The translations under genes were made by a program, and so were the position numbers. Below the pieces are notes generated by a model. That model was given only the letters and a program-made list of their open reading frames with translations. It was not told where the DNA came from and made no database searches. Below, in pieces: positions 1 through 64,000 of a stretch of 64,000 nt of DNA (position 1 is the first letter of the stretch; every line of letters starts with the position of its first letter). The stretch comes from Alkalihalobacillus sp. CinArs1 (lineage in GTDB: Bacteria > Bacillota > Bacilli > Bacillales > Guptibacillaceae): contig NZ_CANDOB010000002.1 of assembly GCF_947387515.1 (NCBI RefSeq), forward strand, positions 558,001-622,000. Reading direction: 5' to 3'.

Positions 1-27
1 AACCACTGGCATAAGGGGGTGTAGTCT

Positions 28-1014
28 ATGAAAATCTTAGAATCAATCAGTAATCTTGCAGGAAAATACTTCGCTCTATGGGTGATTGGAGTAGCACTGA
101 TTGCTTACTTCATTCCAACACCGTTCTTGGGGTTAGGAAGTTACATTACGATTCTATTAGGAGTCGTGATGTTTGGAATGGGACTTACACTAAAGCCAGT
201 AGACTTTAAATTGGTTCTAAAAAAGCCTGTTCCTGTCATCATAGGAGTTGCGGCTCAATTCATCATCATGCCTTTGATCGCCTTGCTTCTAGCCATCGTC
301 TTTCAGCTGCCCGCTGAATTAGCTGCTGGTCTTGTATTGCTAGGATCTGTACCTGGTGGAACATCGTCGAACGTGATGGTTTATTTAGCAAAAGGGAATC
401 TTGCTCTTTCTGTTGCGATGACATCGTTGTCTACAATGCTCGCACCGATCGTAACTCCACTCATATTGTTAGCACTAGCCGGGCAATGGTTACCAGTGGA
501 TCCCATCGCTATGTTTCTATCGATCGTACAAGTCATCATCGTACCGATTACGTTAGGGGTACTCGTTCGAAAAGTGTTTCCAACCGCGGTTGATAAAAGT
601 TCTGCCGTTATCCCTCTGATTTCAGTCATGGCGATCATTATCATCGTGTCTGCTGTTGTTTCAGCAAACGTTGAAAGTATTACAACGTCAGGTTTATTGA
701 TCTTCTCAGCTGTGATGGTTCATAATCTATTAGGACTCTCGCTAGGCTACGTTACAGCATTAGTGATGAAGTTAGATGAAAGTAAACGCCGTGCGATTTC
801 GATTGAAGTCGGTATGCAAAACTCTGGACTCGGTGTTGCCCTCGCAACGGCTCACTTCGGTCCACTAGCGGCACTTCCAAATGTCATCGCAGCAGTATGG
901 CATAATATATCAGGGCCGATTCTTGCTACGATTTGGTCGAAGAAGCCGATTGAAGGAAAAGAGAGTGATTCAACCACTCAGGTTAAAACTGAATTGCAAA
1001 GAACCGGAATTTAA
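28..1014 (+). CDS. Bile acid:sodium symporter (BASS) family transporter
   Basis: A 328-residue polytopic membrane protein with about ten hydrophobic segments. It has the BASS-family glycine/serine-rich stretch GSVPGGTSSN near residues 112-121 and the later EVGMQNSGLG motif near 263-272; both belong to the sodium- and substrate-binding crossover region of this family. Family members import organic anions with sodium; the Bacillus homologue is YocS. The substrate here cannot be read. A strong GGGGGTG ribosome site precedes the ATG. It appears monocistronic, with a terminator directly downstream. The family call is solid; the substrate is unknown. Confidence 0.9.
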   Translation: MKILESISNLAGKYFALWVIGVALIAYFIPTPFLGLGSYITILLGVVMFGMGLTLKPVDFKLVLKKPVPVIIGVAAQFIIMPLIALLLAIVFQLPAELAAGLVLLGSVPGGTSSNVMVYLAKGNLALSVAMTSLSTMLAPIVTPLILLALAGQWLPVDPIAMFLSIVQVIIVPITLGVLVRKVFPTAVDKSSAVIPLISVMAIIIIVSAVVSANVESITTSGLLIFSAVMVHNLLGLSLGYVTALVMKLDESKRRAISIEVGMQNSGLGVALATAHFGPLAALPNVIAAVWHNISGPILATIWSKKPIEGKESDSTTQVKTELQRTGI

Positions 1015-1056
1015 AAGAAAGCCCAGGTCATATTCTCGATGACCTGGGCTTTCTTT
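1015..1056 (+). terminator. Rho-independent terminator of the BASS transporter gene
   Basis: A perfect 13-bp stem (AAAGCCCAGGTCA with its complement, 1018-1030 and 1040-1052) is followed by TTCTTT, beginning directly after the stop codon. Confidence 0.85.
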
Positions 1057-1069
1057 GAATAAATATGCC

Positions 1070-1104
1070 ATAGCGTGTCAGACCGACAAAGTCTGACACG
1101 CTAT
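1070..1104. repeat. Perfect 14-bp inverted repeat (hairpin)
   Basis: ATAGCGTGTCAGAC at 1070-1083 and its exact reverse complement at 1091-1104 surround a 7-base loop (CGACAAA). There is no T-run afterwards, so it is not a typical terminator. It lies between the terminator and the first REP-like repeat and may be another extragenic palindrome. Confidence 0.7.
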
Positions 1105-1157
1105 ATGTTTAGTAGATGGATCGCTTCAAGCATGTTCCACGCTCCCTGTAGGTGAGA

Positions 1158-1184
1158 GGGACAGTGAACCTGTCCCTCCGTCCC
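1158..1184 (-). repeat. 27-bp REP-like palindromic repeat, copy 1
   Basis: One of six related 27-bp units in the first 3.2 kb. Read on the minus strand the unit is GGGAC, three variable bases, GGGACAGGTTC, two variable bases, TGTCCC. The inner GGGACA/TGTCCC pair forms a hairpin. This copy lies alone upstream of the PAS-STAS gene. Confidence 0.75.
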
Positions 1185-1287
1185 CCAAAAAAAGGAGACA
1201 TGACGAACGATGACGAATTAATAGAGAATAGCTCCTATTACTAAAGTTCGGCATCAAATCAAGAATCACTCAAGTAGTGAAGGGGGA

Positions 1288-2022
1288 ATGAATGTGAACG
1301 ACCTTTCTCGTGCAGTGCTAGATCACGTTTCTTACGGAGTCTTAGCCATCGACACGGAATATCGCATCACGTTACTTAATAAATCCGGAGCAAGTTTACT
1401 AGAATTATCACCTGAAGAAGTGCTGGGGAGAGACATGTATGAGGTGTTCCCGGATGCTCCTGAAGAGGTTCGGCACGTAGAGAGGACGGTTAAAACTCAT
1501 AAAGAATATCACATCGATGTGATGCCTTATCAATATGGGAAATACGATACATTCCTCTCGATTCAAACGAGACTGCTACGAGAAGATGACATCGTCGTCG
1601 GTGCAATGGTTGAGTTTACAGATGTCACGGACCTCTATAAAAAACAATTGCAGCTCGTAAGTCGTGTCGAAAGCTTGTCAGTAAACGTCATTCCTCTTAG
1701 TAAAGGAATCGCGGTACTTCCTCTTCAATCCACGATGGATGAAAATGAGTTTAATCATATCATCGATAAAGGGGTCGAAAGGGTTTCGGAGCTCAGGGTG
1801 AGTAGATTAATCCTCGACCTTTCCTCGATTGGAAACATTGATCCAGTTCTTCTCGCAAACATTCAAAAGCTAGTAAAAACAGTTTCCCTCATCGGTACGA
1901 ACGTCATCATCACGGGAGTCCGTCCGTCTGTCGCAATCGAATGGAGTAAATCGCATGAAGAGAACGTTCAAGCAGCTTTTTATCAGAATTTAGGAATCGC
2001 ATTAAGAGACGTGTTTGGGTGA
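1288..2022 (+). CDS. PAS-STAS domain protein (RsbR/stressosome-like)
   Basis: A 244-residue soluble protein. Residues about 5-115 form a PAS sensor domain (DHVSYGVLAIDTEYRITLLN followed by VLGRDMYEVFP and a VVGAMVEFTDVT end). Residues about 130-240 resemble a STAS domain (SKGIAVLPLQ, SRLILDLSSIGNID, VIITGVRPSVA), the fold of anti-sigma antagonists and RsbR co-antagonists. A role in signal sensing upstream of a partner-switching or stressosome module is inferred; no kinase or sigma gene is nearby. ATG 1288 sits very close to the AGGGGG site; the in-frame GTG at 1294 has better spacing and may be the true start. Confidence 0.75.
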   Translation: MNVNDLSRAVLDHVSYGVLAIDTEYRITLLNKSGASLLELSPEEVLGRDMYEVFPDAPEEVRHVERTVKTHKEYHIDVMPYQYGKYDTFLSIQTRLLREDDIVVGAMVEFTDVTDLYKKQLQLVSRVESLSVNVIPLSKGIAVLPLQSTMDENEFNHIIDKGVERVSELRVSRLILDLSSIGNIDPVLLANIQKLVKTVSLIGTNVIITGVRPSVAIEWSKSHEENVQAAFYQNLGIALRDVFG

Positions 2023-2049
2023 GGGACGAAGGGACAGGTTCCTTGTCCC
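2023..2049 (+). repeat. 27-bp REP-like palindromic repeat, copy 2
   Basis: Forward-orientation copy beginning on the base after the stop codon of the PAS-STAS gene. It is paired with an inverted copy at 2069-2095, so the two together can form a long hairpin. Confidence 0.75.
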
Positions 2050-2068
2050 AGTGACATATCAGGTGAGC

Positions 2069-2095
2069 GGGACAGTGAACCTGTCCCTGTGTCCC
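2069..2095 (-). repeat. 27-bp REP-like palindromic repeat, copy 3
   Basis: Inverted relative to copy 2. It supplies a spurious in-frame GTG (2089) upstream of the real ATG of the next gene. Confidence 0.75.
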
Positions 2096-2112
2096 AGAAA
2101 AGAGGTATGCCC

Positions 2113-2988
2113 ATGAATGAGTTACAGAAAGTAATCGACACCTTCAAATTGAACGTGCTAGCAGTCGAGAATGTTCCAGAGTCATTTAGTTCGACTGTAT
2201 ACAAGGTGAAACTCAGTGATCAACAGCTTGTATATATTAAAATTCAATACACCAAGGTCAAACGGGATCGTGAAGTAACGGTTCTCAAGCGTTTACATAA
2301 CGAACTGCCTGTGCCGAAACTGCTAGATTACTGGGAAGGTGATGATGACATCACTGGAGCACTATTATTATCTGCAATCGATGGGGTTCCTCTTTCTGAA
2401 AAAGTTGACCCCGCTTTGGCGTATGATATCGGTGTTCATCATGCCAAACTACATGCCATCGTTCCAGAGAAATTGGATTTCGAGAGTGCCGTTTCGAACG
2501 AGTATGACGATTGGTCTCAGTTCATTGAACGACAGTTTTATTCATTTGCGGAGGATGTGAAGGAAGTCATCGATCACAGGTTGTATGAGCGATCACTTCA
2601 CCATTTTCACCAGCTCCAGCATTCTCTTCCACCTAAAGATGGTCCGAGTTTTATACATATGGATTTTCGTCCAGGAAATATTTTGGTTTATGAGAATCGC
2701 GTTGCAGGGATTATTGATTTTGAAAGTGTCAGAATCGGTTCAACAGAAATCGACTTTACAAAGATTAATCGTGATATCTTCAGCGTCTTTCCCGGAACGT
2801 TAGAAGCCTTTCAGGAAGGGTATCGAACGGTTCGCCCACTCATCGATCTAGAAAAAGTTTTACCTTTTTATGCATTCGTAGATGCTTTCAACTCGATTGG
2901 CTGGTGCAAAAGGAGAGGGATTGAAAGAAATCGGTCATTTATGGAGCGGAACTATGGTTTGTTAAGAGGGTTTCTCCATAAGACTTGA
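2113..2988 (+). CDS. Aminoglycoside phosphotransferase-fold kinase (APH family)
   Basis: A 291-residue protein with the APH/choline-kinase catalytic core: HMDFRPGN (His182, Asp184, Asn189) as catalytic loop and IDFE as the metal-binding Asp motif shortly after. The N-terminal lobe contains a kinase-like beta sheet with VYIKIQ. Such proteins phosphorylate small hydroxyl compounds; the substrate cannot be told and resistance should not be assumed. ATG 2113 is chosen because AAAAGAGG lies at ideal spacing; an upstream GTG at 2089 belongs to a repeat. The gene is flanked on both sides by REP-like repeats. Confidence 0.75.
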   Translation: MNELQKVIDTFKLNVLAVENVPESFSSTVYKVKLSDQQLVYIKIQYTKVKRDREVTVLKRLHNELPVPKLLDYWEGDDDITGALLLSAIDGVPLSEKVDPALAYDIGVHHAKLHAIVPEKLDFESAVSNEYDDWSQFIERQFYSFAEDVKEVIDHRLYERSLHHFHQLQHSLPPKDGPSFIHMDFRPGNILVYENRVAGIIDFESVRIGSTEIDFTKINRDIFSVFPGTLEAFQEGYRTVRPLIDLEKVLPFYAFVDAFNSIGWCKRRGIERNRSFMERNYGLLRGFLHKT

Positions 2989-3015
2989 GGGACAGAGGAC
3001 CTGTCCCCTTGTCTT
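2989..3015 (-). repeat. 27-bp REP-like palindromic repeat, copy 4 (degenerate)
   Basis: Begins directly after the stop codon of the APH-like gene. Its outer arm is decayed (GTCTT instead of GTCCC). Confidence 0.6.
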
Positions 3016-3043
3016 GCAATCTGTTAAACTATGGAAGGAGAGA

Positions 3044-3070
3044 GGGACGTAGGGACAGGTTCCATGTCCC
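3044..3070 (+). repeat. 27-bp REP-like palindromic repeat, copy 5
   Basis: Forward-orientation copy, with an inverted copy at 3099-3125. The pair mirrors the 2023/2069 pair in spacing and polarity. Confidence 0.75.
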
Positions 3071-3098
3071 AATTAAACTAATTGATATTCACGTGAGA

Positions 3099-3125
3099 GG
3101 GACAGTGAACCTGTCCCCTTGTCCC
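3099..3125 (-). repeat. 27-bp REP-like palindromic repeat, copy 6
   Basis: Inverted copy ending five bases before the AAAAGGAG ribosome site of the following gene. It would be transcribed as leader sequence. Confidence 0.75.
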
Positions 3126-3143
3126 GCAAAAGGAGCAATTACG

Positions 3144-3545
3144 TTGAAAAGACTACATAAAGTAAATGTCACGTTGTTTAGCTTATTACTAATCAGCTTA
3201 GTGCTCATGGTGCTGATCGTCTACAGAGATATAAACAGCAACTTAGGGATAGGGATCGTGATCGCTGGTTTGGTGTTCGTATTTCTCTATGTTTTTTATC
3301 TTGCCATCCTTGCAATCGTGAAATTGTTTGGAATGGACCGAGATGAAAAGAAGGGGAGGCTCCTTAAGTTTTTAGCTTGGTTTGGAGGTCTGACCGTAAT
3401 GGATGTTGCGGTCTCGTTGATCACGTCAACGGATATACGTCCCCTTGATTTCTTCACGTCGTTCGGGATTGCGGTTGGGATCACGTTCTTCGATGTATTG
3501 TTTTTCAAGCAGCAACGGTATGACAAAGGCGTAACTCCTAAGTAG
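3144..3545 (+). CDS. Small four-helix membrane protein of unknown function
   Basis: A 133-residue protein with about four hydrophobic segments (residues 8-25, 34-58, 77-93 and 105-122), a short charged cytoplasmic loop (MDRDEKKGR) between the second and third, and a basic C-terminus. The family is not recognised. TTG 3144 is the start because AAAAGGAG precedes it; the reading frame remains open further upstream, but only through the repeat sequences. Confidence 0.6.
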   Translation: MKRLHKVNVTLFSLLLISLVLMVLIVYRDINSNLGIGIVIAGLVFVFLYVFYLAILAIVKLFGMDRDEKKGRLLKFLAWFGGLTVMDVAVSLITSTDIRPLDFFTSFGIAVGITFFDVLFFKQQRYDKGVTPK

Positions 3546-3581
3546 GGGTGCGTCTTTTTGTTTAGGGAAGGAGGTAACTGT

Positions 3582-4469
3582 ATGAAGATAAGAGGAATCA
3601 CCTATGTCCTAATCGGGGCAGGAAGCTTTGGGTTCACACCGATCTTTGTGAAGACAGCCTTTGGCTATGAGTACACATTAGGGCAGGTCAATCTTGTTCA
3701 GATGCTACTCGCCTTTTTATTATTGCTCGGTTTATGCCTGTTACAAGGGTTAAGAGTTAACCAGTCGAAAAATGATTTGATAAAAATCATGATGACAGGG
3801 ACGGCGATGGGACTAACGAGCATCTTCTATTACGGTGCCATGTTGTATTTGAGCGCATCATTAGCCATCATCATGCTCTTTCAATTCGTTTGGATCGGCA
3901 TGATCTACGAGTGGATCTTCAGCAAGGTCAAGCCGACCAGAATGAATTTCCTCTCATTACTCGTCACGTTGACAGGAGTTGTGTTCGCATCGAACATCAT
4001 CGTTAGCGGGGTGTCGTCACTTCATCCCCTCGGCTTATTGTTAGGGTTTCTCGCAGGTGCATCTTATGCCGGTTTTATTTTCTTTAGTGGGCAAGTCGCA
4101 ACAGAGTCCAACCCAATCGTACGCAGTATGCTGATGGTGGCTGGTTCTCTCGTTCTCGTCCTAATTGTGTTCATCAGAGACATCCCAACGATCGCTGTGA
4201 TAGACGGTCGTTTGTGGTTATTAGGGGTAGGGCTTGCGCTCGTTGGAGGTGTTATTCCCACGCTGTTCTTTGCAAAGGGCGCTCCGCTCATTTCAGGAAG
4301 ACTCGCGAACGTACTAAGTTCCATCGAACTCCCTGTTGCCATTATTTCGGCTATGATCGTGCTGTCGGAAGCCGTTTCGTTTTTACAGTGGATAGGGGTG
4401 CTGTTGATCGTTGCAGCAATCGTAATTAATGAACTCGGGGATATGGCGAGAGACAAAGCTCTTGAGTAA
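3582..4469 (+). CDS. EamA/DMT-family transporter
   Basis: A 295-residue protein with ten hydrophobic segments in two EamA repeats (about 6-140 and 150-290), typical of drug/metabolite transporters. Family motifs such as a Gly-rich first helix (YVLIGAGSFGFTPIF) and a final helix carrying VLSEAVSFLQWIGVLLI are visible. The substrate is unknown. The AAGGAGGT site upstream of ATG 3582 decides the start over an upstream TTG at 3558. A very small membrane protein gene follows 13 bases downstream, probably co-transcribed. Confidence 0.85.
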   Translation: MKIRGITYVLIGAGSFGFTPIFVKTAFGYEYTLGQVNLVQMLLAFLLLLGLCLLQGLRVNQSKNDLIKIMMTGTAMGLTSIFYYGAMLYLSASLAIIMLFQFVWIGMIYEWIFSKVKPTRMNFLSLLVTLTGVVFASNIIVSGVSSLHPLGLLLGFLAGASYAGFIFFSGQVATESNPIVRSMLMVAGSLVLVLIVFIRDIPTIAVIDGRLWLLGVGLALVGGVIPTLFFAKGAPLISGRLANVLSSIELPVAIISAMIVLSEAVSFLQWIGVLLIVAAIVINELGDMARDKALE

Positions 4470-4482
4470 GGACGTGTTAAAT

Positions 4483-4668
4483 ATGGATGTTATTGCAGTT
4501 GTACTGATGTCGATCGGACTCATACTTGCGCCGGTAATCGGGTTCTTTTATCCTGCTTGGTTAAGGATGAAAGGAGAAGAGGTTAGTGAGAAAAAGCTCT
4601 ACGGGATACGCGCTGCTGGAATCGGTGCGCTGCTGCTCATGTATGTGTTAACGCAGGCAATAAGGTAA
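4483..4668 (+). CDS. Small two-helix membrane protein
   Basis: A 61-residue protein with hydrophobic segments at about 2-24 and 42-59 around a charged middle (MKGEEVSEKKLYG). It lies between the DMT transporter and a GNAT gene and its stop overlaps the latter's upstream region, suggesting one transcript. Function unknown. ATG 4483 is preferred; an upstream ATG at 4429 would overlap the transporter gene. Confidence 0.55.
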   Translation: MDVIAVVLMSIGLILAPVIGFFYPAWLRMKGEEVSEKKLYGIRAAGIGALLLMYVLTQAIR

Positions 4669-4685
4669 TGAGAGGGGGGATAACG

Positions 4686-5204
4686 TTGATCAGAAAGATG
4701 ACATCAGAAGATCTACCAGAGTTGGTGGATATCTATATAGAAGTATTTCTATCAAGTCACGCAGCCATTCTACCACGAGATTTCTTAGAAACGGTTACAT
4801 ATAAAACGGTCCTCGATCGATTTGAGCGCATCTTCCAAAGTGACGTTCGACGTCCTTTTTCCTTCGTAAAAATATGCGATGAGAAAATCGTAGGATTTGT
4901 TCTTGGAACGTTCGCGTTACATCCTCCAAAAGGTCATAAAGGTGAAATCAAGATGCTCTATGTCTTGCAGGAGTATCAACATGTTGGAATAGGGAAGCAG
5001 CTCCTACAAAACGCGGTTCAGCATTTCTTGAACCATCATGTGGAGTCTATGTTTATCGGGACTTTCAAAGCGAACGAAGCTGCCAGAGCTTTTTATGACC
5101 GATTGGATGGGGAGGTTTTCAGTGAGCAGACCGATCTTATCAACGGCCATCCTCTTGTCACGGTAAACTATGGATGGTCTTCGATTCGTCGGTTGTTAGA
5201 TTAA
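4686..5204 (+). CDS. GNAT family N-acetyltransferase
   Basis: A 172-residue protein with the GNAT fold. The acetyl-CoA loop is seen in the stretch MLYVLQEYQHVGIGKQLL (motif A, Q-x-x-G-x-G/A form) around residue 100, and motif B in ANEAARAFYDRLDGEVF. The substrate is unknown. TTG 4686 follows an AGAGGGGGG site and is preferred to ATG 4668, which overlaps the previous stop codon. Confidence 0.8.
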   Translation: MIRKMTSEDLPELVDIYIEVFLSSHAAILPRDFLETVTYKTVLDRFERIFQSDVRRPFSFVKICDEKIVGFVLGTFALHPPKGHKGEIKMLYVLQEYQHVGIGKQLLQNAVQHFLNHHVESMFIGTFKANEAARAFYDRLDGEVFSEQTDLINGHPLVTVNYGWSSIRRLLD

Positions 5205-5206
5205 GT

Positions 5207-5234
5207 CTGACATTCGTAATAAACCTGTTAAACT
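5207..5234 (+). promoter_or_regulatory. Candidate sigma-A promoter upstream of the DUF2785 gene
   Basis: CTGACA at 5207-5212 and TAAACT at 5229-5234 are separated by 16 bp. The -10 and following bases form a 17-bp stretch that also occurs at 3021-3037. Confidence 0.45.
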
Positions 5235-5255
5235 ATGGAAGAAGGGGTGGTGTCA

Positions 5256-6092
5256 GTGAGTGTTGAAACGCTAGAGAAGACGTTAAGAGAGTTAGATTGT
5301 GAAGCCGTTGACATGGATGCGCTTCTTCAAGAGATGCTAAGTGAAATCGGGACGACGGATCCGGTGCTGCGGGATGAGTTAATCTATCGCACGTTTTGTC
5401 ATCTTGTGATGGAGAATCATCTAAGTGAAGAGCAGTTGATCGAAACGTTGAAGACATGTCTTGATGATCAGCATCTTTTCTATAAAATTGGAGCGGAAAA
5501 AGGTGAAGCCGTTTTTACTCGCTCATTTTCTGTACTGGTAATCGCATTGATTTTACATAAAGACCGCGAATCCTCTTTTTTACCAGATGAACTGATTCAA
5601 ATTACAACTGAAGCAGTAGTGCGCTACCTTCAGGAAGAGTGTGATGTAAGAGGTTATGTGAAGGGGAAGGGCTGGGCGCACAGTATCGCGCACGGTGCTG
5701 ATGCACTTGATGAAGCGATTCGTCATGATGTGTTTCGTAGAGAACAGATCGATTCTTGTCTGAATACGATTGCGGGCTGTCTCTTTAAAAAAGGTGTGTA
5801 CGTTGACGATGAAGACGAGCGGTTACTGATGGCGATAGAGGCACTTCTTCATAAAGGGTTAAAAGATGATGTCCTCGCAACATGGGTGAAGCGAGTTGAC
5901 GATGAGCTCACTTCTTCGTTCGACCAAGAAGGATTTAGCGCCGCGTTTTCTCATACGAAAGCGAACGTATTAGGCTTTCTTAAAAGTTGTTATTTCAGAC
6001 TAAAATTTCGTCATGAGGCAAAAGAAACGATGACTGCGATCGAGCATGTACTAGAGAAATGGATGAAGAAGTTTTATGGAAGCGGTGAGTAA
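5256..6092 (+). CDS. DUF2785 family protein
   Basis: About 278 residues, soluble and helical. The conserved GWAHSIAHGADAL motif near residue 150 marks the DUF2785 family of Bacilli; the two His in it suggest a metal or catalytic site, but no activity is established to my knowledge. GTG 5256 has the best spacing from the GAAGGGGTGG site; ATG 5235 and GTG 5250 are in-frame alternatives. The next small ORF starts two bases after the stop. Confidence 0.75.
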   Translation: MSVETLEKTLRELDCEAVDMDALLQEMLSEIGTTDPVLRDELIYRTFCHLVMENHLSEEQLIETLKTCLDDQHLFYKIGAEKGEAVFTRSFSVLVIALILHKDRESSFLPDELIQITTEAVVRYLQEECDVRGYVKGKGWAHSIAHGADALDEAIRHDVFRREQIDSCLNTIAGCLFKKGVYVDDEDERLLMAIEALLHKGLKDDVLATWVKRVDDELTSSFDQEGFSAAFSHTKANVLGFLKSCYFRLKFRHEAKETMTAIEHVLEKWMKKFYGSGE

Positions 6093-6094
6093 CG

Positions 6095-6208
6095 GTGAGA
6101 AAGCGGAAAGAAAAAGGGTTTCTACGAGAACTTGGAGAATATACGTTTCTCGAGATCATCGCAAATATCCTCATGTTCATTCCACGCATGATCATGCGAT
6201 TTTTCTGA
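6095..6208 (+). CDS. 37-residue amphipathic small protein
   Basis: A short ORF with a GTG start, beginning two bases after the DUF2785 stop and ending 16 bases before the next gene, so it fits an operon exactly. The product has a very basic N-terminus (RKRKEKG) then FLRELGEYTFLEIIANILMF, a hydrophobic helix, ending PRMIMRFF. It looks like a small membrane-associated peptide. The tight packing supports it being real; function unknown. Confidence 0.55.
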   Translation: MRKRKEKGFLRELGEYTFLEIIANILMFIPRMIMRFF

Positions 6209-6224
6209 TAAAAGGAGAGGGAGA

Positions 6225-6701
6225 ATGATTACATTTGTACCATGTGATGGCACGCAGCTCGAAGTTGAGAAGGAGATTTTCAATCGTAACCCTGCATATA
6301 ATGTGATCGCGTTTGATAAAGAAACGCTAGATGACTCAGATCTACAAGAGCAGTATCGTGATATGAAGGAGTTTCATACTGAACGGTACTTGGTGAAGGA
6401 GAATGATCACGTTCTAGGGGTCATCGAATACGGCATGGAGAGTCCTCGATCTCGAAAGCCGTGGTTAAGTTTATTGATAATCGATAGGCAATACCAGGGG
6501 CGAGGCTATGCTAGGAAAGTGTACGGTCTTTATGAGAGTAAGATGGTTGAAAAAGGTGCCGATCTCATTCAAATCGCTGTCCATGCGGAAAATTCATACG
6601 CGTTACGTTTTTGGCGTTCGATTGGGTTTGAAGTTTATGATGAGCGGGCGTACGAAGGGAAGCAATACTATAGTTTAGATAAAACGTTAGCGAGGTTCTA
6701 A
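6225..6701 (+). CDS. GNAT family N-acetyltransferase
   Basis: A 158-residue GNAT protein: LSLLIIDRQYQGRGYARKVY carries the Q-x-x-G-R-G/A acetyl-CoA loop (residues about 85-100), and ENSYALRFWRSIGFEVYDE is motif B. ATG 6225 is preceded by AAAGGAGAGG. It is probably co-transcribed with the two genes upstream and the small membrane protein two bases downstream. Substrate unknown. Confidence 0.8.
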   Translation: MITFVPCDGTQLEVEKEIFNRNPAYNVIAFDKETLDDSDLQEQYRDMKEFHTERYLVKENDHVLGVIEYGMESPRSRKPWLSLLIIDRQYQGRGYARKVYGLYESKMVEKGADLIQIAVHAENSYALRFWRSIGFEVYDERAYEGKQYYSLDKTLARF

Positions 6702-6703
6702 GA

Positions 6704-6904
6704 ATGAAAGAAGAGGAGAATAAGAAAAAAAGCAGGTTTTTTGTTACTTTTGCTAGTTTGTTTTTAGGTCATCTTACTGTAGATACCTTCAACGGAAGCC
6801 CCTTCACGTGGGGGGAATATTTCATGGTGTCGTTTTTAGCGATGCTCATTCATATGTTTTTCTCTTGGGCATGGAATTCAAAGGAGTATAGGCAAGAACA
6901 GTAG
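6704..6904 (+). CDS. Small membrane protein, 66 residues
   Basis: The product has a lysine-rich N-terminus and two hydrophobic segments separated by a short polar loop (TFNGSPFTWGEY), ending in a charged tail. It starts two bases after the GNAT stop. No family recognised. Confidence 0.55.
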   Translation: MKEEENKKKSRFFVTFASLFLGHLTVDTFNGSPFTWGEYFMVSFLAMLIHMFFSWAWNSKEYRQEQ

Positions 6905-6924
6905 ATTTTAGAGGAGGCGGTACT

Positions 6925-7308
6925 GTGTTGTTCTTCTATTTAATCGTTTTAACCGTCATCTATCTCTTCGTAAGCGAAATTTACATGAAGCGAATGCTAG
7001 GTATTAAAGAGCGTAGTAGATGGATTTTCCATGATGAGAGGTATAAAGTTTCGATGATCATCGATGTTGTGATTGTACTTGCCTTCATTTTTATCTCATT
7101 TGAATTCATCGTTGAGAGACCAAATTCCCCAGCGATCGTGATGTTAATGCCATCGATGATCATGGCCTTTCTCATATCCATCAATCGTGGAGTGGAGGAT
7201 TATCTTCAAGATCCAACGAGTAAAGCACATTACCATGAGTGGTTAGCTGCATGTATGGTCGTTCTTGCATTTGGAGTGTTCTATTTATGGGAAAGAGGAA
7301 GCATTTGA
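6925..7308 (+). CDS. DUF4181-like membrane protein
   Basis: A 127-residue protein with four hydrophobic segments (about 1-18, 45-62, 68-86 and 108-122). The layout, including a short basic loop after the first helix (MKRMLGIKERSRW) and HEW before the last helix, resembles the small DUF4181 family. The GTG start follows a GAGGAGG site. Function unknown; the family assignment is tentative. Confidence 0.55.
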   Translation: MLFFYLIVLTVIYLFVSEIYMKRMLGIKERSRWIFHDERYKVSMIIDVVIVLAFIFISFEFIVERPNSPAIVMLMPSMIMAFLISINRGVEDYLQDPTSKAHYHEWLAACMVVLAFGVFYLWERGSI

Positions 7309-7389
7309 ATTGGATGAACTTCTCGCTAGGAAGTTTTCTGCTTTTAGGTCGTATAAATACCGCTAGTCGATCAAATAAGGAGTTTAACA

Positions 7390-7884
7390 ATGACCAACAT
7401 TCGAGAAATGACGAGGGAAGACTGGGAAGAAGTGAAAGAAATCTATCGGTTCGGAATCGAGACGGGTAACGCAACATTTGAGCATAGCACACCTACCTAC
7501 GAAGCGTTCATCTCGAACGCTGTTAATGAATGTACCTTGGTCGCAGTGGACGAACGTGGTGTTCAAGGGTGGTGTAAATGCAATCGATCGTCGAGTCGAT
7601 ACGTGTATCGCGGAGTCGGAGAGGTGAGCGTCTATGTTCATCCACGTGAAAAGGGGAAGGGAATCGGGAATTTGTTGCTGCAAACGTTAATCAAAAGGTC
7701 TGAAGAAGCGGGCTTTTGGACGCTAAGTGCTGGGATCTTTCCTGAAAATATCGGTAGTATTACGTTACATAAGAAGAATGGTTTTGAAAAACTAGGAATT
7801 CGGAAAAGGGTGGGACGCATGCAAGATGGGCGATGGCGAGATGTGATTCTATTCGAAAAAAGAAGTGATGTTGTAGGTGTTTAG
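7390..7884 (+). CDS. GNAT acetyltransferase, phosphinothricin-acetyltransferase-like
   Basis: A 164-residue protein resembling the Pat/YwnH branch of GNATs. Typical features are the N-terminal IYRFGIETGNATFE, the cofactor loop SVYVHPREKGKGIGNLLL, and ENIGSITLHKKNGFEKLG. Members acetylate the amino group of phosphinothricin, methionine sulfoximine or related amino acids; the actual substrate is not determined by sequence. ATG 7390 follows AAGGAG. A broken regulator gene lies directly downstream. Confidence 0.75.
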   Translation: MTNIREMTREDWEEVKEIYRFGIETGNATFEHSTPTYEAFISNAVNECTLVAVDERGVQGWCKCNRSSSRYVYRGVGEVSVYVHPREKGKGIGNLLLQTLIKRSEEAGFWTLSAGIFPENIGSITLHKKNGFEKLGIRKRVGRMQDGRWRDVILFEKRSDVVGV

Positions 7885-7904
7885 TGCAGACGGTGGGGTG
7901 TTGA

Positions 7905-8066
7905 ATGATGAAGACAGAGCGTTTACTCGCCATTGTGATTAAACTCTTGAATCAAAAGAAGATGACGGCAAAAGAACTAGCGGATTATTTCGAAGTTTCC
8001 GTTTGAACGATTCAACGTGATATGGAGTCCATTGAACTAGCGGGTATTCCAATCACTTCTCTATGA
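7905..8066 (+). pseudogene. Remnant of a DeoR/YafY-type HTH transcriptional regulator
   Basis: The reading frame encodes TERLLAIVIKLLNQKKMTAK and ADYFEVSV, then an in-frame TGA (8004-8006), then TIQRDMESIELAGIPITSL and another stop. This is the winged-helix N-terminus of WYL/YafY-like regulators; the TGA replaces the CGA (Arg) expected in the recognition helix SVRTIQRD. The rest of the protein is missing, so the gene is dead by both a nonsense change and truncation. Confidence 0.75.
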
Positions 8067-8224
8067 GATCCGCATTTCTTTTGCGTTTTCATAGTTTTCT
8101 TGAAGAATATGATAGACAGTACTAGAGGTAGATGCCTCTTTTCACATAACTTCAATTCCTGCCTATCCAGTCATGGTAGCTTGGACATACACTGTATAGA
8201 AACTAGAATAGGGAGGTTGAGAAG

Positions 8225-8404
8225 ATGGGTGCTGACAAGAAGCATAGACGCGATGATGGCAGACTATTTGCTTTAGTTGTGGTTCTATTTATTCTATTAA
8301 TTATCGTTGGTGCTGCTGGCTACGCAGGCGGAAGAGGTCGTTGTTGTAATGTTGGAGGCAACTACGGCGGAAACTACGGTGGTTTCGGAGGCGGCTTCTA
8401 CTAA
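8225..8404 (+). CDS. YjcZ-like small Gly-rich protein
   Basis: A 59-residue protein: a charged N-terminus, then the helix FALVVVLFILLIIVGAA, which matches the hallmark of the YjcZ family of tiny sporulation-associated membrane proteins, then a tail of GG-Y/F repeats (NYGGNYGGFGGGFY). In known members the Gly-rich part comes first and the helix last, so this reversed order is unusual. A GGGAGG site precedes ATG 8225. A spore or coat location is inferred. Confidence 0.6.
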   Translation: MGADKKHRRDDGRLFALVVVLFILLIIVGAAGYAGGRGRCCNVGGNYGGNYGGFGGGFY

Positions 8405-8447
8405 AATGAGCTGCTGGGCATCGGACATGCCCCTATAAAACCAGTGG

Positions 8448-8481
8448 AAAAGAGCGTTTCGTTTATGGAACGCTTTTTTTA
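8448..8481. terminator. Bidirectional Rho-independent terminator
   Basis: AGCGTTTC at 8453-8460 pairs with GGAACGCT (8468-8475), followed by a T-run on the plus strand and preceded by an A-rich run serving the converging minus-strand gene at 8526. Confidence 0.7.
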
Positions 8482-8525
8482 TTGGATGCGAATGCGATCT
8501 TTTCATACTTTAGCAGATGGTTTTC

Positions 8526-9080
8526 TTACGAGCGGATCGATGCTTTACTAAAGATAGTCATCTGAACTTTCACGATGATACCGATCAATAAATAAGCAAT
8601 CATGGAATAAACATTATTCCATTTGATATATTCGTACACGTTCACCCAGCGAAGAAGGTTTTCTACAATGAAAGCGAGTAGTAACGATGTGATAATCATA
8701 GCAAGCATATAGCTCTTCCAAGTGAAAAAGTATTGATATAACAGCATGAAGATCACTGGTAAAACGATGTAGGTTGAAACAAAAAACGATGGGCTTAATG
8801 GTGTTATACTTGTTGGATAGGCAGTAAAACCATATTGTATCAGAATAACATCCATCAACGTACTGATGGCGATGACGATTCCACCAACAGTCAATAATTC
8901 AAATAAACGTTTGCGATCAATGAGTTTGAATGCTACATATAGAAAAATCAAATTGATGATCAGTACTAACCACCAACCAAATGAAAACAAATCATCATGT
9001 AACCAATGGTTCCAATATTGTACTTGAAAAGACTCTCTGATGGATGTAATCGATTCCCATGAAGGTGCTCCCATTTCCAT
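8526..9080 (-). CDS. CBO0543-like multi-pass membrane protein
   Basis: A 184-residue protein with about five hydrophobic segments, short basic loops (DRKRL) and aromatic-rich connectors (NHWLHDDLFSFGW near the N-terminus). Length and pattern resemble the CBO0543 family found in spore-forming Firmicutes, for which no function is known to me. A GAGGTAAT ribosome site precedes the ATG. Confidence 0.55.
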   Translation of the reverse strand: MEMGAPSWESITSIRESFQVQYWNHWLHDDLFSFGWWLVLIINLIFLYVAFKLIDRKRLFELLTVGGIVIAISTLMDVILIQYGFTAYPTSITPLSPSFFVSTYIVLPVIFMLLYQYFFTWKSYMLAMIITSLLLAFIVENLLRWVNVYEYIKWNNVYSMIAYLLIGIIVKVQMTIFSKASIRS

Positions 9081-9157
9081 ATTACCTCGCCACTATTATT
9101 TTTTCGGTTAGTACTTAAAGTTGGCTAGTTTGTTATTTTTATACACATAATCCTTCA

Positions 9158-10279
9158 TTACGAATACTGCTCTTTAATCTTCACAAACGCTTCAACATTC
9201 CGAAGAAACATATCGACTAACATCGGATCAAAGTGTTTGCCTCTTTCTTCTCTAAAGTATGTAAGGATGCGATCGAGCTCCCATGCTTCTTTATACGGGC
9301 GGTGTGATGCAAGGGCATCGAAGACATCAACGACGGCGACGATTCTCCCATATAGGTGGATGTCTTCTCCGCTCCGCCCATTAGGGTAACCCTTACCATC
9401 CCAGCGCTCATGGTGTTGCTCTGCGATGATCGCAGCGGCTTGAAGAATCGATCTTTTTGAGCTCTTCAATAAGTCGTACCCAATCTTTGAGTGTTTTTTG
9501 ATCAATTGAAATTCTTCCGTAGAGAGCTTTCCTGGTTTATTCAGTATAGCGTCTGGAATCCCGACTTTTCCGATATCGTGCATCGGAGAAGCAACTTTGA
9601 TCAGTTCAGCTTCATCTTCATCTAACCCTGCCTTTAATGCGAGGAGTTTCGCATACTCAGCGACACGTTTCACATGTGCACCGGTTTCCTTCGAGCGTCC
9701 TTCTCCGATCTCTCCCATCTTGAAGAGGATTTCCTTTTGCGTTTCTTCGATTTCGATGTTGACGAGCATCGCTTCTAGTGCTTGACCTGTATAGGAGGCT
9801 GCAAGACTTAAGTACTTCAAGTCATTCGGATGAAAAATAGACTCTTCCGTTAGCTTATTGATCACCTGATAAACACCGATCGTTTTATTGAGTTTGTTCT
9901 TCACAGGGATCACCATGACGGATTTCGTTCGATACCCGGTCTGTATATCGATGACAGAATGAAATCTCTCATCTTGATAAGCATCATCGATTACAAGAGG
10001 TTCCCCGGATTGGAATACGTGTCCCGCGAGACCTACTGATGAAGGGACCCGAACTTCTTCCATTCCATGGGCGACCCGTGCCCATAGCTCATTTTTTGTT
10101 TCATCATAAAGCCAAAGTGTACACCGATCCGCTAAGGTCATCTTTCGTCCCATATCTGCCATCAACATCAGCAAACGATCGAGGCTGTTTTCGGTCGTGA
10201 TCTGTGCAGCATAATCGAATATGATTTGGAGAAGTTCTTCAGAATTTAATTCACTTTTATGATACTGATTCGATTCCAC
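9158..10279 (-). CDS. GAF-HD-GYP domain phosphodiesterase
   Basis: A 373-residue cytoplasmic protein. Residues about 25-170 form a GAF sensor domain; residues about 185-370 form an HD-GYP domain with His234-Asp235 (HDIGK, Lys238), the HHE triad at 289-291 and GYP at 297-299. HD-GYP enzymes hydrolyse cyclic di-GMP or other cyclic dinucleotides; the canonical metal ligands and GYP are intact, so activity is expected. The GAF ligand is unknown. It stands alone, with a plus-strand DUF3307 gene diverging at 10434. Confidence 0.85.
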   Translation of the reverse strand: MESNQYHKSELNSEELLQIIFDYAAQITTENSLDRLLMLMADMGRKMTLADRCTLWLYDETKNELWARVAHGMEEVRVPSSVGLAGHVFQSGEPLVIDDAYQDERFHSVIDIQTGYRTKSVMVIPVKNKLNKTIGVYQVINKLTEESIFHPNDLKYLSLAASYTGQALEAMLVNIEIEETQKEILFKMGEIGEGRSKETGAHVKRVAEYAKLLALKAGLDEDEAELIKVASPMHDIGKVGIPDAILNKPGKLSTEEFQLIKKHSKIGYDLLKSSKRSILQAAAIIAEQHHERWDGKGYPNGRSGEDIHLYGRIVAVVDVFDALASHRPYKEAWELDRILTYFREERGKHFDPMLVDMFLRNVEAFVKIKEQYS

Positions 10280-10433
10280 AAGTCGAGACCTCCTCGTCTA
10301 CCTATTTGGGATTCTAGTCTATTCGTTCTATTTCTTTCTATAAAAAATGGTATGATAAGAAAAATAAGGATTTGTAGGATAATTCTATCATACACGCTGA
10401 TGTATTAAAGCGGTAGGTAAAGGAAGGCAAAAC

Positions 10434-10781
10434 ATGACTCCGTTTGAATATTTATTTATCGCCCATTTGATTGGAGATTTTCTTTTTCAGACGAAATGGA
10501 TGGCTGAGCATAAGCATAACAGGTGGCTTCCACTGTTATCTCACGTCTTAATCTATACAGGCGTGTTAGGTATCGTTGCCTGGTTCGGATTCGGAGGCCT
10601 TTCGATGTTACAGCTCGGCTTCATCTTCATCACTCATGTCATTCTCGACCGGAGAACGTTCGTTACATGGTGGACGAGGACTGTAATGAGGGATGTTGAT
10701 GATTCTGTAGGGTGGTTGAAAGTAATCACAGACCAAGTGTTTCATCTTATCGTTATTGCGATCATCGTATCGATTTTATAA
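10434..10781 (+). CDS. DUF3307 family membrane protein
   Basis: A 115-residue protein with three to four hydrophobic segments. The N-terminal FIAHLIGDFLFQTKWMAEHK is the DUF3307 signature. Its function is not established. It lies 18 bases upstream of the cyclase-fusion gene and is likely co-transcribed with it. Confidence 0.7.
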   Translation: MTPFEYLFIAHLIGDFLFQTKWMAEHKHNRWLPLLSHVLIYTGVLGIVAWFGFGGLSMLQLGFIFITHVILDRRTFVTWWTRTVMRDVDDSVGWLKVITDQVFHLIVIAIIVSIL

Positions 10782-10799
10782 TGTCTGGGAGGTTACTAG

Positions 10800-12587
10800 A
10801 TGAAGGAACGTCACTTTTCACTCGTGAAGCAATTTCCAATACGGAAAGAAGAAGCGTGGGACATTCTCGCAACAAACGATCATTTGAACAGGCTCATCGG
10901 TTTGTTTCCAGTAGAATTCTCAGATGCGCGATTCGATGAATCTCTTTTTTACCGTCCTGCAAAGGCAAAGCTAGGTGGCGTCTCGCTTGAATGGAAGGAG
11001 TATCCGTTCGAATGGGTGAAGGGAGAACAGTATTCGGTTCAAAGGCTGTACACAGCAGGTCCACTCGCTGAATTTTATGCAGGAATCAAAATGAGGGATG
11101 TATCGGTCGATGAGAACCCAATGACAGAAGTCGAGGTATTTTCGATGTTACGCCCGGCAAACATCATCGGAAAACTCGCGATCCCTGCAATTGCGATTCC
11201 TGGTATGAAAAAAACGATCGCATATATTGAAAAATACATAGCGCTCGACTCACGAATCGTTGTGTTGCCTCCACCAAAACACCTTTCATCCACAAACAAA
11301 CAAGCCCTTTCCTATGCGATGGACAAGCTCGAACCTTCGAAAGCAAAAGAGTTCCTCAAGCAGCACATCATTCAGTCTCATGATCAAGCGCTTGTTGAGA
11401 TGCAGCCGTATAAACTTGCAGATCAATGGGGGATCGATCGCGAAGAAGTGTTAGTGCTGTTTCTTGAAGCAACAAAAGCTGGCGTCCTAACCTTATCCTG
11501 GAGTTTGATGTGTCCGACGTGTCGTGTCGCAAAAGAGAGCGCGTCTTCCCTTCGAGATGTGAAAAACGAGGTGCACTGTGACCTTTGCGGCATAACGTAC
11601 GACATGACGTTCGATGAAACGATCGAACTGCGATTTACGGTCCACCCGGCGGTTCGAAAAGCCGTTTCACAGACTTATTGTATCGGAGGGCCAAATATTA
11701 CGCCGCATATCCTTTTGCAGAAACGCATCCGTTCAGGGACTTCAAGTGAACTCCCTGCGATTCATTCAGAAAAAGACGTGAGGCTCCGCATTTTAACAAG
11801 GAGTCATCTCGTTTTTCAATGTGATGAGGAGGGTGTGGCGCTAACGTATCGTGATGATGGATTTGATAGCGATCATTTTTCAATTCAAGGCTGCACCCTT
11901 CAAAATGAGAGCAGCCGCGATATCGTAGCGGTGGTTGAAGAAGTCGAGCGCGATCCGAACGTTGTGACCGCTGCTAACGTAACGACGATGACAAAGTTTC
12001 GACGACTCTTTTCGTCTGAGGTACTAGCAGAAGGCCAGGAGATCGGCGTTGAAAATGTGACGATCGTTTTTAGTGACTTGCGAGGCTCAACTTCCCTTTA
12101 TGAATCAGCAGGAGATGCGCGCGCTTATCGCCAGGTGAACGATCACTTTCAGTTTCTATCAGAGAAATTTAAGAACCATAAGGGAACGATTATCAAAACG
12201 ATCGGCGACTCTGTGATGGCAGCCTTTTTTGTACCAGAGAATGCGGTAAAAGCGGCGCTCGACATTCAACATTCGATCGGCGATTTCAATGCAGAGCATG
12301 GAACGAACTTAACGATAAAACTCGGCATGTATACAGGTCCAGCGATCGCGGTAACGGCGAACAACCAACTGGATTACTTCGGTCATACCGTCAACATGGC
12401 TTCAAGAATCGAGCAAGAAAGCAAAGGGAACGATATTATGCTTTCCTCTGATATGCTTGAACGGAAGGAGATTCGAGCGATTCTAAAAGTGTACGAAATG
12501 GAATCGTACGAAGCAGCGTTGATGGGAATTCGAAAGGAAGTTTCGCTTGTTCGAATAAAGACAACGAGGGAATTTGTTACTGTGTAA
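10800..12587 (+). CDS. SRPBCC / zinc-ribbon / class III adenylate or guanylate cyclase fusion
   Basis: A 595-residue protein with three parts. Residues 1-150 resemble an SRPBCC ligand-binding fold (KQFPIRKEEAWDILATNDH). Residues about 238-263 form a CPTC...CDLC zinc ribbon (Cys238, 241, 260, 263). Residues about 415-575 are a class III nucleotide cyclase with metal ligands Asp426 and Asp470, substrate-binding Lys466 and Asp525, and transition-state Asn532/Arg536 all present. It should therefore be catalytically competent, and Lys/Asp favours ATP as substrate. Cytosolic: no membrane segment. Similar DUF5939-cyclase fusions occur elsewhere, but second messenger cAMP is not a classical Bacillus signal. 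Confidence 0.8.
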   Translation: MKERHFSLVKQFPIRKEEAWDILATNDHLNRLIGLFPVEFSDARFDESLFYRPAKAKLGGVSLEWKEYPFEWVKGEQYSVQRLYTAGPLAEFYAGIKMRDVSVDENPMTEVEVFSMLRPANIIGKLAIPAIAIPGMKKTIAYIEKYIALDSRIVVLPPPKHLSSTNKQALSYAMDKLEPSKAKEFLKQHIIQSHDQALVEMQPYKLADQWGIDREEVLVLFLEATKAGVLTLSWSLMCPTCRVAKESASSLRDVKNEVHCDLCGITYDMTFDETIELRFTVHPAVRKAVSQTYCIGGPNITPHILLQKRIRSGTSSELPAIHSEKDVRLRILTRSHLVFQCDEEGVALTYRDDGFDSDHFSIQGCTLQNESSRDIVAVVEEVERDPNVVTAANVTTMTKFRRLFSSEVLAEGQEIGVENVTIVFSDLRGSTSLYESAGDARAYRQVNDHFQFLSEKFKNHKGTIIKTIGDSVMAAFFVPENAVKAALDIQHSIGDFNAEHGTNLTIKLGMYTGPAIAVTANNQLDYFGHTVNMASRIEQESKGNDIMLSSDMLERKEIRAILKVYEMESYEAALMGIRKEVSLVRIKTTREFVTV

Positions 12588-12620
12588 AAAGGAGCTTGCC
12601 TTCGCAAGCTCCTTTTTTAT
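12588..12620. terminator. Bidirectional terminator between the cyclase and CPBP genes
   Basis: A perfect 12-bp stem (AAAGGAGCTTGC at 12588-12599 with its complement at 12604-12615), a 4-base loop and T/A runs on both sides serve the two converging genes. Confidence 0.85.
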
Positions 12621-12622
12621 AT

Positions 12623-13144
12623 CTAAAGCAGTGGAATGAAGACGAGGATGAGCAGGTCGAACAAAATATGTGAGAGAAGCGGCACCCAGAAATTCTTCCG
12701 TTTCTCATAAATCCATCCCCACACGATCCCTCCAACAAGAGCGGCGACAATGAGAAGCGGGGCACCTGAATAAAGGTGAGCGACTGCATAGAGAAGCGTT
12801 GCGAGAACGATGGTATCCCCACTTTTGTATTTTTTGAACTGCTGCTGGACGTAGCCTCTCCAGTAAATCTCCTCACCTGGAATTACGATGAGAATAAGGC
12901 TGATGAAATGCCACGGTTTAACAGGCTGCACGATATCATAAAACTGTTCCATGTTATCAAATAGAGAGGGAGTCGCCCAGATGATGAGTTCGATCCCTAC
13001 ATAGCTTAACCCGTACAGGAAGAGTGCACTGACGATGATGTATATGAGGTCCGTTCCTGTAATCTTCTTAAATACCAGCTTGCCGGTCGTGATGCTGATC
13101 ACGATTAAGATCGCAAGCGTTACAGAGAAAACAGGCCAAAACAT
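12623..13144 (-). CDS. CPBP family intramembrane metalloprotease
   Basis: A 173-residue (from ATG) membrane protein of the Abi/CPBP (type II CAAX prenyl protease-like) family. The three motifs are present: EEIYWRGY (EExxxR), a His in AVAHLYSG, and SHILFDLL (HxxxD). The frame stays open for 26 more codons upstream and encodes a typical N-terminal hydrophobic segment (ILFSSLFLAHALLFISFV). That stretch has no ATG/GTG/TTG; a rare ATT at 13222, nine bases after AGGATG, could be the real start. The substrate is unknown. Confidence 0.8.
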   Translation of the reverse strand: MFWPVFSVTLAILIVISITTGKLVFKKITGTDLIYIIVSALFLYGLSYVGIELIIWATPSLFDNMEQFYDIVQPVKPWHFISLILIVIPGEEIYWRGYVQQQFKKYKSGDTIVLATLLYAVAHLYSGAPLLIVAALVGGIVWGWIYEKRKNFWVPLLSHILFDLLILVFIPLL

Positions 13145-13302
13145 GATTGGAAAGTAGACGAAGCTAATAAAAAGTAGTGCATGAGCTAGAAACAGAGAGC
13201 TGAAAAGTATTGTTTTTTGAATATGTCATCATCCTATCTGGTCTCTGATTTCTACGTATCTACATATGATTACCCATCGAGTGATGCAATCATGCTGAAA
13301 GG

Positions 13303-13332
13303 AGCACATCGTAGCACATCGTAGCACATCGA
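13303..13332. repeat. Three tandem copies of a 10-bp unit
   Basis: AGCACATCGT occurs three times in tandem (the last copy ends in A) in the short gap between the CPBP gene start and a small membrane protein gene. Probably replication slippage. Confidence 0.7.
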
Positions 13333-13382
13333 AGTGAAACGAAAGCCGTTCTGTATCGTAAACACTACTACGGGGTGATTGT

Positions 13383-13601
13383 ATGAAAAGATTTGTCGTA
13401 TTTATCGCAAGTTTTATCGTGGTGTTTTTTCTTTTGCAATGGGGCTCAGGGTTTCTCCTAACGGCGTTACATACACCGGATGCTGGTGAGTCCACGTTCC
13501 TACAAACGGTTCAATTTGGAGAAAACAGCGTCTCACTTATCTTACTCTTACTCAGTGTAGCGATCGCTTACGTTGTGTCGAGAGTCATTAAAAGCGTTTA
13601 A
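13383..13601 (+). CDS. Small two-helix membrane protein
   Basis: A 72-residue protein with hydrophobic segments at residues 3-30 and 49-68 joined by a polar loop (HTPDAGESTFLQ). ATG 13383 follows CGGGGTG. It lies 55 bases upstream of a DUF421 gene. No family recognised. Confidence 0.6.
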   Translation: MKRFVVFIASFIVVFFLLQWGSGFLLTALHTPDAGESTFLQTVQFGENSVSLILLLLSVAIAYVVSRVIKSV

Positions 13602-13656
13602 TGGATTAAGGAGAGTTTGGGAATGATGAGCGTAAAGAATGAAAGAGGTGCTCATC

Positions 13657-14379
13657 ATGGACATTTTAATGGACTCCTTGAAGGTTATCTTTCGTATTGC
13701 TACAATTCTTCCGCTCATGCTTGCGATCGGACTATATATGGGGAAGCGCTCGATCGGAGAGCTCCCAGTTTTTGATTTTCTCGTCGTACTCGTATTTGGT
13801 GCTGTTGTCGGAGCGGATATCGCAGATCCTAAGATCGACCATGTTCATACGGTTATCGCGATGATTGCGATTGCGCTTTTACAAAAGTTGATTATTAAAG
13901 TGAAACTAAAGAATCCAAAGCTAGGGAAGCTTTTTACTTTCGAGCCAACCGTTGTGATGTACCAAGGTACGTTTCTAAAGAAAAATATGAAACGCATTCA
14001 GTATTCGGTCGACAACATCCTGCAGATGTTACGAGAAAAAGATGTGTTTCATACGAGTGACGTTGAGCTTGCGATTGTTGAAGCGAACGGACAGCTGAGT
14101 GTAAAACTCTATCCTGGTAAAGAAGGCATTTTACGGGAAGATATGCAGATCTACAAAGCTGGGAACGACTATGAAATTCCTGTGATTTTAGATGGCAGGG
14201 TGCAGAGGGATCTGCTTGAGCGAATCGGCAAGACGGAGCAATGGCTATTGAATGAACTACATACGACTGGAAAAGGCGACGTAAGTGAGATTTTTTATGC
14301 TGGTGTTACGGGCCAGGGAGAGCTTTCCGTTTCAAAGAAAGATCTTCAAACGAATGATGCTCCTCCTATTGAGCATTAA
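13657..14379 (+). CDS. DUF421 (YetF-like) membrane protein
   Basis: A 240-residue protein with three N-terminal hydrophobic segments (RSIGELPVFDFLVVLVFG is characteristic), followed by the soluble DUF421 domain. Spore-formers carry several such proteins (for example YetF, YdfS); they are found in spore membranes. ATG 13657 follows AAAGAGGTG and is preferred over 13639. A GATGAGC/GCTCATC inverted pair (13625-13631 and 13650-13656) could fold the ribosome site into a hairpin loop. A second member is encoded at 51367-51987. Confidence 0.75.
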   Translation: MDILMDSLKVIFRIATILPLMLAIGLYMGKRSIGELPVFDFLVVLVFGAVVGADIADPKIDHVHTVIAMIAIALLQKLIIKVKLKNPKLGKLFTFEPTVVMYQGTFLKKNMKRIQYSVDNILQMLREKDVFHTSDVELAIVEANGQLSVKLYPGKEGILREDMQIYKAGNDYEIPVILDGRVQRDLLERIGKTEQWLLNELHTTGKGDVSEIFYAGVTGQGELSVSKKDLQTNDAPPIEH

Positions 14380-14498
14380 TCGGGCTTATTTTCCTACCGA
14401 CTTTCTTCTCATCATTTCGACATTTAAAGGATATCTTTAAGCGCTTAGAGAAAAGAAAAGGCGCAAGAGAGAATTGAAGGAAACGAGGAGGAAAATCC

Positions 14499-14876
14499 AT
14501 GATCGCAAAGCTTGGACAGGTAATGGTGTATGTGAAGGATCAAGATCAAGCCGTCACGTTTTGGACAGAGAAAATGGGGTTTGACGTCATCACAGAAGAA
14601 AATAAGGGGATGCGTTGGATCGAAGTAGCACCGTCTACATCTGCAGAAACGAGCATCGTTCTTCATAACAAAGACGTTATCGCAAAAATGCAGCCAGATA
14701 TGAATCTCGACACGCCTTCACTCATGTTTTTTACTAAAGAGCTCGATCATCTGCATGAAGATCTAAAACTGAAAGGTGTGAAGGTTGGGGAAATCGTGAA
14801 GATGGGAACTAACCGCGTCTTTAACTTTTCGGATTTTGAAGAGAATTATTTTGCGGTTGGGGAGAGAGCGGAGTAG
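14499..14876 (+). CDS. VOC superfamily (glyoxalase/bleomycin resistance) protein
   Basis: A 125-residue protein with one pair of beta-alpha-beta-beta-beta modules typical of vicinal oxygen chelate proteins: GQVMVYVKDQDQAVTFWTEK at the start and FSDFEENYFAVGE at the end. VOC proteins bind a metal and act as lyases, dioxygenases or sequestering proteins; the substrate cannot be assigned. AGGAGG precedes ATG 14499. Confidence 0.75.
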   Translation: MIAKLGQVMVYVKDQDQAVTFWTEKMGFDVITEENKGMRWIEVAPSTSAETSIVLHNKDVIAKMQPDMNLDTPSLMFFTKELDHLHEDLKLKGVKVGEIVKMGTNRVFNFSDFEENYFAVGERAE

Positions 14877-14879
14877 TTG

Positions 14880-14914
14880 CAAGGGAGTCTGGTTTAAACC
14901 AGACTCCCTTTTTT
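14880..14914. terminator. Bidirectional terminator between the VOC and arr genes
   Basis: A perfect 15-bp palindrome (AAGGGAGTCTGGTTT and its complement, 14881-14910) with flanking T/A runs separates two converging genes. Confidence 0.85.
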
Positions 14915-14927
14915 ACAATACAAAGAA

Positions 14928-15341
14928 TCAGTCATAGATCACGTCTTTTCCTTCTTCACGCAATTTTTTCAGTGAAGTAAGCATTTGGTTGATTTCTTCA
15001 TCTGAGTGCCTTTCCCATGACTTTAACTCTGCTATGATCTTCAAAGGTGATTTCGAGCGATACGAACGTGTTGGGTTTCCTGGAAATCTTTTGTCCGTTA
15101 GATTTGGATCGTTTTCAAACTCACCTAATGGTTCAACGATATAAATTCTTTCTTTTCCGGTTGATTTCGCTAGTTCAGCACCCCACTTTGCAGCATTTAA
15201 CGTCGAGGTAAAATAAATGTGGTTCGATTTTTTGTCCTGAAAATTTGATAAATGCTGCGGCTTCAAATGATCTCCGATGTTGAGTTTCGCTTTCGTTCCA
15301 TGAAAGAAAGGACCGTTATCCAACACATCTTTATCATTCAT
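14928..15341 (-). CDS. arr: NAD+--rifampin ADP-ribosyltransferase (Arr)
   Basis: A 137-residue protein matching the Arr family from end to end: GPFFHGTKAKL at the start (NAD-binding His), NHIYFTSTLNAAKWGAELA, RIYIVEPLGEFENDPN, and FPGNPTRSYRS. Arr transfers ADP-ribose from NAD+ to the C23 hydroxyl of rifampicin, abolishing RNA polymerase binding; chromosomal copies are common in environmental Bacilli. It stands alone on the minus strand. It is not part of the metallophore operon beginning 450 bp away on the other strand. Confidence 0.88.
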   Translation of the reverse strand: MNDKDVLDNGPFFHGTKAKLNIGDHLKPQHLSNFQDKKSNHIYFTSTLNAAKWGAELAKSTGKERIYIVEPLGEFENDPNLTDKRFPGNPTRSYRSKSPLKIIAELKSWERHSDEEINQMLTSLKKLREEGKDVIYD

Positions 15342-15704
15342 TCGAATCCACCTCTCATTTGATTTGTAAGTAAGAGTATAGGGGAGAAATATTAAAAAAA
15401 GTAGTCTATAAATTTTCTGATTTCAGGATTATAATAAAAGTAGAAGGAAGAAATGTAAGTCGTTTATAGGATGAATTAATGAGCAGTGCCGTTTTTGGCG
15501 GTGCTTTTTTCTATTCTGTGTACATACGACCGGTAACGAATCGTGAATAGGTATTTTGACCTGTTCATCACCTTTTACTCAGTAATAAAAGAAATGTATA
15601 GATCACGCCAACACCCACGTTTGAGAATGATACCGTGGGTGTTTTTGATGGAGTCAGCGTTATAAAGACTATTGGCTCATTTATATAGAAATTGGAAAAA
15701 AGAA
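15342..15704. other. Gene-free spacer with two hairpins
   Basis: No supported ORF. It contains a TATAAT box at 15430-15435 without a good -35, and a GC-rich imperfect hairpin ending in a T-run (about 15482-15510, TTTTTT). A perfect 10-bp hairpin AACACCCACG/CGTGGGTGTT (15610-15619, 15634-15643) with trailing T's follows. The arrangement could reflect a small transcript, but nothing more can be shown. Confidence 0.4.
15606..15648 (+). terminator. Rho-independent terminator-like hairpin upstream of cnt operon
   Basis: AACACCCACG (15610-15619) pairs perfectly with CGTGGGTGTT (15634-15643), followed by TTT. It has no coding gene directly upstream on the plus strand. Confidence 0.55.
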
Positions 15705-15733
15705 TTTACAGAGCAAAAGGGTTTACCTATACT
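15705..15733 (+). promoter_or_regulatory. Sigma-A promoter of the cnt operon
   Basis: TTTACA (15705-15710) and TATACT (15728-15733) are separated by exactly 17 bp, placing transcription start near 15740, directly in front of the Zur-box palindrome. Confidence 0.7.
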
Positions 15734-15742
15734 ATAGTTTAT

Positions 15743-15763
15743 AAATCGAAACGATTTCGATTT
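15743..15763. promoter_or_regulatory. Zur-box-like operator of the cnt operon
   Basis: A 21-bp palindrome: AAATCGAAA, three bases, TTTCGATTT. By my alignment it matches 17 of the 20 informative positions of the Bacillus subtilis Zur consensus (outer AAATCG/CGATTT arms exact). It overlaps the expected transcription start, so zinc-loaded Zur would repress the operon. This matches the known zinc control of opine metallophore operons. Confidence 0.7.
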
Positions 15764-15792
15764 GTGAAAACCACTATTGTGAGGTGAACTTA

Positions 15793-16599
15793 TTGAAAGA
15801 AAAATATGAACTACTTTGTTCGTTGAAAGTAATCGAAGTCGAAATTGCAGAACTCGCCAGGTATGCAAAGGAATTCGATGGGTGCTACGATCTCTTAAAG
15901 AGCAAGTTGGATGATTTGTGTACGTTCATCACGAGTAAAGAGAACGATCAAAAATGGGACCAATGGGGCGCGATCGAAGAAGTTCAAGTCCTTTCGCATC
16001 AACTTCGCGAAACATCAGTCAATGCGTTATGTGAAGTAGAGAAATACCAGTCCAATCGCGCTCAGCAGGTGGGACTTCCCGTCGGACAATATTTATCCTC
16101 GTTAGCGAAAACGGTAAGGGATGAGTACAACAACTTCGGAATACATAGTAATTCAAACGTTTTATTTATTGGCTCTGGTGCATTTCCAACGACAGCTTTA
16201 ACGATTGCGAAAGAGACGGGTGCTGCAGTGATTTGTTTGGACATCGATCAAGAAGCGATTGCGTTATCTCGAGAAGTGGCGCGTGCTTCAGGACTAGAAG
16301 AGAAGATCTCATTTTTCCACGGTGACATCCACGCTCACCATAGCTTCGAGGGCATCACACATGTTTTTATTGCTTCACTTGTGAAAGACAAACATGAAGT
16401 CATCGAGGTGCTTAAGGAGAAGGTATGGGAAGGTACAAAAGTCATCGTACGATTCGGGAACGGTTTGAAGTCGATCTTTAATTACCCAATCGATAACATC
16501 ATCACAGGAAACTGGGTTCAGACGTACATTCACACTGAAAACAGTGACAGAATCTATGAAACACTCGTTCTTGAGAAAAAGACTCAGGTGATCTCATGA
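15793..16599 (+). CDS. cntL: Nicotianamine-synthase-like metallophore enzyme CntL
   Basis: A 268-residue protein, the length of staphylococcal CntL. It has the nicotianamine synthase Rossmann motif NVLFIGSGAFPTTALT (residues about 121-136) and the acidic AdoMet-ribose segment ICLDIDQEA. CntL transfers the aminobutyrate group of S-adenosylmethionine to histidine. No histidine racemase gene is adjacent, so L-His is the default substrate. TTG 15793 follows GAGGTG; GTG 15784 overlaps that site and is less likely. First gene of an eight-gene operon; the next ATG overlaps its TGA. Confidence 0.88.
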   Translation: MKEKYELLCSLKVIEVEIAELARYAKEFDGCYDLLKSKLDDLCTFITSKENDQKWDQWGAIEEVQVLSHQLRETSVNALCEVEKYQSNRAQQVGLPVGQYLSSLAKTVRDEYNNFGIHSNSNVLFIGSGAFPTTALTIAKETGAAVICLDIDQEAIALSREVARASGLEEKISFFHGDIHAHHSFEGITHVFIASLVKDKHEVIEVLKEKVWEGTKVIVRFGNGLKSIFNYPIDNIITGNWVQTYIHTENSDRIYETLVLEKKTQVIS

Positions 16600-17837
16600 G
16601 TGGAAGGCATACATTGATTGTCGGGGCAGGTCCTGCGGCCATCCAAACAGCAGTTGCTGTTAAGAAGAGCTGGAAGGGAGACGTATCGATTGTAAATCGT
16701 AATGGCTCCTATTCAGGACGGGTGCAAAATCAACTAAAGAATACTCAACATGTGGTCACGGCAATCGCCCCGAATTGGCCTTCCCTTTCTGGAAAAGTAG
16801 AAATCTCTCGTTTCTACAATGGCTTAGAGAGCGTTGAAGATCGGTTCGACACGATGATCGTCTGTGTTCCAAGCTACAGTTATGAAGATGTCCTTCGATC
16901 GATTGGGATTGGAAGGCTAACAAAACTTAACAAGATTATTTTGCTGTCACCCGTAATAGGATCGAACGAACTTGTTAGAGAGATCGTTTCTGAAACAGAT
17001 AAGAGCATTGAAGTAATTAGCCTTTCAAATTATTATGCCGCAACTAAATTCGTGCCTGAGGGCGACCTTGTTGCGTTTACGAAGGCGGTAAAAAAACGGG
17101 TTTACTTAGCTACGAGTAATGAAGGGTCTCTAAATGAAATCGAAATGCTATTACAAGAAGCTGGGGTCGAGACCGTTGTAAAAGAAAACCCGATCGATGC
17201 GGAATGTCGGAACATCACGACCTATGTGCATCCTGCATTCTTCATCAATTCTTTTTCATTGAATGAGATCTTTTCAGAGAAGAAATCCTTGAAGTCCCTC
17301 TACAAGCTTTATCCTGAAGGACCGATCACGAAAGAAACGATCATGGTCATGGTGAAGCTGTGGAAAGAGATCTCAGCGCTAACTGTGAAATTAGGAGGGG
17401 AACCGATCAATTTACTTCAATTCCTTAACGATGATAACTACCCTGTACACGAGGAGTCGCTGTCCCGTTCGGATCTTGATGGCTTTCAAGAGTTAGAAGC
17501 TGTGAAACAGGAGTATTTACTCTACATTCGCTATGCGTCGATCTTGATCGATCCTTTTTCACAACCTGATAAAAACGGTGCATACTTTGATTTCTCGAAA
17601 GTACCTTTTCAACAAATTTCAAGGAGCCCTTCTGGGGAATGGTGCGTTCCTAGAATCCCATTCGAAGATTATATGAACTTAAAGCAAATGCACCACCTTG
17701 GGTTTGAAAGGGGAATCAGATTACCAGAAATGTTTCGCTTGATTCAATCTTTCGAGCAAAAAGTCCATGAGTGGCAAAGCTTGAAGGGTGAGCAGGTAAG
17801 AGGGTTTCAGAGACTTGCAGAAAGGGAGATTCGATGA
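16596..17837 (+). CDS. cntM: Opine metallophore dehydrogenase CntM
   Basis: A 413-residue protein with an N-terminal dinucleotide fold (VGAGPAAIQ, residues 9-17) and the staphylopine-dehydrogenase domain (LYPEGPIT, NLLQFLNDDNYPV, ILIDPFSQPD). It reductively condenses the CntL product with an alpha-keto acid. Aligned with Staphylococcus aureus CntM, residue 33 corresponds to Arg35 (NADPH preference) and residue 150 to Ala149 in NYYAAT (Asp gives pyruvate selectivity, Ala permits alpha-ketoglutarate). This predicts a pseudopaline/bacillopaline-type product. It overlaps its neighbours by four bases at both ends. Confidence 0.9.
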   Translation: MSGRHTLIVGAGPAAIQTAVAVKKSWKGDVSIVNRNGSYSGRVQNQLKNTQHVVTAIAPNWPSLSGKVEISRFYNGLESVEDRFDTMIVCVPSYSYEDVLRSIGIGRLTKLNKIILLSPVIGSNELVREIVSETDKSIEVISLSNYYAATKFVPEGDLVAFTKAVKKRVYLATSNEGSLNEIEMLLQEAGVETVVKENPIDAECRNITTYVHPAFFINSFSLNEIFSEKKSLKSLYKLYPEGPITKETIMVMVKLWKEISALTVKLGGEPINLLQFLNDDNYPVHEESLSRSDLDGFQELEAVKQEYLLYIRYASILIDPFSQPDKNGAYFDFSKVPFQQISRSPSGEWCVPRIPFEDYMNLKQMHHLGFERGIRLPEMFRLIQSFEQKVHEWQSLKGEQVRGFQRLAEREIR

Positions 17838-18712
17838 AAAATGGCGTCCTGCTTGCAATACTATCTTCCTTGATCTTCAGTATCATGAACGCCCTCGTGA
17901 AAAGTATAAGTGACACGGTGCCGACTTCTGAAATCGTGTTTTTTAGAAGTTTCATAGGAACTGTCCTGATTTTCTTCTTTATGAGGAGCAGAAAGGTTTC
18001 TTTCTCGAGAAAAGGAATTCCGTTTCTGATGCTGAGAGGTGCGTTTGGAGCGCTGTATTTGCTCGCATATTTCTATACGATTTCTAAGATACCGCTAGCG
18101 GATGCGAGTATTCTCGCGCATCTATCACCTTTCTTTGCGGTGTTCTTTTCATACATGTTCTTAAAAGAGCGGGTGTCTAAGCAAGTTTTGCTCATCCTAC
18201 CGCTTGTTCTTGTTGGGATCGTGCTGTTAGCGAAGCCTGGTGCGTATTCATCATACTCACTCTATGCGCTCGTAGGAGTCGTGAGTGCACTATTTGCGGG
18301 TGCGGCGGCAACGAGTATCCGATTCTTAAGTAAAACACATCACTCGTTTGAAATCGTCTTTTATTTTCTGGCAACTGGGACACTCGTCTCCATTCCGTTG
18401 ATGTGGAATGATTTTGTGCTTCCAACTGCCGAAGACTTAACGATTCTTGTGGGAATTGGGGTTGTCTCCTTACTCGGACAAGTGTTTTTAACGAAGGCCT
18501 TTACTCATGAAAGTGTGGTCGTCGTTGAAATCGCGCGCTACATAGGGATTGTCTTCAACATCCTCTGGGGCTTTCTGTTCTGGGCAGAAGTGCCAGATCT
18601 ACTTACGATTTCTGGAGGGATTCTCATCGTCTCCGCGTGTATTTTACTATCGAGAAAAAAGAAACAGGTGAGGACGAAGGTGTCCTTACGACCTGTATTG
18701 AGAAGGCAATGA
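17834..18712 (+). CDS. EamA/DMT transporter, probable metallophore exporter (CntI-like)
   Basis: A 292-residue protein with ten hydrophobic segments and two EamA repeats (NALVKSISDTVPTSEIVFFRS at the start; LFWAEVPDLLTISGGILIV near the end). Its ATG overlaps the cntM stop and the uptake genes follow, so it belongs to the same transcript. In Pseudomonas the metallophore is exported by an EamA protein (CntI), while staphylococci use an MFS protein (CntE); this operon therefore uses the CntI solution. The export role is inferred from position. Confidence 0.78.
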   Translation: MKNGVLLAILSSLIFSIMNALVKSISDTVPTSEIVFFRSFIGTVLIFFFMRSRKVSFSRKGIPFLMLRGAFGALYLLAYFYTISKIPLADASILAHLSPFFAVFFSYMFLKERVSKQVLLILPLVLVGIVLLAKPGAYSSYSLYALVGVVSALFAGAAATSIRFLSKTHHSFEIVFYFLATGTLVSIPLMWNDFVLPTAEDLTILVGIGVVSLLGQVFLTKAFTHESVVVVEIARYIGIVFNILWGFLFWAEVPDLLTISGGILIVSACILLSRKKKQVRTKVSLRPVLRRQ

Positions 18713-18736
18713 CATGATAAAAAGGAGCAACAATTG

Positions 18737-20260
18737 ATGACTAGAAAAAAAGGATTTTATATCGTTGTATTATGTTTAATCACGCTTCTTTCTGCTTGTT
18801 CGTCCGCTTCTAACACGAGCGAGGCAGAAGGAGATAAAGAGATTACGTTTTTATCGAATTTTCCAAGCGATACGCTTGATCCACATTTAAGCTATACGCC
18901 AGTACGAGCAGGAATCAATGAAACGCTCGTTAAGATCAATGAAGACCTTGAACTAGAGCCATGGCTTGCGACAGGCTGGAAGAGTAACGATAACGGAAAA
19001 ACTTGGACGTTCACGATTCGAGAGGACGTTACATTCCAAAATGGTAAGACGTTAGATGCAAAAGCTGTGAAAAAATCACTCGAACGAAGTGTTGAAGTAA
19101 GCGAATCGATGAAATCCGCATTGAAACTTGATTCGGTTGAAGCGGAGGGCCAGACGCTTACCGTCACATTACAAGCCCAGGTTCCTGAGCTCCCTTCAGA
19201 GCTCGTGCATCCTAATACCGCAATTGTTGATAGTGAGGAGGACGATATCGAACAGAACCCGGTTGGAACTGGACCGTTTGCAGTCGCATCATTCTCACCA
19301 AGCAGTAAAGTTGAGTTGAAAGGAAATGCTGACTATTGGGACGGAGAGCCTAACCTCGATCGTGCAACGTTCACTTTTAATGAAGACGCGAATGCAAGAG
19401 GACTTGCACTTCAGTCGGGTGACGCTGACATCGTCTATCGTCCTGCCTTTGAAAGTCTTGATGTATTAAAAGAAGAAGGATCCATCAAAGCAGACGTGGT
19501 GCCAGGCATTCGATCCCAGCTGTTTCTCTATCATTTCGGCAGTGTCTTCAAGGATGAAAACATGCGAAAAGCATTTGATCTTATGATCGATCGAGAAGTC
19601 GTTGCAGAAAGTACACTCGCTGGTTATGCAACAGCGGCCGGTGGTCCGTTCTCCACAGAGCTCCCGTTTGCATCTAACGAAGAAAAAGCGTTTGATCTCG
19701 AACAAGCGAAGAAATACCTCGAAGAAGCAGGAGTCGAAATGAAAGATGGAAAGGCGATCAAAGATGGAGAGCAGCTTTCGTTAAAGGTGTTGACGTATTC
19801 GTACCGACCTGAATTACCATTGATGGCACAAATTCTTCAGTCGAATGCAAAAGAGCTTGGAATCGACATCAAGATTGAACAAGCGGAAAACATCGATGAA
19901 GCAATGGCTACCCAAGATGATTGGGACCTTGCAACTTACAGCTTATTAACAGCCCCTAGAGGAGATGCGAGCTTCTTCATGAATGCGGCCTATCGACCAG
20001 GCGGTTATTTGTATGAAGCAACGGGACTGAATGACCCAGAAATCACGAAGGTGGCAGATCAGCTCAATGCCACTGTTGAGCGAGAAGAACGACAAAAGCT
20101 AGCCATCGAAGCAAGTCAACACATCAATGAACATGCGCTTCACTCATTTATCGTGCATCCGAGTAATGTCGTAGCTTACAAAGACAGTGTGAAAAATTGG
20201 GTGACGAGTAAGAGTGAATTTTATGTGTTAACAAAAGACCTAGATGTAGAGACAAAATGA
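18737..20260 (+). CDS. cntA: Metallophore-binding lipoprotein of ABC importer (CntA/NikA-like)
   Basis: A 507-residue extracellular solute-binding protein of family 5 (peptide/nickel). A signal peptide ends in the lipobox LLSAC with lipidated Cys21. Family features follow: TLDPHLSY, LATGWKSNDNGKTWTF, NPVGTGPF and an FHxxxSxxxKDENMRKAFD-type stretch. It should capture the metal-loaded opine and deliver it to CntBC. ATG 18737 is used; TTG 18734 is adjacent, and AAAGGAG lies upstream of both. The next gene overlaps its stop by four bases. Confidence 0.85.
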   Translation: MTRKKGFYIVVLCLITLLSACSSASNTSEAEGDKEITFLSNFPSDTLDPHLSYTPVRAGINETLVKINEDLELEPWLATGWKSNDNGKTWTFTIREDVTFQNGKTLDAKAVKKSLERSVEVSESMKSALKLDSVEAEGQTLTVTLQAQVPELPSELVHPNTAIVDSEEDDIEQNPVGTGPFAVASFSPSSKVELKGNADYWDGEPNLDRATFTFNEDANARGLALQSGDADIVYRPAFESLDVLKEEGSIKADVVPGIRSQLFLYHFGSVFKDENMRKAFDLMIDREVVAESTLAGYATAAGGPFSTELPFASNEEKAFDLEQAKKYLEEAGVEMKDGKAIKDGEQLSLKVLTYSYRPELPLMAQILQSNAKELGIDIKIEQAENIDEAMATQDDWDLATYSLLTAPRGDASFFMNAAYRPGGYLYEATGLNDPEITKVADQLNATVEREERQKLAIEASQHINEHALHSFIVHPSNVVAYKDSVKNWVTSKSEFYVLTKDLDVETK

Positions 20261-21198
20261 AGCATGTAATAAGACGCATCCTTGAGCTAATCATTTTTCT
20301 CATGTTTCTATCATTCGTAAGCTTCAGTTTTATTAAGATGGCTCCTGGTGATCCGGCTATGTCGATGATGAAAACAGATGAAGTAGCGGTTACAGATGAA
20401 CAGCTGAATCAGCTTCGGGAAGAGCTAGGATTCAATGAGCCGATCTATGTTCAATACTGGAAGTGGATGCAAGGGTTCTTTCGCTTCGATTTCGGCAACT
20501 CGTATATGACGAAACAACCTGTGGGAGAGGAACTGTTAGAGAGATTACCAGCTACCCTTGAGCTGACGATTGCCTCCCTCTTCATCATGGTGGTCGTTGC
20601 TTTTCCGCTCGGTAGTCTCGCAGCGATCTATCGAAACACATTACTCGATGAAGCGAGTCGTCTGTTTGCACTTCTTGGAGCGTCAGTCCCTAGCTTTTGG
20701 CTAGGGCTGATTTTCATTCATCTCTTTGCAGTAGAGTTAAACCTGTTTCCTTCGATGGGGATGGGGTCATGGGAGCACCTGTTTCTCCCATCACTGACGC
20801 TCGGGCTTGCGATGGCAGCTGTCTACGTGCGCATTCTTCGATCAAGTTTATTGAATAGCTTCGGACAAGAATTTATACGAGCTGCCAAGGCAAGGGGGTT
20901 ATCTCGCCCCCGCGTTTTCTTTCACCATGCATTTCGCCATAGCTTGCTTCCTGTTATAACGATCTTCGGCGTTAGTCTTGGAAGTCTACTAGGTGGGACG
21001 GTCATCATCGAAGTACTTTTCGCTTATCCGGGGATCGGTAAGTTAGTGGTCGATGCGATTATGAAACGAGATTATCCAATCATCCAAGGTTATATTTTTC
21101 TCATGGGGATCCTCATCATGCTTATTAACTTAGCTGTTGATGCTTCCTATCATCTCGTACATCCAGAGCTTCGCATTAGAGAGGTGAAGCAGAGATGA
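20257..21198 (+). CDS. cntB: ABC transporter permease CntB (NikB/DppB type)
   Basis: A 313-residue permease with six hydrophobic segments. The start (VSFSFIKMAPGDPA) is typical of DppB/NikB permeases, and the EAA loop lies at FIRAAKARGLSRPRVFFHHA, where it contacts the ATPases. It forms a heterodimer with CntC. Translationally coupled at both ends through ATGA overlaps. Confidence 0.87.
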   Translation: MKHVIRRILELIIFLMFLSFVSFSFIKMAPGDPAMSMMKTDEVAVTDEQLNQLREELGFNEPIYVQYWKWMQGFFRFDFGNSYMTKQPVGEELLERLPATLELTIASLFIMVVVAFPLGSLAAIYRNTLLDEASRLFALLGASVPSFWLGLIFIHLFAVELNLFPSMGMGSWEHLFLPSLTLGLAMAAVYVRILRSSLLNSFGQEFIRAAKARGLSRPRVFFHHAFRHSLLPVITIFGVSLGSLLGGTVIIEVLFAYPGIGKLVVDAIMKRDYPIIQGYIFLMGILIMLINLAVDASYHLVHPELRIREVKQR

Positions 21199-22010
21199 AG
21201 CGACGTAGGTTACGAAGAAAAAGCATCGTTGTCATTTGGTTGTGTTTGGTGTTGGGGTTTATCGCGGCTACATATCTTGCACCTCACGATCCGCTTTCGA
21301 TCGATCCAACGAATCGCTTGCAACCAGTAACTCTTGAGCACATGTTTGGGACCGATCACCTCGGCCGCGATGTCCTGTCACGAATTCTCCACGGTGCAAA
21401 AACTACGGTAGGAACGAGCATACTCGTGATCCTCATCGTTCTTAGTATCGGTGTTCCGATTGGAATTATCGCAGGGGGAATCGGTGGTGTAGTAGACCGA
21501 GTGTTTATGAGAATCACGGATGCGTTCATGGCGTTCCCTGATTTTATCGTTGCCATCGTCTTAAGCGGGCTGCTTGGTCCTGGAATGGTTAACTTAATGA
21601 TGGCGATCATCCTTGTGAAATGGACGAGTTACGCTCGACTCGTACGAAGTACCGTCATCGAAGAAAAAGGAAAGAATTATATTTTAATAGCGGAGTTAAA
21701 CGGTGTACCGCCATTGGTTATTCTATTTAAACACCTTTTTCCACATGTGATCGGAAATGTGCTTGTGCTTGGTACACTCGACATTGGAAAAGTCATCTTG
21801 ATGATCGCTTCGTTATCTTATATCGGCTTAGGTGCACAGCCGCCGGCACCTGAATGGGGAGCGATGTTGAATGAAGGGCGAGCGTACTTTCAACTAGCAC
21901 CACATCTCATGGTGGTGCCAGGTCTTGCGATCGTCCTCGTTGTGTTAGCAACAAACCTACTTGGCGACCGTTTACGAGATTATTATGATGTGAAAACGGG
22001 AGGATCATGA
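21195..22010 (+). CDS. cntC: ABC transporter permease CntC (NikC/DppC type)
   Basis: A 271-residue permease with a basic N-terminus, about six hydrophobic segments and the DppC hallmarks MFGTDHLGRDVLSRILHGAK and APEWGAMLNEGR. The EAA-type loop is ILIAELNGVPPLVILFKH, slightly diverged from the usual AAxxxG form. It pairs with CntB. Four-base overlaps link it to both neighbours. Confidence 0.87.
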   Translation: MKRRRLRRKSIVVIWLCLVLGFIAATYLAPHDPLSIDPTNRLQPVTLEHMFGTDHLGRDVLSRILHGAKTTVGTSILVILIVLSIGVPIGIIAGGIGGVVDRVFMRITDAFMAFPDFIVAIVLSGLLGPGMVNLMMAIILVKWTSYARLVRSTVIEEKGKNYILIAELNGVPPLVILFKHLFPHVIGNVLVLGTLDIGKVILMIASLSYIGLGAQPPAPEWGAMLNEGRAYFQLAPHLMVVPGLAIVLVVLATNLLGDRLRDYYDVKTGGS

Positions 22011-22807
22011 TGCTAGAAATAGAGAATTTATCGATCACCTCGAAAAAGGAAACGCTCGTAAAGAACCTAACGATGTCGATCGATTCAGGCGAGTGGTTTG
22101 CGCTAGTAGGAGAAAGTGGAAGCGGGAAGAGCCTGACTGCTTCAGCGATCGGAGGGTTGCTTCCTAGTAATCTTTCTATCAAAAGTGGCTCGATCAGAGT
22201 ATGTAATCAAGATACTGTGAACATGAAAATACGTCAGCGCTTTCTTGGAAACACCATCACCTATATCTTTCAGGATTACAGCGGTGCATTTACCCCCTTT
22301 CTAAAAATAGGTGCGCAGTTAGACGAAGTGCTTAAAGCACATACGAGCTGGTCACGATCAGAAAGGCGAGTAGCAGTGGAGGAGGCGCTACGAAAGGTAA
22401 AGCTCCCTGAAACTGTGTATGAAAAGTACCCTCTTCAACTGAGTGGAGGACAGCTGCAGCGAGCTGCGATTGCGTCTGCGATGATGCTCAAACCTTCCTT
22501 ACTCATAGCTGATGAACCAACGACAGCACTCGATGCTTTAACAGCACAACATGTTCTTACTCTTATTCATGAATTAGCGTCTGAAGCAGGGTGTGCGGTG
22601 CTATTCATCACTCACGATCTAAGGCATGTCAAAAAACACGCAACACGAGTCGGCGTTTTGAAGGAGGGAACCTTAGTGGAGACAGGTACGAAGAAAGAGG
22701 TGTTTACGAACCCAAAACATCCTTACACGAACATGTTGTTGAGGTCGATTCCTGATTTGAAGAGTGAGACAACGAGATTGATTACGAGTGAGTATGATGC
22801 CTTATGA
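22007..22807 (+). CDS. cntD: ABC transporter ATPase CntD
   Basis: A 266-residue ATPase with Walker A GESGSGKS, Q-loop FQDYSGAFTPF, signature LSGGQLQRAAIA, Walker B LLIADEPT and H-loop FITHDL, all intact. The C-terminal oligopeptide-transporter-type tail (FTNPKHPYTNMLL) is present. It powers the CntBC permease together with CntF. Confidence 0.87.
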   Translation: MMLEIENLSITSKKETLVKNLTMSIDSGEWFALVGESGSGKSLTASAIGGLLPSNLSIKSGSIRVCNQDTVNMKIRQRFLGNTITYIFQDYSGAFTPFLKIGAQLDEVLKAHTSWSRSERRVAVEEALRKVKLPETVYEKYPLQLSGGQLQRAAIASAMMLKPSLLIADEPTTALDALTAQHVLTLIHELASEAGCAVLFITHDLRHVKKHATRVGVLKEGTLVETGTKKEVFTNPKHPYTNMLLRSIPDLKSETTRLITSEYDAL

Positions 22808-23562
22808 CTGAACCTCTCCTAAGCGTTTCGAATCTATCAAAGAGCTATCATCCTGGACATCCAGTCATCGAAAATGTAACCTTTTCGATTGGAAAAGGGG
22901 AGTGTCTTGGGTTAGTAGGAGAAAGTGGAAGTGGGAAAAGCACCATCGTTCGCTGTTTACTTCAGATGCAGCAAGACAGTGGGGACGTACAGTTTCAATC
23001 GAATGATCTACACAGATTAAAAGGCAGCGCATTACGCCGGGCGAGGCAAAACATACAGGTTGTTTTTCAAGACGCTTCAGAAGCGTTGAACCCTAAATTG
23101 AAAATTCTGGACTCGCTTATGGAGCCCTATGACGTTATGAGAAGAAAACTTTTTCATCGTAAGGAGAGAAGGGAGAAAGCGATCGAGTTGCTACGGATGG
23201 TGAAGCTACCACCATCCGTTCTCGATGCCTATCCGCATCAACTAAGCGGAGGCATGAGGCAGCGCGTCACGATCGCCCGTGCGATCAGTACGAATCCGTC
23301 TCTTCTTCTACTCGATGAACCCACTTCAAGCTTAGACGTTTCGGTTCAAGCATCGATTTTAAATCTGTTGAAAGATCTTCAAGAAAAACACGGATATTCC
23401 TACTTGTTTATATCGCATGATCTATCAGCGGTAGCATTTATGAGCGATCGAATCATGGTAATGAAAAATGGAAGTCTTGTCGATTCCTTTAAGAAAACAG
23501 AGCTGTTTCGTCCAAATCGGAATACGTATACGAAAGAGCTGTTGAGTGTTTATGAGAGTTGA
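22804..23562 (+). CDS. cntF: ABC transporter ATPase CntF
   Basis: A 252-residue ATPase with Walker A GESGSGKST, signature LSGGMRQRVTIARA, Walker B LLLLDEPTSSLD and the switch His in FISHDLS. It is the second ATPase of the dipeptide/nickel-type importer and the last gene of the cnt operon; a terminator follows. Confidence 0.87.
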   Translation: MTEPLLSVSNLSKSYHPGHPVIENVTFSIGKGECLGLVGESGSGKSTIVRCLLQMQQDSGDVQFQSNDLHRLKGSALRRARQNIQVVFQDASEALNPKLKILDSLMEPYDVMRRKLFHRKERREKAIELLRMVKLPPSVLDAYPHQLSGGMRQRVTIARAISTNPSLLLLDEPTSSLDVSVQASILNLLKDLQEKHGYSYLFISHDLSAVAFMSDRIMVMKNGSLVDSFKKTELFRPNRNTYTKELLSVYES

Positions 23563-23570
23563 TTAAAGGT

Positions 23571-23606
23571 GAAGTAGTCATTCTTTATGGGTGACTGCTT
23601 TTTTTC
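23571..23606 (+). terminator. Terminator of the cnt operon
   Basis: AGTAGTCA (23573-23580) pairs with TGACTGCT (one G-T pair) and is followed by TTTTTTT, 10 bases after the cntF stop. Confidence 0.7.
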
Positions 23607-23703
23607 TTATGAAGAATGCTTGCAATAGAGGAAGTATTCCTTTTATCCTAATACTTTTGATATACTACCTATATTTAGGAAAGCAATGAAGTAGGTGGAT
23701 AGG

Positions 23704-25620
23704 ATGAATCGTAGACAACAGAAACTGTTGCTTATGTTACTAGAAAGCAAAGAAACAGAACGAGTGAGCAAACTTGCGGATCATCTTTCTTGTTCTGAGA
23801 AGACTGTCCGGAACGACCTTGGGACGATAAAAGAATACGTTGAGAACGAAACGAACGGTGAGCTTGTTAAGAAGCCGGGGCTAGGGGTTTACATACAGGT
23901 GGATGAATATGAACGTTCGAGGCTTTATCAAACGTTCAGCTCAGTAGATACGAAGAAAGAAGAAGTCATCGAACGGCAGCGAAAAGTTGAAATCGTCTAT
24001 GAGCTGCTGATGACGAAGGATCCAGTTTCAATTCAGGGTCTTTCAGAGCGCTATTACGTGAATCGACTCGTTATCCGAAAAGACCTTGAGGATATCCGCA
24101 CCTGGTTAGAAGAGTTTGAACTTGCCCTTCATTTTAAGCAAAAAGTTGGTGTGTTGGTAGATGGGGAGGAGATGGCAAAAAGGAGGGCACTCGCTCGTTT
24201 ACGGGAGTTTGTACATGATGACACTCTTGTACAATCCTTCTTTAAAAAGCAGTTTTCACCTTATGAAATCAGTCTCGTCGAAACTGAATTACGCACGCAT
24301 CAAGCCGAGCATGATATTTCGTATACAGATGAAGCGTATGAAAATCTTCTCATGCATACGTTGTTTACGATCAAACGGGTGAAACAAAGACACGTGGTTA
24401 CACTTCGTGAAGAAGATGTTGAGAGAGTGACGTCAACTGCGGAGTATCAGTGGGCGAAAAGCCTGTTAAAGAAGCTTGAGTTTGTGTTTGTCGTGCATTT
24501 TCCACAAGAAGAAATCGCCTATCTCGCGCTTCATTTTATCGGTGCCAAACGAAGAGGTATGAAGGAAGATGAGCTAGAAATCGATCCCATCGCAACAGAC
24601 CTTGTTCGTAGGATGTCGGAATTGACATCTCTTTCTTTTCATGATGACGATGATTTGCTAGAAGGACTGCGCGTTCATTTGTATGCTGCTCTTAACCGGA
24701 TTACATACGGCCTGTCTGTCACAAATCCGATGCTTCAAGAAATTAAGCAGATGTATCCGTATTTATTCGATCTTCTCATCGGACTTTCTACAGAATTTAG
24801 TGAAAAGCATGGGGTTATGATTCCAGAAGATGAAGTCGCCTATTTAACGCTGCATTTTGAAGCGGCTGTTGAACGGCTTCATTCAAATAGAGGAAAGCAA
24901 AAAAGAGCCGTCATCGTGTGTCATCTCGGTGTAGGAATGTCCCAGCTTCTACGAACAAAGCTTGAGCGGAAGTTCGCATCGCTTACGATTCTGGACTGTA
25001 TTTCCCAGGTAGAACTTCCTTCATTTTTGAAAAAAGAAGAAGTCGATCTCGTTATCTCAACGGTCGAGCTTAAGACCGTGCAGGCTGTTCCATCGATCGT
25101 GATCTCGCCGTTACTGAACATAGAAGAAGAAAGTAAACTAGAGGCATTTATTCAGGAGATCGATCGAAGCAGCGCGATAGTTACAGACTATGTAAAGCCT
25201 GAATTTGTGTTTATTTATGAAGAACCTGTTCATCGATTCGACGTCATTGAAGAACTGTCGAACGCACTCTCTCGGAGCGGGTATGTCACGAAGGAGTATA
25301 CGACGCGTGCGCTTGAAAGAGAGCGAGCTTCATCCACAAGCATCGGGTCTGGTATTGCGATCCCACATGGTGATCCTAAGCTTATTCATAAGTCAGCGAT
25401 TGCGGTAGGAATCATGAAAGAACCTATCGAATGGGAGAAAGAAAACGTGAGCCTCGTCTTTCTATTAGCGGTAAATAACGATAATAGTGAGGCTACGAGA
25501 GCACTGTTTAGGGAGATCTCCTCTCTGAGTGAAAACCCGCATTTGCTTAGGGAAATTGTGAGTAAGAGTGACCCTGAATCCGTAATCGACATTCTTGGTG
25601 GAAACCGTTCATCACAATAA
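23704..25620 (+). CDS. PRD-domain PTS transcriptional activator (ManR/MtlR type)
   Basis: A 638-residue regulator. It has an N-terminal HTH (LSCSEKTVRNDLGTIKEYV), a second winged-helix part, two PTS regulation domains with His-containing YLALHFIGA and YLTLHFEAA motifs, and an EIIB-like domain with Cys406 (VCHLGVGMSQ). It ends in an EIIA(Fru)-like domain with His555 (IPHG). Such activators are switched by HPr and the cognate PTS phosphotransfer. It directly precedes an EIIBCA gene, as manR precedes manP in Bacillus subtilis. ATG 23704 is chosen over GTG 23695. Confidence 0.85.
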   Translation: MNRRQQKLLLMLLESKETERVSKLADHLSCSEKTVRNDLGTIKEYVENETNGELVKKPGLGVYIQVDEYERSRLYQTFSSVDTKKEEVIERQRKVEIVYELLMTKDPVSIQGLSERYYVNRLVIRKDLEDIRTWLEEFELALHFKQKVGVLVDGEEMAKRRALARLREFVHDDTLVQSFFKKQFSPYEISLVETELRTHQAEHDISYTDEAYENLLMHTLFTIKRVKQRHVVTLREEDVERVTSTAEYQWAKSLLKKLEFVFVVHFPQEEIAYLALHFIGAKRRGMKEDELEIDPIATDLVRRMSELTSLSFHDDDDLLEGLRVHLYAALNRITYGLSVTNPMLQEIKQMYPYLFDLLIGLSTEFSEKHGVMIPEDEVAYLTLHFEAAVERLHSNRGKQKRAVIVCHLGVGMSQLLRTKLERKFASLTILDCISQVELPSFLKKEEVDLVISTVELKTVQAVPSIVISPLLNIEEESKLEAFIQEIDRSSAIVTDYVKPEFVFIYEEPVHRFDVIEELSNALSRSGYVTKEYTTRALERERASSTSIGSGIAIPHGDPKLIHKSAIAVGIMKEPIEWEKENVSLVFLLAVNNDNSEATRALFREISSLSENPHLLREIVSKSDPESVIDILGGNRSSQ

Positions 25621-25632
25621 ATAGTCATATTT

Positions 25633-25645
25633 CCGGAAGTTCCGG
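25633..25645. promoter_or_regulatory. Inverted repeat, candidate operator upstream of the EIIBCA gene
   Basis: CCGGAA, one base, TTCCGG is a perfect palindrome in the 102-bp gap between the activator gene and the PTS gene. No convincing -35 box follows, fitting an activator-dependent promoter. Binding by the upstream PRD protein is inferred. Confidence 0.4.
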
Positions 25646-25722
25646 TAAACTTTCTTTCTTTTTCCCTACTCTTTATAAGATACGATATGTGTAAGCGATA
25701 TCAAAGAAAGAGGGGGAAGCAC

Positions 25723-27645
25723 ATGAAGTTGTTAGCGATTACATCCTGTCCGAACGGGATCGCTCATACGTATATGGCAGCTGAGAATCTACAAAAAGCT
25801 GCAGAGAAATTAGGCGTCGAGCTAAAGGTAGAAACGCAAGGGTCCATCGGCGTTGAGAATGAGTTTACAGAGAAGGACATTCAAGAAGCCGATGGCATCA
25901 TCATTGCAGCCGATAAAACGGTAGTGAAAGATCGCTTTCATGGTAAAAAGGTACTTAGCGTTGGTGTTCAAGAAGGAATTCGTAATCCTGAAGGGTTGAT
26001 AAAAAAGCATCAAAACGGTGACGTACCTGAGTTTCGCAGCAGTGGGGCAGAAACGGCGAAGGATGATAAGAAAGGAAAAGAAAATCCGATCTACAAACAC
26101 CTTATGAACGGCGTTTCGTATATGATTCCGTTTATTGTTGTCGGAGGGCTATTGATTGCGATTGCACTAACGATCGGTGGAGAGCCAACAGAGAACGGTC
26201 TAGTGATCCCAGAAGGTTCCTTCTGGAAGACGATCGAACAGCTAGGCGGAGCGTCGTTCACGTTCATGATCCCGATTCTTGCAGGATTCATTGCCTACAG
26301 CATCGCGGATCGTCCTGGACTCGCACCTGGTGTGATCGGAGGGTTCATCGCAGCAAACGGCAGCTTTTATGGAAGTGAAGCAGGAGCTGGGTTCATCGGC
26401 GGGATTATCGCTGGTTTCTTGGCAGGTTACGTTGCACTTGCGATTAAGAAAATCAAGGTTCCAAAATCTGTTCAGCCGATCATGCCGATCATCATCATCC
26501 CGGTTCTTGCATCACTGATCGTTGGACTCGCATTTGTCTTTATCATCGGTGCGCCCGTCGCACAGGTATTTGAAACGTTAACGAACTGGCTTGCAGGCAT
26601 GCAGGGAACGAGTTCAATCCTTCTTGCGGTCATTCTTGGGGCAATGATTTCCTTCGATATGGGCGGCCCAGTAAACAAGGTTGCGTTCTTATTCGGAGCT
26701 GCCATGATCGGAGAAGGAAACTATGAAATCATGGGACCGATCGCAGCCGCGATCTGTATTCCACCGATCGGAATGGGCCTAGCAACATTTCTTAAGAAAC
26801 GGAAGTATCAAGAAGCTGAGATTGAAACTGGAAAAGCGTCGTTTACGATGGGGCTTTTCGGAATCACGGAAGGTGCAATTCCGTTCGCAGCGCAAGATCC
26901 ACTTCGCGTTATCCCGAGTATCATGGTCGGCTCGATCACAGGTTCTGTCATCGCGATGATGGGGAACGTCGGAGACCGAGTCGCACACGGTGGACCGATC
27001 GTAGCAGTGCTAGGTGCTGTGGATAATGTGCTCATGTTCTTCGTGGCAGTGATTGCAGGTGCACTCGTGACTGCGCTTCTTGTTAACACATTGAAAAAAG
27101 ACGTAACTGCGATGGAAGTCGCAGGCACTGATGTACAGGTCGAAGCGGCAACAGCAGAGGAACAGACGGTATCAAGGGTTACAGAGGTAACGAAACTAAC
27201 AGACATTACGAACGAACGATTGGTGAACATTGCGTTAAAAGGATCTAAGAGAGACGACGTGATCGATGAAATGATCGACATGCTTGAAATGGAAGATGTG
27301 CTCGATTCAAAAGAGAGCTTTAAGGAAGCGATCATTGCGAGAGAAAATGAAAGCTCAACAGGAATCGGCATGAACATCGCCATTCCTCATGGGAAGTCGA
27401 CGGCTGTACGCGAACCTCGCGTTGTGTTTGGAATCAAGCGCGATGGCATCGATTGGAACAGCCTTGACGGTACAGAAGCGAGACTGATCTTCATGATCGC
27501 GGTACCGAAAGAGAGCGAAGGAGACGCACACTTAAAGATTCTTCAGATGCTTTCAAGGAAACTTATGGATGATGAGTATCGAGAGAAGCTGCTTGAAGTG
27601 AAATCTGATGAAGAAGCGTACGAGTTGTTGAAAGAAGTTCAGTAA
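25723..27645 (+). CDS. PTS fructose/mannose-family EIIBCA permease
   Basis: A 640-residue single-chain permease in the order B-C-A. EIIB carries the phosphocysteine Cys9 (TSCPNGIAHT). EIIC (residues about 120-460) has eight or more hydrophobic segments with GGPVNKVAFLFG and GITEGAIPFAA. EIIA (about 500-640) carries the phospho-His556 (IPHGK). It imports and phosphorylates a hexose of the fructose/mannose class. The ManR-like neighbour favours mannose, but no manA, fruK or other enzyme gene is adjacent. ATG 25723 follows AGAGGGGG. Confidence 0.85.
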   Translation: MKLLAITSCPNGIAHTYMAAENLQKAAEKLGVELKVETQGSIGVENEFTEKDIQEADGIIIAADKTVVKDRFHGKKVLSVGVQEGIRNPEGLIKKHQNGDVPEFRSSGAETAKDDKKGKENPIYKHLMNGVSYMIPFIVVGGLLIAIALTIGGEPTENGLVIPEGSFWKTIEQLGGASFTFMIPILAGFIAYSIADRPGLAPGVIGGFIAANGSFYGSEAGAGFIGGIIAGFLAGYVALAIKKIKVPKSVQPIMPIIIIPVLASLIVGLAFVFIIGAPVAQVFETLTNWLAGMQGTSSILLAVILGAMISFDMGGPVNKVAFLFGAAMIGEGNYEIMGPIAAAICIPPIGMGLATFLKKRKYQEAEIETGKASFTMGLFGITEGAIPFAAQDPLRVIPSIMVGSITGSVIAMMGNVGDRVAHGGPIVAVLGAVDNVLMFFVAVIAGALVTALLVNTLKKDVTAMEVAGTDVQVEAATAEEQTVSRVTEVTKLTDITNERLVNIALKGSKRDDVIDEMIDMLEMEDVLDSKESFKEAIIARENESSTGIGMNIAIPHGKSTAVREPRVVFGIKRDGIDWNSLDGTEARLIFMIAVPKESEGDAHLKILQMLSRKLMDDEYREKLLEVKSDEEAYELLKEVQ

Positions 27646-27650
27646 AGTCA

Positions 27651-27686
27651 AAAGAGCGCCATTCTCGATCGAGAATGGCGCTCTTT
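27651..27686. terminator. Bidirectional terminator after the PTS gene
   Basis: A perfect palindrome, AAAGAGCGCCATTCTCGA with its complement, ends in TTTTT on the plus strand and serves the converging HxlR gene as well. Confidence 0.85.
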
Positions 27687-27715
27687 TTCGCATAAAACCG
27701 TTTGTTTAGGAAAAT

Positions 27716-28051
27716 CTATTGATTGTCCATCTGTTCGGTTCCCCATTTGTGCATTTGTTCGAGAATGGGCAAAATCGTTTTTCCTTTTTCCGTCATCGAG
27801 TATTCCACTTTTGGCGGGATTGTGTTGTACTGTTTCCGGTCGATGAACCCGTCATCTTCTAATTCTTTTAACTGCTCACTGAGGACTTTATGCGTAACGC
27901 CTGGTAATAACCTGCGTAACTCGTTATATCTAAAATTCCCATCGACTCCGAGGTGCCAAAGAATGACCGTTTTCCATTTCCCGCCGATTTTCTTCAATGT
28001 GTATTCGATCGAACAGTTTAGTTTTCCATCTTGATTGATCGGTGCGTCCAT
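27716..28051 (-). CDS. HxlR family transcriptional regulator
   Basis: A 111-residue winged-helix regulator with the HxlR core: CSIEYTLKKIGGKWKTVILWHL, RYNELRRLLPGVTHKVLSEQL and EYSMTEKGKTILP. A Cys at position 13 lies just before the first helix, as in redox- and quinone-sensing members (HypR Cys14, YodB Cys6). It is divergent from a VOC gene that is its likely target. Thiol-based sensing is an inference from the Cys position. Confidence 0.85.
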   Translation of the reverse strand: MDAPINQDGKLNCSIEYTLKKIGGKWKTVILWHLGVDGNFRYNELRRLLPGVTHKVLSEQLKELEDDGFIDRKQYNTIPPKVEYSMTEKGKTILPILEQMHKWGTEQMDNQ

Positions 28052-28182
28052 TTTTTTCAGTCCTTTACTTACTTTTAGGTTAGTGTCTCACATAAAAGTG
28101 CGTTCTTCTCATGTATAAAAACTCATTATATAATGTGTTCTGTAATCAAATAAATTACAATTTCTAAGGAGGAATTACTACT

Positions 28183-28677
28183 ATGGTAACATATCCAAGA
28201 AACTTTTCTCATATTGGACTATCTGTTCCAAACGTTGAAGACGCGGTTAAATTTTATACAGAAGTATTCGGTTGGTACGTCATTATGGAGCCTTCAGATG
28301 TAGAAAATGACGATACACCGATCGGCCAAATGTGCCGTGATGTGTTCGGTAACGACTGGGAGAAATTCCGAATCGCTCACCTTTCAACTGGTGATAAAAT
28401 CGGTATTGAACTATTTGAATTCCCAGAGAACGAACAGCCTGAAAACAACTTCGAGTATTGGAAAACAGGTATCTTCCATTTCTGTATCCAGGATCCTGAT
28501 ATTGAAGGAATGGTTGAGAAGATCAAAGCACACGGTGGTAAACAGCGCATGCCGATCCGTGAATACTACCCTGGTGAAAAACCATTTAAAATGGTGTATG
28601 TAGAAGATCCATTCGGTAACATTTTTGAGATCTATACACATAGCTATGAGCTAACGTATTCAGAAGGTGCTTACTAG
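28183..28677 (+). CDS. VOC superfamily protein, HxlR-linked
   Basis: A 164-residue VOC protein: FSHIGLSVPNVEDAVKFYTE at the start, the internal FHFCIQDPDIEGMVEKI repeat, and YVEDPFGNIFEIYTHSYE at the end with the metal-ligand Glu. It resembles glyoxalase/extradiol dioxygenase-like proteins. A TATAAT box lies at 28129-28134, and the ribosome site AAGGAGG is strong. Its divergent HxlR neighbour suggests induction by reactive electrophiles or aromatic compounds. Substrate unknown. Confidence 0.78.
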   Translation: MVTYPRNFSHIGLSVPNVEDAVKFYTEVFGWYVIMEPSDVENDDTPIGQMCRDVFGNDWEKFRIAHLSTGDKIGIELFEFPENEQPENNFEYWKTGIFHFCIQDPDIEGMVEKIKAHGGKQRMPIREYYPGEKPFKMVYVEDPFGNIFEIYTHSYELTYSEGAY

Positions 28678-28694
28678 GAAAATGCAATAATGAG

Positions 28695-28727
28695 CAAAGG
28701 AGCTTACTTTTAGTAGGCTCCTTTTTT
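28695..28727 (+). terminator. Terminator of the VOC gene
   Basis: AAGGAGCTTACT pairs with AGTAGGCTCCTT (one G-T pair), followed by TTTTT. Confidence 0.8.
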
Positions 28728-28813
28728 GATGGAATAAAGTATTGAGTTCGTCTGCTCATTTTGAAATAATTGGTAGGAGTGCGTACAACACAATTACATA
28801 AGGAGTATACACA

Positions 28814-29053
28814 ATGAAATTAAGAGTAACGTTAATCATTTTAACCTTAGTGTCCATGAGTGCGATGGTTTGGGCTGGGTTCACGAGACAGTCAGAACTT
28901 TTTCCACTTTTATTAAGTATTACAATCGCATTCTCAATGGCCAACATATCTTTTGATAAGAAGAAGGAAGAAAGGGAGAAGACGATTTATAAGGTTGCGA
29001 TGAGCTTAGCCATTTTTGCTGCGATACTTAGTGCTGGCAATTTTTTCTTTTAG
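28814..29053 (+). CDS. Small two- to three-helix membrane protein
   Basis: A 79-residue protein: hydrophobic segments at 4-22, about 30-48 and 61-78, with a charged stretch (DKKKEEREK) before the last. ATG 28814 has a TAAGGAG site 12 bases upstream. No family recognised. Its upstream region shares a 17-bp motif with another small membrane gene at 39409. Confidence 0.55.
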   Translation: MKLRVTLIILTLVSMSAMVWAGFTRQSELFPLLLSITIAFSMANISFDKKKEEREKTIYKVAMSLAIFAAILSAGNFFF

Positions 29054-29063
29054 AGATCTAAGT

Positions 29064-29090
29064 GAAAAAACACCCTCTACTTGAGGGTGA
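29064..29090 (-). terminator. Terminator of the 86-residue Cys-rich protein gene
   Basis: CACCCT (29071-29076) and AGGGTG (29084-29089) pair; on the minus strand the hairpin is followed by TTTTTT. Confidence 0.65.
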
Positions 29091-29351
29091 TTAGGCATTG
29101 ATCGTAAACCCATCGATACGGTGACAGTCGATAACAAAGGGACTCGCGCCGCCACCGGCATCAAATGTTGCACAGCAGTCGGTATGGTCGAAGCTTTGTA
29201 AAATCAACGTGCCACTTCCAGGTACTCTGACGCCAGACACTCTTAGTGCGACAGATGTACCTGGTTGGAGCCTGCTTAACCTCTTACAGATGCTGCTCGT
29301 ACATTTCTTGTGTGAAGGTATTCCGCAAGGCTGTTGCTCGAATAAGCTCAT
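29091..29351 (-). CDS. 86-residue Cys-rich protein, possibly spore-coat related
   Basis: A short protein with five Cys, including SSICKRLSRLQPGTSVALRV and DHTDCCATFDAGGGASPFV. The CCAT box and the following IDCHRI are faintly reminiscent of the CotY/CotZ coat proteins (CCATL), but this is a weak similarity. It has its own AAAGGA ribosome site and a T-tailed terminator on the minus strand, which argue that it is real. Confidence 0.5.
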   Translation of the reverse strand: MSLFEQQPCGIPSHKKCTSSICKRLSRLQPGTSVALRVSGVRVPGSGTLILQSFDHTDCCATFDAGGGASPFVIDCHRIDGFTINA

Positions 29352-29462
29352 ACTACTCAGTCCTTTCTTAAAAGATTGCTATAGTAGTAGTAGATTCAAA
29401 TTTCTTACATATTGGCACGGCGAATGGAAGAGTAGTTCCCGTGCGTTAAAGGAGTGGCGTGA

Positions 29463-30212
29463 GTGAAGGAAGCTGTTCAGATCGCAGAAGGAAATACTGC
29501 GACCATCTACTTGCAGAATGATCGCGTGATCAAAGTGTTTAAGGAGCATTTACCAAGTTCTGAAGCTGTCACTGAAGCAGATAAACAAAAGCACGCACAT
29601 GCTTGTGGTCTACCTGTCCCGAAAATTTACGACGTAACGAAGGTCAATGGAAAACAGGCGATCGTCATGGCGTACATCAAAGGCAAAACGCTTGGTGACC
29701 TTGCTCTTGAAAATATGGAGAAAGCGGAAGACTACATGAAGCTATCAATCGATATCCAGTGCGGGATCCATGACATTACGACGGATTCGCTTGAACCTAT
29801 GAATGAGAAATTGAAACGACAGATTCAGTCAGCTTCGTTGTTAGAAGATCGACAAAAGCTTGCTCTTCTTAGAAAACTTGATCGGATGAACGTAGAGAAT
29901 AAGCTTTGTCACGGTGATTACCACTTATTTAATTTAATCCAATCGGATAACGATGTGACCGTCATCGACTGGGTGGATTCGAGTGCAGGTGATCCTCGTG
30001 CGGATGTGTATCGAACATACTTGTTGTATGCGGGGGTTTCTATGGAGTGGGCTGAGCGGTATGTAAAACTAGCATGTGATCGTAGCGGCTTCTCCTTGGA
30101 CGAGGTGTTTCAGTGGGCGCCGATTATCGCTGGGGCGAGGTTGTCCGAAAATGTTGCGACTGAGAATCATGAGCGATTGAAGGAAATTGTAGAACGATAT
30201 GTCACGAGTTAA
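29463..30212 (+). CDS. Phosphotransferase of the APH/kinase-like fold
   Basis: A 249-residue kinase-fold protein. The N-lobe has a VIKVFKEHL lysine strand, the catalytic loop is CHGDYHLFNL and the metal site is VIDWVDSSAGDPRAD. It belongs to the aminoglycoside-phosphotransferase/homoserine-kinase-like family; the acceptor is unknown. The GTG start is preceded by AAGGAGTG. Short for the family (usually 250-300). Confidence 0.75.
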   Translation: MKEAVQIAEGNTATIYLQNDRVIKVFKEHLPSSEAVTEADKQKHAHACGLPVPKIYDVTKVNGKQAIVMAYIKGKTLGDLALENMEKAEDYMKLSIDIQCGIHDITTDSLEPMNEKLKRQIQSASLLEDRQKLALLRKLDRMNVENKLCHGDYHLFNLIQSDNDVTVIDWVDSSAGDPRADVYRTYLLYAGVSMEWAERYVKLACDRSGFSLDEVFQWAPIIAGARLSENVATENHERLKEIVERYVTS

Positions 30213-30218
30213 AACAAA

Positions 30219-30251
30219 GAAAGGTCTTTCCTCATTGGGGAAGACCTTTCT
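30219..30251 (+). terminator. Terminator of the phosphotransferase gene
   Basis: AAAGGTCTT pairs with AAGACCTTT (30220-30228 and 30241-30249), with a short T-containing tail. Confidence 0.65.
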
Positions 30252-30488
30252 GGTTAGTAGAGAGAGGTTTGAATTGATGAATATGGAATTAAATAGAAGG
30301 AGCATCGTTTCATAGAGTTAAAGGATGACAATCTCATTCGTGATTATTATGTTGCAAAAGTAGGGCAAGGTGAACCAGCAATCTTCCTTTTTTCAGTCCC
30401 TCCATCTTTTTTATGCTGATGTTAATAAGGTCCTCAGCTCACTTAACGATAATTCTCGGTAAACTCTTTACAACGTTTGGAGGCAGAA

Positions 30489-30656
30489 ATGCTAAAGAAA
30501 TGGATTAAAATGATATTAAGAACCACGCCGTTAGGAATTGGGATCGCAACGATTAGCTTAGTGATGCAAGGGGCTATCAAAGCAAGCAGTCCGATTACGT
30601 TCTTATCGATCGGAATGATCTGTTTAGCACTGTTACATTTTGATGATAAGGAATGA
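30489..30656 (+). CDS. Small membrane protein, 55 residues
   Basis: A product with a basic N-terminus (MLKKWIKMILR) and two hydrophobic segments, ending in an acidic tail (FDDKE). TGGAGG lies six bases before the ATG. The next small membrane gene starts 36 bases downstream. Function unknown. Confidence 0.5.
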   Translation: MLKKWIKMILRTTPLGIGIATISLVMQGAIKASSPITFLSIGMICLALLHFDDKE

Positions 30657-30692
30657 ACAGAGCATTGGTAACTTCATATAGAGGAGGCAATC

Positions 30693-30899
30693 ATGAGGCA
30701 ACTCATCAGTAAGTACTTACACTGGATATTACTAGCGATCGTCGGAATTAGTTTTATTACGATGTTCTTTCCATTTGAAGGTTCTGCACATCATATTATC
30801 GCGTTAATCATGAGCGGAATAGGATTTGTTTTTCTCATTTACGTAACTTATTCGATAGAGAAAAATAAAAGAAAAGAGAAAGACAAGGCTGCTGAATAA
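30693..30899 (+). CDS. Small membrane protein, 68 residues
   Basis: Two hydrophobic segments (about 9-26 and 34-53) and a long Lys/Glu-rich C-terminal tail. GAGGAGG precedes ATG 30693. No family recognised. Confidence 0.55.
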   Translation: MRQLISKYLHWILLAIVGISFITMFFPFEGSAHHIIALIMSGIGFVFLIYVTYSIEKNKRKEKDKAAE

Positions 30900-31022
30900 A
30901 GGTATAGACTAAGACTCTTCAAGTTTACTTCTTCCTTTTACGAATAAGAAAAGGAAGAATCTCTATGACTGGATCGCTGGGTTCGCTGATAAGAATAAAA
31001 GAACAATAAAGGAGATGACACG

Positions 31023-31519
31023 ATGGATAATGTCTCAACGGTACCATTAACCATGGAGAGAACGTTCAATGAAAAGCCTGAAAGCGTTTATGAAGCATGG
31101 GTGAATCCAGACATGATGAGAAAGTGGTTATTCACGTTAGAAGGAACGAATAAGCTCGTACAAAATGATCCGAAGGTCGGAGGCAGCTGGGAAATCATCG
31201 ACCATCGAGAGGGCGTTGATTACCGAGCGGTAGGGGAGTACCTCGAACTCAACGCTCCAAACCAATTGGTCTTCACATTCAAAATGCCGCAGTTTAGTGA
31301 GTTAGAAGATAAGATCAAGGTTGAGATTATTGAGAATGCTAGCGGAGCACAGATGACGTTTACTCAGCTTATTCACGTTGAGCGAGAAGAAAGTTGGACA
31401 GACGCTGATATGGAAAAGCGCTATCTGAGTACCATGACGCAACCGAACATGGATGGGATTTAATGTTTAGAGGACTAAAAGAATTAGTTGAGACAGGGGA
31501 TACGAGCTACAAAGGGTAG
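31023..31519 (+). pseudogene. AHSA1/SRPBCC family protein, frameshifted near the C-terminus
   Basis: The first 140 codons encode an AHSA1-type protein (MERTFNEKPESVYEAWVNPDMMRKW start, VGGSWEI core). The frame then ends at 31463 as QPNMDGI-stop. One base out of frame, from 31442, the sequence reads TEHGWDLMFRGLKELVETGD, which is the usual C-terminal helix of this family (GWxxMxxGLKELVE), and ends at 31519. A one-base deletion in an A-run near 31441 explains it. It is either a real truncation or an assembly error; the shortened product may still fold partly. Confidence 0.75.
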
Positions 31520-31557
31520 CGTGTTACACTATTTTTTGGAAAAGGGAGCGTTTTGAA

Positions 31558-32139
31558 ATGAAAAAAGTATTAGTTGTGCTCACGGATGGTTTTGCTGATT
31601 GGGAAGCAAGTTACGTCACGCCAGAATTGAATAAGTCAGGTACGGGCTACTATGTTCAAACCATTGCGATCGACAAAGATCCTAAAACATCGATGGGCGG
31701 GTTCACTGTTCTACCTGATTATAGTTTACAAGACTACTCGGTTGCATCAGATTTAGCGATGGTGATCATTCCTGGTGGAACAGGGTGGAGAGAAGAAAAG
31801 AATCAAGTGGTAAAAGAGCTCGTTGCAGAGTGCTTTAAGAACGACATTCCTGTTGCAGCAATCTGTGATGCGACTACGTTCCTCGGCATTCATGGCTTTC
31901 TCGATCACCATAAGCATACAGGCAATTCATTACCTTATTTAAAAGAAAGTGCACCTCACTACAAAGGTGAAGAGAACTACATAGAGAAACAGTCGGTTAG
32001 TGACGGAGGTTTGATCACCGCTAATGGAAGTGGCGCAGTCGAATTTTCAAGAGATATTTTACGAACGTTAGGCGTGTTAGAAGGAGACGCGCTTCATGAA
32101 TGGTATGAGATGTTCAAGAAGGGTTTCTTAAGCGCGTAA
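31558..32139 (+). CDS. DJ-1/PfpI family protein
   Basis: A 193-residue protein of the DJ-1/PfpI superfamily. The nucleophilic elbow AICDATTFLG carries Cys103, and the family Glu lies in DWEASY near residue 16; IIPGGTGW is the oxyanion-side loop. Members act as deglycase-like enzymes, chaperones or amidotransferase-like proteins; YoaZ of Bacillus is similar. The precise activity is unknown. GGGAGC lies upstream of the ATG. Confidence 0.78.
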   Translation: MKKVLVVLTDGFADWEASYVTPELNKSGTGYYVQTIAIDKDPKTSMGGFTVLPDYSLQDYSVASDLAMVIIPGGTGWREEKNQVVKELVAECFKNDIPVAAICDATTFLGIHGFLDHHKHTGNSLPYLKESAPHYKGEENYIEKQSVSDGGLITANGSGAVEFSRDILRTLGVLEGDALHEWYEMFKKGFLSA

Positions 32140-32178
32140 TGGATTTGCTGTTCTTAAATGAATGTGAGGTGGATCCCG

Positions 32179-32688
32179 ATGAAAAATTTGGTGACAATCA
32201 GAAAAGCTCACAAAAGTGATGCAGTTCAACTGATCGAGCATACAAAAAAGGTGTTGAGCGAGAACGCTCACTTTTTAAGTTCTACGTTAGAAGAGTTTTC
32301 GACAACGGTTGAGGAAGAAGAAGAATGGATCAACGCTCACGATTCAAACGGTTTAGTGTTAGTTGCAGAAGTAAATAGTGAAATCGTTGGCATGCTTAAC
32401 TTTCGTCGTTCCACTAGGAAAAAGTTCTGTCATCAAGGAATGTTCGGAATGAGTGTACAAGAACAATTTTCGGATAACGGCATCGGCAGTTCATTACTAA
32501 CGGAACTATTGGACTGGGCGAAAGAAAACGAAGTAGAAAAAGTATCTCTCGAAGTATTTTCAAACAATCCGAGAGCCTTTCACTTATACTCTAAGTTTGG
32601 GTTTACTGTAGAAGGTAGACGAGTAAGGCAAGGGAAGCTCGGTCCAAACGAGTATGTTGATGATATTTTGATGGGGAAATTTCTATAA
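32179..32688 (+). CDS. GNAT family N-acetyltransferase
   Basis: A 169-residue GNAT protein with motif A GMSVQEQFSDNGIGSSLLTEL and motif B VFSNNPRAFHLYSKFGFTVEGRR, resembling the RimJ/PhnO-like branch of Bacillus. ATG 32179 follows GTGAGGTGG; an upstream in-frame ATG at 32158 is less well placed. Substrate unknown. Confidence 0.82.
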   Translation: MKNLVTIRKAHKSDAVQLIEHTKKVLSENAHFLSSTLEEFSTTVEEEEEWINAHDSNGLVLVAEVNSEIVGMLNFRRSTRKKFCHQGMFGMSVQEQFSDNGIGSSLLTELLDWAKENEVEKVSLEVFSNNPRAFHLYSKFGFTVEGRRVRQGKLGPNEYVDDILMGKFL

Positions 32689-32694
32689 CGGCAG

Positions 32695-32728
32695 AAACCC
32701 GCCATTCTTTAAAAGAGTGGCGGGTTTT
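32695..32728. terminator. Bidirectional terminator between the GNAT and tetR genes
   Basis: AAACCCGCCATTCT pairs with AGAGTGGCGGGTTT across a short A/T loop, with T/A runs on both sides. Confidence 0.8.
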
Positions 32729-32740
32729 GCATGGAATAGG

Positions 32741-33343
32741 CTAGTTCAATCCAGCCTCAATCCCTGGTCCTAGAATGGTGAGTCGAGATAGGATGAGGGC
32801 AATTTCTCGTGGCGACTCGTTCATCCCAGATTTCAGCCAGTGCTGAATCACGCCTAAATTGGCGGAACTCACATATGCGATCAAATAATCAGTAGGAATA
32901 GGAGAGTCGCTTAACCGTTGTTCGATGAGCACGGTGAGGTTCTTCTTCATGAGATCTTTCAACTTCTCCTGAAAAGATGGATCACCTTTTGGGCCTAAGA
33001 TGGTCTTTAAGAAGGCAGAGTTATCACTAAGGTATTCTACTAGTTTGAGGATGTGTGGAAGGGGGTCTGTCTGAACGAGCTTTCTATAGTCATTCTGCTG
33101 AGTTGGGAAACCTTCACGTACAATTCGTTCGAACTCTTTCAGGATTTCATCCTCGCATTTATCCAACAGGTCATATTTATCTTGATAGTGAATATAGAAA
33201 GTACCACGATTGATGTCCGCTCTTTCCGTTAAACTGCTTACCGTTAATGCTTCAAATCCCTTTTCTTCCATAAGCTCAGTTAAAGCCTGACGCAGCATCC
33301 GCTTTGTACGTAAAATTCGTCGATCGGTCGTATCTCTGTCCAT
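32741..33343 (-). CDS. TetR/AcrR family repressor of the YhgE/Pip operon
   Basis: A 200-residue regulator with a clear TetR HTH (TVSSLTERADINRGTFYIHYQDKYDLL turn, residues about 33-58) and a helical ligand domain. It is divergently transcribed from the YhgE/Pip - FAD monooxygenase pair, and palindromes lie in the 164-bp intergenic region, so local repression is the likely role. Ligand unknown. Confidence 0.83.
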   Translation of the reverse strand: MDRDTTDRRILRTKRMLRQALTELMEEKGFEALTVSSLTERADINRGTFYIHYQDKYDLLDKCEDEILKEFERIVREGFPTQQNDYRKLVQTDPLPHILKLVEYLSDNSAFLKTILGPKGDPSFQEKLKDLMKKNLTVLIEQRLSDSPIPTDYLIAYVSSANLGVIQHWLKSGMNESPREIALILSRLTILGPGIEAGLN

Positions 33344-33422
33344 CGGTTCTTCCTCGCTTCCTTTTTAATCAACACTTTCTACAGTTGTGTTAAGTACTGT
33401 TCATCTCGACTAGTATTGTGCA

Positions 33423-33450
33423 TTGTAATCACTTGTAAACAAATTATAAT
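33423..33450 (+). promoter_or_regulatory. Sigma-A promoter of the YhgE/Pip operon
   Basis: TTGTAA (33423-33428) and a consensus TATAAT (33445-33450) with 16-bp spacing. Confidence 0.65.
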
Positions 33451-33464
33451 ATACAGTGTGAACG

Positions 33465-33487
33465 TTAATCAACACAGTGTTTATTAA
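33465..33487. promoter_or_regulatory. Candidate TetR operator
   Basis: A near-perfect palindrome with AACAC, one base, GTGTT at its centre and TTAAT/ATTAA outer arms, located between the -10 box and the ribosome site. A second AACAC...GTGTT pair with a wider gap lies at 33371-33391 in front of the tetR gene. Confidence 0.55.
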
Positions 33488-33507
33488 ATAGATAAGGAGG
33501 AAGGATT

Positions 33508-34695
33508 ATGACAAATCGCAAAATGTGGGTGGTTTTACCTGTAATCGTATTGCTTATTCTAGCTATTTTTTCGCTGACACTTATTCCAGCTGTTAACCAG
33601 ACACCGAAAAACATACCGGTAGCCGTCGTAAATTTGGATGAGGGAGCCGAGATTCCCGAGCAGGGGAAACTAAATGTAGGGAATACCATCGTAGAATCGA
33701 TGCAAAAGATGGCAGCATCAGCGGAGGAACCGCCAGTTCAGTTGGTGGAACTCAGTAGTGTAGAGGAAATGATGAAAGGGTTCGATGACCAGAACTACTA
33801 TGCTGGATTGGTTATTCCAGAAACGTTTAGCATGAATCAAGGTTCATTACGGTCACCAAATCCTACTTCACCTCAGTTAGACGTGTATACCAATGAAGGA
33901 ATGAACAGAATGGCGACGATGGTCGCACAATCGATGTTGGATCAAGTGGTTACCAACCTGAACGAAAACGTCCGGAAGCAAGTGATCACTGGTTTTGAAC
34001 AGCAAGGGATGACCCTTTCACCAAGTCAGGCTGAACAGCTCGCAACACCGATTACAAAACAAGACATTCAGGTAAATGAGGTTGGTGAAAATAGTGCGAA
34101 CGGTAATGCGCCTGTTTCACTGTTTCAACCTCTTTGGATGGCCTGTATGGCGGGTGCTGCGCTAACGTTCTTCTTTCTTCAGAAACGTTCGCGTAAGCAA
34201 GATTTAAAAGCAAGAGGGATTCAGCTAGTGCTAGGTCTTGTTCTCGCACTAACGGCAGGTTTTGGCTTAACCTGGTTAGCTGATGTGATGGTCGGTTTAA
34301 CGCTTCCGAACTTTGTAGATACGGCTTTGTTCTTATCGCTCGTCTACTTCAGCTTCTTCGTGATGATCTCTGCAGTGTTATCGTGGATTGGTTTAAAAGG
34401 AATAGGAATCTTCGCGCTGTTACTATTCTTTGGAGCGCCACTCTTAACGATTCCAACCGAATTTATGACTTCTTTTTATCATGATTGGATTTATCCTTGG
34501 ATGCCGATGCGCTTCATGACAGAAGGTTTGAGAGATTTGTTTTACTTTGATAAAGCATTGGGATGGAATGAACCTACGTCTGCGCTCGTTTGGATCGCTG
34601 TTGGAAGTCTCGTTGTCCTTTTTTCTTCACGTTTTAAACGGTCATCTGTCGAGATGAAAGAAGGGGCTTCCGTACAAAAACAAGAATTGGTGTAG
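33508..34695 (+). CDS. YhgE/Pip-type ABC-2-like membrane protein
   Basis: A 395-residue protein with one N-terminal helix (7-29), a large extracellular region (about 30-205, containing NIPVAVVNLDEGAEIPEQG) and six C-terminal hydrophobic segments. This is the YhgE/Pip or DUF3533 architecture shared with ABC-2 permeases and Bacillus phage-receptor proteins. No ATPase gene is next to it. The TetR neighbour suggests an efflux or envelope-stress role. The AAGGAGG site precedes the ATG. Confidence 0.78.
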   Translation: MTNRKMWVVLPVIVLLILAIFSLTLIPAVNQTPKNIPVAVVNLDEGAEIPEQGKLNVGNTIVESMQKMAASAEEPPVQLVELSSVEEMMKGFDDQNYYAGLVIPETFSMNQGSLRSPNPTSPQLDVYTNEGMNRMATMVAQSMLDQVVTNLNENVRKQVITGFEQQGMTLSPSQAEQLATPITKQDIQVNEVGENSANGNAPVSLFQPLWMACMAGAALTFFFLQKRSRKQDLKARGIQLVLGLVLALTAGFGLTWLADVMVGLTLPNFVDTALFLSLVYFSFFVMISAVLSWIGLKGIGIFALLLFFGAPLLTIPTEFMTSFYHDWIYPWMPMRFMTEGLRDLFYFDKALGWNEPTSALVWIAVGSLVVLFSSRFKRSSVEMKEGASVQKQELV

Positions 34696-34725
34696 GAGGA
34701 ACTTTTTTAAAGAGGAGTTGGGAGG

Positions 34726-36222
34726 ATGAAAGCAAACGTATTGATCGTAGGAGCGGGGCCAACTGGTCTAGCGATGGCGTTAACCCTTACCAAGCTTGGC
34801 GTACCGTTTCGCATCATTGAGAAAAATAAGGGGCCAGGTGAAACATCGCGTGCTTTAGTAACCCAAGCTCGTATCCTCGAACATTACCAGCAGCTAGGTG
34901 TTTCTGATAAATTCGTGAAAGAAGGGATTCCACTTACTGCTGTTCACATTAGAAATGGAGGGGAAGATAAAGCGGAACTGAGACTGAAGGACATAGGGGG
35001 CGCGTTAAGCCCGTTCCCCTATGTGCTGAGTCTGCCTCAAGATGTTTATGAAAGATTGCTAGTGAAAGAGTTGGAGAATGCGGGAGTTGAGATCGAGTGG
35101 AATACAGAGCTCGTTTCGTTCACAAATCAGGAGGACGGAGTCAAAGTTATTCTTAAACAAGATGGTCATGAGGAGTGTCAGTTCGATTATATTTGTGGCT
35201 GTGACGGCGCACATAGTACGGTTCGCCACGGAATGGAAACCGATTTTCCTGGTGGAACGTATGACCAGCAGTTTTTTGTCGCAGATGTTGAAGCAGAGAG
35301 TGACTCTCTCGTACTAGGTGACATGTATATGAACATGGAAGCGAACGGCTTTTTTGTTTTTATGCCGGTGAGAAAAAAGGGGATCATCCGTCTGATCGGA
35401 ATCGTACCGGAGGACGTTCGTGCGATCGACTTCTGGGAGATTTACCCGACAGTTCAGAAAAAGCTTGATCTTACTGTATCTCAAGTAAACTGGTTTTCTA
35501 CTTATAAAGTCCATCATCGAGTAAGTGAGAAATTTAGAGAAGGAAGGGTGTTCCTTGCAGGTGATGCGGCTCATATTCATAGCCCAGCAGGAGGGCAAGG
35601 GATGAATACGGGGATCGGAGATGCAGTTAATCTAGCTTGGAAACTAGCGAGCGTGGTAAAAGGAAAAGCGTCACGTGATCTATTAGAGACGTATGAACAG
35701 GAACGCCGTGCGTTTGCGAACAGTCTCGTTTCAACGACGGATCGTGCATTTACTAACATCATCGGTCAGCATCGAAGAGGGAAAGTGTTACGAACCGTTT
35801 TCTTTCCTTATGTTCTACCATTTCTATTGCGATTCCCATCAACACGTAAAGGCGTATTCAAGACGATCTCGCAAACGCGCATTCATTATCATGAAAGTAT
35901 GCTGAGTGTAGGCACAGCCGGAAAACGTCGAGGAGGCGATCGGCTGCCATGGGTACAAAACCACAATAATTATGAAGCGTTGCAATCGTTTGATTGGCAG
36001 ATTCATGTTTATGGAACGGTAAAACAACAGGTGAGAGACGAACTATCTTCTGTCTCGATACCTGTGCATGCATATGAATGGGACTCTTCTGTGGAAGCTG
36101 CGGGGTTGCAGGAAAGTGCGCTATATCTCGTTCGTCCAGACGGTTATATCGGCTTTGTGGGTGAGGACGTGGAAGATATGAAGCGCTATTTGAATAAGTT
36201 CCAAATAGAGACGTTTTTTTAA
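34726..36222 (+). CDS. FAD-dependent aromatic-ring monooxygenase
   Basis: A 498-residue class A flavoprotein monooxygenase. It has an N-terminal GAGPTGLAMALTL dinucleotide fold (residues 9-21), the middle GCDGAHSTVR (DG motif), GDAAHIHSPAGGQGMNTGIGD (GD motif) and a C-terminal thioredoxin-like domain (RPDGYIGFVGED). It belongs to the phenol-hydroxylase/PheA-TfdB group, which hydroxylates aromatic or polyketide substrates with NAD(P)H. The group includes antibiotic-inactivating enzymes such as Rox, but nothing here fixes the substrate. It lies 30 bases downstream of the Pip gene under the same TetR control. Confidence 0.83.
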   Translation: MKANVLIVGAGPTGLAMALTLTKLGVPFRIIEKNKGPGETSRALVTQARILEHYQQLGVSDKFVKEGIPLTAVHIRNGGEDKAELRLKDIGGALSPFPYVLSLPQDVYERLLVKELENAGVEIEWNTELVSFTNQEDGVKVILKQDGHEECQFDYICGCDGAHSTVRHGMETDFPGGTYDQQFFVADVEAESDSLVLGDMYMNMEANGFFVFMPVRKKGIIRLIGIVPEDVRAIDFWEIYPTVQKKLDLTVSQVNWFSTYKVHHRVSEKFREGRVFLAGDAAHIHSPAGGQGMNTGIGDAVNLAWKLASVVKGKASRDLLETYEQERRAFANSLVSTTDRAFTNIIGQHRRGKVLRTVFFPYVLPFLLRFPSTRKGVFKTISQTRIHYHESMLSVGTAGKRRGGDRLPWVQNHNNYEALQSFDWQIHVYGTVKQQVRDELSSVSIPVHAYEWDSSVEAAGLQESALYLVRPDGYIGFVGEDVEDMKRYLNKFQIETFF

Positions 36223-36311
36223 TAGAGAAAGGTACTAGCTTTCTTTTCCTACGTCAGTATGCTCCGTAATCGTGGTAAACTGTAAAAAAGGTTACGGAAG
36301 GAGAAGATTGC

Positions 36312-37367
36312 ATGTGGAAGCATAGCCGGTTACTTGAACTTCTGAAACTTGAACATCCGATCATACAAGCAGGAATGGCTGGAGGCGTTACGACGCCAGC
36401 GCTCGTTGCTACCGTTTCTAATGCAGGAGCACTCGGTACGCTAGGGGCTGGGTATATGACACCAGAGGCGATGAAAGAGGCGATCGAAGAGATCCAGACG
36501 TTAACCAACAGGCCGTTTGCTGTGAATGTGTTTGTCCCTGAATACCCTAAGGCTACAGAGCGAGAAATGAAGCATGCAAACGAGCTTTTGAACCCTTTTC
36601 GAGACGAACTAGGACTAGCGGAAGAACCCTCTCCAGAGATAGATAAATCACTTTTTGAAAACCAAATTGAGGTGATCAAGGAGCTGAACGTTCCTATTGT
36701 AAGTTTTACATTTGGACTACCGGATCAAGAGGTCATTCAAGACCTTAAGGGTGAAGGAATCATCTTGATTGGCACAGCGACTTCCGTGGAAGAAGCAATC
36801 GTGAATGAGAAATCTGGTATGGATGCGGTCGTCGCACAGGGTAGTGAAGCTGGCGGTCATCGTGGAACGTTTTTAGCGACGAACGAAGGCGTTGGGACGA
36901 TGTCACTCATCCCTCAAGTCGCAGATGCAGTGAAGATTCCTGTCATCGCAGCGGGTGGCATCATGGACGGAAGAGGGGTTTGTGCTTCCATGGTTCTAGG
37001 GGCAGATGGCGCGCAGCTCGGGACCGCGTTTGTCACTTGTGATGAAAGTGGAGCGAACCCACATCATAAAGAAGCGATCGTACATACGAAAGAAACAGAA
37101 ACCGTACTAACTTCTTCCTTTAGCGGGAAGCCAGCGAGAGGCATTCGAAACACCTTTATCGATAGAATGGAAGGTCATGAACACGAGCTGTTGGCTTATC
37201 CCTTACAAAACGCGTTAACAAAAGGTATTCGAAAAGAAGCCGCAAAACAACATAATCCCGAATTTATGTCTCTCTGGTCAGGGCAAAGCCCTCGATTAAG
37301 CCGCCAAGAATCAGCGTCTAAAATCATTATGTCGATCGTTGCTCAAGCAAAGAGGATCAATAGCTGA
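36312..37367 (+). CDS. Nitronate monooxygenase family protein
   Basis: A 351-residue TIM-barrel flavoprotein: PIIQAGMAGGVTTPALVAAVS-type N-terminus (FMN site), AVVAQGSEAGGHRG in the middle and VIAAGGIMDGRGV near the C-terminus, which bind the FMN phosphate. Members oxidise alkyl nitronates, and related proteins act as enoyl reductases (FabK); the latter cannot be excluded. GGAAGGAG precedes ATG 36312. A small HhH protein gene follows 23 bases later. Confidence 0.82.
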   Translation: MWKHSRLLELLKLEHPIIQAGMAGGVTTPALVATVSNAGALGTLGAGYMTPEAMKEAIEEIQTLTNRPFAVNVFVPEYPKATEREMKHANELLNPFRDELGLAEEPSPEIDKSLFENQIEVIKELNVPIVSFTFGLPDQEVIQDLKGEGIILIGTATSVEEAIVNEKSGMDAVVAQGSEAGGHRGTFLATNEGVGTMSLIPQVADAVKIPVIAAGGIMDGRGVCASMVLGADGAQLGTAFVTCDESGANPHHKEAIVHTKETETVLTSSFSGKPARGIRNTFIDRMEGHEHELLAYPLQNALTKGIRKEAAKQHNPEFMSLWSGQSPRLSRQESASKIIMSIVAQAKRINS

Positions 37368-37390
37368 ACGGTGCTTGAAAGGAGCTGCTC

Positions 37391-37681
37391 ATGTCTTCAA
37401 AAACGAAACGGATTTGTGAAAAGGGACACTCTTATTTCAAAAGCAGTGACTGTCCAACTTGCCCGATCTGCGAACAGGAACGAAAGCCTGAAAGCGGGTT
37501 TCTTTCATTACTTTCAGCACCAGCGAGAAGAGCTCTCGAAAATAATGGAATCACATCGTTAGAAACGCTCTCGACTTATAGCGAGAAAGAGCTGCTAACG
37601 TTTCATGGGCTGGGACCTTCCTCGATTCCAAAGCTAAAGGAAGTTCTTGCGAACAATGGATTATCGTTTAAAAAGCACTAA
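37391..37681 (+). CDS. Zinc-finger plus RpoA C-terminal-domain-like (helix-hairpin-helix) protein
   Basis: A 96-residue protein. The N-terminus has Cys9, Cys21, Cys24 and Cys27 (CEKGHSY, CPTCPIC), a zinc-ribbon-like cluster. The rest (ALENNGITSLETLSTYSEKELLTFHGLGPSSIPKLKEVL) reproduces the alpha-CTD fold of RNA polymerase, with its helix-hairpin-helix GLGPSSI. Similar small proteins are known in Bacilli with no defined role; DNA binding is plausible. Confidence 0.7.
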   Translation: MSSKTKRICEKGHSYFKSSDCPTCPICEQERKPESGFLSLLSAPARRALENNGITSLETLSTYSEKELLTFHGLGPSSIPKLKEVLANNGLSFKKH

Positions 37682-37710
37682 AAAGAAGGGCTGCGGCCCT
37701 TCTTTTTTAT
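37681..37710. terminator. Bidirectional terminator
   Basis: AAAAGAAGGG and CCCTTCTTTT form a stem with a 6-base loop directly after the stop codon, serving two converging genes. Confidence 0.85.
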
Positions 37711-38285
37711 CGATTCGCATTAATGAGCAGTGCTGCTGTCTCTTTGACTGAAGAAATGCCGTCTTCATAAAGGTTCATGGAAAACGTTACGGTTACCCCT
37801 TCGTGCAGTACGAGAAGACGTTCACCGAGCTGTTCAGCGTTCTTGATTTCTAGCTCTTCGAGGTACGTTGTGAAAAGCTGTTTCAGCCATCTTTTTTCTT
37901 CGATGATGACTTCCCTTCCAGGGTGAGACTCTTCTGGAAGTTCGGCTAATGCGTTTACGAACGCGCAGCCTCTTTTGTTGTGCGTTTCTAACCAGTTTTC
38001 TAGTGCGTCAAAGATGCTTTGGATTTTTTCATAAGGCTCGTCATCTGAAACACGGTCTAAATAGGAAGTCAGGTGCGCTTTATACAGTTCGTCCCTATTT
38101 TTCAAATAAGCTACGATCAGCTGATCTTTTGAACCGAAGCGGTCGTACAATGTCTTTTTCGTAACGCCTGCTTCACTCGCAATCGTTTCGACCCCTATCA
38201 TATGGATCCCTTTCCAGTAAAACAAATCTGATGCTGTTTCTAGAATGCGAAGCGCTGCAGGCGTCATTTTGATGTTTTCATCCAT
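37707..38285 (-). CDS. TetR/AcrR family regulator linked to DMT transporter
   Basis: A 192-residue regulator with the HTH GVETIASEAGVTKKTLYDRFGSKDQL near the N-terminus. It is the second gene of an operon with a DMT transporter (4-base gap, same strand). Twin palindromes of TetR/QacR type lie upstream of the first gene, so the protein probably autoregulates the operon. Confidence 0.83.
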   Translation of the reverse strand: MDENIKMTPAALRILETASDLFYWKGIHMIGVETIASEAGVTKKTLYDRFGSKDQLIVAYLKNRDELYKAHLTSYLDRVSDDEPYEKIQSIFDALENWLETHNKRGCAFVNALAELPEESHPGREVIIEEKRWLKQLFTTYLEELEIKNAEQLGERLLVLHEGVTVTFSMNLYEDGISSVKETAALLINANR

Positions 38286-38288
38286 CGA

Positions 38289-39200
38289 TTACACAACCTC
38301 TTTCTTAAATTCACGTTTTTTCAAATTCGATGAACGATCTCTACTGATCACCCATACTCCTAGTGAACATACTACCATTCCGACAATCGTTAAGAAACCA
38401 ATTCTATCCCCGAACATCACGTACGACCACACCATCGTCACGGGTGGCGTCAGATACAAGAGACTGCTGACTCTCGTGATGCTTCCTAGCTTAAGGTTCA
38501 ACCAGTAAAATCCATATCCTCCGATCGTAGATAAGCCAGCGACCCACGCGACTGCGATCCAGAAACTAGTTGTTGCTGGCGGTGTCGCTTGGCCAGTGTT
38601 CACGGCGATGATCGTAAAGAATAGTGCGCTGATCAACGTTTGAATCGGCAGTGCATCTGTAATGGAGATGGAACTCTTCAGCGTCTTTTCATAAAGCGTC
38701 GCAAAAACGAGGCTGATCATCGCCATGAATGATAGCGCATATGCCCATAAAGGAACGGAAGTAGAACTTCCAAGATCTCCGTAAACGACGAATAACACAC
38801 CGAGGATCCCGAGAACTAATCCACCCCATTGCTTCTTTGAAGTCGACTCGTTAAGAATGGGACCTGCGAGTGCAGCGGCAACGATTGGCTGAAGTGTCGT
38901 GATTAAGTTTGATGTCCCCGCAGAAACCCCATTTTCAACTGAGAGAAACACACAGTAAAGGTAGCCGCTTTGAGCAAAAAGTCCGATGAGTGCCTGCGTT
39001 GCAACGCTCTTCACAGAAAGCTTCTTCCGTTGTTTCCATAACCACCAAATCGCAAGAATACCTGATGCGACGATAAATCGCCACATCAAGATCGTCATCG
39101 AACTCGCTTCCGCTGTCCCTAATCGTGCGCCAACAAACCCCGAGCTCCACATGATGACAAAGCCTACTGCTGCTATAATGCTTAGCCGTTTCGAAAGCAT
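38289..39200 (-). CDS. EamA/DMT-family transporter with TetR regulator
   Basis: A 303-residue protein with ten hydrophobic segments and two EamA repeats (VIMWSSGFVGARLGTAEASS at the start; VWSYVMFGDRIGFLTIVGMV near the end), of the RhaT/YdcZ-like drug/metabolite group. The leader carries two operator palindromes. Substrate unknown; the small-molecule inducer is expected to be its cargo. Confidence 0.84.
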   Translation of the reverse strand: MLSKRLSIIAAVGFVIMWSSGFVGARLGTAEASSMTILMWRFIVASGILAIWWLWKQRKKLSVKSVATQALIGLFAQSGYLYCVFLSVENGVSAGTSNLITTLQPIVAAALAGPILNESTSKKQWGGLVLGILGVLFVVYGDLGSSTSVPLWAYALSFMAMISLVFATLYEKTLKSSISITDALPIQTLISALFFTIIAVNTGQATPPATTSFWIAVAWVAGLSTIGGYGFYWLNLKLGSITRVSSLLYLTPPVTMVWSYVMFGDRIGFLTIVGMVVCSLGVWVISRDRSSNLKKREFKKEVV

Positions 39201-39228
39201 CTTACCACTCCTTTATCTTATCAAAAAA

Positions 39229-39279
39229 TAAACCGATCGGTATACTTACTACAAGTATGTAACCATACCGGTCGGTTTA
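39229..39279 (-). promoter_or_regulatory. Promoter with twin TetR operators of the DMT-tetR operon
   Basis: Two 15-bp sites, TAAACCGATCGGTAT (39229-39243) and ATACCGGTCGGTTTA (39265-39279), are inverted relative to each other and match at 14 of 15 positions, centres 36 bp apart. A TTGACA box on the minus strand lies next to them (39281-39286). Binding by the downstream TetR protein is inferred. Confidence 0.7.
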
Positions 39280-39408
39280 CTGTCAAGGTGTAAGATTTTA
39301 TATGCATACTCCTAAAGTTATACCTCTTTTTAATAAAGGAGATTGTTCTTTTAAAGTAAATTTGAAATAATTGGTAGAGATGAATCTTAGTAAGTGGGAG
39401 GTAAAGGA

Positions 39409-39609
39409 ATGAAAGAAAATTTAACACTTGCGTGGATTGCAACTTGGTTTGCATTGGTTGGGCAGCTTGTGTTCTTCATTATCGTGGCATCCTTTACAAG
39501 TGAATGGCGGTATGTGATGTGGAGCTTTATTGTCAGTATGATGGCCGGTGTGCCTTGTTTGATTCAAACGTTAAGAGCTCAGAAAAAGCGTAATAACCTT
39601 GAAGTGTGA
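39409..39609 (+). CDS. Small two-helix membrane protein, 66 residues
   Basis: Hydrophobic segments at about 5-24 and 34-54, basic C-terminus (RAQKKR). ATG 39409 follows GGGAGG; the upstream in-frame GTG at 39394 overlaps that site. A candidate promoter motif shared with the 28814 gene lies at 39361-39377. Confidence 0.55.
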   Translation: MKENLTLAWIATWFALVGQLVFFIIVASFTSEWRYVMWSFIVSMMAGVPCLIQTLRAQKKRNNLEV

Positions 39610-39640
39610 GGTTACGTTGCGTAGGTAAGGAGGAAGGATA

Positions 39641-39922
39641 TTGGGGTTTTATATTGTCACGATCGGCTTATTAATTGGAAGTTGGACTCTTTACGTTAAG
39701 AAGAGTATGAATCACTATCTTCTCAGTTTCGTAGCGATGGCTTCAGCAGTCATCTTCCATATTGTTGGTTTACTTGTATCAGGGATGATGCACAGCCAAG
39801 GAGCGGCATTCGTCACGGCTTATTGCGCGATTGGCCTACTTCTAAATGGAATCCTGATGTTGGTGGTGACCACTATTAGAAGCATTTTTGGAGGGAGATT
39901 CAGTAAGGAGAGAACGGGATGA
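39641..39922 (+). CDS. Small three-helix membrane protein
   Basis: A 93-residue protein with three hydrophobic segments, TTG start after GGAGGAAGG. Its stop overlaps the start of the lipoprotein gene by four bases (ATGA), so the two are translationally coupled. Family not recognised. Confidence 0.6.
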   Translation: MGFYIVTIGLLIGSWTLYVKKSMNHYLLSFVAMASAVIFHIVGLLVSGMMHSQGAAFVTAYCAIGLLLNGILMLVVTTIRSIFGGRFSKERTG

Positions 39923-40527
39923 AGCAACTATTGACGCTGCTCGTGGTGCTCGTTTTAGTAGCATGCACGAATGAAGAGACGACCGGAACAGAGGAGAAGG
40001 TTTTAGCAAAAAGCGATTCAACGTTGACAATTAAGTCAGCATCACTAACTGAGCGTGAGCAAAGGATCATCGATCAAATCGGCATCGACTACAAAACGTT
40101 TTTTACCGTTGATGGTGAGTTAGCGGATAATGAGCATTTAGTTAGTTCAATCGTCGTTTTTCAAAATGGTGACGGTGGGAAGGAACAGTTCCAAACGTAT
40201 GGCGACGATCAAACGTTTAAAAAAGCGCTGCATTCCTTTCAACTTCACATGGAAGATGGCACCGCTTATTACACGATGGGATCACCGACTGGCTACAGTA
40301 AAGGTTCGACCGAAATGCCTGAAGATCTTCAAGGTTATGGGTTTGAACAGCTCGAAGGAGAAGTCACGCTAAAAAGTGGAGAAACCGTTTATCTCGCTTA
40401 CGTAAAGGGGTCGAGTCAGAACCACATGGATATAGGAGGGCTTGATGATTATAAAACCCTTCCTGATTCAGTGAAAGATGCAGAGTACGCGATTGTTGCT
40501 CAACTTTACATAACGGATGAACCGTAA
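39919..40527 (+). CDS. Predicted lipoprotein of unknown function
   Basis: A 202-residue protein with a short signal peptide and lipobox VLVACTN (Cys16), followed by a Thr/Glu-rich linker and a soluble domain with acidic stretches and aromatic clusters (GYGFEQLEGEVTLKSGETVYLAYV). It is expected on the outer face of the membrane. It forms an operon with the small membrane protein upstream. Confidence 0.65.
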   Translation: MKQLLTLLVVLVLVACTNEETTGTEEKVLAKSDSTLTIKSASLTEREQRIIDQIGIDYKTFFTVDGELADNEHLVSSIVVFQNGDGGKEQFQTYGDDQTFKKALHSFQLHMEDGTAYYTMGSPTGYSKGSTEMPEDLQGYGFEQLEGEVTLKSGETVYLAYVKGSSQNHMDIGGLDDYKTLPDSVKDAEYAIVAQLYITDEP

Positions 40528-40609
40528 AACTGAAGAAGGAGAATGTACCGAGTAAGCGAATATAGTTAGTTGTACACTACGGCAAACATTAACGATTCGG
40601 GAGGTTTTT

Positions 40610-41005
40610 ATGGGTAGAGTCATTCATTTCGAAGTTCATGTTGACGACATGGAACGTGCAAAAAAGTTTTATGGAGAAGTGTTTGGGTGGACGTTTGAAG
40701 ACTGGAGCGAATACGCTGGGATGCCTTACTTTGGAGTCGTCACGGGCGATTCGAATGAGCTTGGAATCAACGGCGCGTTGATGCAGCGACAAACGCCTCC
40801 TCCAGAAGTGAACAGCGCGATGAACGGGTATGCATGTACGATGGGATCAGAAGACATCGATGCGACGGAAAAGATCATTCTAGCGAATGGCGGAAAGGTC
40901 GCTCTAGCAAAATACGCGCTCCCAGGCATGGCTTGGCAGGCCTATTACATGGATACGGAAGGGAATATTTTCGGTGTTCATCAACCGGATGAGAACGCAA
41001 AATAA
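40610..41005 (+). CDS. VOC superfamily protein
   Basis: A 131-residue protein with the VOC repeats HFEVHVDDMERAKKFYGEVFGW and MAWQAYYMDTEGNIFGVHQ, the latter ending in the usual D-x-E-G-N-x-F motif. It belongs to the PhnB/extradiol-like branch; the substrate is unknown. GGGAGG precedes ATG 40610. Confidence 0.78.
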   Translation: MGRVIHFEVHVDDMERAKKFYGEVFGWTFEDWSEYAGMPYFGVVTGDSNELGINGALMQRQTPPPEVNSAMNGYACTMGSEDIDATEKIILANGGKVALAKYALPGMAWQAYYMDTEGNIFGVHQPDENAK

Positions 41006-41013
41006 ACGGTAGA

Positions 41014-41041
41014 CAAAAAACCCTGTGAAAAGGGTTTTTTC
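41014..41041 (+). terminator. Terminator of the VOC gene
   Basis: AAAAAACCC and GGGTTTTTT form a stem with loop TGTGAAAA. Confidence 0.75.
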
Positions 41042-41068
41042 GGTGGGTAAGAAAGAAGGAGTTCGTGC

Positions 41069-41239
41069 ATGAACGTACATATTGGAGATATTCTTTTTCA
41101 ACTTTTTGCATTTGTCATGTTGTTATCCATTCCTACTCTTATGATCGTGCTACTTTTTATGTTAAAGGGTAGGAGGTCTCGTCTCGATCGCTTAGAGCAG
41201 AAGGTCGATCAGCTGCTTTCTCAGAAAGAGGAGAGGTGA
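41069..41239 (+). CDS. DUF4083-like small membrane protein
   Basis: A 56-residue protein: GDILFQLFAFVMLLSIPTL forms one helix, followed by basic residues and a short coiled coil (LDRLEQKVDQLLSQKEE). This helix-plus-coil layout is the DUF4083 pattern. AGAAGGAG precedes ATG 41069. Function unknown. Confidence 0.6.
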   Translation: MNVHIGDILFQLFAFVMLLSIPTLMIVLLFMLKGRRSRLDRLEQKVDQLLSQKEER

Positions 41240-41336
41240 AGGCAACCGGCTAACCTCTACCTACAAACAGATTACTTTCTTTCCAATAATGAATCTGTAA
41301 TAATAAAAATTGCATTAATGGAAGGAGAGGAAACCA

Positions 41337-42440
41337 TTGAGTAAAACAACGAGTTCATTAAAACCACTATTCGAATCATTTACAAGTGAAAACTTAAATT
41401 TAGAAAACCGCACGGTGATGGCACCGATGACGCGCGGCTTTTCTCCTGGTAACGTACCTGGAGAGGATGTTGCAGCGTATTATCGTAGACGTGCGGAAAA
41501 CGGTGTTGGTCTTATCGTGACAGAAGGAACTGGAATCAATCATCCTGCATCTGTTTCTGGCGCGAGTATCCCTGTCTTTCACGGGGAAAAGGCACTGAGC
41601 GGTTGGAAAAATGTTGTGAAAGAAGTTCACGAAGCAGGTGGAAAAATCGTGCCACAGCTTTGGCATGTTGGTATGACACGTAAAGCCGGCGACCTTCCAA
41701 ATGAGGAAGCACAGCCAGTTGGCCCATCTGGTCTTGATCTGTCAGGAGAAAAGGTGAACGAACCACTGACTGAAAAAGAAGTAGAAGAACTAGTAGAAGC
41801 GTATGCGCAAGCCGCAGCTGACGCGAAACGAATTGGCTTTGACGGCATCGAACTTCACGGCGCACATGGTTACTTGATCGACCAATTCTTCTGGGAAAGA
41901 ACAAACAAGCGTACTGACCGTTATGGCGGTGACCTTGTTGGTAGAACGCGATTCGCAGCTGAGATCATCGAAGCGTGTCGACGTGCAGTTGGACCGGACT
42001 TCCCGATCATATTCCGTTTCTCACAATGGAAGATGTTCAACTTTGATGCGAAGTTAGCGGAAACACCAGAAGAACTAGAGCGTTTCTTACAGCCGCTCGT
42101 TGAAGCTGGCGTAGATATCTTCCACTGCTCAACGCGTCGTTTCTGGGAGCCAGAGTTCAAAGGGTCTGATCTGAACCTTGCTGGATGGACGAAGAAGCTA
42201 ACAGGTAAGCCTGTTATTTCCGTTGGTTCTGTTGGACTTGACGGTGAGTTCACGAGCTTTGAAGGTGCAAACACGACGAGCCTTGATGGCCTTGTAGACC
42301 GATTAGATCAAGGTGAATTCGACCTTGTCGCAATCGGACGTTCTCTATTGATGGACCCTGAGTGGGTGAAGAAAGTTCGTGATGGAAGAGCGGATGATCT
42401 ACTTCCATTCGATAAAGAAGCCTTAAAGAAATTAACGTAA
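41337..42440 (+). CDS. Old yellow enzyme family NADH:flavin oxidoreductase
   Basis: A 367-residue FMN TIM barrel. Key features are the N-terminal NRTVMAPMTRGFSPGNVPG, the substrate-binding His in FDGIELHGAHGYLIDQF, and the phosphate-binding loops VGSVG and AIGRSLLMDPEWV. Such enzymes reduce the double bond of alpha,beta-unsaturated carbonyls. The TTG start follows GGAAGGAGAGG. It shows the strong codon regularity of a well-expressed gene. Confidence 0.86.
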   Translation: MSKTTSSLKPLFESFTSENLNLENRTVMAPMTRGFSPGNVPGEDVAAYYRRRAENGVGLIVTEGTGINHPASVSGASIPVFHGEKALSGWKNVVKEVHEAGGKIVPQLWHVGMTRKAGDLPNEEAQPVGPSGLDLSGEKVNEPLTEKEVEELVEAYAQAAADAKRIGFDGIELHGAHGYLIDQFFWERTNKRTDRYGGDLVGRTRFAAEIIEACRRAVGPDFPIIFRFSQWKMFNFDAKLAETPEELERFLQPLVEAGVDIFHCSTRRFWEPEFKGSDLNLAGWTKKLTGKPVISVGSVGLDGEFTSFEGANTTSLDGLVDRLDQGEFDLVAIGRSLLMDPEWVKKVRDGRADDLLPFDKEALKKLT

Positions 42441-42446
42441 ATGTAA

Positions 42447-42482
42447 GGAAGCCGATCGTGCATGCCACGATCGGCTTTTTTT
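42447..42482. terminator. Bidirectional terminator
   Basis: GCCGATCGTG and CACGATCGGC form a perfect stem around CATGC, followed by a long T-run. It serves the oxidoreductase gene and abuts the converging SMR gene. Confidence 0.8.
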
Positions 42483-42777
42483 ATAGAATAACGACGCCAG
42501 CGATGATGACGGCGATCGATAGAAACTTTCTTTTGTTTGCTTTTTCATTAAAAAGCAGGATGCCAGCAAGTGTAGTACCAGCGATGGATACACCGGACCA
42601 AACGGCGTAGGCGATTCCGACATCGATCGTTTGAACAGCGAGTGTGAGAAAATAGATACAAAAGCCAAACAAGAGGAACGACATCACGCTTGGGATGTGC
42701 TTTTTAAATCCTTTCGACAGTTTGACACTGATACTTCCTAACACCGAGCAGATAAGTGAGATGGTTAAAAACATCAT
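42481..42777 (-). CDS. SMR-family subunit lacking the conserved Glu
   Basis: A 98-residue protein with four hydrophobic segments and the SMR motif GIAYAVWSGVSIAGTT. In the first helix the family-wide membrane-embedded Glu (E14 of EmrE) is replaced: ICSVLGSISVKLS aligns with the usual LFEVIGxxxMKxS, giving Ser11 where Glu should be. As the second subunit of a pair it may rely on the Glu of its partner. It overlaps the first SMR gene by four bases. Confidence 0.82.
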   Translation of the reverse strand: MMFLTISLICSVLGSISVKLSKGFKKHIPSVMSFLLFGFCIYFLTLAVQTIDVGIAYAVWSGVSIAGTTLAGILLFNEKANKRKFLSIAVIIAGVVIL

Positions 42778-43121
42778 GACGGTTGTCCTCCTCTTTCAGC
42801 ATGTTTCCTTGGTGTGTTCAACCCAACGATACCGATCACGATGAGTGTGATGCCGATTAGTTTTGTAGTGGTCGTTGCTTCGTCGAAGAGTGCGATTCCG
42901 ATGACGGCGATCGTAACCGTCCCACCACCTGACCAGAGTGCATTGGTGATACCGAGGTCGTGGTCTCTTGTTAGAATGATATAGAAGGTGAGTGCTAAGG
43001 CATAGCTCAGAAAAACGATGACGCTATAGCCTGCGTTCGTAAACCCGTCTGCAAATTTCATAAACGTTGCGCCGATCACTTCAAACAGAATCGCGACAAT
43101 GAGTAGAACGAAATGTTTCAT
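42774..43121 (-). CDS. SMR-family drug efflux subunit with intact Glu14
   Basis: A 115-residue four-helix protein with Glu14 (AILFEVIGATFMKFADG) and GITNALWSGGGTVTIAV, the SMR signature loop. It probably forms a heterodimeric pump with the 42481 gene product. ATG 43121 follows AAAGGAGA; the frame is open further upstream without a good start. A divergent LysR gene and T-N11-A operator lie upstream. Confidence 0.85.
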   Translation of the reverse strand: MKHFVLLIVAILFEVIGATFMKFADGFTNAGYSVIVFLSYALALTFYIILTRDHDLGITNALWSGGGTVTIAVIGIALFDEATTTTKLIGITLIVIGIVGLNTPRKHAERGGQPS

Positions 43122-43211
43122 AATGAAGTCTCCTTTGGAATGCGCTGGTTTTATACTTCTAGAATAACGGGTGTGAGTAGAAGTGTGGTAATACATAAAA
43201 TGCATTAAATG

Positions 43212-43226
43212 ATAACTTGAGGTTAT
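43212..43226. promoter_or_regulatory. LysR-type operator (T-N11-A)
   Basis: ATAAC, five bases, GTTAT is a perfect inverted repeat with the LysR-family T-N11-A form, midway between the divergent SMR and lysR genes. Confidence 0.6.
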
Positions 43227-43304
43227 GATAAAGTGGAAAGTATAGTGATTTTAAGAAGTGGTTGTTACATTTTAATAATGTGAAGTTATGGAGGCCGTGG
43301 GGAC

Positions 43305-44132
43305 ATGCTACTGCATAAACTGAAGTATTTTATTGAAATTGCAGATAAAAGAAGTTTTACAAAGGCGGCCGAAGCGTGTTTTGTTTCGCAGCCGGCGCTT
43401 AGTAAACAGATGAAATTCCTTGAGGAGGAGCTAGGTTTTGCACTGTTCAATCGTTCGATCAGAGGGGTGGAGCTAACGAGAAAAGGTAGGTCGCTCTATG
43501 AAGATCTCTCTCCATTGTTTTCAAAAATCGATCAAACTGTCCATCACTATAAGCAGTTTGATCATATCCGGTTTGGTTCTACGCCACTGTTAAGTTCGTA
43601 CTTTTTACCGAGTTATTATGAAAAGCTACAATATACGAACCTGCACGTAACTGTTGTTCAGAATGACAGCCGTGATCTCGTTCCATTATTAAAAGCGCAC
43701 GACATCGACGCTGCAATCGTTCAAGATACGCCCTCGATCGAAGGGATATATTCAACGTTATTATTTCAAGAACCTTTTGTGGCAGCGATTCCGGTTTCTT
43801 ACGCACTGTCTTCAAGAAAAGAGGTGACGATGGAGGAATGTTTTGCTTATAAGCAGATCCTTCCCCCAGAAGGGAGCCTTTCAGAACAAGTAACGAACAT
43901 AATGCAGGAAAAGGGTATTGGAGTAGACGTGCTTGAAACCCACTACCTCGGCATGGTTGGACTTGTATCGATCGGGATCGGAATCGCTTATCTTCCAAAG
44001 ATGATGGCGGATGCGATCGAACATAAAGGCGTTACGTTCGTACCTATAAAAAGCGGCGTCTTAGAAAGGAAGATGTACCTTCATGCGGTTTCTCCTTCTA
44101 TATTAAAGCTTTTATCAGATACGATGCGCTAG
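43305..44132 (+). CDS. LysR family transcriptional regulator
   Basis: A 275-residue LTTR: HTH residues 1-60 (KYFIEIADKRSFTKAAEACFVSQPALSKQMKFLEEELG), followed by an effector domain with GLVSIGIGIAYLPKMM. The domain is shorter than average (usually about 295). Divergent from the SMR pair, which it probably controls. Confidence 0.87.
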   Translation: MLLHKLKYFIEIADKRSFTKAAEACFVSQPALSKQMKFLEEELGFALFNRSIRGVELTRKGRSLYEDLSPLFSKIDQTVHHYKQFDHIRFGSTPLLSSYFLPSYYEKLQYTNLHVTVVQNDSRDLVPLLKAHDIDAAIVQDTPSIEGIYSTLLFQEPFVAAIPVSYALSSRKEVTMEECFAYKQILPPEGSLSEQVTNIMQEKGIGVDVLETHYLGMVGLVSIGIGIAYLPKMMADAIEHKGVTFVPIKSGVLERKMYLHAVSPSILKLLSDTMR

Positions 44133-44163
44133 AAAAAAGCTCCTCTTATAATGGTGAGAGGAA
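44133..44163 (-). terminator. Terminator of the gerA-type operon
   Basis: On the minus strand TTCCTCT pairs with AGAGGAG and is followed by TTTTTT. Confidence 0.6.
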
Positions 44164-44164
44164 C

Positions 44165-45307
44165 TTATTGTAGATCCTGCGTTCCATATCCATCGACATC
44201 AACCTTAACGTCTACAGAAATGGGGACGTCTTTAAACGTCTCGTTCCAGTTCTTTTTATGAGACTCGTAGAAGGCAGGTTCTTTGATCCTCACCCATTTA
44301 GATAAACCAAGAAAATCTAACTCATATTCGTTTTGAGCCGGTTCAATGACTTGTTGTATGGACTTCTTAATGTGGTTCTCCGCATCCTTTGTTATCTTTT
44401 CATCCCAACCTTGTTTGAACACATCTCTTTCAATGTTCCAATCTTCTCCAAGACGGACAGTCGTATTAACTGAGACTTCTACTTTTAACTTACCGCTTTC
44501 TATCTTAGGATGGATCTCTGTACCTGCTGTAATAATTTCGAGAACAACATGGTCTTCAGAATGCTTTTCTTCTTGACCCGTTAAGGACACTAAGCCACCT
44601 TTTACGGTGTTAGTAAGCCACTTGAGTCCCTGCACTTGCTCACGGTTTAGCCAACCTGCAAGTTTGAAATCTTGATCTGAAATGATGGCAGCTCCTGATA
44701 ATCGAATACGGTTCTGGTTGATTTCAATTTCAGGGATAACGAAGCTCACATCTTCTGAAATATTACTTGAAAGTTCGCTGAACTTGGTGTTCTCTAAAAT
44801 CTCCAAACTTTTATCATTATTTTGTGTAAGCTCCTTAATTTGGACCGCAGGGAAAATTTCCTTCGTCGGCTCAACGCTCATGATATCTTCCACTTTTTCT
44901 TTCGTAACAAATACGGCGACTGTTCTTCGGAATTCATGATCTCGTAAAAAGAAGCTGATCAGTTTCCGAACAGATTCTTCTTCAATAAGTTTCTCTGAAA
45001 GAACAAGTGATTTTAAATGTGTAAAGTTTGGTGGACGATCGGTTTCAAGAGAATTTTCTCTTATAATTTCAAAAAACGATTCTCCTTCAAGTGTAAGATT
45101 TTGAAAGGGTTTTCCAGCTGCCTGACTGCCTTGGGATCTTTGTATGTTATTCGGTACGACATACTGGTGTGTCATTGAAAATTTTTCATCCTCACCAAAA
45201 TCAAGTCCAACTCCAATGATCAAGCCAACATCTTCGATTTCATTACTATCCCAGCAGGCTGAAAGAAAGAGTAAACAACAAATGGTAAACACCATCTTTC
45301 TTATCAT
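44165..45307 (-). CDS. Ger(x)C family spore germination lipoprotein
   Basis: A 380-residue protein with a lipobox FLSACWDSNEIED (Cys18), the last four residues being the family signature, and the GerC domains (GVGLDFGEDE; GAAIISDQDFKLAGWL). It is the C subunit of a germinant receptor and sits at the outer face of the spore inner membrane. It starts four bases inside the gene for the B subunit. Confidence 0.9.
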   Translation of the reverse strand: MIRKMVFTICCLLFLSACWDSNEIEDVGLIIGVGLDFGEDEKFSMTHQYVVPNNIQRSQGSQAAGKPFQNLTLEGESFFEIIRENSLETDRPPNFTHLKSLVLSEKLIEEESVRKLISFFLRDHEFRRTVAVFVTKEKVEDIMSVEPTKEIFPAVQIKELTQNNDKSLEILENTKFSELSSNISEDVSFVIPEIEINQNRIRLSGAAIISDQDFKLAGWLNREQVQGLKWLTNTVKGGLVSLTGQEEKHSEDHVVLEIITAGTEIHPKIESGKLKVEVSVNTTVRLGEDWNIERDVFKQGWDEKITKDAENHIKKSIQQVIEPAQNEYELDFLGLSKWVRIKEPAFYESHKKNWNETFKDVPISVDVKVDVDGYGTQDLQ

Positions 45308-46395
45308 CGTAAAGACCTCCTAATGGATGAAATGAGTAAGAGGATGAAAGGAATTCCAATAAGTGACGCATAAGACAAATAGTTGATGTATGTTCCATAC
45401 GAAAACAGTTCGGTTATTCCGTCTGGGAATATAGACAGAACAATGATAATAGAACCGATCAGGATGTTTAGGTAAATATTCTTATTGCAACGTAACGTTT
45501 TACATAAACCTAATAAAGCAGCGTAGTAGTAGGCAACGACAGTCGTGAAGATGGTGATGATCCATCCGAACAGAAACAATAGCTCGAAGCGTTCAAAAAA
45601 GAACCCTTGAAATTCGATCGACTTTGCCATCTCGATGGTTGGAAACGTGGTCACCTTCAGTTCCTCGAGGCTCAGAATCCCAATATTCAAAATAAAAAAG
45701 AGAACGTAGATCGTACATACAGTACCAAGGCTTATTAACATGATAGTCGACATCGATTTCCACCCCGATATTGACTTCCGATTCGATAGAACCATGATCA
45801 GTTCATATCCAACAAAAGAGAAGAATGTCGTTTTTGCACCTATGATGAGAGGAACAATGTCATTTACGAAAACTGGACGTAAGTTTGTAACTTCAATGTT
45901 CCGGACACTAAGGATGGTCAATAACAGGAACATCAGCAAAATGATAGGAAAATAAAGTTGCAAAAAAGCCATAATATTTGTGATTCCAGTTGAAACAAGG
46001 TAGACACATGCGACGATTAGAACGGAAATGACGACCAATCTAGGTGTTAAGTCAAGCAGATAATAATTCACGATTTCAGCCATCATTCTCATAATAAAAG
46101 CAGAAATGCAGATCGCGTACAAAACGAATATGATGTTGAATACACTCCCGAGAAGTCTACCTACGACGTTTGGTCCAATATCATAGATCGTCTGTTCAGG
46201 GTTGCGCTTGATGACAGAAAAAATCAAAAGCCCATTCAGAAAAGCAATCGCAGCACCTAGTACAACACTGACCCACATATTCGGTTGATCGATAACATTA
46301 GCAGCTTCACGTGGTAACGTTACGATTCCGACTCCGATGATCGTCGAGATGATGAACACAATGATGGGGAAGTTGGACAGTTGTTTGTCATTCAT
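45304..46395 (-). CDS. GerAB/GerBB-type germinant receptor permease subunit
   Basis: About 363 residues, ten hydrophobic segments, APC-superfamily fold with the start IIVFIISTIIGVGIVTLPRE. This subunit binds the amino-acid or nucleoside germinant. ATG 46395 matches family N-termini; ATG 46407 is the alternative and overlaps the A subunit gene more. Overlaps with both neighbours indicate coupled translation. Confidence 0.88.
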   Translation of the reverse strand: MNDKQLSNFPIIVFIISTIIGVGIVTLPREAANVIDQPNMWVSVVLGAAIAFLNGLLIFSVIKRNPEQTIYDIGPNVVGRLLGSVFNIIFVLYAICISAFIMRMMAEIVNYYLLDLTPRLVVISVLIVACVYLVSTGITNIMAFLQLYFPIILLMFLLLTILSVRNIEVTNLRPVFVNDIVPLIIGAKTTFFSFVGYELIMVLSNRKSISGWKSMSTIMLISLGTVCTIYVLFFILNIGILSLEELKVTTFPTIEMAKSIEFQGFFFERFELLFLFGWIITIFTTVVAYYYAALLGLCKTLRCNKNIYLNILIGSIIIVLSIFPDGITELFSYGTYINYLSYASLIGIPFILLLISSIRRSLR

Positions 46396-47842
46396 GTAGC
46401 TTCCCATCCTTTTTACCTAGTCTGAAGAACAAACGAATTACTGAGTCTTTGAGTTGTCTGAATCGAATTGGTGCAAAAGGTTCCATGTATGGAACGTTAA
46501 AGCTTCTGAGTGAAACGAGATGTGTTGAAAGAATAAACAGCGCGATTAGGATTCCATAGATGCCGAGTATCGCAGCAAAAAACAACAGGAAAAACCGAAT
46601 CGATCGAAGTGCAAGACTCAGCTGATAATTCGGTACAGTGAATGAACAGATCGCTGTAAATGAAATCACCATCACCATCATGGGACTTACGATTCCTGCA
46701 CTCACAGCCGTTTCACCGATAACGATCGCTCCTACGATACTCACCGTCGAGCCGATTGGCTTCGGAAGGCGTATACCAGCTTCTCGTAAAATTTCGATCG
46801 TAAGTTCCATTAAAAACGCTTCGATTACCGATGGAAACGGCACGCCCTCTCTTGTTTTTGATAAAGAGATGGCGAGGTCAGTTGGAATGAGACCGTGATG
46901 AAAGGAAATGAGCGAAATATAAACAGCAGGCAAAACGAACGAGATGATTGCAGCAAAATAAGTAAGGATTCGTGTAAGAGAAGCCGGAATCCATTTGAAA
47001 TAATAGTCATCAGGGGTTTGAAGCAGCATGTTTAGTGTGGTCGGTGCAATGAGTGCCGTAGGCGAACCATCTGTCAAAATGGTAATTTTCCCTTCCATCA
47101 AAGCATTGGTTACTTTGAGAGGGAACTGCGTATTCGTTAACTCTGGGAAAGCTGAGAACTTGTTTTTCCCAATCGCTTGCTCGAGCAATCCAGCGTCTCC
47201 TAAGTATTCTGCCTTAACGGATTGAATTCGCTCTCTAGCTTCTGTTATTAACTCTTCCGAGGCTTTCCCTTTTACATAAGCGAGTTCAACATACGTTTTG
47301 ACTTCCGTCCCGACAGCGAACCGTTCAAAAACTAAATCATTCGAATGAAGGTGCATCCGAATCAGTGATTTGTTATCTTGAATCGATTCAACAAACCCAT
47401 CACGTGGTCCACTAATCGTTGGTTCATTAACGGGTTCATTCGTTTTACGTTTTACGAAATTACACGTTTCAATCGCATAGACGACTTCTGTTTCTCCTTT
47501 TGCTATGATGATCGTAAAGCCATCCATCAAGTATGTGTTGATCTTATCGTAGTTCTTTACAACCTCCATCGATTCTACTGGTAATTTGCCAGTGAGCGAA
47601 AATGGGGTAATGGGTTCATTTTCTTGTGCTAGAAATAGAAGTGGCGCAATGATTAGTTTTTGAATCGTTTTTCGATTGGTGATATCTGCGATAAACAAAA
47701 TTGTGATCTCGATATCTGGCACTTCAAAAGACTTGCAGTGGAGATCACTGCTATGATGAAAATCGTCCATTATTCGTTCTTTAATGCTTTTGCTTTCTTT
47801 TGAAGAATCTTGTTGTTTGATTGAATGTCGTCTTATTTTCAT
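46388..47842 (-). CDS. GerAA-type germinant receptor subunit
   Basis: A 484-residue protein with a soluble N-terminal half (residues about 20-290) and four to five hydrophobic segments towards the C-terminus, including VPFPSVIEAFLMELTIEILRE and GSTVSIVGAIVIGETAV, which are GerA-family signatures. It is the first gene of the operon gerA-gerB-gerC. Expression in the forespore is expected; a sigma-G-like promoter precedes it. Confidence 0.92.
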   Translation of the reverse strand: MKIRRHSIKQQDSSKESKSIKERIMDDFHHSSDLHCKSFEVPDIEITILFIADITNRKTIQKLIIAPLLFLAQENEPITPFSLTGKLPVESMEVVKNYDKINTYLMDGFTIIIAKGETEVVYAIETCNFVKRKTNEPVNEPTISGPRDGFVESIQDNKSLIRMHLHSNDLVFERFAVGTEVKTYVELAYVKGKASEELITEARERIQSVKAEYLGDAGLLEQAIGKNKFSAFPELTNTQFPLKVTNALMEGKITILTDGSPTALIAPTTLNMLLQTPDDYYFKWIPASLTRILTYFAAIISFVLPAVYISLISFHHGLIPTDLAISLSKTREGVPFPSVIEAFLMELTIEILREAGIRLPKPIGSTVSIVGAIVIGETAVSAGIVSPMMVMVISFTAICSFTVPNYQLSLALRSIRFFLLFFAAILGIYGILIALFILSTHLVSLRSFNVPYMEPFAPIRFRQLKDSVIRLFFRLGKKDGKLHE

Positions 47843-47873
47843 GTCAGAATCACTCCGAACATAAGCTATCTGT

Positions 47874-47903
47874 TAGTATTCACAGACTAAGGTATTCTAT
47901 CCA
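47874..47903 (-). promoter_or_regulatory. Candidate forespore (sigma-G-like) promoter of the ger operon
   Basis: On the minus strand TGGATA (47898-47903) and AATACTA (47874-47880) are 17 bp apart, each one base from the sigma-G elements TGAATA and CATACTA. The ger operon follows at 47842. Confidence 0.4.
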
Positions 47904-47957
47904 AGGTAGCTTCGCGTTTTTGTTTGTAGAAAGAATTAAAGAGGGAGAGATCGTTCA

Positions 47958-48479
47958 GTGAGGTTATTTCATGTTAGCGAAGAAACTGACATAGAAGTGT
48001 TTGAACCAAGAATTCCAACACGTAAGGATTTAGATCAAACAAAGGGGCTCGTGTGGGCGGTTGAGGAGAGGTGCTTACCGAATTTCTTAACACCGCGAGA
48101 TTGCCCGAGGGTTTGTTATCACGTTGGAAGGGAGACGACCGACGACGATAAACAGCTTTACCTTTCACCACAGCAGCATCACCATGTCGTTGTCATCGAA
48201 CAAAAATGGCTAGAAGCTATGATGAACACGACGTTAGTTTTGTATGAATTTGCCCCGACGTCTTTTCAAAGTTTCGATGAGAACGCTGGGTACTACATAA
48301 GTGAGGAAGCGCAAATACCGATTGCTAAACACAAGATCGATGATTTGTTTCAAGAACTGTTTTCGTACGGCGTTGAACTTAGGATCACCCATGATTTATG
48401 GGAGATGCATGATGCGATTCAACAAACGACGTTTCATTGGTCGATGTGCAGGATGAGGAACGCATTGCCGAAGGGGTAA
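47958..48479 (+). CDS. DUF6886-like cytoplasmic protein
   Basis: A 173-residue protein starting MRLFHVSEETDIEVFEPR and containing RDCPRVCYHVG; the N-terminal HVSE and C-terminal MRNALPK recall the DUF6886 family of Bacilli. The assignment is tentative and the function unknown. GTG start after GGGAGAG. Isolated gene. Confidence 0.55.
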   Translation: MRLFHVSEETDIEVFEPRIPTRKDLDQTKGLVWAVEERCLPNFLTPRDCPRVCYHVGRETTDDDKQLYLSPQQHHHVVVIEQKWLEAMMNTTLVLYEFAPTSFQSFDENAGYYISEEAQIPIAKHKIDDLFQELFSYGVELRITHDLWEMHDAIQQTTFHWSMCRMRNALPKG

Positions 48480-48742
48480 GGCGGCGTTAGGTTTGATTGC
48501 GTTAAGGGTAGAGTATGATAACTCGTACGATTTAAGAGAAGCCTTCTAACTGCAAGTAAGAGGTATTTTTTTTGCCTTAAAAAAGTGGAATTTTTTAAAA
48601 ATGTGTGACGAACAATGCAAAATCCGACAAAAAGAGCACATTTGTCGCGTTTGGTTATTTATTTCTTCACCCTTTTAAGGTTATACTTGTTCTTTAGAAG
48701 AAGGACACAACACCCCTTTTTTATAGAGAGGATTGTATCACC

Positions 48743-49552
48743 ATGCTTGATTATAAATACTACAAATGTAACGACAAAAATAATGAAACGATCGTTTTGC
48801 TGCACGGGCTCGGAGGCAACTATGGTATCTTCAGTAAACAGATCGCAACGTTTAAAAAACAGTTTCATGTATTAGCGATCAATTTACCTGGACATGGAAA
48901 ATCACCTGGGACTTCAACTTATGATAAACCATTTACCAGTGACTTAGTTGTCGATAAACTTTTGCATACTCTAGATGAACTTAAAATAGACAAGGCTCAC
49001 GTGGTAGGAATTTCACTAGGATCTGTAGTTGCTCATCACATGCTACAACGTGCGCCAGAGAAAGTGAAAAGTGCAGTACTTGGAGGGGCTATTACACGGT
49101 TCACCCCACTCGCAACTTTTCTCTTATTGGCTGGCACTGCGGTAAAACGGTTTGTGCCTTACATGTGGTTGTACAAGCTGTTTGCTTACATCATGATGCC
49201 GAAAGCAAATCATGCAACAGCAAGAAAAGTGTTCATTAGAGAAGCTGTGAAAATGAATCGTCAAGATTTTTTAGCTTGGTATAATTTAGCGTTTACCGTG
49301 AAAGAAACGTATGCGGATGTTCAAAAGAAAGGAAAGAACGTCCCGAAGTTATACATTTCAGGAGAAGAAGACCACCTTTTTGTAGAACCATTGCTAGAAG
49401 ACACGAAGAGTGACAAACTCGCCCGTCATTTGGTATTAGAAGAATGTGGCCACGTATGTAACGTTGAAAAGCCAAAAGAGTTCAATGCTGCTTCGTTGGA
49501 ATTTTTTAACAAGCATCGTTCGAAGCATGAGCCCGTTTCATCTGCGCTTTAA
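48743..49552 (+). CDS. Alpha/beta hydrolase
   Basis: A 269-residue alpha/beta-hydrolase: oxyanion loop LLHGLGGNY, nucleophile elbow VVGISLGSVV (Ser), later Asp in ISGEEDHLF and catalytic His in ECGHVCNVEKP. It is a probable esterase or lipase of unknown substrate. Its 3' end overlaps the convergent lipoprotein gene by 47 bp. Its terminator lies inside that gene. Confidence 0.82.
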   Translation: MLDYKYYKCNDKNNETIVLLHGLGGNYGIFSKQIATFKKQFHVLAINLPGHGKSPGTSTYDKPFTSDLVVDKLLHTLDELKIDKAHVVGISLGSVVAHHMLQRAPEKVKSAVLGGAITRFTPLATFLLLAGTAVKRFVPYMWLYKLFAYIMMPKANHATARKVFIREAVKMNRQDFLAWYNLAFTVKETYADVQKKGKNVPKLYISGEEDHLFVEPLLEDTKSDKLARHLVLEECGHVCNVEKPKEFNAASLEFFNKHRSKHEPVSSAL

Positions 49553-50117
49553 GCGTTTGAATAGTAGGAGAGAGACTCGTCGATGACGAGTCTTTTTTAC
49601 GTTGTAATTCTGAGATTGTAGTAAACATTCTATTATAGACGTCTAGTATGTTTTCTTGAGACATTTCCTGATTATAGAGACCGAAACCCCAATGGAGATG
49701 ACCATCTTCTTGTGCATAATAACCAACCGCATATTCAGAATTGCTTAGACTTGGAGCACTTTCGTACGTAGAATCCGCATTATAGTAAGCGTAGGGTATT
49801 TTTTCTGATCCTATGAAAAAGAAAGGAAGGTCCGTTGTTTTGTATAGTTCGGCATATTCCCTTTCCGCAGCCTTTTGTAAGTGCTTTTTCATAATGAATA
49901 CCGCGTCAAAATCGAATGGGTCGATCTCCTTTAAATCTTCGAAATCCATCGGAACGAATGTGATCGACCGCTCTTCTTTTATCGTTGGTTTCGTTCCAAC
50001 AACGGCGATGGTTAACGGTGGTCCGTCATAACTTTCAAATTGTGGTTTGCCGCTATCGTCCGCTTGACACGAGGCTACTACCAGAATTGAAAGACATAGT
50101 AGTAAAAAACGTTTCAA
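49506..50117 (-). CDS. Predicted lipoprotein
   Basis: A 203-residue protein. TTG 50117 follows GGGAGG; it encodes a signal peptide and lipobox VVASCQA (Cys17). The soluble part carries IAVVGTKPTI and DFDAVFIMKKHLQKA stretches of unknown fold. The frame is open upstream (to 50276), but nothing there looks like coding. Its last 47 bp overlap the alpha/beta hydrolase gene tail-to-tail. Confidence 0.65.
   Translation of the reverse strand: MKRFLLLCLSILVVASCQADDSGKPQFESYDGPPLTIAVVGTKPTIKEERSITFVPMDFEDLKEIDPFDFDAVFIMKKHLQKAAEREYAELYKTTDLPFFFIGSEKIPYAYYNADSTYESAPSLSNSEYAVGYYAQEDGHLHWGFGLYNQEMSQENILDVYNRMFTTISELQRKKDSSSTSLSPTIQTLKAQMKRAHASNDAC
49573..49598 (+). terminator. Terminator of the alpha/beta hydrolase gene, inside the opposite gene
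   Basis: AGACTCGTC and GACGAGTCT form a perfect 9-bp stem with a GAT loop, followed by TTTTTT. The hairpin also encodes part of the C-terminus of the lipoprotein on the other strand. Confidence 0.75.
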
Positions 50118-50227
50118 TTCTATTCCTCCCTTGTAATCAACATCTCCTATTCTACCATAGTATATTGCCATGATATGGAAGGAGGGTATACTAATAGAGT
50201 AAGCTTTTTCAACGAGGGGGAACGTTT

Positions 50228-50995
50228 TTGGACGTATGGGATGACCAAAGAGATAGCATATATAAATTGAAGCCAATAACTGAACGTAAAATGGATCGGT
50301 ATGAAAAGAAAATAAACCGTGGATTGCCAGAGAGTTATAAGGAGCTCGTGCTGAAACAGAACGGTGGATACATCAAGCAAAATGCAGTGAAAACTGCTGA
50401 TGATACCTATCTAGCAATAGACCATATCTATGGTATCGGACGTCCTGGTTTACTCGATAGTCTAGACGTCATTAAAGAGTGGGGACTTAAAGACAATATC
50501 ATCCTTTTCAGTGGAGATGGGAACGATTGGTTTGCCTTTGATTATTCAATAGATACACCAACGATCATCTACATCGAAGGTGAAAGCAATGAAGTGATAA
50601 AGGTGGCTTCTAGCTTTGATGAATTTTTGACGAAGCTGAGTGTCGATTTTTCCAAAGGTGATGAGGAATTTTCGTGGACAAGAGAAGAAGCTGAAGTGAT
50701 CTTCTTAAGTGAGGACGAATCTCTTATTCAAGAGGTCCTCTTTTATATGCAGCATGCAGGTGATCTAGATTGGTTTGTGACGAAACTTTCGCAGCTCAGC
50801 AAGCATTTGAGTTTACTCGTGAGAGAAGCGGTGGTCAGTGTGCTTGAAACGAGTATGGAAGAATATGTTCATGAGTTAAGTGAAGCTTCATTTGATCATA
50901 TTAAGAAAGCTGCAAGCAATCTAACACATGATGATAATGAAGAGATTCGAAGGATGATAGAGGAGTTAAAAGTGGAGTATCCGTCATTAAGATAA
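50228..50995 (+). CDS. SMI1/KNR4 family protein
   Basis: A 255-residue acidic protein with the SMI1/KNR4 core in residues about 18-135 (RGLPESYKELVLKQNGGYI, GDGNDWFAFDY). The rest is helical and acidic. The family includes immunity proteins for contact-dependent toxins, but no toxin gene is adjacent. TTG start after GAGGGGG. A 90-residue protein of unknown function follows. Confidence 0.75.
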   Translation: MDVWDDQRDSIYKLKPITERKMDRYEKKINRGLPESYKELVLKQNGGYIKQNAVKTADDTYLAIDHIYGIGRPGLLDSLDVIKEWGLKDNIILFSGDGNDWFAFDYSIDTPTIIYIEGESNEVIKVASSFDEFLTKLSVDFSKGDEEFSWTREEAEVIFLSEDESLIQEVLFYMQHAGDLDWFVTKLSQLSKHLSLLVREAVVSVLETSMEEYVHELSEASFDHIKKAASNLTHDDNEEIRRMIEELKVEYPSLR

Positions 50996-51013
50996 GGTGA
51001 AGGAGGTCGGATC

Positions 51014-51286
51014 ATGTATGACGCTAGCCAGCATCTTCATATAGGCTATTACGAAGACGGCTATGATTATGAAGTGATCGCTTATAAAAGGGAGAAAGAA
51101 GCTGTATGGGATGTTTTTGTAGAGGAGTATGATCCAAAGCTGTATCGATCTGTGAGTAAGGTGGGGAATTGGGTATCTGTTAAAGGTCACGGGTTGCACA
51201 TCTTTTCAATCTCCGACAACGACCTCTCATATGAACATGGGGCTCGTTTGTTTAAAAATTTTCTTGTGGACAAGGGTATTGTTTAA
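51014..51286 (+). CDS. Hypothetical 90-residue protein downstream of SMI1/KNR4
   Basis: A 90-residue protein, aromatic-rich at the N-terminus (IGYYEDGYDYEVIAYKRE), no hydrophobic helix. AGGAGGTC precedes ATG 51014, 18 bases after the upstream stop, so co-transcription is likely. Not recognised. Confidence 0.55.
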   Translation: MYDASQHLHIGYYEDGYDYEVIAYKREKEAVWDVFVEEYDPKLYRSVSKVGNWVSVKGHGLHIFSISDNDLSYEHGARLFKNFLVDKGIV

Positions 51287-51344
51287 TTTGTTTTTGACAA
51301 GATAAAATCGGTTGGTTTTGAAGCATACTAACTCCCACCTATAA

Positions 51345-51372
51345 CAATAAGGTCCCAATCGGGTCCTTATTG
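51345..51372. other. Hairpin overlapping the 3' end of the DUF421 gene
   Basis: CAATAAGGTCCC pairs with GGGTCCTTATTG (one mismatch). No T-run on either side, so termination is uncertain. Confidence 0.35.
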
Positions 51373-51987
51373 CAAATGCTTAGGTGGTTCAACAGTATGA
51401 GAGTTAGTATCTACCTCTTTGAATAAATCTTGCTTATTAGACTGTTGTGTTTGAGAATGTTGAGCTATGGGTTGGTTCAATAGTTGAAGTACTTGTTGAA
51501 TACTTTGTTGGAGCTGGTCGAATTCTTTTCTTGTTACTGGTTGTGATTCAGGTTTAAGTTCATATCCTACTTGTCCATTTGGTTCTAGTGATGCCCATTT
51601 AACACTATCGATCGACGATACATTTTGTTGTCTTAATTTCATTTCAAGCTGATCCACGGTAAAACGTAACTTTTTGAGGTTTTTCTCGTGCAATGTACCA
51701 TTTTCAATTAGTATCTTAGATTTTCCAGTAATGAATTTTTCGATTCCATCAGATTTCACCTGAGCATATTCCATAATGATCAGCGTTACTACTAACATTG
51801 TTCCCACTCCAAGAGTCGTCCATATATTCTTTCCGGCGAGCGGCTGGATTAATAATGAACCGATTCCGATCATAATGACGGTTTGAGCAAGAGTCATCTG
51901 CGAAATTGATTTTCTACCGGCTATTCTTAGCAATAATGTTCCGCCAACAACAATCAAGATTGACTTCCATATCCAGTCGAAATCCAT
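51367..51987 (-). CDS. DUF421 (YetF-like) membrane protein
   Basis: A 206-residue protein: N-terminal membrane segments with LRIAGRKSISQMTLAQTVIMIGIG, the classic DUF421 motif, a soluble domain with VPGRQ-like features (QLEMKLRQQNVSSID), and a Gln-rich C-terminus (LLNQPIAQHSQTQQSNKQ). It is a paralogue of the 13657 product and resembles YdfS-like spore proteins. AAGGAGTAGGTG precedes the ATG. Confidence 0.78.
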   Translation of the reverse strand: MDFDWIWKSILIVVGGTLLLRIAGRKSISQMTLAQTVIMIGIGSLLIQPLAGKNIWTTLGVGTMLVVTLIIMEYAQVKSDGIEKFITGKSKILIENGTLHEKNLKKLRFTVDQLEMKLRQQNVSSIDSVKWASLEPNGQVGYELKPESQPVTRKEFDQLQQSIQQVLQLLNQPIAQHSQTQQSNKQDLFKEVDTNSHTVEPPKHLQ

Positions 51988-52070
51988 GTCACCTACTCCT
52001 TTCTCATACAGCATTCTTTCTTTGATAGAGCACACCCGAGGTAAAGCATTTATCTAATAGGTAAATCGAT

Positions 52071-52100
52071 AAAAGCTGAACTCAGCAAGTTCAGCTTTTT
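52071..52100. terminator. Terminator after the CotF-like gene
   Basis: AAAAGCTGAACT and AGTTCAGCTTTT form a stem; T/A runs flank both sides. It separates two minus-strand genes. Confidence 0.75.
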
Positions 52101-52104
52101 GCCA

Positions 52105-52737
52105 TTATTGGAGAGTTCCCTGATCAGAGACAGGTGTATAGCTTTGAAGCATGACGTTCATATCTTGGTCTGAAAGTTGTGGAACTTGGTAGTAGCTGTG
52201 CTTATTTTGATAAAGAAAGATTTCATAACTTAACTCAATGAGGTTTGGCACACTGTCACTGACAACTCGACGTAATACAGGGTTCGTCATCTCAAGTGCT
52301 GTCATGGTAAATAAAGAGGCTAACGCCTTCGTTTGCCCTAGCATATAAGCGGATAGTCCTTGGTCAGACAAGTCACGGACTGACTGATTTGGTTTCTTGG
52401 GAGGACTAGGCTTGATCCCATACACAACCTCATTCGACTGCTGCATTTTATAGTTTCCTGTCGGGTTTACTGGGTCTTGTCCTGTTTGAAAACACTGTAC
52501 GATTGAGTTATACATGGTGGTAATGAACTTAGATTGGTGCTGGAGGATACTTTTTAATTCAGGATCTTGTATATGCTGTTCATACATCTGATACTGATCG
52601 AGCAAATTGATGATGCCTGAGATGATTTCATGAGCGTCGAACAACTCGTGACCGCCATGATTATGTTTGATGCCCCCTGTATTCGATAGTGGCTGTTGGG
52701 CATTCGGCATATTCATTTGATTTGGTTGATGATCCAT
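52105..52737 (-). CDS. CotF-like spore coat protein
   Basis: A 210-residue protein, Gln/Asn/Pro-rich N-terminus followed by a helical bundle (HEIISGIINLLDQYQMYEQHIQDPELKS; CotF-type) and a C-terminal AYMLGQTKALASLFTMTALEM helix. Similar to spore coat/outer protein families of Bacilli. A CATAC-containing mother-cell sigma -10-like box lies on the minus strand near 52801. Coat location is inferred. Confidence 0.7.
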   Translation of the reverse strand: MDHQPNQMNMPNAQQPLSNTGGIKHNHGGHELFDAHEIISGIINLLDQYQMYEQHIQDPELKSILQHQSKFITTMYNSIVQCFQTGQDPVNPTGNYKMQQSNEVVYGIKPSPPKKPNQSVRDLSDQGLSAYMLGQTKALASLFTMTALEMTNPVLRRVVSDSVPNLIELSYEIFLYQNKHSYYQVPQLSDQDMNVMLQSYTPVSDQGTLQ

Positions 52738-52928
52738 CTTCTTCCCTCCGTTAACGTAGTGCTCGTTCTGTTGTATTATCTCTAAAGGAACCCGTCATAT
52801 GTATGATCCGGTTAAAAATCACGCGTTAACACACACCAAACCGATCATTCCGTGTTACCATAAATTGCAGTTGTCACTTCATGAATGGTGAAGTGAATTT
52901 ATTGTGTTGGCAGATGGGGGATAGAAGG

Positions 52929-54005
52929 TTGGGAATCAATGACATCATTGTCTATATCGTTATCGGCTTTTTATGTATAGGTGCGATCGATAAAGTAATG
53001 GGAAATCGATGGGGGTTTGGTGAAAAGTTTACAGAGGGATTTATGACGATGGGGTCGTTAACCCTTGCGATGGTGGGAATCATTTCATTGGCTCCTGTTC
53101 TAGCAAGTATCTTGACCCCAATTGTAGCTCCCATCTATGGGTTGGTTGGAGCAGACCCTGCTTCATTTGCGAATACCTTGTTAGCTCTTGATATGGGAGG
53201 GTACTCGCTAGCAACAGAGATGGCAAAAAGCAAGGATGCTGAACTTTTTGCATGGGTGTTTTTAGGAACGATGATGGGGCCGACGTTAGCATTTACGATT
53301 CCCGTAGCATTAAGCATTATTACAAAAGAAGATCATCCGTATTTCGCTAAAGGGATATTAGTAGGCTTAATCACTGTTCCTATTGGCTGCTTAGTAGGTG
53401 GAATCGTTGCAGGTTTGGATCTTCTCGTTATTGTGGCGAACTTGATACCTACGATCATTTTGTCTGTTCTTATTTCAATCGGATTATTTAAATATACGAA
53501 TAAGATGATCGCTGGATTCGCTGTGTTTGCGAAAGGCATTCAGGTAGTTGCGATCATCGGTCTAGCTGCGATCAGTGTTGAAACGTTTACGGGTTTCGTT
53601 ATGATTCCGAATATGACGCCACTGATTGAAGCTGTTGAAATTGTGGCCAAGATCGCTGTTTTTCTTGCGGGTGCATTTCCGCTAGTCACATTTATCTCTT
53701 TCGTCTTAAAAAAACCACTGAATAAAATAGGGAAATCGATGGGGATAAACGACGTATCAACTGCCGCAATGATCGCAAGCTTGGCACATAATATCCCGAT
53801 GTTATCGTTACTTAAAGAGATGAACCCAAGAGGAAAAGTCATGAACGTCGCATTCGCTGTAAGTGGCGCATTCGTATTGGGAAGCCATTTAGGGTTTGTA
53901 GCAGGAGTGAATAAGGAAATCGCTTTTGCCATGATCGTTGGAAAATTGGTCGGTGGAATGAGTGCCGTCGTGTTAGCTGTTTTTGTAACTAGAAAAGAGG
54001 TCTAG
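52929..54005 (+). CDS. eutH: Ethanolamine transporter EutH
   Basis: A 358-residue polytopic protein (about ten hydrophobic segments) with EutH features: ALDMGGYSLATEMAKSKDAELFAWVFLGTMMGPT and ASLAHNIPMLSLLKEMNPRGKVMN. EutH facilitates ethanolamine entry. No eutBC, eutD or shell gene is nearby, so it is an orphan. TTG 52929 after GGGGGATAGAAGG is preferred to the upstream in-frame ATG at 52881. Confidence 0.85.
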   Translation: MGINDIIVYIVIGFLCIGAIDKVMGNRWGFGEKFTEGFMTMGSLTLAMVGIISLAPVLASILTPIVAPIYGLVGADPASFANTLLALDMGGYSLATEMAKSKDAELFAWVFLGTMMGPTLAFTIPVALSIITKEDHPYFAKGILVGLITVPIGCLVGGIVAGLDLLVIVANLIPTIILSVLISIGLFKYTNKMIAGFAVFAKGIQVVAIIGLAAISVETFTGFVMIPNMTPLIEAVEIVAKIAVFLAGAFPLVTFISFVLKKPLNKIGKSMGINDVSTAAMIASLAHNIPMLSLLKEMNPRGKVMNVAFAVSGAFVLGSHLGFVAGVNKEIAFAMIVGKLVGGMSAVVLAVFVTRKEV

Positions 54006-54269
54006 CTTGTAATTTTTGTATATGCCACAGCAGCAGGAGATCAAATTGGATTCTTACAGGAATCTTGATCATCGGTGTTTTCGCCTGTGGGATATTCGGC
54101 GTGTATGATTTTAAAAAAGCGAATACGATGACGAAATGATTTTCAGAGAAATTTTCCCGACGTAACAAGAAAACATTCCAATATTCTCCTAATTCGAGTT
54201 TTATACCGATGTTGTGTGGGAATTGCTTTTTGAAACTGAAAGCAATCACACAAATAAAAGGAGAATAAA

Positions 54270-55139
54270 ATGCATTATTTTGGTATATGGTTCGTGGTGT
54301 TAGCAGCGATGTTATGGGGAATTTCTGGTGGTCTTGCAGGAATTCTCATGGAGAAAGACTGGGATCCTCTTGTTATCTCGTTTTATCGAGGAGCAGTTGG
54401 ACTTCTGTGTCTTTCCATTTGGCTTTTATTCAAACCAAAGCCTAAGGGCGAGGTGAGCAAGAGAAAAACCTTCCTTTGGTCAGTTTTAGCGGGAATTGGA
54501 GTAGCAGGAAACTTTAGCTTCTACTTTCTAAGTATTTCGCAGTCTGGCGTGGCGGTTGCGTCCACGCTAATGTATACAGCGCCACTGTTTGTTTTTATCA
54601 TTTCCTTTTTCTTGCACCTTGAGCGTGCGACGACATTTAAGGTGGTTTCGATCTTTGTCGTAATGATTGGAATTATGCTGTTAACGAATGTCTTTGAAGT
54701 AGGACTCGGAAGCTTAAATCTAATCGGAATCATTAGTGGATTACTATCTGGTCTTTCATATGCGCTTTTCATATTTGGTTTTAAATTTGCAACGGAACAT
54801 GGCCATCCACCGTTTGTATTAACAGTGGCATTCGCGGCCTTTACCGCATTGATGCTGACAATCATCGATCTAGACGAAACGGTATCTGTGCTTCGTTCAG
54901 ATGATCTTGTTTGGTTTATTACGCTAGGAATCATCGGAGCGGGGATCTCGTTCTTCGCTTACTTAGAAGGATTGAAGAAAACGAAGGCGTCTCTTGCGGC
55001 TGTGATCGCAATGGTGGAACCTGTGACAGCTTCCTTGTTCGGTGTGCTGATCTTAGGTGAAGTGCTTAATGGTATTCAAGTTGTTGGGATTGTGATCATA
55101 TTAGTCACCATCACATTGTTAAGTAAAAAGCAGAGCTAG
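54270..55139 (+). CDS. EamA/DMT-family transporter
   Basis: A 289-residue protein with ten hydrophobic segments; the first repeat begins AAMLWGISGGLAGILMEKDWDP and the second contains FAYLEGLKKTKASLAAVIAMVEPVTASLFGV, a DMT-family signature. AAAGGAG precedes the ATG. Monocistronic with its own terminator. Confidence 0.85.
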   Translation: MHYFGIWFVVLAAMLWGISGGLAGILMEKDWDPLVISFYRGAVGLLCLSIWLLFKPKPKGEVSKRKTFLWSVLAGIGVAGNFSFYFLSISQSGVAVASTLMYTAPLFVFIISFFLHLERATTFKVVSIFVVMIGIMLLTNVFEVGLGSLNLIGIISGLLSGLSYALFIFGFKFATEHGHPPFVLTVAFAAFTALMLTIIDLDETVSVLRSDDLVWFITLGIIGAGISFFAYLEGLKKTKASLAAVIAMVEPVTASLFGVLILGEVLNGIQVVGIVIILVTITLLSKKQS

Positions 55140-55165
55140 GGTTGGTTTATAAATTAGTAGAGGAA

Positions 55166-55220
55166 GAAGCAGTTCGTTTATGGAGCTTATCGCATAGTCC
55201 ATATTTGAACTGCTTTTTTG
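55166..55220 (+). terminator. Terminator of the DMT transporter gene
   Basis: AGCAGTTC and GAACTGCT close a two-part stem (inner TATGGA/TCCATA), followed by TTTTT. Confidence 0.65.
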
Positions 55221-55445
55221 TTGATATAGCAGGAATATAAAGGAAGTACTTGTCTCTATTCCATCATTAAATACACTAAAATATGGTAAAGTATAAGTGA
55301 CTTAATGTAGTCAGCGTTTTATTATCTGCTTTATTACTATTTGTAGCAATATATGATTTTCCAATTTCAACACCTACTATATAAGAGAATGCTAGAAAAG
55401 GTAACAAGTGTCTATATAGAAAGTTTACTTAGTAGGAGGTTCATA

Positions 55446-55718
55446 TTGAAGAAGACCTTAAGCCTTATATCGATTATTATTCCAATTGTATTGTCAGTTT
55501 TGATCATAAACTTTTTATTGGATGGGATAGCGCTAAGGATTCAAGGACTACCCATCGTACTGCCTATTGTCTTATGTCCAGTCGGAGCTGCATTTGGGGT
55601 TATGGGTTATCGAATGAATAAAGATCATCTGTCTCGAATTGGAATCATATTCAATCTCGTATTATTCATATTTCCAATTGCATATAACATTGTTGGAACA
55701 CTTAGTCACGGAGTGTAA
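55446..55718 (+). CDS. Small membrane protein, 90 residues
   Basis: TTG 55446 follows TAGGAGG. Three hydrophobic segments; a Pro-rich loop (LPIVLPIVLCPVGAAFG). First of several small membrane genes in a row, none recognised. An upstream in-frame start at 55353 lacks a ribosome site. Confidence 0.55.
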   Translation: MKKTLSLISIIIPIVLSVLIINFLLDGIALRIQGLPIVLPIVLCPVGAAFGVMGYRMNKDHLSRIGIIFNLVLFIFPIAYNIVGTLSHGV

Positions 55719-55788
55719 GAGCGTGTCATTAAAGTCTTATCAAAAAGTAATGATAGGAAAGCACATTTTACAGGGAAGAGGAATGTAA

Positions 55789-56199
55789 ATGGGGGTATTT
55801 CTAAAAAGAAAAGATAAAACATTTTCACTGAGAGATTTGCATTTCTATCTGTTGTACTTGTTGTTAGCAGGTGTATTCTTCTATTATTTTGTATGTATGT
55901 CTCCTAAAAACTCAGTGGAGTTGTACGAGACCATTTCATTCTCAGAGGATTATGAGGCAGTACAAAGTCTTGTTTTAAAAGGGTATGAAGCCAATTTCAA
56001 AGAAGAGGATTTTATTTCATTACAAAAACTAGGCCCAACTATGAACAGAGTTAGTCAAGTTACTCTATTGGAATATGAAAACAGAACATTTTTAGTCATG
56101 ACTTCTCCAGGTACAGAACAATTAAAAGTGCTTGCAGTTGAAGAGTTACCTGAAGAGATTAGAAGTTACTTCCTTGGGCTGAATCCATCAAGCAGGTAA
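55789..56199 (+). CDS. Single-pass membrane protein with extracellular domain
   Basis: A 136-residue protein: basic N-terminus, helix at 17-37, then a soluble acidic domain (LYETISFSEDYEAVQSLVLKGYEANF). Ribosome site AGAGGAATG. Its function is unknown. Confidence 0.55.
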   Translation: MGVFLKRKDKTFSLRDLHFYLLYLLLAGVFFYYFVCMSPKNSVELYETISFSEDYEAVQSLVLKGYEANFKEEDFISLQKLGPTMNRVSQVTLLEYENRTFLVMTSPGTEQLKVLAVEELPEEIRSYFLGLNPSSR

Positions 56200-56229
56200 A
56201 AGATAAACAATTGTTTTAGGGGGGAAGAT

Positions 56230-56538
56230 ATGACAAAAGATAAAATGAGCAAGTTAATCGTTATCTCGGTGTTTCCACTTTTTCTATCTTTTTTAATCTA
56301 TGACATATAAAGCATCGAGTTATGGGGTTACATAGGGATAACCATGGCAATTTTTCTAATGATATTTTATTTAGTAGAAATAAGAATGTATTATCCAAGA
56401 GTCTCTTTTGCAGTAGGCGCGGTCATTTGGACAGTTTTATGTTCGTTTTTGTTTAGTGACACATTCATAAGCATAGGGTTATCTATCATTTCATTAGGAA
56501 GTGTAGGAGTATTTATCCTTTTATATAAAAGAAATTAA
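56230..56538 (+). pseudogene. Small membrane protein gene interrupted by an in-frame TAA
   Basis: From ATG 56230 (after GGGGGGAAG) the frame encodes two hydrophobic parts, stops at TAA 56308-56310, then continues in the same frame through SIELWGYIGITMAIFLM to 56538, encoding three further hydrophobic segments. Removing one codon change (TAA from an AAA/CAA/GAA) restores about 102 residues. Translation could also restart at ATG 56344, giving a 64-residue protein. Confidence 0.6.
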
Positions 56539-56617
56539 ATTAACTCAATAGCGCAGGAACCGTTCATTCACTCAGATTAGTTCTTCGTAGTTAGAAACAG
56601 GGAAAAGGGGGGATCCT

Positions 56618-56965
56618 TTGAATCAACTATTTCTTGTTCTTTTCATAATTGGAACGTTACTTGTCATTCTTGCTTGGTATCGGGGGCGTGGAGAAGGTAA
56701 CAAACAATACACGTGGCTTAGTTATCTTTCCTTAGCGGTTCCAGTAATCATAATCCTTCTGGTGTACATCATACCTAAAGGTTCAATGGTAACAATCTAT
56801 CTAACACCTATTGGTTCGCTCATTGCATTCATTCTTATAGGGATTACACTATTTAAAAGAAATGAAAAAAACCTTCTGGCTGCAATTGGCTTATTTCTAT
56901 CATTACTATTGCTTGGAATATTAATCATCTTTGGAATATTTATCATAACGCCACTTGAACCTTAA
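56618..56965 (+). CDS. Small four-helix membrane protein
   Basis: A 115-residue protein with four hydrophobic segments and a short basic loop (YRGRGEGNKQYTW). TTG start after AAGGGGGG. Similar in composition to the preceding small membrane genes; unknown. Confidence 0.55.
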   Translation: MNQLFLVLFIIGTLLVILAWYRGRGEGNKQYTWLSYLSLAVPVIIILLVYIIPKGSMVTIYLTPIGSLIAFILIGITLFKRNEKNLLAAIGLFLSLLLLGILIIFGIFIITPLEP

Positions 56966-57190
56966 TGTATACATGCTAGAAGCTCATAGGTAATTACCTG
57001 TATAAAATAGTTCGATTTTGAATTTATGGATAATATTAGTTTAGTAAATTGTGTTTAGTACGATTGTTCTACCGGTTTTCCTACATATTTTAGCAAATAG
57101 GTATTAAATCCGTGAAGAACGTGTTAGGGTGTATGACAAGAGAATGGCTCCTCTTCTCCAAACATAAATGGAAAGAAAGGAGCATACTGA

Positions 57191-57400
57191 TTGATGCTAG
57201 TTAGTAGATATAGCATGATTTTCTATCAGACTAGAACTGCAATTGACCGTTTGCAGCGAGAATCAACAGAAAAAATCAAGATTGGAACGTTGTCTGTTAT
57301 TACAGGTTTCTCGGAAGAATCCATTCTTGAATCTCTAGAATTTGGAAATATTCCTGCAAACCACTCTGCAGAATTACAATCAAAGATAGCCTCTTCTTAA
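57191..57400 (+). CDS. Short HTH-like protein
   Basis: A 69-residue protein. IGTLSVITGFSEESILESL reads as a helix-turn-helix in residues about 30-50; the N-terminus (YSMIFYQTRTAIDRLQRE) looks helical. TTG 57191 and ATG 57194 are both close to AAAGGAG. The stop lies in a hairpin CCTCTTCTT/AAGAAGAGG. No family recognised. Confidence 0.5.
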   Translation: MMLVSRYSMIFYQTRTAIDRLQRESTEKIKIGTLSVITGFSEESILESLEFGNIPANHSAELQSKIASS

Positions 57401-57598
57401 TGTCATGATGGAAGAAGAGGAGGGTTCTCTTGTAAGAATCGAATAACGACTTCTATTGATCTTATACTAACGGTGAGTATAGGATGTTTTTTTTGTTTTT
57501 TATAGACTAATAGCGATGATCAGGAGATTTCCTGCTTAACATTCAGTGTGATGGAAGTTGATTGAGAAGGAATGAGCTTATATCAGCGAAACCGTTAG

Positions 57599-57631
57599 AA
57601 AAGAGCTTGGGGCCGAATCCCAAGCTCTTTT
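57599..57631. terminator. Terminator of the AbgT-M20 operon (bidirectional form)
   Basis: AAAAGAGCTTGGG and CCCAAGCTCTTTT form a perfect 13-bp stem 33 bases beyond the stop of the minus-strand M20 gene. Confidence 0.75.
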
Positions 57632-57663
57632 CGTTTAACTACGCATTCCGCTTTAATCATTCC

Positions 57664-58878
57664 CTAGCTGTTCCCTTGAGCGATCTCCTCGCGAGTGGAA
57701 GTTTTATTGCCCTCAAGAAAATCCAGCGTCACAAGTGCAAGTGTTTTCGCCGCGATCAGCATCGCTCTCTCATCAAAGTTAAACTTCGGATGGTGGTGAG
57801 GGTAGGCGTTCGCTTCGTCTTCCACCATCGCTCCAGTAAAGAAGAACGTGCCAGGGACGTGCTCTAAGTAATAGGAGAAATCTTCTCCGCCCATCTGTTC
57901 TTTATATTCTCTGATCGTAGTCGCTTCTTCGACTTGAGTCGCGACGTTTGCCAGCTGAAGCGTTTCTTTCGCGTGATTTATCGTTGCAGGGTATCCGTCG
58001 ACATAATTGAGCGTATAATCAGCATCCGCTGCAAGACACGTCCCTTTAATGATGCGCTCCAATTCTTCCTTAATCATTTGCTGAACTTCCTTCTTGAACG
58101 TGCGTACCGTTCCTTTCAGAACGACTTTATCTGCAATAACATTGAAGGCATTCGTTGCATCGAATGAGCCGATCGATACGACAGCTTGATCGAGTGGATC
58201 CACGCGTCTTGAGACGAGCTGTTGGAGGTTGACGACAACTTGAGAGGCGATCACGATGGAATCCTTCGTTAGGTGCGGCTGAGCGCCATGACCTCCTTTT
58301 CCTTGAATGACCAATTCGAAGCGGTCTGCTGCAGCCGTTAACGGACCTTCTTTGTATAGAATTTCTCCTAGTTTTTCAGTAGCCCATAGGTGCGTACCAT
58401 AGATTACGTCGACACCCTCCAAACAGCCATCCTCGATCATAGCGATCGCCCCACCCGGCTGCATTTCTTCCGCATGCTGGTGGATAAATACGACGCGACC
58501 TTCTAATTCGTCCTTGATGCTATTCAATGCTTTCGCTACTCCTAAAAGGGTTGCGGTATGACCATCGTGGCCACAGGCGTGCATGACTCCGTCCACTTTT
58601 GATTTATAATCCACATCGTTTTGTTCTTGAATCGGAAGGGCGTCGAAGTCAGCTCTCAACCCAACCGTTTTGCCGGGCTTTGCGCCATTAAGAATCGCGA
58701 CAACTCCTCGTCCACCAACCTGTTCTCGGACTTCATGTCCAAGATTCCGGTGGTATTCTGCAATGAACTTCGGGGTTTCAACTTCTTCAAAGGATAGTTC
58801 AGGGTTCATATGAAGGTGACGCCTTACTTCCACCATTTCGTCGTAAAGGTTTTCGAGTACAGCTTTAATTTTCATCAT
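57664..58878 (-). CDS. M20 family amidohydrolase (AbgB/N-acyl amino acid hydrolase-like)
   Basis: A 404-residue zinc hydrolase: GLRADFDALPIQE, HACGHDGHTATLLG and HQHAEEMQPGGAIAM (metal ligands), with GGEDFSYYLEHVPG at the C-terminus. It directly follows an AbgT transporter gene, so the likely substrates are p-aminobenzoyl-glutamate or other N-acyl amino acids. Two adjacent Met codons (58878, 58875) are both possible starts. Confidence 0.87.
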   Translation of the reverse strand: MMKIKAVLENLYDEMVEVRRHLHMNPELSFEEVETPKFIAEYHRNLGHEVREQVGGRGVVAILNGAKPGKTVGLRADFDALPIQEQNDVDYKSKVDGVMHACGHDGHTATLLGVAKALNSIKDELEGRVVFIHQHAEEMQPGGAIAMIEDGCLEGVDVIYGTHLWATEKLGEILYKEGPLTAAADRFELVIQGKGGHGAQPHLTKDSIVIASQVVVNLQQLVSRRVDPLDQAVVSIGSFDATNAFNVIADKVVLKGTVRTFKKEVQQMIKEELERIIKGTCLAADADYTLNYVDGYPATINHAKETLQLANVATQVEEATTIREYKEQMGGEDFSYYLEHVPGTFFFTGAMVEDEANAYPHHHPKFNFDERAMLIAAKTLALVTLDFLEGNKTSTREEIAQGNS

Positions 58879-58895
58879 GCAAAACTCCTTTTCAA

Positions 58896-60455
58896 TTAGT
58901 TAAATCTTATATAAGCATCTGGGCCAATTGGTAGCCCTAGAAGATACCACACGGTGAAAAGTAGGATCCAGAAGACCATGAATGCTAGCGAGTAAGGCAG
59001 TAACGCTGAAATTAACGTTCCAACACCCATCTTCGGATCGTATTTTTTCGCAAAGGTTAAAATGATCGCAAAGTATGCAAGCATCGGCGTGATCATGTTC
59101 GTGATCGAGTCTCCAATGCGGTAAGCGAGCTGTGTAAATTCTGGGCTGAATCCTAAGATCATGAGCATCGGAACAAATACAGGCCCGAGGATTGCCCATT
59201 TTGCGGATGAACTTGCGACGAGTAGATTGATTAATGCTGAAAGTAAGATAAAGCCAATCAGAAGTGGTAACCCGACTAGTCCAATATTTTGTAACCACTC
59301 AGCGCCTTTGATCGAGAGGATGGCTCCAAGGTTACTCCATGCAAAGTATGTGATCATTTGCGCGGCGATGAACGTAAGGACGATGTAGTATCCCATTCCA
59401 GACATCGCTTTTGTAAGGTGACTAGCGACATCTTTATCTGACTTGATCGTCTTCGCTCCGATTCCATACGCTAACGCCGGAAGGAAGAAGAATAAGAACA
59501 TGATGGCAACGAGTGAACTCATGAAAGGAGAGTCCATGATGGCACCAGTCTCCTGGTTCCTTAAGATCCCGTTTTCAGGGATGATCGTTAGGGCGATGAG
59601 TATGGAGAAGACAGCAACAGTGATCGTTGCAAAACGCAGGCCTTTTTTCTCTGCACGAGAAAGTTCTGTTTTCTGGTCATCCATGACGGTTGAAACTGGT
59701 AGTGCTCCTAATCTTGGTTCAACAACTTTGTTTGTAATCCAAACCGTAATCGGTAATAAAACGAACGTGGATGCAAAGACGAAGTAGAAGTTCATCGCTG
59801 GATTCGCTTTATAAGATGGGTCGATGATCTGAGCACTTGATTCAGTAAACCCTGCTAAGAGAACATCGAGGGAGGTGATAATCAAGTTAGCACTGAACCC
59901 TCCAGCAACTGCCGCGTATGCAGCGACGAGTCCTACGATAGGGTTCTTACCGAGAGTGTAGTAAATCAAGGCTGCGATCGGAGGAAGTACGATTACCGCA
60001 GCGTCTGCAGCAGCGTTTCCAAGAATCGCGATCAAGACGATCGTAGGTAGTATCAATTTCTGAGGTGCGGCAAAGACGATTCTTCTCATGAAGCTCGATA
60101 CGAGTCCTGTTGATTCTGCTAGACCGACACCTAGCATGACGACGAGCACTAAACCGAGTGGTGGGAAGGAGACGAAGTTATTGACCATTTCCGTCATGAT
60201 TCTTCGAATGCCATCTCCGTTCAGGAGATTAACAGCATCGAGCCGTTCATTCGTTGCAGGGTTGATCGCACTGACTCCTAATGTCGAAGCGATCCAAGAC
60301 GAAATGAGGATGATGGCTGTAATGATGGCAAAAAGCGTGAGAACATCTGGAAACTTATTGCCTCCTCGTTCGATCAGATCTAAAAACTTTTGAGTTACTG
60401 TTTTCTTTTTTGTACTTACGTTTCCCTTCTCAGGCGAAGGATTAGGTAGCGCCAT
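58896..60455 (-). CDS. abgT: AbgT family transporter
   Basis: A 519-residue polytopic protein with 11-12 hydrophobic segments. It carries the AbgT hallmarks GLAESTGLVSSFMRR, ILGNAAADAAVIVLPP and AAYAAVAGGFSANL. AbgT-type carriers take up p-aminobenzoyl-glutamate; some members export sulfonamides. The start M at 60455 follows GGAAGGGG. An M20 hydrolase gene follows 17 bases downstream, supporting uptake and cleavage of an acyl-glutamate. Confidence 0.88.
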   Translation of the reverse strand: MALPNPSPEKGNVSTKKKTVTQKFLDLIERGGNKFPDVLTLFAIITAIILISSWIASTLGVSAINPATNERLDAVNLLNGDGIRRIMTEMVNNFVSFPPLGLVLVVMLGVGLAESTGLVSSFMRRIVFAAPQKLILPTIVLIAILGNAAADAAVIVLPPIAALIYYTLGKNPIVGLVAAYAAVAGGFSANLIITSLDVLLAGFTESSAQIIDPSYKANPAMNFYFVFASTFVLLPITVWITNKVVEPRLGALPVSTVMDDQKTELSRAEKKGLRFATITVAVFSILIALTIIPENGILRNQETGAIMDSPFMSSLVAIMFLFFFLPALAYGIGAKTIKSDKDVASHLTKAMSGMGYYIVLTFIAAQMITYFAWSNLGAILSIKGAEWLQNIGLVGLPLLIGFILLSALINLLVASSSAKWAILGPVFVPMLMILGFSPEFTQLAYRIGDSITNMITPMLAYFAIILTFAKKYDPKMGVGTLISALLPYSLAFMVFWILLFTVWYLLGLPIGPDAYIRFN

Positions 60456-60500
60456 CGTGTTGTCCCCTTCCGTTTTAATTTTCTGAATTTTTATTATCAT

Positions 60501-60535
60501 AAAGAAAATCTGTCCCTCTTAAAAGGGGCAGATTT
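60501..60535 (-). terminator. Terminator-like hairpin after the MocR gene
   Basis: AAATCTGTCCC and GGGGCAGATTT form a stem (one G-T pair) followed on the minus strand by TTTTCTTT. A second AGGGGACAGATT half-copy lies 20 bases away, so it might be a repeat relic. Confidence 0.55.
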
Positions 60536-60556
60536 AGAAATTTTATAGGGGACAGA

Positions 60557-61972
60557 TTAGTTGTGGAACCAGACGTTTCGAAGTGATTCAATTCCTTCTT
60601 CGATCTGTTCCTCACTCAACGCGGTGAAGCAAAGCATATAGATGTGGTGAAAATTGGCGGGATGAGTTTTATCAAGGAACAGTTCAACAGAGTCTAGAGC
60701 GATTCCGCTATCAGAAGCGAGGGAGTGATAATCGATATCCTTGTCAGGTTCGTTTAATTTGATCACAACATGATGCCCCGCATGATCTCCGAGAATCGTG
60801 ACATGATCTCCCATATAACGCTGGATGCATTTCTTTGTCCACTCAAATTTCTTTTTGTAAATTTTCCTCATCCTGCGTAAGTGACGGATCCAGTAGCCTT
60901 CTTTCATGAATATCTCAACGGTCTTCTGCAACACCCTTGAAGTGGTTTGTTGATAGATGATCAGCTCTTTTTGATAGATTTCTAAAAGACCAGGCGGCAG
61001 AACCATATAGTTGAGTCGGATACTTGGCAAGAGCGATTTGAAGAATGTTCCCATATAGATGATTCTTCCATGATGATCAAGATGCTGTAGAGCTGGGATA
61101 GGGTCGCCACTATACCGAAACTCGCTGTTTAAATCGTCTTCGATGATGTAACGATTTCCCTCTACGGCCCATTCGATCAATTTTAGCCTTTGTTGGACGG
61201 GCATGATGTACCCTAACGGAATTTGATGGGAAGGGGTCACATATGCCATCACTGCTGAACTTTTATGTAGGTGATTAAGGTCGATCCCGTTCTTATCGAC
61301 AGGAATGGAGTCAATTTTGTAGCCAAGGAGACGAAACACTTCCCTTGCAGCGTAATAACCAGGGTTTTCAAAAGCGATGGTTTGCCCATTCAAGCCGATC
61401 ATCTGGCATAACAGGTTGAGAAGGTACTGCGAATGAGGACCGATGATGATTTGTTCTTCAGAACATGTGACACCACGAGCTTGCTGCAAGTAATGCGCAA
61501 TTTCCTTTCGTAAGCCGATTTCTCCCTGAGGATGACCAAAGTGAAACAGTTCATCGACTTGATCTTTCATGCTTTGGTTCGTAATCTTCCTCCAAGTGGA
61601 TAGGGGGAAATTCGTCGTATCGACTCGATTGCCTCTAAAGTCGTATGTAATGGATGACGGATGGTTTTCAATCTCGCTGTTACGTGTTGGATTTTCTTTT
61701 GCGATTTCTCTCATCACATCTGTAGCGAGATCTTGAATAAAATAACCGCTTCTCGCCTTGCTATAAATGTATCCTTCTGAAAGTAGGCGCTCATAAGCTG
61801 TCTCCACAGTATTTCTACTGATCGCTAGGTTCGATGATAGGAGTCGAACAGAAGGCATCTTACTATCTTTAGGCAACGTGCCTTTTAGGATTTGTTTTTT
61901 AACTTCATCGTATAGTTGTAAGTAGAGTGGGATGGACCGATCTCGGTCTAATTGGATCATGAACTCATTCAT
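60557..61972 (-). CDS. MocR/GabR family GntR-aminotransferase regulator
   Basis: A 471-residue protein: GntR winged helix at residues about 5-75 (YLQLYDEVKKQILKG and AISRNTVETAYERLLSEG), then a class I aminotransferase fold with the PLP Lys in GTFFKSLLPSIRLNY. MocR-type regulators sense amino compounds through PLP. It is divergent from the KtrB locus and adjacent to the abgT operon (same strand), which may be its target. ATG 61972 follows AGGAGTGATG; upstream ATGs are weaker. Confidence 0.87.
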   Translation of the reverse strand: MNEFMIQLDRDRSIPLYLQLYDEVKKQILKGTLPKDSKMPSVRLLSSNLAISRNTVETAYERLLSEGYIYSKARSGYFIQDLATDVMREIAKENPTRNSEIENHPSSITYDFRGNRVDTTNFPLSTWRKITNQSMKDQVDELFHFGHPQGEIGLRKEIAHYLQQARGVTCSEEQIIIGPHSQYLLNLLCQMIGLNGQTIAFENPGYYAAREVFRLLGYKIDSIPVDKNGIDLNHLHKSSAVMAYVTPSHQIPLGYIMPVQQRLKLIEWAVEGNRYIIEDDLNSEFRYSGDPIPALQHLDHHGRIIYMGTFFKSLLPSIRLNYMVLPPGLLEIYQKELIIYQQTTSRVLQKTVEIFMKEGYWIRHLRRMRKIYKKKFEWTKKCIQRYMGDHVTILGDHAGHHVVIKLNEPDKDIDYHSLASDSGIALDSVELFLDKTHPANFHHIYMLCFTALSEEQIEEGIESLRNVWFHN

Positions 61973-62176
61973 TTCATCACTCCTCATGATCAAGTCTTGT
62001 TACTAGTCTACTGTAAAGGATTGAAGATGACTAGCTTAGTAGTACTAACCTCTGAGGGGAACGAGAGAAGCTGTGAAAACAGGAGTGAGGCGGCCCTAGC
62101 TAATCAAAAAGCAATATGTTTGCGGGGTTTTTGTCGTATATTGCAAAATTTGAATCGATACGGGGTTTTTTAATTG

Positions 62177-62205
62177 TTTACAAACGTGACACCGAGGAGT
62201 AGACT
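62177..62205 (+). promoter_or_regulatory. Promoter of the riboswitch-ktrB transcript
   Basis: TTTACA (62177-62182) and TAGACT (62200-62205) with 17-bp spacing, directly upstream of the riboswitch. Confidence 0.5.
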
Positions 62206-62240
62206 ATGTCTCATTAAGATATTAGTTTAAAAGTTTCTCA

Positions 62241-62400
62241 TTCGAAATCGCTTAATCCAATCGGAGCGGACGACCCAATGATTGATGCAGTAAAGTTACT
62301 GCTAGGGGTGAATCCTGTTTAACAGGTAGGGCTACTTCTATGGCCCGAATCCGACAGCTAAGTCCGTAAGCGTTATGGGAGAGGACGGTGAAACTTGTGA
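62241..62400 (+). promoter_or_regulatory. Cyclic di-AMP riboswitch (ydaO/yuaA type)
   Basis: All conserved stretches of the ydaO class are present in order: AAATCGCTTAATCC, GACCCAATG, GGGGTGAATCC, TAGGGC, GGCCCGAATCCGACAGCTA, GTCCGTAAGCG and GAGAGGA. It is an OFF switch in known cases: c-di-AMP binding favours the terminator that follows. Placement before a potassium uptake gene matches its role in osmotic and potassium homeostasis. Confidence 0.92.
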
Positions 62401-62410
62401 TCTAGCAATC

Positions 62411-62443
62411 GGCCACAGGTTTAGTTACCTGTGGTCTTTTTGT
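62411..62443 (+). terminator. Riboswitch-controlled terminator
   Basis: GCCACAGGT and ACCTGTGGT form a stem, followed by CTTTTT, between the riboswitch and the start codon. This is the expected expression platform. Confidence 0.85.
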
Positions 62444-62474
62444 GTTCGATTTTTTTAATATGGAGTGTAATAAA

Positions 62475-63803
62475 ATGACGATTCGGTCAAAACGGTTTAA
62501 ACGGCTAGAACCTCTACAGGTGCTCATTCTTGTGTTTGGCTGTTTTATTTTAATTGGAGCAGCGTTATTGAAGCTTCCTTTCGCAACAACGGAAGAAATA
62601 GGCTGGATCGATGCTTTGTTTACCTCAACTTCTGCGATGACGGTGACGGGACTCGTTGTGGTAGACACCGGTCAGGCATTCACGCTGTTTGGAGAACTTG
62701 TTATCGCCTCCCTCATTCAACTCGGTGGACTTGGAATCATGACGTTTGCGGTCATCACGTTCATGATGTTAGGAAAAAAGATTGGGATGAAGCAGAGGCT
62801 TCTTGTGCAGCAAGCCACAAACCAGAATTCACCTGGAGGCGTCATTCGATTAGTAAAGACAATCTTCCTTTTTTCTTTAACGGTCGAGGCGATCGGCATG
62901 ATCATTCTCGCATTCAGATGGGTACCAGAATTAGGAGTGAAAGATGGCCTTTACGCGAGCTTCTTTCATTCGATCTCAGCTTTCAACAATGCGGGGTTCT
63001 CCATCTGGTCTGATAGCTTGATGGGCTATGTTGGAGATCCTGTCGTAAACATTGTTATCTCTGCCCTTTTTATTGTGGGAGGGATCGGATTTACGGTATT
63101 AGACGACCTTGTTAGAACAAAGCGGCTGCGTTCGCTCGCGCTTCACTCGAAGATCATGCTCATAGGGACGCTCGTTATCAATGTAGTTGCGATGTTTGGC
63201 TTTCTTTTCCTTGAATTTCATAACCCGAATACACTCGGAGACTTAACGATGTCAGAAAAGCTGTGGAGCTCGTATTTTCAAGGCGTAACGACGAGAACGG
63301 CGGGGTTTAACTCGGTGGATATTGGTGCGATTGGAACAGGGACCGCTTTTCTTATGTTTGTTTTAATGTTTGTAGGAGCGGGGAGTACTTCTACTGGCGG
63401 AGGGATTAAACTAACGACAGCGGTTGTGATCATTCTTGCCGCATTCACGTTCCTTAAGAGAAAAAGCGATCCTGTGTTGTATGGTCGCACCATTCGGAAG
63501 GAAGTTGTTCTGAAATCCTTAACTATCTCGATTATGAGTATCCTCTTGGTTTATCTGTCCATCTTCATTTTGGTTCAGACAGAAAACGCAGATGTGAATG
63601 CGATTATCTTTGAAGCAGTTTCTGCGTTTGGCACAGTCGGTTTATCGATGGGCTTAACGGGTGATCTTTCGCAAGTCGGCAGGATCGTGATTATTTTTCT
63701 CATGTTTCTCGGAAAAATTGGACCCCTTACCCTTGCGTTCTCACTTGCTCAGCCTGATCGATCTCGCATTCGCTATCCGAATGAGGACCTGTTAACAGGA
63801 TGA
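62475..63803 (+). CDS. ktrB: KtrB/TrkH family potassium uptake channel subunit
   Basis: A 442-residue protein with the four-repeat Ktr/Trk pore: selectivity-filter glycines in TVTGLVV, NNAGFS, TRTAGFNS and GTVGLSMG, and the intramembrane loop GAGSTSTGGGIK typical of KtrB. It needs a KtrA/KtrC ring for gating, and no such gene is adjacent, so it behaves like a KtrD-type orphan. ATG 62475 after GGAGTG is chosen. Controlled by the c-di-AMP riboswitch. Confidence 0.9.
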   Translation: MTIRSKRFKRLEPLQVLILVFGCFILIGAALLKLPFATTEEIGWIDALFTSTSAMTVTGLVVVDTGQAFTLFGELVIASLIQLGGLGIMTFAVITFMMLGKKIGMKQRLLVQQATNQNSPGGVIRLVKTIFLFSLTVEAIGMIILAFRWVPELGVKDGLYASFFHSISAFNNAGFSIWSDSLMGYVGDPVVNIVISALFIVGGIGFTVLDDLVRTKRLRSLALHSKIMLIGTLVINVVAMFGFLFLEFHNPNTLGDLTMSEKLWSSYFQGVTTRTAGFNSVDIGAIGTGTAFLMFVLMFVGAGSTSTGGGIKLTTAVVIILAAFTFLKRKSDPVLYGRTIRKEVVLKSLTISIMSILLVYLSIFILVQTENADVNAIIFEAVSAFGTVGLSMGLTGDLSQVGRIVIIFLMFLGKIGPLTLAFSLAQPDRSRIRYPNEDLLTG

Positions 63804-63822
63804 GTTTTAAAAAAATTGAAAG

Positions 63823-63858
63823 TAAAAAAGCATGGATACGGAATCCATGCTTTTTTTA
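63823..63858. terminator. Bidirectional terminator after ktrB
   Basis: AAAAGCATGGAT and ATCCATGCTTTT pair around a short loop, with T/A runs on both sides. Confidence 0.85.
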
Positions 63859-64000
63859 TTCTTTTTCTAACCAGTTCTGAGACCAGTCTTCAATGTTTTT
63901 CATTAAGGGTTCAAGGGCATACCCTTTATCAGTTAGCGCATACTCGATTCTAACAGGGGTTTCTGGATAGACGTGGCGTTTAACGATGCCTTCTTCTTCA
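63856..64000 (-). CDS. HxlR family regulator, C-terminal part (runs off the window)
   Basis: The last 47 codons of a minus-strand gene: KRHVYPETPVRIEYALTDKG and MKNIEDWSQNWLEKE, the typical HxlR wing and C-terminal helix. The remainder lies beyond the window. Confidence 0.8.
   Translation of the reverse strand, partial: EEEGIVKRHVYPETPVRIEYALTDKGYALEPLMKNIEDWSQNWLEKE

Follow-up and report, generated by a model that had tools for sequence, protein, structure and literature searches.

A putative zinc-starvation operon for a pseudopaline-type zincophore with a NikA-type importer in Alkalihalobacillus sp. CinArs1

The locus studied here raises the question of which metallophore it makes without a histidine racemase gene, which metal it serves and which importer brings the complex back. 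In the window, i.e. the whole stretch of 64,000 nucleotides that was analysed, eight genes for CntL, CntM, an EamA exporter and an Opp-type ABC importer lie on one strand at 15784-23562. An initial annotation had read them as one operon by which a nicotianamine-like opine is made, exported and taken up again, and this reading is well supported by the sequence. Our analysis suggests, as the probable explanation of the whole, a zinc-starvation operon for a pseudopaline-type zincophore, with an importer of another type than first proposed.

Gene order and reading frames

None of the eight reading frames is broken, and they lie where the initial annotation had placed them. The four-base overlaps it reported for most genes are found at six of the seven junctions, and a 21-nt gap separates eamA from the binding-protein gene. 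The operon starts on the forward strand with cntL (15793..16599), which by its profile matches encodes a nicotianamine-synthase-like aminobutyrate transferase of 268 aa from TTG. This TTG at 15793 is more likely the start than the GTG of the listed ORF at 15784, because the putative ribosome site GTGAGGTG lies just 5' of it. Then follow cntM (16596..17837; 413 aa), a staphylopine/pseudopaline-type opine dehydrogenase by profile and PDB matches, and the gene of the EamA-family exporter (17834..18712). The importer genes encode a solute-binding lipoprotein of Opp5A/NikA type (18734..20260, with ATG 18737 the more likely start instead of 18734), permeases of Opp2B type (20257..21198) and Opp2C type (21195..22010), and two ABC ATPases (22007..22807 and 22804..23562). 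A stem scan gave an intrinsic-terminator-like stem-loop of 13 pairs with a T tail at 23571..23601 on the same strand. The base composition of the operon resembles that of the rest of the window, and no sign of horizontal acquisition was seen by this measure.

CntL, CntM and the predicted product

CntM matches PF10100 with 445.6 bits (cut-off 25, E 1.9e-133), and its top PDB match is the pseudopaline dehydrogenase 6c4n (E 1.2e-89). The pseudopaline dehydrogenase scores higher against it (304 bits) than the staphylopine (266) and yersinopine (208) enzymes do, and its identity to more distant CntM of its own class is 44-49%. Against the NCBI staphylopine equivalog model it reaches 346 bits (cut-off 675). 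CntL matches PF03059 with 51.1 bits (cut-off 27.1) and the NCBI CntL model with E 8.7e-42, but with 143.2 bits against a cut-off of 350. Orthology does not fix the exact substrates of the two enzymes, since both are under the NCBI staphylopine equivalog cut-offs.

Asp150 of SaCntM aligns with Ala149 of this CntM (codon 17040..17042, forward strand), and alanine at this selector position stands for alpha-ketoglutarate under the published rule. The same residue is found in all 17 aligned CntM of this class, the window's included. We surveyed 81 loci and kept 79, leaving out L073 and L119, where the longest-frame ORF pick gave no CntM; in this wider set the selector residue is A in 50, D in 25 and S in four. 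Eleven CntL columns separate 24 D-type from 54 A/S-type enzymes, and the A/S residue is found at all 11 in the window's CntL and at nine in that of P. aeruginosa PA7. Judged by these columns, the CntL groups with PaCntL of Pseudomonas, an enzyme that uses L-His and not D-His (PMC5719457).

The initial annotation had found no cntK in the window, and we likewise found no racemase gene there; the CntK model NF033599 has no match in the genome. We rejected a CntK-type racemase elsewhere in the genome, as the single DAP-epimerase-fold gene is read as dapF. This search covered the CntK model and the DAP-epimerase fold. The CntK model finds matches in none of five genomes of this genus versus all five D-type genomes, where every match scores below NCBI's own cut-off. 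By tblastn, a racemase is found at 24 of the 25 D loci and at none of the 54 A/S loci.

From the missing CntK racemase, the alanine at the selector position and the Pseudomonas-like CntL, a product of pseudopaline type (L-His, alpha-ketoglutarate) is expected under the published rules; the rule-based prediction that had been thought feasible can thus be made. The selector and product rules rest on few enzymes, and according to PMC7438024 more residues contribute. The features by which PMC7438024 defines an opine-like zincophore gene cluster are found here, i.e. a CntM homologue (Staph_opine_DH), a NAS-type synthase immediately 5' of cntM with a 4-nt overlap, and EamA, SBP_bac_5 and BPD_transp_1 within six ORFs of cntM. 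The marks of pseudopaline biosynthesis, an alanine at the site of SaCntM position 150 and the lack of a CntK-type histidine racemase, are found as well.

Exporter, importer and the closest known systems

The exporter matches the EamA profile with E 1.7e-33, and no match to an MFS exporter was found in the 21-kb stretch around the operon. The importer had been named cntA-B-C-D-F, and this orthology fails for the binding protein and the permeases by model scores, structure matches and locus survey. The binding protein scores 674.6 bits with NF045468 (Opp5A; cut-off 600) versus 142.2 bits with the CntA model NF047575 (cut-off 800). The permeases reach 442 bits with NF045470 (cut-off 350) and 350.3 with NF045474 (cut-off 300), and the CntC permease model NF047573 gives 213.2 bits (cut-off 440). 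The solved chain closest to the binding protein is 3t66, a 'nickel ABC transporter', with 505.6 bits; SaNikA gives 256 bits and 5yh5, presumably a SaCntA chain, 85 bits. For the two ATPases the models do not discriminate between the assignments: the top ones are CntF and CntD for the first and NikE for the second, each below cut-off. On these scores the importer is of the Opp5A/Opp2 (NikA) type and not of the CntA type. NCBI models label it nickel-specific; such names cannot tell an importer of metallophores from one of nickel, and nickel transport is a prediction from the name of the Opp5A/Opp2 (NikABCDE) family, where the NCBIfam models place it.

NikA-type importers occur in all 40 racemase-less loci holding an Opp binding protein and CntA-type importers in all 22 Asp150-type loci, counts that omit L116, L124 and L130 (D type) and 14 A-type loci with no Opp binding protein in the stretch taken. 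In the CntM tree all D-type enzymes sit on one branch, so the agreement of residue 150, racemase and importer type is not one of many independent events, and no such claim is made. Within the genus CntM was found in seven of 14 genomes, and the importer was exchanged while cntL-cntM-eamA stayed.

Racemase-less EamA+Opp zincophore clusters of bacilli were mapped in 2020 as SSN cluster 5 by Morey and Kehl-Fie (PMC7438024). The architecture is therefore already known and the operon adds another member, rather than newly defining the metallophore of its lineage as had been thought possible. The likeness, a matter of gene content and not of network placement at alignment score 127, lies in cntL immediately 5' of cntM, an EamA exporter, a dipeptide/oligopeptide-type importer and no racemase, in bacilli. 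With importers classified from Pfam alone, that survey did not separate the NikA type from the CntA type, and it characterises no cluster 5 product. The cntOLMI cluster of Pseudomonas aeruginosa shares CntL-CntM-EamA, the lack of a racemase, the alanine at the selector position and zinc regulation through Zur, which is predicted here from the Zur-box motif (PMC5719457, PMC7438024). It encodes an outer-membrane receptor but lacks a gene for an inner-membrane importer, whereas the present operon includes one of Opp type. The staphylopine Cnt system of Staphylococcus aureus and the Bacillales CntK/MFS type share CntL, CntM, an Opp-family importer and Zur-box motifs. Their racemase (CntK), Asp150, MFS exporter (CntE) and CntA-type importer, with its binding protein and CntC permease, are all four missing from this operon. 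The Opp5A/Opp2 (NikABCDE) nickel transporters resemble our importer in the binding protein and both permeases, which pass the cut-offs, but here these genes share one operon with metallophore synthesis and an exporter, behind a zinc-type operator motif.

Operator motif, metal and alternatives

The initial annotation had assigned the eight genes one common promoter. A sigma-70-type promoter-like site, TTTACA-17-TATACT, is present at 15705..15733 on the forward strand (10/12 match) and ranks first among 11 such sites in the scanned stretch, but shuffles give 13.3, i.e. the scan is at chance level. We therefore rejected the hexamers as proof of a promoter, and the site taken alone is weak. Shortly 3' of the -10 hexamer lies the Zur-box-like palindrome AAATCGAAACGATTTCGATTT (15743..15763), the sole site in the genome with no mismatch. 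At up to two mismatches the pattern has 15 genomic sites versus two for the reversed pattern. Nine of the 15 are at this operon or at znuA, CobW or rpsN genes, and no zinc gene was seen at the other six. The genome has three Fur-family genes, one of which adjoins genes read as ZnuB and ZnuC. Across the survey, where cntL could be placed in 49 of 50 A loci and cntK in 21 of 25 D loci, a Zur box lies 5' of cntL in 28 of the 49 A loci (permuted palindromes average 0.01) and ahead of the operon in 10 of the 21 D loci; none was found at 21 of the 49 A loci or at any of the four S loci. The inverted repeat at the promoter thus predicts membership in a Zur regulon.

For substrates, product, metal, repression and import, we infer the following cycle. 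Zinc-loaded Zur would occupy the palindrome just 3' of the -10 box, and falling zinc would let the eight genes be transcribed. CntL would transfer aminobutyrate from S-adenosylmethionine onto L-histidine, expected as the substrate because no CntK-type racemase supplies D-His, giving yNA. CntM would join yNA and alpha-ketoglutarate to pseudopaline or a stereoisomer, and EamA would export the opine. The Zn(II)-opine complex, and probably those of Ni and Co, would be bound by the NikA-type lipoprotein and brought in by the Opp2-type ABC transporter.

An opine of another recipe, built with a different amino acid or keto acid (e.g. pyruvate or oxaloacetate) or with D-His from an unrelated racemase, is unlikely. 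It would suit enzymes far from the characterised ones and below the equivalog cut-offs, rules based on few cases (PMC7438024) and a racemase search that covered the CntK model and the DAP-epimerase fold; Ala149, the Pseudomonas-like CntL columns and the absence of CntK from five genomes of the genus argue against it. We give still less weight to a nickel (or cobalt) metallophore operon with the same biosynthesis and nickel as physiological cargo. The binding protein and permeases are above the cut-offs of NCBI nickel-transporter models, the closest solved chains carry nickel-binding protein names, and PMC5719457 describes nickel transport by pseudopaline for P. aeruginosa in poor media. Against this stand a Zur-box motif common to the operon and zinc genes and the fact that the model names do not split nickel from metallophore importers. 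A nickel-enzyme search limited to urease gave no convincing urease in the genome: its two hits are partial and score 23.8 and 23.1 bits, just over the Pfam cut-off of 23. That the operon is decaying or borrowed and its product no longer made seems very improbable: the genes are patchy in the genus, with CntM in half of the 14 genomes, and the relative G007 retains the importer with eamA broken and no match for cntL or cntM, but here the eight frames are intact and overlapping, an operator-like site is present and the base composition is like that of the window. The pseudopaline-type zincophore is hence the reading we prefer.

New here are the NikA-type identity of the importer, the Zur-box palindrome, the importer exchange within the genus and the Zur-boxed importers without CntM. 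Genomes that lack CntM contributed 60 NikA-type importers, and Zur boxes lie at 46 of these, which suggests piracy or a metallophore-free mode. The row L171 has no upstream DNA and does not count as box-less. It is possible, though we lean against it, that the NikA/Opp5A-type importer, with or without EamA, is an autonomous Zur-controlled zinc-uptake module to which cntL-cntM is a plug-in gained and lost. Non-producers would then pirate the pseudopaline-type zincophores of their neighbours or use an ordinary metabolite, e.g. exported L-histidine, from which the opine would be built.

The operon offers a Gram-positive system in which a whole pseudopaline-type zincophore cycle, importer included, is predicted in one transcription unit. 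With the importer identity corrected, the split between NikA type and CntA type can serve as a simple rule for annotation. Because Zur-boxed importers occur in genomes that lack cntL and cntM, zincophore sharing and piracy among bacilli become directly testable with congeneric species pairs. If the module idea is true, many Bacillales proteins named 'nickel ABC transporter' would be zincophore importers, and the producer in the window would feed its own non-producing relatives.

Operon layout and predicted product

Eight intact genes fill positions 15784-23562 of the forward strand: cntL, which encodes a nicotianamine-synthase-like enzyme, cntM, which encodes an opine dehydrogenase of the staphylopine/pseudopaline type, an EamA exporter gene and the five genes of an Opp-type ABC importer, in this order. 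The initial annotation was right in describing an eight-gene cnt-like operon here. Six of the seven junctions overlap by four bases; the remaining one is a 21-nt gap. The ribosome sites favour TTG 15793 as the probable start of cntL and ATG 18737 as that of the binding-protein gene. A promoter-like site lies at 15705-15733 (+), in a scan that overall was at chance level, and a terminator-like stem at 23571-23601 (+). A gene for Arr (rifampin ADP-ribosyltransferase; 14928-15341, reverse strand; 186.7 bits with NF033144, cut-off 130) is directly upstream. A glyoxalase gene, 92% identical between the two loci, and a gene that we read as YetF/DUF421-like flank the operon at 13639-14876 of the window and at 17001-18276 of the fetched locus L027. 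This pair is upstream of the operon in the window but downstream of it in G002, a relative, which means that the operon sits in a different place.

The genome of the window (4.03 Mb, 99.8% complete) belongs to a genus including Pseudalkalibacillus hwajinpoensis, Alkalihalobacillus macyae and A. algicola, and CntM was found in 7 of its 14 genomes. The missing cntK, first noted for the window, holds for the whole genome: the CntK model has no match here or in four other genomes of the genus, while it matches a gene in all five genomes with an Asp150-type CntM, each at 222-239 bits and thus under the NCBI cut-off of 300. Only one gene of the DAP-epimerase family (PF01678) is present, with both halves in one 288-aa ORF, which we read as dapF. 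The search covers racemases of the CntK/DAP-epimerase-fold type.

We sorted 81 loci (the 78 best, all named, among 193 relatives, together with the window and two more members of its genus) by the CntM residue aligned with SaCntM position 150, the selector. CntM is readable in 79 of them, giving 50 loci with Ala (A), 25 with Asp (D) and four with Ser (S); a racemase was found in 24 of the 25 D loci and in none of the 54 A or S loci. According to the rules taken from parts of PMC7438024, the lack of a racemase implies L-His as substrate, and Ala at the selector implies alpha-ketoglutarate where Asp implies pyruvate, with the warning that residue 150 is not the sole determinant. The window CntM has Ala149 at this position; all 17 aligned CntM of its class, the window's among them, have Ala there, versus Asp in three racemase-type ones. 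The closest solved dehydrogenase to the window CntM is that of pseudopaline. By these rules the predicted product is pseudopaline or a stereoisomer. PaCntL uses L-His and not D-His (PMC5719457, in part). Eleven CntL columns tell 24 D-type from 54 A/S-type enzymes, and the window enzyme matches the A/S group in all 11 and that of P. aeruginosa PA7 in 9; having been picked for the group difference, these columns mainly show on which side of the tree an enzyme sits. Four Paenibacillus loci (L084, L087, L088 and L090) combine Ser at the selector with an extra methyltransferase-like gene, and might possibly use another keto acid and make a methylated product.

A candidate zinc-type operator

Shortly past the -10 hexamer, which ends at 15733, a 21-nt inverted repeat starts at 15743: AAATCGAAACGATTTCGATTT. 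With up to two mismatches this pattern has 15 sites in the genome versus 2 for the reversed pattern, and we inspected the neighbouring genes of all 15. Nine precede this operon, CobW genes, an oxidoreductase gene or ZnuA genes: three at a CobW-permease-DUF1980 set, four in a cluster of a CobW-S14 set, the oxidoreductase gene and an adjoining divergent ZnuA gene, one at a second ZnuA gene and one at this operon. Genes of the CobW/ZnuA type are Zur targets in B. subtilis. The other six sites, five within reading frames and one intergenic, have no zinc gene beside them and are taken as background. Three Fur-family genes were found in the genome, one adjoining what we read as ZnuB and ZnuC genes. 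Of the surveyed loci, 28 of 49 in the A class and none of 4 in the S class have such a box upstream of cntL. In the D class, 10 of 21 have one upstream of cntK. Permuted palindromes reach at most 0.01. The 21 A loci without a box belong to Paenibacillus, Vibrio and kin, and clostridia. Zur boxes are described as inverted repeats with conserved flanks (PMC4324032, in part), and the palindrome at 15743 is a candidate operator of this kind.

Importer family and importer exchange

The functional reading of the initial annotation was largely right by family for opine synthesis, export and re-import, while its assignment of the importer as CntABCDF did not stand, since the importer is NikA-type. The binding protein scores 674.6 bits as Opp5A_nikA (cut-off 600) and the permeases pass the NCBI cut-offs for Opp2B and Opp2C, whereas the CntA (142.2 of 800 bits) and CntC (213.2 of 440 bits) models stay below theirs; neither ATPase reaches a specific cut-off among the matches listed. 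Among solved chains the binding protein scores 505.6 bits with 3t66, a 'nickel ABC transporter', 256 with S. aureus NikA, and 85 with 5yh5 and kin, which we take to be S. aureus CntA.

Importer type follows the selector. The Opp binding protein is NikA-type in all 40 of the 54 A/S loci having one and CntA-type in all 22 of the 25 D loci having one, and NCBI cut-offs agree for all nine A-type and all three D-type proteins tested. The exporter type tracks the selector class less strictly, with EamA in 50 of 54 A/S and none of 25 D loci, and MFS in 4 of the former and 21 of the latter. One A-type locus, L089, has an additional CntA-type binding protein and an MFS gene. A long branch splits a tree of 59 binding proteins into 39 and 20. 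The D group is a single branch of the CntM tree, which makes this one old split rather than repeated evolution. The 2020 survey classed importers by Pfam alone (PMC7438024), to which this split is invisible; we found no report of it in literature searches, mostly short of full text.

Within the genus, importers were exchanged. In G003, G004, G005 and G009, four of its genomes, cntL, cntM and eamA are 74-87% identical to those of the window and the importer proteins, with their own Zur boxes, just 42-53%, while the importer proteins of G002 and G012 share 60-78% identity with those of the window, although cntM is 63-66% identical. The trees disagree likewise: forcing together the binding proteins of the window and the P. 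hwajinpoensis group is rejected (p-AU 2.4e-7), as is placing the window CntM together with its counterparts from the importer-sharing species (p-AU 0.006), using 19 chosen rows and groups defined after the identities were known. Fictibacillus loci L062 and L080 provide a second case. As cntL, cntM and eamA are kept, two distinct kinds of NikA-type importers should serve almost the same biosynthesis.

Importers in genomes without synthesis genes

Among 397 genomes of the order, CntM is above its cut-off in 34 and an Opp5A-type binding protein in 87: in all 21 with A-like CntM (residue seen in 17, four by score), 6 of 12 with D-like CntM (nine by score), not in the one with a CntM fragment (G094), and in 60 of 363 lacking a CntM above the cut-off. 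Fisher's test of A-like CntM versus none gives p 6.5e-16, a statistic that ignores relatedness. Upstream DNA was obtained for all 60 importers of the last group; 46 have a Zur box versus 0.03 expected and 14 do not, and none was seen at nine binding proteins belonging to the next family, with scores of about 250 bits. Among the genomes with the importer and without CntM, 15 were tested with a CntL model that matches in three of three producers; apart from a partial match of 22 bits in G052, no CntL was found. A MATE gene follows in all four of their loci tested and in one producer. Presence or absence of cntL-cntM needs 7 changes on a quick tree of 91 binding proteins, where 6 from D-type genomes were not counted.

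These Zur-boxed importers could possibly belong to zincophore pirates. Piracy has a precedent, since staphylococcal CntA without synthesis has been read as cheating (PMC12709192, in part). The alternative of histidine use comes from the proposal of free histidine as a nickelophore (PMC5719457, in part). A same-strand eamA-like sequence adjoins 12 of the 60 importers, all 12 with a Zur box, though broken in G007 and only a short match in G097; the other 48 have no adjacent eamA, which counts against both the piracy and the histidine readings. G007, of the window's genus (loci L147 and L263), has an intact importer, eamA in pieces across two frames and no match to CntL or CntM, and is perhaps a producer turned non-producer.

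G016, which has no CntM, encodes a nicotianamine-synthase-like gene (L261, 9760-10590, reverse strand; PF03059, 97 bits) flanked by what we read as an NIS siderophore cluster on one side and, on the other, a NikA-type importer plus a MATE-like gene, with an eamA remnant nearby. In L171-L174 (G289, G248, G347 and G328) CntM is far from the NikA-type importer, and Zur boxes precede all three importers with upstream DNA obtained.

The operon is a further member of a group already mapped. What our comparisons add is the true family of its importer, a putative zinc-type operator, importer exchange, and Zur-boxed importers in genomes without cntL/cntM.
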